Shown here: positions 1 through 10,782 of the stretch, piece after piece | How positions within the stretch are numbered: position 1 is the stretch's first letter | Layout: every line of letters begins with the position of its first letter | Origin: Nitrososphaerota archaeon | GTDB lineage: Archaea > Thermoproteota > Nitrososphaeria > Nitrososphaerales > UBA183 | Length of the DNA stretch: 10,782 nt | Assembly: GCA_027886925.1 (NCBI GenBank) | Contig: JAPCJN010000025.1 | Coordinates: 11,500-22,281 of the forward strand | Direction of reading: 5' to 3' | Program-made: the position numbers and the translations under genes | The notes under the pieces: generated by a model | Database searches by the model: none | Told to the model about the DNA's origin: nothing | The model's input: the letters and a program-made list of their open reading frames with translations, nothing else

Positions 1-1385
1 GAATTGAGGAAGCTCGTCCAGGAGGAGTAATACAAGTCGGTCGTGAAGGCGGGCACCCAGTTGGTGTTTAAGTCTCTCAGGAACTGCGTCGTGTCGGCCG
101 CGACGTTCGTGTTCTTGAACTCGCGGACGAAGCTGATACCGACATAGTCGTTGGAGAAAAACGAGCCGCTAAAGAAGGTCTCCGTCGTCCTTCCGTTGTA
201 GATGAGGAGGGTGTCACCACCTTGGGTGTAGCTTGTCAGGTCACCTTGGAACGGACCGACAGATGTGTATTGAGTGGGAAGCCTCGTCCAACCAGGGATG
301 TCTCCCGTCGGGACACCTGTGACGGGGATGTTGTACGATACCTCGTAGTACATCGTGTAGTTCTTGGCCTCGGGTTGGTCGATCGGCACCATGGCCTGTT
401 TCAATTCGTATACGACGGCCTTGTCGGTGTGGAGTATCGTGCTGGAATTTACCTGCCATCCTGCTGGCGTCAGGGGGGTGACGACGCCCGTGGTGCCTTG
501 GGCCGAGTAGTAGGAGTCGTGCGGGACCCCTTTTTCGATGCTGAGGATGGGCACCGTCGAGAACAGCAGGAGGCCCGCCACTATGACCAGGGCCAAGAGG
601 CCCCCTATCCCCAGGTTCTCGTGCCTCAAAGATGGGCCGACCTTTCTCCCGCAGGCTGCGCAGAACCCGTTTCCCAGTGGGTGGTGCCGCGCGCATACGT
701 CCCCACCTGAGAAAGGTGGGGGAAATGCGAAACGCCGCACCGAAGGGATCGCGAGGAAGATGAGGACTATGGCAGGGGTCAGGGCCGCGTACAAAGGCAG
801 GCGCACCTGCAGGTTCTGTGTATAATTCCAGGTGACGAACGCGATGGAGACCATCGAGATCGGGATGGGGAGCGACCTCAACCTGAAGTTCGAGAACTTC
901 AAGACGGCCAAGCCTACGACCAGCCAGCTAGCGGCGAGAAACACGTAGGGGTTGACGGAGAACAAGGAGAAGGGTATGTAAGAGAAGAATGCGAAGACAA
1001 CGAGGAGCGGAGCCAGCGCCCTGAGTATCGAGGTCCCTATCCTGAACGACGCGTAGCTGATGACCATCAGGAAGAGCGACTCGTACCGGTACCACAGGAG
1101 GTCAGGCGAATACGCGCCATAGACGTACAACGCAACGCTTCCCGACAAGAAGACGAGGCCCCACATGAAGCTCGTCCTGGAGAGCTCTACCTTCGCCCTC
1201 AGTATCGCGATCTTGATGACGACCCCGAAGGCCAGCACCGAACAGGCAAAGACGAAGAAAAGGAAGTTTTGAGGCGAAGCGAAGATCGATTGGGCCCATC
1301 CTTGGAGGTTCGTGTAATAGACCGCCGCGACTATGGGCACGATCGTCAAGACCTTGACTACCGCGCCGATCCGTGTGTTCGTCAC
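1..1385 (-). CDS. Multi-spanning membrane protein with Cys/His cluster and extracellular domain, partial (3' end outside window)
   Basis: An open frame of 461 codons runs off the left edge, so the C-terminus is missing. The only good start is GTG at 1385-1383, 10 nt after the stop of the upstream gene; the frame is closed by TAG at 1418-1416. About eight hydrophobic segments fill residues 7-214 (roughly 7-23, 40-62, 73-91, 103-118, 121-140, 146-163, 172-188, 197-214). A short soluble loop then holds C231, H234/H235, C242 and C245, spaced like a small zinc ribbon (FCAACGRK). A ninth helix covers 258-280, and the rest is polar and aromatic-rich with N-glycosylation sequons at N313 and N342, consistent with an extracellular domain. 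With the N-terminus inside, the Cys cluster would be cytosolic. I do not recognise the family. Its place at the end of a glycan operon suggests envelope assembly or polysaccharide handling, but that is only context. Confidence 0.8.
   Translation of the reverse strand, partial: MTNTRIGAVVKVLTIVPIVAAVYYTNLQGWAQSIFASPQNFLFFVFACSVLAFGVVIKIAILRAKVELSRTSFMWGLVFLSGSVALYVYGAYSPDLLWYRYESLFLMVISYASFRIGTSILRALAPLLVVFAFFSYIPFSLFSVNPYVFLAASWLVVGLAVLKFSNFRLRSLPIPISMVSIAFVTWNYTQNLQVRLPLYAALTPAIVLIFLAIPSVRRFAFPPPFSGGDVCARHHPLGNGFCAACGRKVGPSLRHENLGIGGLLALVIVAGLLLFSTVPILSIEKGVPHDSYYSAQGTTGVVTPLTPAGWQVNSSTILHTDKAVVYELKQAMVPIDQPEAKNYTMYYEVSYNIPVTGVPTGDIPGWTRLPTQYTSVGPFQGDLTSYTQGGDTLLIYNGRTTETFFSGSFFSNDYVGISFVREFKNTNVAADTTQFLRDLNTNWVPAFTTDLYYSSWTSFLN
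701..721. repeat. Perfect 8-bp inverted repeat inside a coding region
   Basis: CCCCACCT at 701-708 and AGGTGGGG at 714-721 are exact reverse complements separated by the 5-nt spacer GAGAA. They lie inside the membrane protein gene, encoding the Pro/Gly stretch PPPFSGG just before its Cys/His cluster. The transcript could form a short stable hairpin there. It may simply follow from the proline and glycine codons. Confidence 0.6.
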
Positions 1386-1395
1386 GTCAGAGCGC

Positions 1396-2790
1396 CTATC
1401 TGTTGCCTGACGGACCTAGGACCATCGCGATTTTCCAGGTGTCCTCCGTCTCATCGTGGACGCACTTTTGAAGCATCAACTGCTCCTTGGTGGCGGCGCA
1501 GAACATCACCGCGAGGGAGCTCGCGATGGTGCAACCCAAGTAGCCCCTCAACCTACGCGGGTCGTCGGGACAGCTGCACGAGGCGGATGGATGCCGCAGC
1601 AAGACCTCCGCGAGGCCTTCTGTCATGTTAAGCTCGACCGACTCTGCCAGACCAAAGTTGTCGACAATCATCTCGGGAAGCGACCCTCTCAGGCCGTCAA
1701 GGGTTACCTGCTTCAGTCCGGCTTCTCTCGTGAAGAGCTCTGCCAAGCCCCTTCCAGGAGGCGTCACGCTTAGGGGGATCATCTCGTTCGCCATCACGAG
1801 CGGGCTCCCTCCCTCTGCCAGGGACGGCACCGCCATTACGTCAGAGATCTTCTCTCCTCGGGCTTCGTAGGCGAACCATATCCTCCTCTGCCCGGACAGT
1901 TCAGCCATGGTCTGGCCGGAAGTGAGCAGGAGGGCGTCTAGCGCTCGAGTCTGGACGCGCTTCCGCGGGTCCTTGAACAGCAGGACAATCGCGGCCATGA
2001 ACGCCACCACCGAGTCGACTTGAAGGACTATGTTCTGGTCTGGCAAGGAGAGAATGAGGAATGCAGCGCTAAGTGCCGCGAAGCCGATCCCGTAGACCTT
2101 TGACCGCGTCCCCACCCGTTTGTAGAGCACCCTCATGGGGAACTGCACGGGCTTGGCCTGAGGGAGACTGCGGACGTCCGCCACCGGGGGTTTCGGGCCG
2201 ACCTCAGCGTCTTGGCGAGTGGTGCTCGCCCTACCGACCCTCTGGGCCTCTTCCTCCGGGGAAGACATCGGCGCGTTGACGGCAGCTCTGTCCCTACTGT
2301 CCGGGATGTCGAGGCGCGACTCCGAGGCGCCTCCCAATGTTTCCGGCCTGCTATCCTGCGAGTTGTCCTCCTCGTGCTTCACCTTGGCGGGCTCGACTAC
2401 CTTCGCGCCGTCCGCTGGCGGCGTGGGCGAGGGAGCGGATGGCGATCTCCCGAAGATCGAGTGCCTGCGGCCTGGTTCATTGGGCTTGCTCGCCTTTTTT
2501 TCCGCGGTCGGCGGCCTTGAAATCTGGCCCCCCGCGAGGAGTTCGCGAAGGTTCGCAACCATTTCTGGCGACACTATCGCGTTACCAGAACGGTCCTTCA
2601 GGGAGTAGTTCAGCTTCCTGGACAGCTCGCCGATGAGCCTGTCACCGCCGTTCGAGAGGGACTGGTCGTCGAGGAACTCCGCGATCTCAACATAGAGGTC
2701 AGGGGCTATGAGGGTGTCCCCGAGCATGTCCTCGCCGCACGCTGCCAGCCTCTCCGACAGCTCCCTCCCTTTCTTGCCCATCTTCGCCAT
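1396..2790 (-). CDS. Hypothetical protein, soluble N-domain, disordered linker, two TM helices and C-terminal domain (464 aa)
   Basis: I cannot assign a named family. A mostly helical N-terminal region (residues 1-90) is followed by a Pro/Ser/Glu/Lys-rich linker that looks disordered (about 91-215). Two hydrophobic helices follow at about 233-249 and 256-273, joined by a short loop, and then a folded C-terminal domain at about 280-460. That domain contains several cysteines (C405, C407, C420, C431, C443) around LGCTIASSLAVMFC. With two helices, both soluble parts should face the same side; the lysine/arginine-rich flanks suggest the cytosol. The ATG at 2790 has a GGAGGT Shine-Dalgarno at 2807-2802, 11 nt upstream; an ATG three codons later is an alternative start. 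The gene sits 52 bp after the two-domain oxidoreductase and 10 bp before the multi-spanning membrane protein, so it is probably co-transcribed with both. A membrane-anchored scaffold or regulator is possible but unproven. Confidence 0.85.
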   Translation of the reverse strand: MAKMGKKGRELSERLAACGEDMLGDTLIAPDLYVEIAEFLDDQSLSNGGDRLIGELSRKLNYSLKDRSGNAIVSPEMVANLRELLAGGQISRPPTAEKKASKPNEPGRRHSIFGRSPSAPSPTPPADGAKVVEPAKVKHEEDNSQDSRPETLGGASESRLDIPDSRDRAAVNAPMSSPEEEAQRVGRASTTRQDAEVGPKPPVADVRSLPQAKPVQFPMRVLYKRVGTRSKVYGIGFAALSAAFLILSLPDQNIVLQVDSVVAFMAAIVLLFKDPRKRVQTRALDALLLTSGQTMAELSGQRRIWFAYEARGEKISDVMAVPSLAEGGSPLVMANEMIPLSVTPPGRGLAELFTREAGLKQVTLDGLRGSLPEMIVDNFGLAESVELNMTEGLAEVLLRHPSASCSCPDDPRRLRGYLGCTIASSLAVMFCAATKEQLMLQKCVHDETEDTWKIAMVLGPSGNR

Positions 2791-2842
2791 CCCTACTCAG
2801 AACCTCCTTTCCTGGCGCGCTCTTCTCGAAGTAGCAAGTACA

Positions 2843-4993
2843 CTACGCCAGGCCTCGAACAGCTTCGTCCACTTTAAAGGTAAGCTCAGTGGCGGAGAGC
2901 ACCTCTTCGGTGGTTATCAGGGAGTTCGGGAGCCCGTGGATGGACTTTGCTAGCTCCGCGAATTCCTCTTTGTGGCCCTTCTCGGCCTTCTTCAGGCGGC
3001 GCCGCTCTGAAGCAGCACCGTAGATGACCAGCTCCTTGAAATCGTCCAGGACCATCGAGGACCCCTGCGCGAACACCTCTATCCTCTCCCTGTCCATCGC
3101 CTTGCTCCCCATCGAGACATAGACGAGCGTGGCAAGGGAGCCGCTCGGATATTTTAGCGATACGCTGATGTTGTCCCGCGCCACGGAGCTCGAACCGTTT
3201 ATCCCCGCCGTCTGGACCGTTATCTCCGGGTTCGACTCTTCCAGGAGGAAGTTGAAAAGGTCGAAGAAGTGGCAGCACTCGTGGACGATCCTTCCTCCCC
3301 CCACTTCCGCGTCCTGGGACCATCTCGTCCCCGCGACGAAGCCGGCGTTGACCCGGTAGTCGATGAGGAACGGCCCGTCCATGCCCTTCATCCTCGCCTT
3401 CATCTTCGTCACCAAGGGTGCATACCTTCGGTTGAAGCCCACCAGCACGGGCGCCCCCGACTCGAGGTGCAGAGCCTTCGCTTTCTCGAGTTCCGCCCGC
3501 GAGATGCAGAGGGGCTTCTCTACCAACGCGATCTTGCCGGCCGCCACGGCCTCCGCCATCATCGGAAAGTGCATCTTGTTGGGAGCGGTGATGACGACGG
3601 CGTGCAGGTCTGCGTCCGCGAGCGCCTCGGCGAGACTGCAGGTGCTCTTCTCGGCCCCGTACCTCCTGGCGACCTGTGTCGCGTGGAGCGGGTTGGAAGA
3701 CACGACCCATCGCAGATGGTAGTCAGGGCTCGACCGGAGAAGCGGGAGGATGGTCTCCTTGGCGAAGTTTCCGGGGCCGACGACAGCGACATTAACGGCG
3801 CCGTTGACGGGGGCGCGAGGACCTGCGGTCGCCCTGGCCGGCGAGGGCGCTTCTTTGGCCGCCGAGTCTTTCCGTGGATAAGTTAGAAGCACCGCGACCT
3901 TGCCTTGCTTTCCCAGCTCGTCATACGCGCGGGTAGCGTTGTCAAGGGGGAACTCCGCCCCCACCAGCTTCTCCACGTCGACCTTTCCAGATTGGAGCAG
4001 GTCGAGGAACGCTTCCATGTTCCTGTTGAGCGTCCACCTGACGTACTCGAGGGGATAGTCGACACCTTTCTCCTCGTACACGGGGTCGTACCTCCCGGGG
4101 CCCAGAGACCGGGACATCAGCAGCCTCAGCTCCTTTTGGAAGAAGTCCTTCCTGTCGATGTCCATCCCGACCCTACCGACGACCGTGACCGTCCCCCTGT
4201 TCCTCGATATACGGGCCGCGAGGTTGAGCGGGTCGCTGCTGGACGCCGCGGCGCAGACGAGGACGTGGTCGAGCCCCCTTCCGCGCGTGTAGTGAAGGAC
4301 GTGGTCCGTGAGCGCAGGCTCGTCCGCCTTCAGCGTAAGGTCGGCCCCGACCTTGCGGGCGAGCTCCAGCCTCTCTTCTTTCAGGTCGATGCAGACGACC
4401 CTGCAACCCGCGGCCTTGGCCACCTGGGTGACGATGTTGCCCACAAGGCCCGCGCCGATGACCCCTACGGTCTCGCCCAGCGCGGCGCCGCTGGTGCGGA
4501 CTGCGTGGACGGCGATGGCCCCTATGGTCGAGAAGGCAGCCGAGCTCATCGGCACGCCGCCATCGATTTTGGTCAGGAGGTTCCTCGGGACAGCGACGAG
4601 TTCAGCGTGGCAGGCCTTCCCCTCGCCGGCGCACACCACCTCATCGCCCACCACGATGTCCACGACCCCCCTGCCGACCTCGATGACGGTCCCGGCGGAG
4701 CTGTAGCCGAGAGGCACCTCGGGGTTACGTACCGCCTTCGCATAGTCGAGGAGGCCGCTGGCCCCCTCTTTGGCGAGCACGTCGCGCGAGAGGCGCGTCG
4801 CCTTCTCTAGCATCGAGGAGCTCTTAGCGATGTCTGACGCTGAGAGGGGGGTCGTCGAATCGATCGCCCAGGTCTCGGTCCCCGTGCTGATGACCGAAAA
4901 AGCCGTCCTTACGAGCACTTCCTTGTCCCCGCAGACGGGTTCCGGGACGTCGACCACGGTGACCTGGCCCCCTCGGGCGATTACCTGCTTCAA
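2843..4993 (-). CDS. Two-domain oxidoreductase: MDR (Zn-alcohol dehydrogenase-like) fused to GFO/IDH/MocA
   Basis: Numbered from TTG at 4993, the 716-residue product has two domains. Residues 1-375 form a medium-chain dehydrogenase with nucleotide-binding GAGLVG at 180-185. The second half, from about 400, is a GFO/IDH/MocA sugar dehydrogenase with GPGNFA at 406-411 and the family EKP motif at 492-494. A Pro/Ala-rich linker joins them. The positions that bind catalytic zinc in alcohol dehydrogenases are not cysteine/histidine here (STGTE and PLGYSS), as in other proteins of this fused family, so the MDR half is probably zinc-independent. Such fusions are common in polysaccharide loci, where they are thought to oxidise or reduce nucleotide-sugar intermediates; the substrate is unknown. 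TTG is preferred because it gives the family-typical MKQV beginning, has GGAGGT 9 nt upstream, and overlaps the epimerase stop as TTGA. A longer frame opens at 5038 but its 15 extra residues look non-native. Confidence 0.92.
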   Translation of the reverse strand: MKQVIARGGQVTVVDVPEPVCGDKEVLVRTAFSVISTGTETWAIDSTTPLSASDIAKSSSMLEKATRLSRDVLAKEGASGLLDYAKAVRNPEVPLGYSSAGTVIEVGRGVVDIVVGDEVVCAGEGKACHAELVAVPRNLLTKIDGGVPMSSAAFSTIGAIAVHAVRTSGAALGETVGVIGAGLVGNIVTQVAKAAGCRVVCIDLKEERLELARKVGADLTLKADEPALTDHVLHYTRGRGLDHVLVCAAASSSDPLNLAARISRNRGTVTVVGRVGMDIDRKDFFQKELRLLMSRSLGPGRYDPVYEEKGVDYPLEYVRWTLNRNMEAFLDLLQSGKVDVEKLVGAEFPLDNATRAYDELGKQGKVAVLLTYPRKDSAAKEAPSPARATAGPRAPVNGAVNVAVVGPGNFAKETILPLLRSSPDYHLRWVVSSNPLHATQVARRYGAEKSTCSLAEALADADLHAVVITAPNKMHFPMMAEAVAAGKIALVEKPLCISRAELEKAKALHLESGAPVLVGFNRRYAPLVTKMKARMKGMDGPFLIDYRVNAGFVAGTRWSQDAEVGGGRIVHECCHFFDLFNFLLEESNPEITVQTAGINGSSSVARDNISVSLKYPSGSLATLVYVSMGSKAMDRERIEVFAQGSSMVLDDFKELVIYGAASERRRLKKAEKGHKEEFAELAKSIHGLPNSLITTEEVLSATELTFKVDEAVRGLA

Positions 4994-5967
4994 TTGACTG
5001 CAACCTCCTGCTTCTCGTCGTGTCGCTCCTTGAACCATTCGAGGAAGTGACCGAGGCCCTCGTCAAAGTCCACCGCAGGCCTCCACCTGAGGACGCGCCT
5101 CGCCTTCTCGTTCCCGGCGAGCGTCCTTGGGAAGTCGCCCGCGTAGGTAGGAAGGAACTTGGGCTCCATCTCCCCGCCAAGGCGGGCGATGACCTTGCTC
5201 ACGACGTCCAATATCGTGATCTCGCGTCCGTACCCGATGTTGAAGACCTCCCCGTCAGCCTCCTCCGTCTCGGCGGCGAATATCGCCGCGGAGACTATGT
5301 CTGTGACGTAGGTGAAGTCCCTCGATTGGGAGCCGTTGCCATAGATTATCGGCTGCTCTCCCGCCAGAACCTTCTCGGCGAAAGCGTGCGTCACCTGGTC
5401 AGGCCGCCCGCGAGGCCCGTACACGGAGAAGTACCTCAGCGAGGTGACGGCTAGCCCTTCCGTCTGGGCCATGGCATGGCAGTACTTCTCGGCCGCGAGC
5501 TTCGTCGCGCCGTAAATCGAGGTGGGGTTGGTCGGGTGGCTCTCAGCGATCGGGACCTTCTGCGGGATGCCGAAGATCGACGACGAGGAGGCATAGACGA
5601 TCTTCTTGACCTTGTTCTGCTTCGCGGCGAGGAGGACGTTCATGGTCCCTGTCACGTTGACCTCGTGCGCCTTCATCGGCTCGCCGATGCAGTACCTCAG
5701 CCCCGCCTGCGCCCCCTGGTGGAATATGATGTCGGTCTTCTTCATCGTGTCAGATAGCTTCTGCTGGTCTCGTATGTCGCCTTCGACGAACCTGAACGAC
5801 CGATTCTTCAAGTTGTGGCCGTAGTTGCGGGACTTTTCGCCGTAGAACGGGTCGAGGTTGTCGTACGAGGTCACCTGGCACCCGAGACCGAGGAGCTGGT
5901 CCACTAGGTGCGAACCTATGAAGCCTGCCCCGCCTGTCACCATGACTCTCTTGTGCGCTAATTCCAC
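4990..5967 (-). CDS. NAD-dependent nucleotide-sugar epimerase/dehydratase (extended SDR, UDP-glucose/UDP-glucuronate 4-epimerase-like)
   Basis: The 325-residue product has the full extended-SDR signature: NAD-binding GGAGFIG at residues 12-18, an acidic D-N-L turn after the second strand, the serine-rich stretch SSSS at 127-130 and the catalytic Y152-x-x-x-K156 pair in YGATK. SVYGPRGRPD (181-190) is typical of UDP-sugar 4-epimerases that act on UDP-glucose, UDP-GlcNAc or their uronic acids. Length is normal for the family. It would act in the cytosol to supply an activated sugar to the glycosyltransferases. The start is GTG at 5967, supported by GAGGTGA at 5981-5975, 7 nt upstream, which overlaps the stop codon of the preceding GT4 gene. 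An ATG at codon 9 would leave almost nothing before the NAD motif. The exact substrate cannot be told from sequence. Confidence 0.93.
   Translation of the reverse strand: MELAHKRVMVTGGAGFIGSHLVDQLLGLGCQVTSYDNLDPFYGEKSRNYGHNLKNRSFRFVEGDIRDQQKLSDTMKKTDIIFHQGAQAGLRYCIGEPMKAHEVNVTGTMNVLLAAKQNKVKKIVYASSSSIFGIPQKVPIAESHPTNPTSIYGATKLAAEKYCHAMAQTEGLAVTSLRYFSVYGPRGRPDQVTHAFAEKVLAGEQPIIYGNGSQSRDFTYVTDIVSAAIFAAETEEADGEVFNIGYGREITILDVVSKVIARLGGEMEPKFLPTYAGDFPRTLAGNEKARRVLRWRPAVDFDEGLGHFLEWFKERHDEKQEVAVN
5003..5008 (-). promoter_or_regulatory. Shine-Dalgarno GGAGGT selecting the TTG start of the two-domain oxidoreductase
   Basis: GGAGGT on the minus strand ends 9 nt before TTG at 4993-4991. It lies within the last codons of the epimerase gene, whose TGA (4992-4990) overlaps the TTG. 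This arrangement suggests translational coupling and decides between the TTG and the upstream in-frame start at 5038. Confidence 0.75.
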
Positions 5968-5974
5968 CTGTGTC

Positions 5975-7135
5975 TCACCTCAACCTGATCTGGGAATAAA
6001 TCTCTTCAAGCTCTGCCGCGAGCACCGAATATCGGTAATGGGAGGCCTTGTTCCGGGCGTTCGCGCCCATCTGTGCCATTAGTGGTCGATCCCGGAGGAG
6101 CGTTAGAAGGGCGACGGAGAGGGCGGAGATGTCGCCCCAACCTACCAGCAACCCTTCGACTCCCTGCGTTATCTGCGAAGGTATCCCCCCGACCCTGTTC
6201 GACACGACGGGCTTCGCTTGGGACATGGCCTCGAAGATCGCCTGGCTCGTCCCCTCGTAAGAGGTCGGCAGCACGAACAAGTCGCAGGCCGCATAAGCCT
6301 GCATCTTCTCCTTCAGGTCGTATATCGGGCCCACGATGTGGACGTTCGCGGATATCCCGAGGACCCTCGCCTTCTCGATCAGCTTCGCCTTGTATCCGAC
6401 CTGGTCGGGCCCGACGAGGACGATGGCGGCCTCGGGAAACTCGGCTATTATCGGGACCGCCGCCTCCAACAGGTGCTGGGGGCCTTTGAGCGGGTTCAGC
6501 CTGCCCAGGAAGAGCAACAACGGCGACCCGTCTATCGAATACTTCTCCCTGAACGCCCGCCCGTCATAAGAGTTCATCGACTCGTCCCTGATCCCGGATG
6601 GCGTCACCCTGACCCTAGAGTTGTCGGCCCCCATCTCAAGGAGGGGAGGGATCAGGTCGGGCGCCCTCACCAGGATGGAGTCGCTCGCGGGGAGCGTCCT
6701 TCCGGCGAAGTACGTCTCTATCGGTTTCATCGGCCATTTCTTGTAGAAGTTGCGGGGGATCATCCTGTGCACGTCGAAGACGGTGAGGGCGGACCTCACC
6801 CGCTCTTTCTCAGCGACCCGGAGCGCGACCAAACTGTGCGTCGCTGCATAGTCGTAGGTGTGGATGACGTCGTATCCGCCCTCCTTCACGGTCTCGGCCA
6901 GGCCGTCCCAGAGCTTGAGCCTGTAGGACCAGTCGAGGCTCAGCTTTACCCTCTTGACCGTGATCCCATCGAACTCCTCGTGAGGCTGCGCCGACTTGCC
7001 ATCGTAGTTAAGCGCCGTCACCACCTCGACCTCATGCCCCCTCTTGACTAGCTCTCGGGAGATATTGTGCACGTACCACTCCACACCTCCCACCGTAAAG
7101 GGGTGGAAGTAGAGGCTGACCTGCGCTATCTTCAG
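5975..7135 (-). CDS. GT4-family (GT-B fold) glycosyltransferase, likely CTG start
   Basis: This is a retaining glycosyltransferase of the GT4 type. It begins with the GT-B first strand and glycine loop (KIAQVSLYF followed by TVGGVEWYVHN), has FLGRLNPLKG at the start of the C-terminal domain, and the donor-binding E-x7-E pair at about E294 and E302 (numbered from CTG) followed by EAMSQAKPVV. It would transfer a sugar from a nucleotide donor to a growing lipid-linked glycan at the inner membrane face. The first conventional start, GTG at 7093, would delete the first beta strand. The frame upstream holds no ATG, GTG or TTG before a stop at 7144-7142, but a CTG at 7135-7133 restores the strand, overlaps the deacetylase stop as CTGA and has GGTGA 6 nt upstream. 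Product is 386 aa from CTG or 372 aa from GTG. Confidence 0.93.
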   Translation of the reverse strand: MKIAQVSLYFHPFTVGGVEWYVHNISRELVKRGHEVEVVTALNYDGKSAQPHEEFDGITVKRVKLSLDWSYRLKLWDGLAETVKEGGYDVIHTYDYAATHSLVALRVAEKERVRSALTVFDVHRMIPRNFYKKWPMKPIETYFAGRTLPASDSILVRAPDLIPPLLEMGADNSRVRVTPSGIRDESMNSYDGRAFREKYSIDGSPLLLFLGRLNPLKGPQHLLEAAVPIIAEFPEAAIVLVGPDQVGYKAKLIEKARVLGISANVHIVGPIYDLKEKMQAYAACDLFVLPTSYEGTSQAIFEAMSQAKPVVSNRVGGIPSQITQGVEGLLVGWGDISALSVALLTLLRDRPLMAQMGANARNKASHYRYSVLAAELEEIYSQIRLR

Positions 7136-7995
7136 GCGCCGTCACCAGGGGTAGCTTCGAGCCACTCCGCGAGGCCCCGCATGGTCAGGACGGAGAGCTT
7201 GCCCTCGCTCCTCTTCTTGTCCATGTAGGCGAACGTCGGTTCGAGGACCCGCTTCGCGTAGGCCTCTGGGCTCGGATCCACGACGCTCCAGGGGTGGAAC
7301 CACAGATGAAAGACGGAGCCAGAGTCGATGCTAAAGTCCATCGTCCTCTGTATCAGGCGGGAGGCGCCCAGCGCGTTCTGGTCGAGGTAGAAGACCGGGG
7401 CTATGTTCCAGAGTCCGTTCATCCTTCGGGGATAGCCGATGGTCCTCTCCTTCGCCCGGTAGGAGATGAACCCCGACCTCTTGACCGCGTCGAAGTGCCC
7501 CGTCCTGTTCCAAGGGAAGATGAACGTCTTGGGGGGCGCGCTCAAAGCGAGCACCTCGATGCACTTCTCTATCTCTTGCTCCAGCTCCGCTTCCGAGCAC
7601 TTTGAGACGTCGATGTGCGAGTAGGTGTGAACCCCGATGTCGTGCTTGACCGGTGCCGAGGCGACCAAGTCATACGCCCGCCGGTCGTTCTCCGCGGTGC
7701 GGCCGCAAATCGCCCACGTCATGGGGATGTTGTACTTCTCCCCCAACGCGACCACGGACTCCGTGCCGACCCTGTTGGGCGCCTCCCTCTGGGGGATAGT
7801 CGCGTCGAAGTCTATAGAGATGCAGCAAGCGGAGGGGGCGCCTCCGGGATAGGTCACCGGCCGCGCAGGAGGGTCGTATCCCACCTTCGCCACTCTCAAG
7901 ACGCGCCTGGTGAGGGATGGAGAGACGCCAGAGTGCGTCGCGAGCGCCAGTCTCAGGGCCGTCGACTTTGCGAATCTCTTGGTTCGTAGTGACAT
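7132..7995 (-). CDS. Polysaccharide deacetylase-like protein (NodB/CE4 fold)
   Basis: The 287-residue product carries the NodB-type motifs in order: SIDFDA at residues 60-65 (D62 and D64 in a D-x-D pair rather than the classic T-F-D-D), the metal-binding H123-T-Y-S-H127, FPWN at 160-163 at the position of the R/F-x-P motif, and a late HLWFHPW at 230-236 that supplies the last catalytic histidine. It is therefore likely a metal-dependent hydrolase removing an N-acetyl or related acyl group from a sugar. No signal peptide or membrane helix is visible, so it probably acts in the cytosol on a nucleotide-linked or lipid-linked sugar. It is the first gene after the 7996-8168 promoter region. The ATG at 7995 has no clear Shine-Dalgarno, unlike its followers, which fits a first gene in an archaeal transcript. 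Substrate is unknown. Confidence 0.9.
   Translation of the reverse strand: MSLRTKRFAKSTALRLALATHSGVSPSLTRRVLRVAKVGYDPPARPVTYPGGAPSACCISIDFDATIPQREAPNRVGTESVVALGEKYNIPMTWAICGRTAENDRRAYDLVASAPVKHDIGVHTYSHIDVSKCSEAELEQEIEKCIEVLALSAPPKTFIFPWNRTGHFDAVKRSGFISYRAKERTIGYPRRMNGLWNIAPVFYLDQNALGASRLIQRTMDFSIDSGSVFHLWFHPWSVVDPSPEAYAKRVLEPTFAYMDKKRSEGKLSVLTMRGLAEWLEATPGDGA
7142..7146 (-). promoter_or_regulatory. Shine-Dalgarno-like GGTGA ahead of the CTG start of the GT4 gene
   Basis: GGTGA on the minus strand is followed by six bases and then CTG at 7135-7133. It lies in the last codons of the deacetylase-like gene. The position is ideal for initiation at CTG and too far from the GTG at 7093 to serve it. 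Confidence 0.5.
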
Positions 7996-8052
7996 TTAGA
8001 TAGACAACACACATGAATTCAGGATGAACGTTGATGAATTAGTGACTCAGAA

Positions 8053-8066
8053 GTCTTAAATTCGGA
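8053..8066 (-). promoter_or_regulatory. BRE/TATA-like archaeal promoter, possibly bidirectional
   Basis: Read on the minus strand, TCCGAA (8066-8061) followed directly by TTTAAGAC (8060-8053) matches the archaeal BRE plus TATA pattern. Initiation would be expected near 8031, giving a leader of about 35 nt before the deacetylase ATG. The core TCTTAAAT is nearly symmetric: read on the plus strand its centre is about 27 nt before the 5' end of the candidate structured RNA at 8084, the normal TATA-to-start distance. The 7996-8080 stretch is clearly A+T-richer than the flanking genes. Confidence 0.5.
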
Positions 8067-8083
8067 CTTTCGGTTGTTATCAT

Positions 8084-8157
8084 GGGTGTGCAGCCAAGGG
8101 GAGCAACCTTGTGGATATGAAGGAGGGTTCGCCTGCCATTCTGAGTATCCCACACCC
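8084..8157 (+). ncRNA. Candidate structured RNA, three-way junction, 74 nt
   Basis: The segment starts with GGGTGTG and ends with the exact complement CACACCC (7-bp closing stem). Inside are a 5-bp hairpin, CAAGG/CCTTG with loop GGAGCAA (8095-8111), and a long hairpin from 8113 to 8150. The long hairpin has a base stem of GGATAT with GTATCC (five pairs plus one G-U), further pairs GAAGG with CC-A-TTC, and a GGG-UUCG-CC tip. The last helix stacks directly on the closing stem. G-U pairs slightly favour the plus strand, and a TATA-like box lies about 27 nt upstream on that strand. On the minus strand it would be the 3' untranslated region of the DUF354-like gene, starting 11 nt after its stop. 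I do not recognise an RNA family. Strand and expression are unproven. Confidence 0.4.
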
Positions 8158-8168
8158 TTCACCTCTTT

Positions 8169-9512
8169 CTAAGCCTCGAAGAGTCGAGTTTTGAAGCCTC
8201 GGTACTCCTCTAGCATCCGCAGTCCGTCTTCTGTAGACTGATAGAACTTCCCGTCGAACGTGTTTTGGGAGGTGATCAGGGATTTGCGCTCCAGCGTGTC
8301 GATTATCCTCTTCAGCTCATTGTAAGAGACGTTTGCGACCTTCATGATGTGGGTCAGGCGGAGGGGGCGCACAGCGACCGCGCTTATGATGTCCAGGTAG
8401 ATCTCAAGGTGAGACCTACGTTTGGAGGAGACGTTGGGATCCTCAGAGGCGGTGTCCAACCTTCTTATCTCCTCCATCATTAGCTGGACCGGGTCGTCCA
8501 TTGACCTCACGATGAGGGCGGCCCTTTCCTTGAACGCCCGTTTCTCTTCGTCGTCCTCGACGTAGTCCATGACGTATTCCGCGACCGTCTTAGGGTCCGT
8601 CGAGTGTTTTATGTAACGGTGCAGCTCGATCACGGGCTTGGAGAGCTCCCAGTATATCGAGCTCACCGTGGGCTTGCCAAGCACTAGAGACTCCATCAAC
8701 ATGGTCTCGGCGGCGCCCAGAGTGACGTCTGCGTGCGCGACAGGGCTGTCGCTCGCGGAGGCGTCCATTATCGTCGCGCCCATGTGCGAGTAGCTCCGAC
8801 GCTGCTCCTCCGTCCTCGGCAGGACGACGACGTTCGCCTTGCCGCTTCTCACGATCGAGCTGACGGCGTTCTCAAGGATTGGCTGGTTATGTAGGAAGAA
8901 GGAGGCGAGCTCAGGCTCGGGCCTGACGAAGACCACCGGAGGTCCCAAGCTCATCTTGGTGTATGGATTGGCCATTTCCTGCTTTTCGCTCTTCAGGTAG
9001 CAGGTGTGGAACCCGTTGAACCAGACCACCTTCTCGGGGTCCATCACCCCGTGGTGATACAGCTCCTGGAACGAGTAGAACCGGGGGGAGAAGACCTTGC
9101 TCACCAGGGGGAAGACCATCTGGTTCACGTGCTTCTCTCTCTCGTCGTAGAAGATCCCCCACGAAGGGATGTTCAGCCCGAAAGCGACCCTCACGGCCTC
9201 CGGCCATCTCTCCGTGAGGAGCAGGTCGGGCTTCTCCTTCTCGACCACGGGGAGGAGCTCCTGGATGTTCTTCGCGTAGACCTCCAGCTTGTTGGAGAGC
9301 GACCTTCCGCCGTGCTTCCCGACCGTAAGGTAGTCGATCTTCTTTGCGTCCAAAATGGACGTTATTCGGTCATGATCCCTTGCGGTGACGACGAATTCGT
9401 ATTCCTTCCCCAGCTCCCTGATCAGCGGGGCGAAGAAGTTGGCCTGGAACGGCGTCCCCATCGCGACCCATATCTTCTTGATCTTCCGCTCTTTCCCTTT
9501 CCGGAGTGGCAT
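8169..9512 (-). CDS. DUF354-like (GT-B / UDP-GlcNAc 2-epimerase-like) protein fused to a C-terminal HTH_45-type winged helix
   Basis: Residues about 12-345 match the DUF354 pattern: KIWVAMGTPFQANFFAPLI at the first strand, a TARD turn at 43-46, KHGGRSLSNK near 66-75, and in the second half ADVTLGAAETMLMESLVLGKP (261-281), where the family keeps the glycine-rich and acidic sugar-nucleotide site. DUF354 proteins resemble UDP-GlcNAc 2-epimerases and GT-B glycosyltransferases and occur in archaeal surface-glycan loci. Residues about 366-437 form a separate winged helix (RSHLEIYLDIISAV, then ANVSYNELKRIIDTLERKSLI, then a basic hairpin and an STEDG helix), closely resembling the archaeal HTH_45 type. 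The fusion is in one uninterrupted frame. The gene starts 16 bp after the GPT-like enzyme stop with a weak GGAGA upstream. It may be a glycosyltransferase whose C-terminal domain binds DNA or RNA or serves as a protein-interaction module. Confidence 0.88.
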   Translation of the reverse strand: MPLRKGKERKIKKIWVAMGTPFQANFFAPLIRELGKEYEFVVTARDHDRITSILDAKKIDYLTVGKHGGRSLSNKLEVYAKNIQELLPVVEKEKPDLLLTERWPEAVRVAFGLNIPSWGIFYDEREKHVNQMVFPLVSKVFSPRFYSFQELYHHGVMDPEKVVWFNGFHTCYLKSEKQEMANPYTKMSLGPPVVFVRPEPELASFFLHNQPILENAVSSIVRSGKANVVVLPRTEEQRRSYSHMGATIMDASASDSPVAHADVTLGAAETMLMESLVLGKPTVSSIYWELSKPVIELHRYIKHSTDPKTVAEYVMDYVEDDEEKRAFKERAALIVRSMDDPVQLMMEEIRRLDTASEDPNVSSKRRSHLEIYLDIISAVAVRPLRLTHIMKVANVSYNELKRIIDTLERKSLITSQNTFDGKFYQSTEDGLRMLEEYRGFKTRLFEA

Positions 9513-9528
9513 TGTCTTCTTCTGTCTC

Positions 9529-10497
9529 CTAGATTACGACCGTCTGGACGTAGATGGCTACGATCGCGTAGACCGCTTCCATGGCGAGGATCGAGACTAC
9601 GAGCCGCCTCTCCGATAGGCGACCAACTCTCATGAAAGCGTGGGCTAACGCCGGATAGGCGGGAGGGCTTAGCACGCCTCCCGAGTCGACGGAAGTGTTT
9701 CCAAACCGTTGCCTGCCCTGGAAGGGATTCTTCGAGAGCATCTTGAGCGTAAAGTCCATCGCGGCGGGGATGCTCAGGATCACAGAGGCAGGCTCGACCC
9801 CACCTACGAGACCGACCGTCGCGAGAGCCGCCCCCGAGAAGAGCGTTCCCGTGTCCCCGGGAAATATCCTGGCCGGGAACCAGTTCAGCGCCAGAAACCC
9901 CACGAACGCGGCGGACATCACAAAGCCCAACGCCGCGATCTCTGGGGAGCCGTTCAACCATGCGAGCCCGGAGACCGTTGCGATGCCTATCGTCCCGATC
10001 CCCGCCTCGAGACCGTTGAATCCGGCGAGCATGTTCGTGAAGTTAGAGGAGGAAGTCACCGCAAGGGGGACGACTACCAAAGGATAGAGGAGCCCCAAAG
10101 GAACCGTCCCCATCAGCGGCAACACTATCGCACTCCTGCCGAGGAGCGAATATGCGAGAGGGATGCTCGCGACGACGAGGAGTGCCGGCTTCGTCCTCTG
10201 CCTGATCCCCAGGACATCGTCAATCACTCCGACGCATCCGACAAGGCCGAGCGTCAGGAGCGGCCCCAGGATCGCGAGTCCGATCCCAAGACCCCCCATT
10301 ACGAGAACCGCGCTGCCCACGAAGCCAGCAACGACGACGGCGAGCCCGCCCATCTCCGCCCTTTCGGGGGCGTCCGGCTTGTGGATGTCGACACCCGTCA
10401 TGCCCAGCGACCTCATCCTCACGGAGAGATACCTCGTGAGGAGGTATGCCACGATCGCAGAGAGGATGGAGGCGGCCGATAAAATGGCGATGTTCAT
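9529..10497 (-). CDS. Polyprenyl/dolichyl-phosphate sugar-1-phosphate transferase (MraY/GPT superfamily, AglH-like)
   Basis: This integral membrane enzyme (322 aa, about ten hydrophobic segments) transfers a sugar-1-phosphate, commonly GlcNAc-1-phosphate, from a UDP donor to a polyprenyl or dolichyl phosphate, the first step of lipid-linked glycan assembly. Superfamily motifs are present in order: D-I-H-K-P with GGL in the first loop, the catalytic aspartates in GVIDDVLGI, the eukaryote/archaeal-style NFTNMLAGFNGLEAG, and FPGDTGTL. The final loop, often histidine-rich in bacterial members, reads SVDSGGVLSPP here, as expected for the GPT-like branch. Length is typical for archaeal members. The ATG overlaps the stop of the small upstream gene as ATGA, implying coupled translation. 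The donor sugar is not certain. Confidence 0.93.
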   Translation of the reverse strand: MNIAILSAASILSAIVAYLLTRYLSVRMRSLGMTGVDIHKPDAPERAEMGGLAVVVAGFVGSAVLVMGGLGIGLAILGPLLTLGLVGCVGVIDDVLGIRQRTKPALLVVASIPLAYSLLGRSAIVLPLMGTVPLGLLYPLVVVPLAVTSSSNFTNMLAGFNGLEAGIGTIGIATVSGLAWLNGSPEIAALGFVMSAAFVGFLALNWFPARIFPGDTGTLFSGAALATVGLVGGVEPASVILSIPAAMDFTLKMLSKNPFQGRQRFGNTSVDSGGVLSPPAYPALAHAFMRVGRLSERRLVVSILAMEAVYAIVAIYVQTVVI

Positions 10498-10703
10498 AGC
10501 GGTTGACCCTCACGTTGAAGCCGAGTGACCGCTCGCCAGAATAGGCGGTTGCCGACCGCGAAGCCCACCACCCAAAAGAAGGTCGTGACGGAGGCGTGCC
10601 ACAGCGGGTCGAGGAAAGAGGTGAGCGGCCACGCCAGGAGGGCGAAGGCCGTCGACACGACCACGACCAGCAGGCTTGCGGGGATGACTAGCATCTCTCT
10701 CAT
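10494..10703 (-). CDS. Small two-helix membrane protein coupled to the GPT-like enzyme
   Basis: I do not recognise this family. From ATG at 10703 the product is 69 residues with two hydrophobic segments, about residues 5-27 and 37-56, separated by a short loop and followed by a basic tail (RLFWRAVTRLQREGQ). With a short loop between the helices, both ends should lie on the same, probably cytosolic, side. Its TGA overlaps the ATG of the sugar-phosphate transferase (ATGA), so the two are probably made together and it may be a partner or stabiliser of that enzyme. A longer version starting at ATG 10757 (87 aa) is possible; it has a GAGAGG-like site just upstream, but it would overlap the apparent end of the preceding gene. 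The shorter start lies 10 nt after that end. Confidence 0.65.
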   Translation of the reverse strand: MREMLVIPASLLVVVVSTAFALLAWPLTSFLDPLWHASVTTFFWVVGFAVGNRLFWRAVTRLQREGQPL

Positions 10704-10713
10704 GGCTACGCTG

Positions 10714-10782
10714 TCACTTTGTTTCAGTTTCGACAACCCCGTTGAGCAATTCGTCATTCACCCTCTCAAAATCCAACATCGA
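10714..10782 (-). CDS. C-terminal end of an upstream gene, partial
   Basis: An open frame enters from the right edge and ends at TGA 10716-10714, encoding an acidic, helix-like tail (LDFERVNDELLNGVVETETK). It lies 10 nt before the 69-residue membrane protein and is on the same strand, as expected for the preceding gene of the operon. Only about 22 codons are visible, so neither its reality nor its function can be judged. If the small membrane protein starts at 10757, this frame could instead be chance. Confidence 0.35.
   Translation of the reverse strand, partial: SMLDFERVNDELLNGVVETETK

What the first reader, a model, noticed from the sequence alone, without database searches (positions are those of the whole stretch)
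8084..8157. Candidate novel structured RNA with a three-way junction in the intergenic region
A 74-nt segment is bounded by a perfect 7-bp inverted pair and holds two more helices, one of 5 bp with a 7-nt loop and one long hairpin with a UUCG tip. About 21 or more pairs form in 74 nt, in a region that codes for nothing. The long hairpin also has GA and UGA on opposite strands (8119-8120 and 8142-8144), so an alternative kink-turn with tandem G-A pairs, a site for archaeal L7Ae, is conceivable. Observed: the complementarity. Inferred: that it is transcribed and functional.
Basis: partly seen in the sequence, partly recalled or inferred. Interest (0 to 1): 0.7.

Follow-up and report, generated by a model that had tools for sequence, protein, structure and literature searches.

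The report
New conserved archaeal small RNA gene
A short stretch between two sugar-polymer genes of a soil archaeon looks like a gene for a small folded RNA, kept in relatives at the same place with its own start signal; what it does is unknown and nobody has yet shown that it is made.

Summary
Window 8084-8157 (+) folds as a three-way junction, alone only modestly better than shuffles (z -2.25; -2.1). Homologues decide it: the gap between the DUF354-HTH_45 and polysaccharide-deacetylase genes holds a related element in 10 further loci of 7 relatives of a named thaumarchaeon. On 10 sequences (one near copy dropped; hand-made alignment) 98.0% of 196 pair cells are standard pairs, and all 10 counted pairs of the long hairpin change on both sides. 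The plus-strand fold is better in 10 of 10; G-U pairs are 41 of 248 in plus folds, 6 of 210 in minus folds. A TATA-like box starts 29-32 nt before the first RNA base in 10 of 10, so transcription probably runs against the genes. No Rfam family matches. The kink-turn/L7Ae idea is not supported: a GA/GA loop in 1 of 10. Best reading: an independent, regulated small RNA gene tied to a surface-glycan locus, probably gained once. Expression, function, partner and target are unproven; one simple target test was negative.

The parts
8034..8050 (.). Imperfect palindrome ATGAA-N7-CTCA(G), candidate regulator-binding site beside the TATA-like box
   Evidence: In 10 of 10 homologues TG lies exactly 20 nt upstream of the box, and [CT][CT]CA begins 11 nt after that T (read). 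That it binds a protein is inferred.
8055..8060 (+). TATA-like box CTTAAA, starting 29 nt before the first RNA base
   Evidence: a box starts at -32..-29 in 10 of 10 loci. YTTWWW shared by 9 of 10 loci in a 4-nt band, at most 4 in 2000 mononucleotide shuffles (hexamer chosen after seeing the sequences).
8084..8157 (+). Small structured RNA, whole fold (5' end inferred from box spacing, 3' end unknown)
8084..8090 (+). P1 closing helix, 5' strand GGGUGUG
   Evidence: 6 of 10 P1 pairs never vary in 10 sequences.
8095..8111 (+). P2 small hairpin CAAGG-GGAGCAA-CCUUG with a purine-rich loop
   Evidence: pair probabilities 0.92-0.95. Not predicted in 3 of 10 homologues.
8113..8150 (+). P3 long hairpin with a 2x2 GA/GA internal loop
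   Evidence: 10 of 10 counted P3 pairs change on both sides.
8151..8157 (+). P1 closing helix, 3' strand CACACCC
8169..9512 (-). DUF354 protein with C-terminal HTH_45; its 3' end faces the RNA, 11 nt away
   Evidence: Pfam; beside the RNA in all 11 loci.
7132..7995 (-). Polysaccharide deacetylase gene on the other side of the RNA
   Evidence: Pfam PF01522; synteny.

Best explanation
8084-8157 is the body of an independent small RNA gene, transcribed rightward from its own TATA-like promoter at 8055-8060 and so against the neighbouring polysaccharide genes. The RNA folds into a sequence-conserved closing helix (P1), a G-rich linker or small hairpin (P2) and a long hairpin whose sequence is free but whose pairing is kept (P3). 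Supported by comparison: the structure, the strand and the promoter geometry. Inferred: it is a regulatory RNA of the surface-glycan locus, switched by a protein that binds the palindrome upstream of the box; P1 and P3 serve as scaffold, and the exposed G-rich segment (GGGGwGC(C)A) pairs with, or recruits a protein to, a target. My estimates: real RNA gene on the + strand about 0.9; regulatory rather than housekeeping about 0.6; G-rich segment as the contact site about 0.25.
For: Place: the element lies between duf354 and dea in all 11 loci known, the window and 10 others (duf354 is cut by a contig end in L006). Covariation: 98.0% of 196 cells paired, 40 cells with both sides changed against a shuffled mean of 11.7 (0 of 500 shuffles as high), score 0.654 against 0.223, at most 0.280 when slid. 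Alignment-free: L009 and L015 align without gaps, and A29-U54 became G29-C54. Strand: + MFE lower in 10 of 10, mean z -4.02 against -2.18; G-U 41 of 248 pairs on +, 6 of 210 on -. Promoter: box at nearly fixed distance in 10 of 10; exact copies of the promoter motif elsewhere, in the same direction, start 52, 60, 62, 66 and 106 nt before start codons in L047, L056, L060, L058 and L048. Origin: the 10 RNA-bearing DUF354 rows lie on one side of a 96/96 branch. Copies: G031 has three copies of the locus, an RNA in each.
Against: No transcript data. The window is the least convincing fold of the 10. A3 is a hand-made structural alignment and leans towards its structure. Covariance searches of 250 and 400 relatives found no member beyond those found by synteny, and those were used to build the models; R1 missed G019, and its five weak hits (E 0.27-0.51) were not followed. 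The L009/L015 pair also holds a broken pair. P2 is not predicted in 3 of 10. No pairing of the linker to the approximate starts of dea (mean z +0.36, 10 loci) or gt1 (+0.09, 9 loci). A run of five T lies within 25 nt downstream in only 3 of 10, not in the window. With one mismatch the promoter motif gives 45 hits against 33 for the reversed control in 10 genomes.
Confidence: 0.6

Rival explanations
1. The element works on the minus strand as a 3'-end or intercistronic hairpin of the duf354 mRNA: termination, stability, or separate expression of the deacetylase gene.
For: It begins 11 nt after the duf354 gene end in the window, and the minus strand also folds better than shuffles on average (mean z -2.18).
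Against: G-U pairs 41 of 248 on plus and 6 of 210 on minus; the + fold is better in 10 of 10; a positioned + strand TATA-like box is conserved.
Confidence: 0.1
2. Antisense interference: transcription from the + promoter runs into the convergent 3' end of duf354 and lowers it, the hairpin being only a stabiliser of the antisense transcript.
For: Convergent layout with 11 nt spacing; no T run that could end transcription in 7 of 10.
Against: Does not explain why six P1 pairs never vary or the kept G-rich segment.
Confidence: 0.15
3. A modification guide (box H/ACA or C/D) or another housekeeping RNA bound by L7Ae.
For: Small size, hairpins, GA opposite GA in the window.
Against: No ANA in the first six bases after P1 in 10 of 10, no C box in 10 of 10, CUGA in 3 of 10; GA/GA loop in 1 of 10; among 400 relatives found only at this locus, in 7.
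Confidence: 0.05
4. A small protein gene starting at the GUG in P1.
For: That frame is open for 25 or more codons in 6 of 10 loci, the window included (28).
Against: It stops after 4-7 codons in L008, L010, L013 and L014; element lengths from 62 to 76 nt differ by numbers not divisible by three; P3 covaries.
Confidence: 0.02

Closest known systems
Archaeal intergenic (trans-encoded) small RNAs, as reported for Haloferax, Methanosarcina and Sulfolobus (review PMC3432209, passages seen)
   Same: Short and intergenic; here also a structured RNA with its own promoter-like box.
   Different: Here the evidence is comparative only, and the RNA is tied to one glycan locus; no match to a known family.
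Archaeal cis-antisense RNAs (same review)
   Same: Would be transcribed against the neighbouring genes.
   Different: The RNA body lies in the gap and overlaps no gene unless the transcript is longer than the fold.
Box H/ACA and C/D guide RNAs, L7Ae kink-turns (features recalled)
   Same: Small folded archaeal RNAs.
   Different: Their boxes and a kink-turn are not conserved here.

Membership tests
Independent archaeal small RNA gene | Conserved structure with compensatory changes | tested here: met
   on a hand-made alignment; alignment-free support.
Independent archaeal small RNA gene | Own promoter at the right distance | tested here: met
   (sequence only; spacing rule recalled).
Independent archaeal small RNA gene | Transcript detected | not testable with these tools
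   No RNA-seq at hand.
Box H/ACA guide RNA | ANA box just 3' of the basal helix | tested here: not met
   0 of 10 in the first six bases after P1.
Box C/D guide RNA | Conserved C (RUGAUGA) and D (CUGA) boxes | tested here: not met
   RUGAUGA in 0 of 10; CUGA in 3 of 10 (window, L008, L014) (exact letters only).
L7Ae kink-turn RNA | 3-nt bulge beside tandem G-A pairs, conserved | tested here: not met
   Symmetric GA/GA loop in 1 of 10 MFE folds.
Rfam families (release 15) | Match at the gathering score | tested here: not met
   Window: none; 8000-8200: none at E up to 10. Seven homologous loci (E up to 5): two hits far below gathering; one of them (CRISPR-DR57, 19.6 of 39 bits, E 4.7) overlaps the RNA of L031 on its own strand.
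tRNA or tmRNA | ARAGORN match | tested here: not met
   None in the window.

The most novel reading that the evidence does not exclude
A lineage-specific small RNA, born once in a family of acid-soil thaumarchaea, is made from a promoter type that also serves secreted proteins, and it resets expression of the surface-glycan module to which it is physically tied, with the fused DUF354-HTH_45 protein as a possible regulator of that promoter.
Probability: 0.2. Interest if true: 0.7.

Novelty: new member of a known kind. Interest (0 to 1): 0.5.

Why it matters
The listings showed no paper, by title or abstract, on structured regulatory RNAs of soil thaumarchaea such as these (listings only, capped at 15 and 10). 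A family with covariation, a defined strand, a promoter-like box and probably one origin gives a concrete RNA to look for in soil metatranscriptomes, and a first lead to how these cells may regulate their surface polymers.

Tried and rejected
Kink-turn/L7Ae, H/ACA, C/D, tRNA, any Rfam family, minus-strand leader or terminator, and a small protein were considered and rejected as above. Pairing of the linker with approximate starts of dea and gt1: no signal. Pairing with the 16S anti-Shine-Dalgarno end: -6.4 to -14.2 kcal/mol, weakest in the window, no control made, so not used. A wider regulon by a one-mismatch motif search: 45 hits against 33 in the reversed control over 10 genomes; in the seven RNA-bearing genomes 23 against 12, of which 8 are RNA promoters: uninformative. 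Paper searches: (listings only, apart from passages of PMC3432209 and of PMC10640624). No listed title or abstract start describes this RNA; the lists were capped and the library lacks most subscription papers.

Full report
Observation. The 74-nt segment 8084-8157 folds as described: P1 of 7 bp, P2 of 5 bp with a 7-nt loop, and P3, a long interrupted hairpin; MFE -30.1 kcal/mol, identical to the centroid. Alone it is only modestly better than dinucleotide shuffles (6 of 200 as good; 19 of 500), and with a few flanking bases z is -1.10. The reverse strand is not special (z -0.64).

Context. The listed genes of the window lie on the minus strand; six of the eight proteins scanned match Pfam families, most of them glycosyltransferase, epimerase, deacetylase or oxidoreductase families. 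The segment lies between the 3' end of a DUF354-HTH_45 gene (8169-9512) and the start of a polysaccharide deacetylase gene (7132-7995). No whole genome is held for the window. The named relative L001 is JAPCJH010000001.1, SubAcS15-15, which PMC10640624 lists under Ca. Subgagatemarchaeum, from acid subsoil (passages).

Homologues. The deacetylase query matched 9 of 101 genomes (relatives of G001) at E 1e-20; two of these (L011, L012) are weak and without duf354 beside them. Ten distinct loci in 7 genomes (G001, G015, G016, G017, G019, G023, G031) have the order duf354 - gap - dea, and each gap holds a stem-closed element in the same orientation. P1 is nearly constant, the inside varies. Nine are of type A, with GGGGG after P1; the window and L004 are of type B, with the linker enlarged to a stable P2 hairpin. 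G031 has three copies of the locus, each with its RNA. Of 250 relatives, 10 genomes have the DUF354 protein at E 1e-60; 7 of them carry the RNA and 3 do not. In G113 duf354 and dea are at most about 23 nt apart; in G109 another gene follows duf354; in G002 the two genes are convergent. A search of these three genomes with model R2 found nothing at E up to 5. The DUF354 tree puts the 10 RNA-bearing rows on one side of a 96/96 branch and the other 3 on the other side (midpoint root, G002 on a long branch), which fits one origin but does not prove it.

RNA evidence. Against 500 shuffles, plus strand: mean z -4.02, all 10 negative, and in 5 of 10 no shuffle as good; minus strand: mean z -2.18. The structure counted on a hand-made, N-padded alignment of 10 sequences gives 98.0% paired cells, 11 of 20 pairs with changes on both sides (10 of 10 in P3, 1 of 10 in P1) and a covariation score of 0.654 (shuffled 0.223; slid at most 0.280). 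Hand alignment favours the structure, so two alignment-free facts matter: the z-scores of single sequences, and the ungapped pair L009/L015, where one pair is exchanged A-U to G-C while another is broken (U35-A48 to C-A). Strand: in each strand's own MFE folds, G-U pairs are 41 of 248 on plus and 6 of 210 on minus.

Promoter. In the 110 nt upstream, YTTWWW on the plus strand occurs only at -32 to -29, in 9 of 10 loci, against at most 4 of 10 in 2000 mononucleotide shuffles (the hexamer was chosen after seeing the sequences); L004 has GTTAAT at the same place. That archaeal TATA boxes are centred about 26-27 nt before the start is recalled knowledge; it puts the 5' end at or close to the first G of P1. 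At fixed spacing upstream lies a palindrome-like aTG...[CT][CT]CA in 10 of 10 (read). A motif written from these promoters gave 14 exact hits in 10 genomes and none for the reversed pattern. Seven are the RNA promoters, by construction. Of the other 7, five start 52-106 nt before start codons in the same direction (L047 52, L056 60, L060 62, L058 66, L048 106); L047, L048 and L056 have signal-peptide-like N-termini and L060 looks PxpA/LamB-like, both judged by eye. With one mismatch the signal is lost among control hits (45 against 33).

What it is not. See the membership table: Rfam, ARAGORN, guide-RNA boxes, kink-turn and small-protein readings fail.

Limits. The covariance models found no member beyond those found by synteny, so the family is small: 11 loci including the window. 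R1 gave 9 strong hits in 6 of 250 genomes and 5 weak ones in 5 others; R2 gave 9 hits in 7 of 400. P2 is predicted in 7 of 10 and not in L005, L008 and L013 (G017, G023, G015), which form one clade in the tree (98/95); P2 was not tested by covariation. Expression, ends, partner and target are unknown; the one target test was negative. A protein search lists many more DUF354 relatives (254 at E 1e-100, 120 shown) whose flanks I could not read.

Correction.

Noticed in passing
L047, L048, L056, L058, L060: Exact copies of the RNA's promoter motif (palindrome plus TATA-like box) start 52-106 nt before start codons in relatives; three of the frames look secreted by eye. A possible surface regulon.
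   Followed up: partly
L043 2589-2615 (minus strand), G002: A one-mismatch copy of the motif stands upstream of, and directed toward, the deacetylase gene in a genome without the RNA; one-mismatch hits are no commoner there than in the control beyond 10 against 6.
   Followed up: partly
8169-9512 (-): DUF354 protein fused to a winged-helix HTH_45 domain; the 120 relatives listed all show both domains.
   Followed up: no
2843-5038 (-): A 731-aa fusion of a zinc-type dehydrogenase with a GFO/IDH/MocA oxidoreductase.
   Followed up: no
L001, L009, L015 from the GUG in P1: One frame is open and looks alike (VCGG..RP..RG..CTP), but it stops after 4-7 codons in four other homologues.
   Followed up: yes
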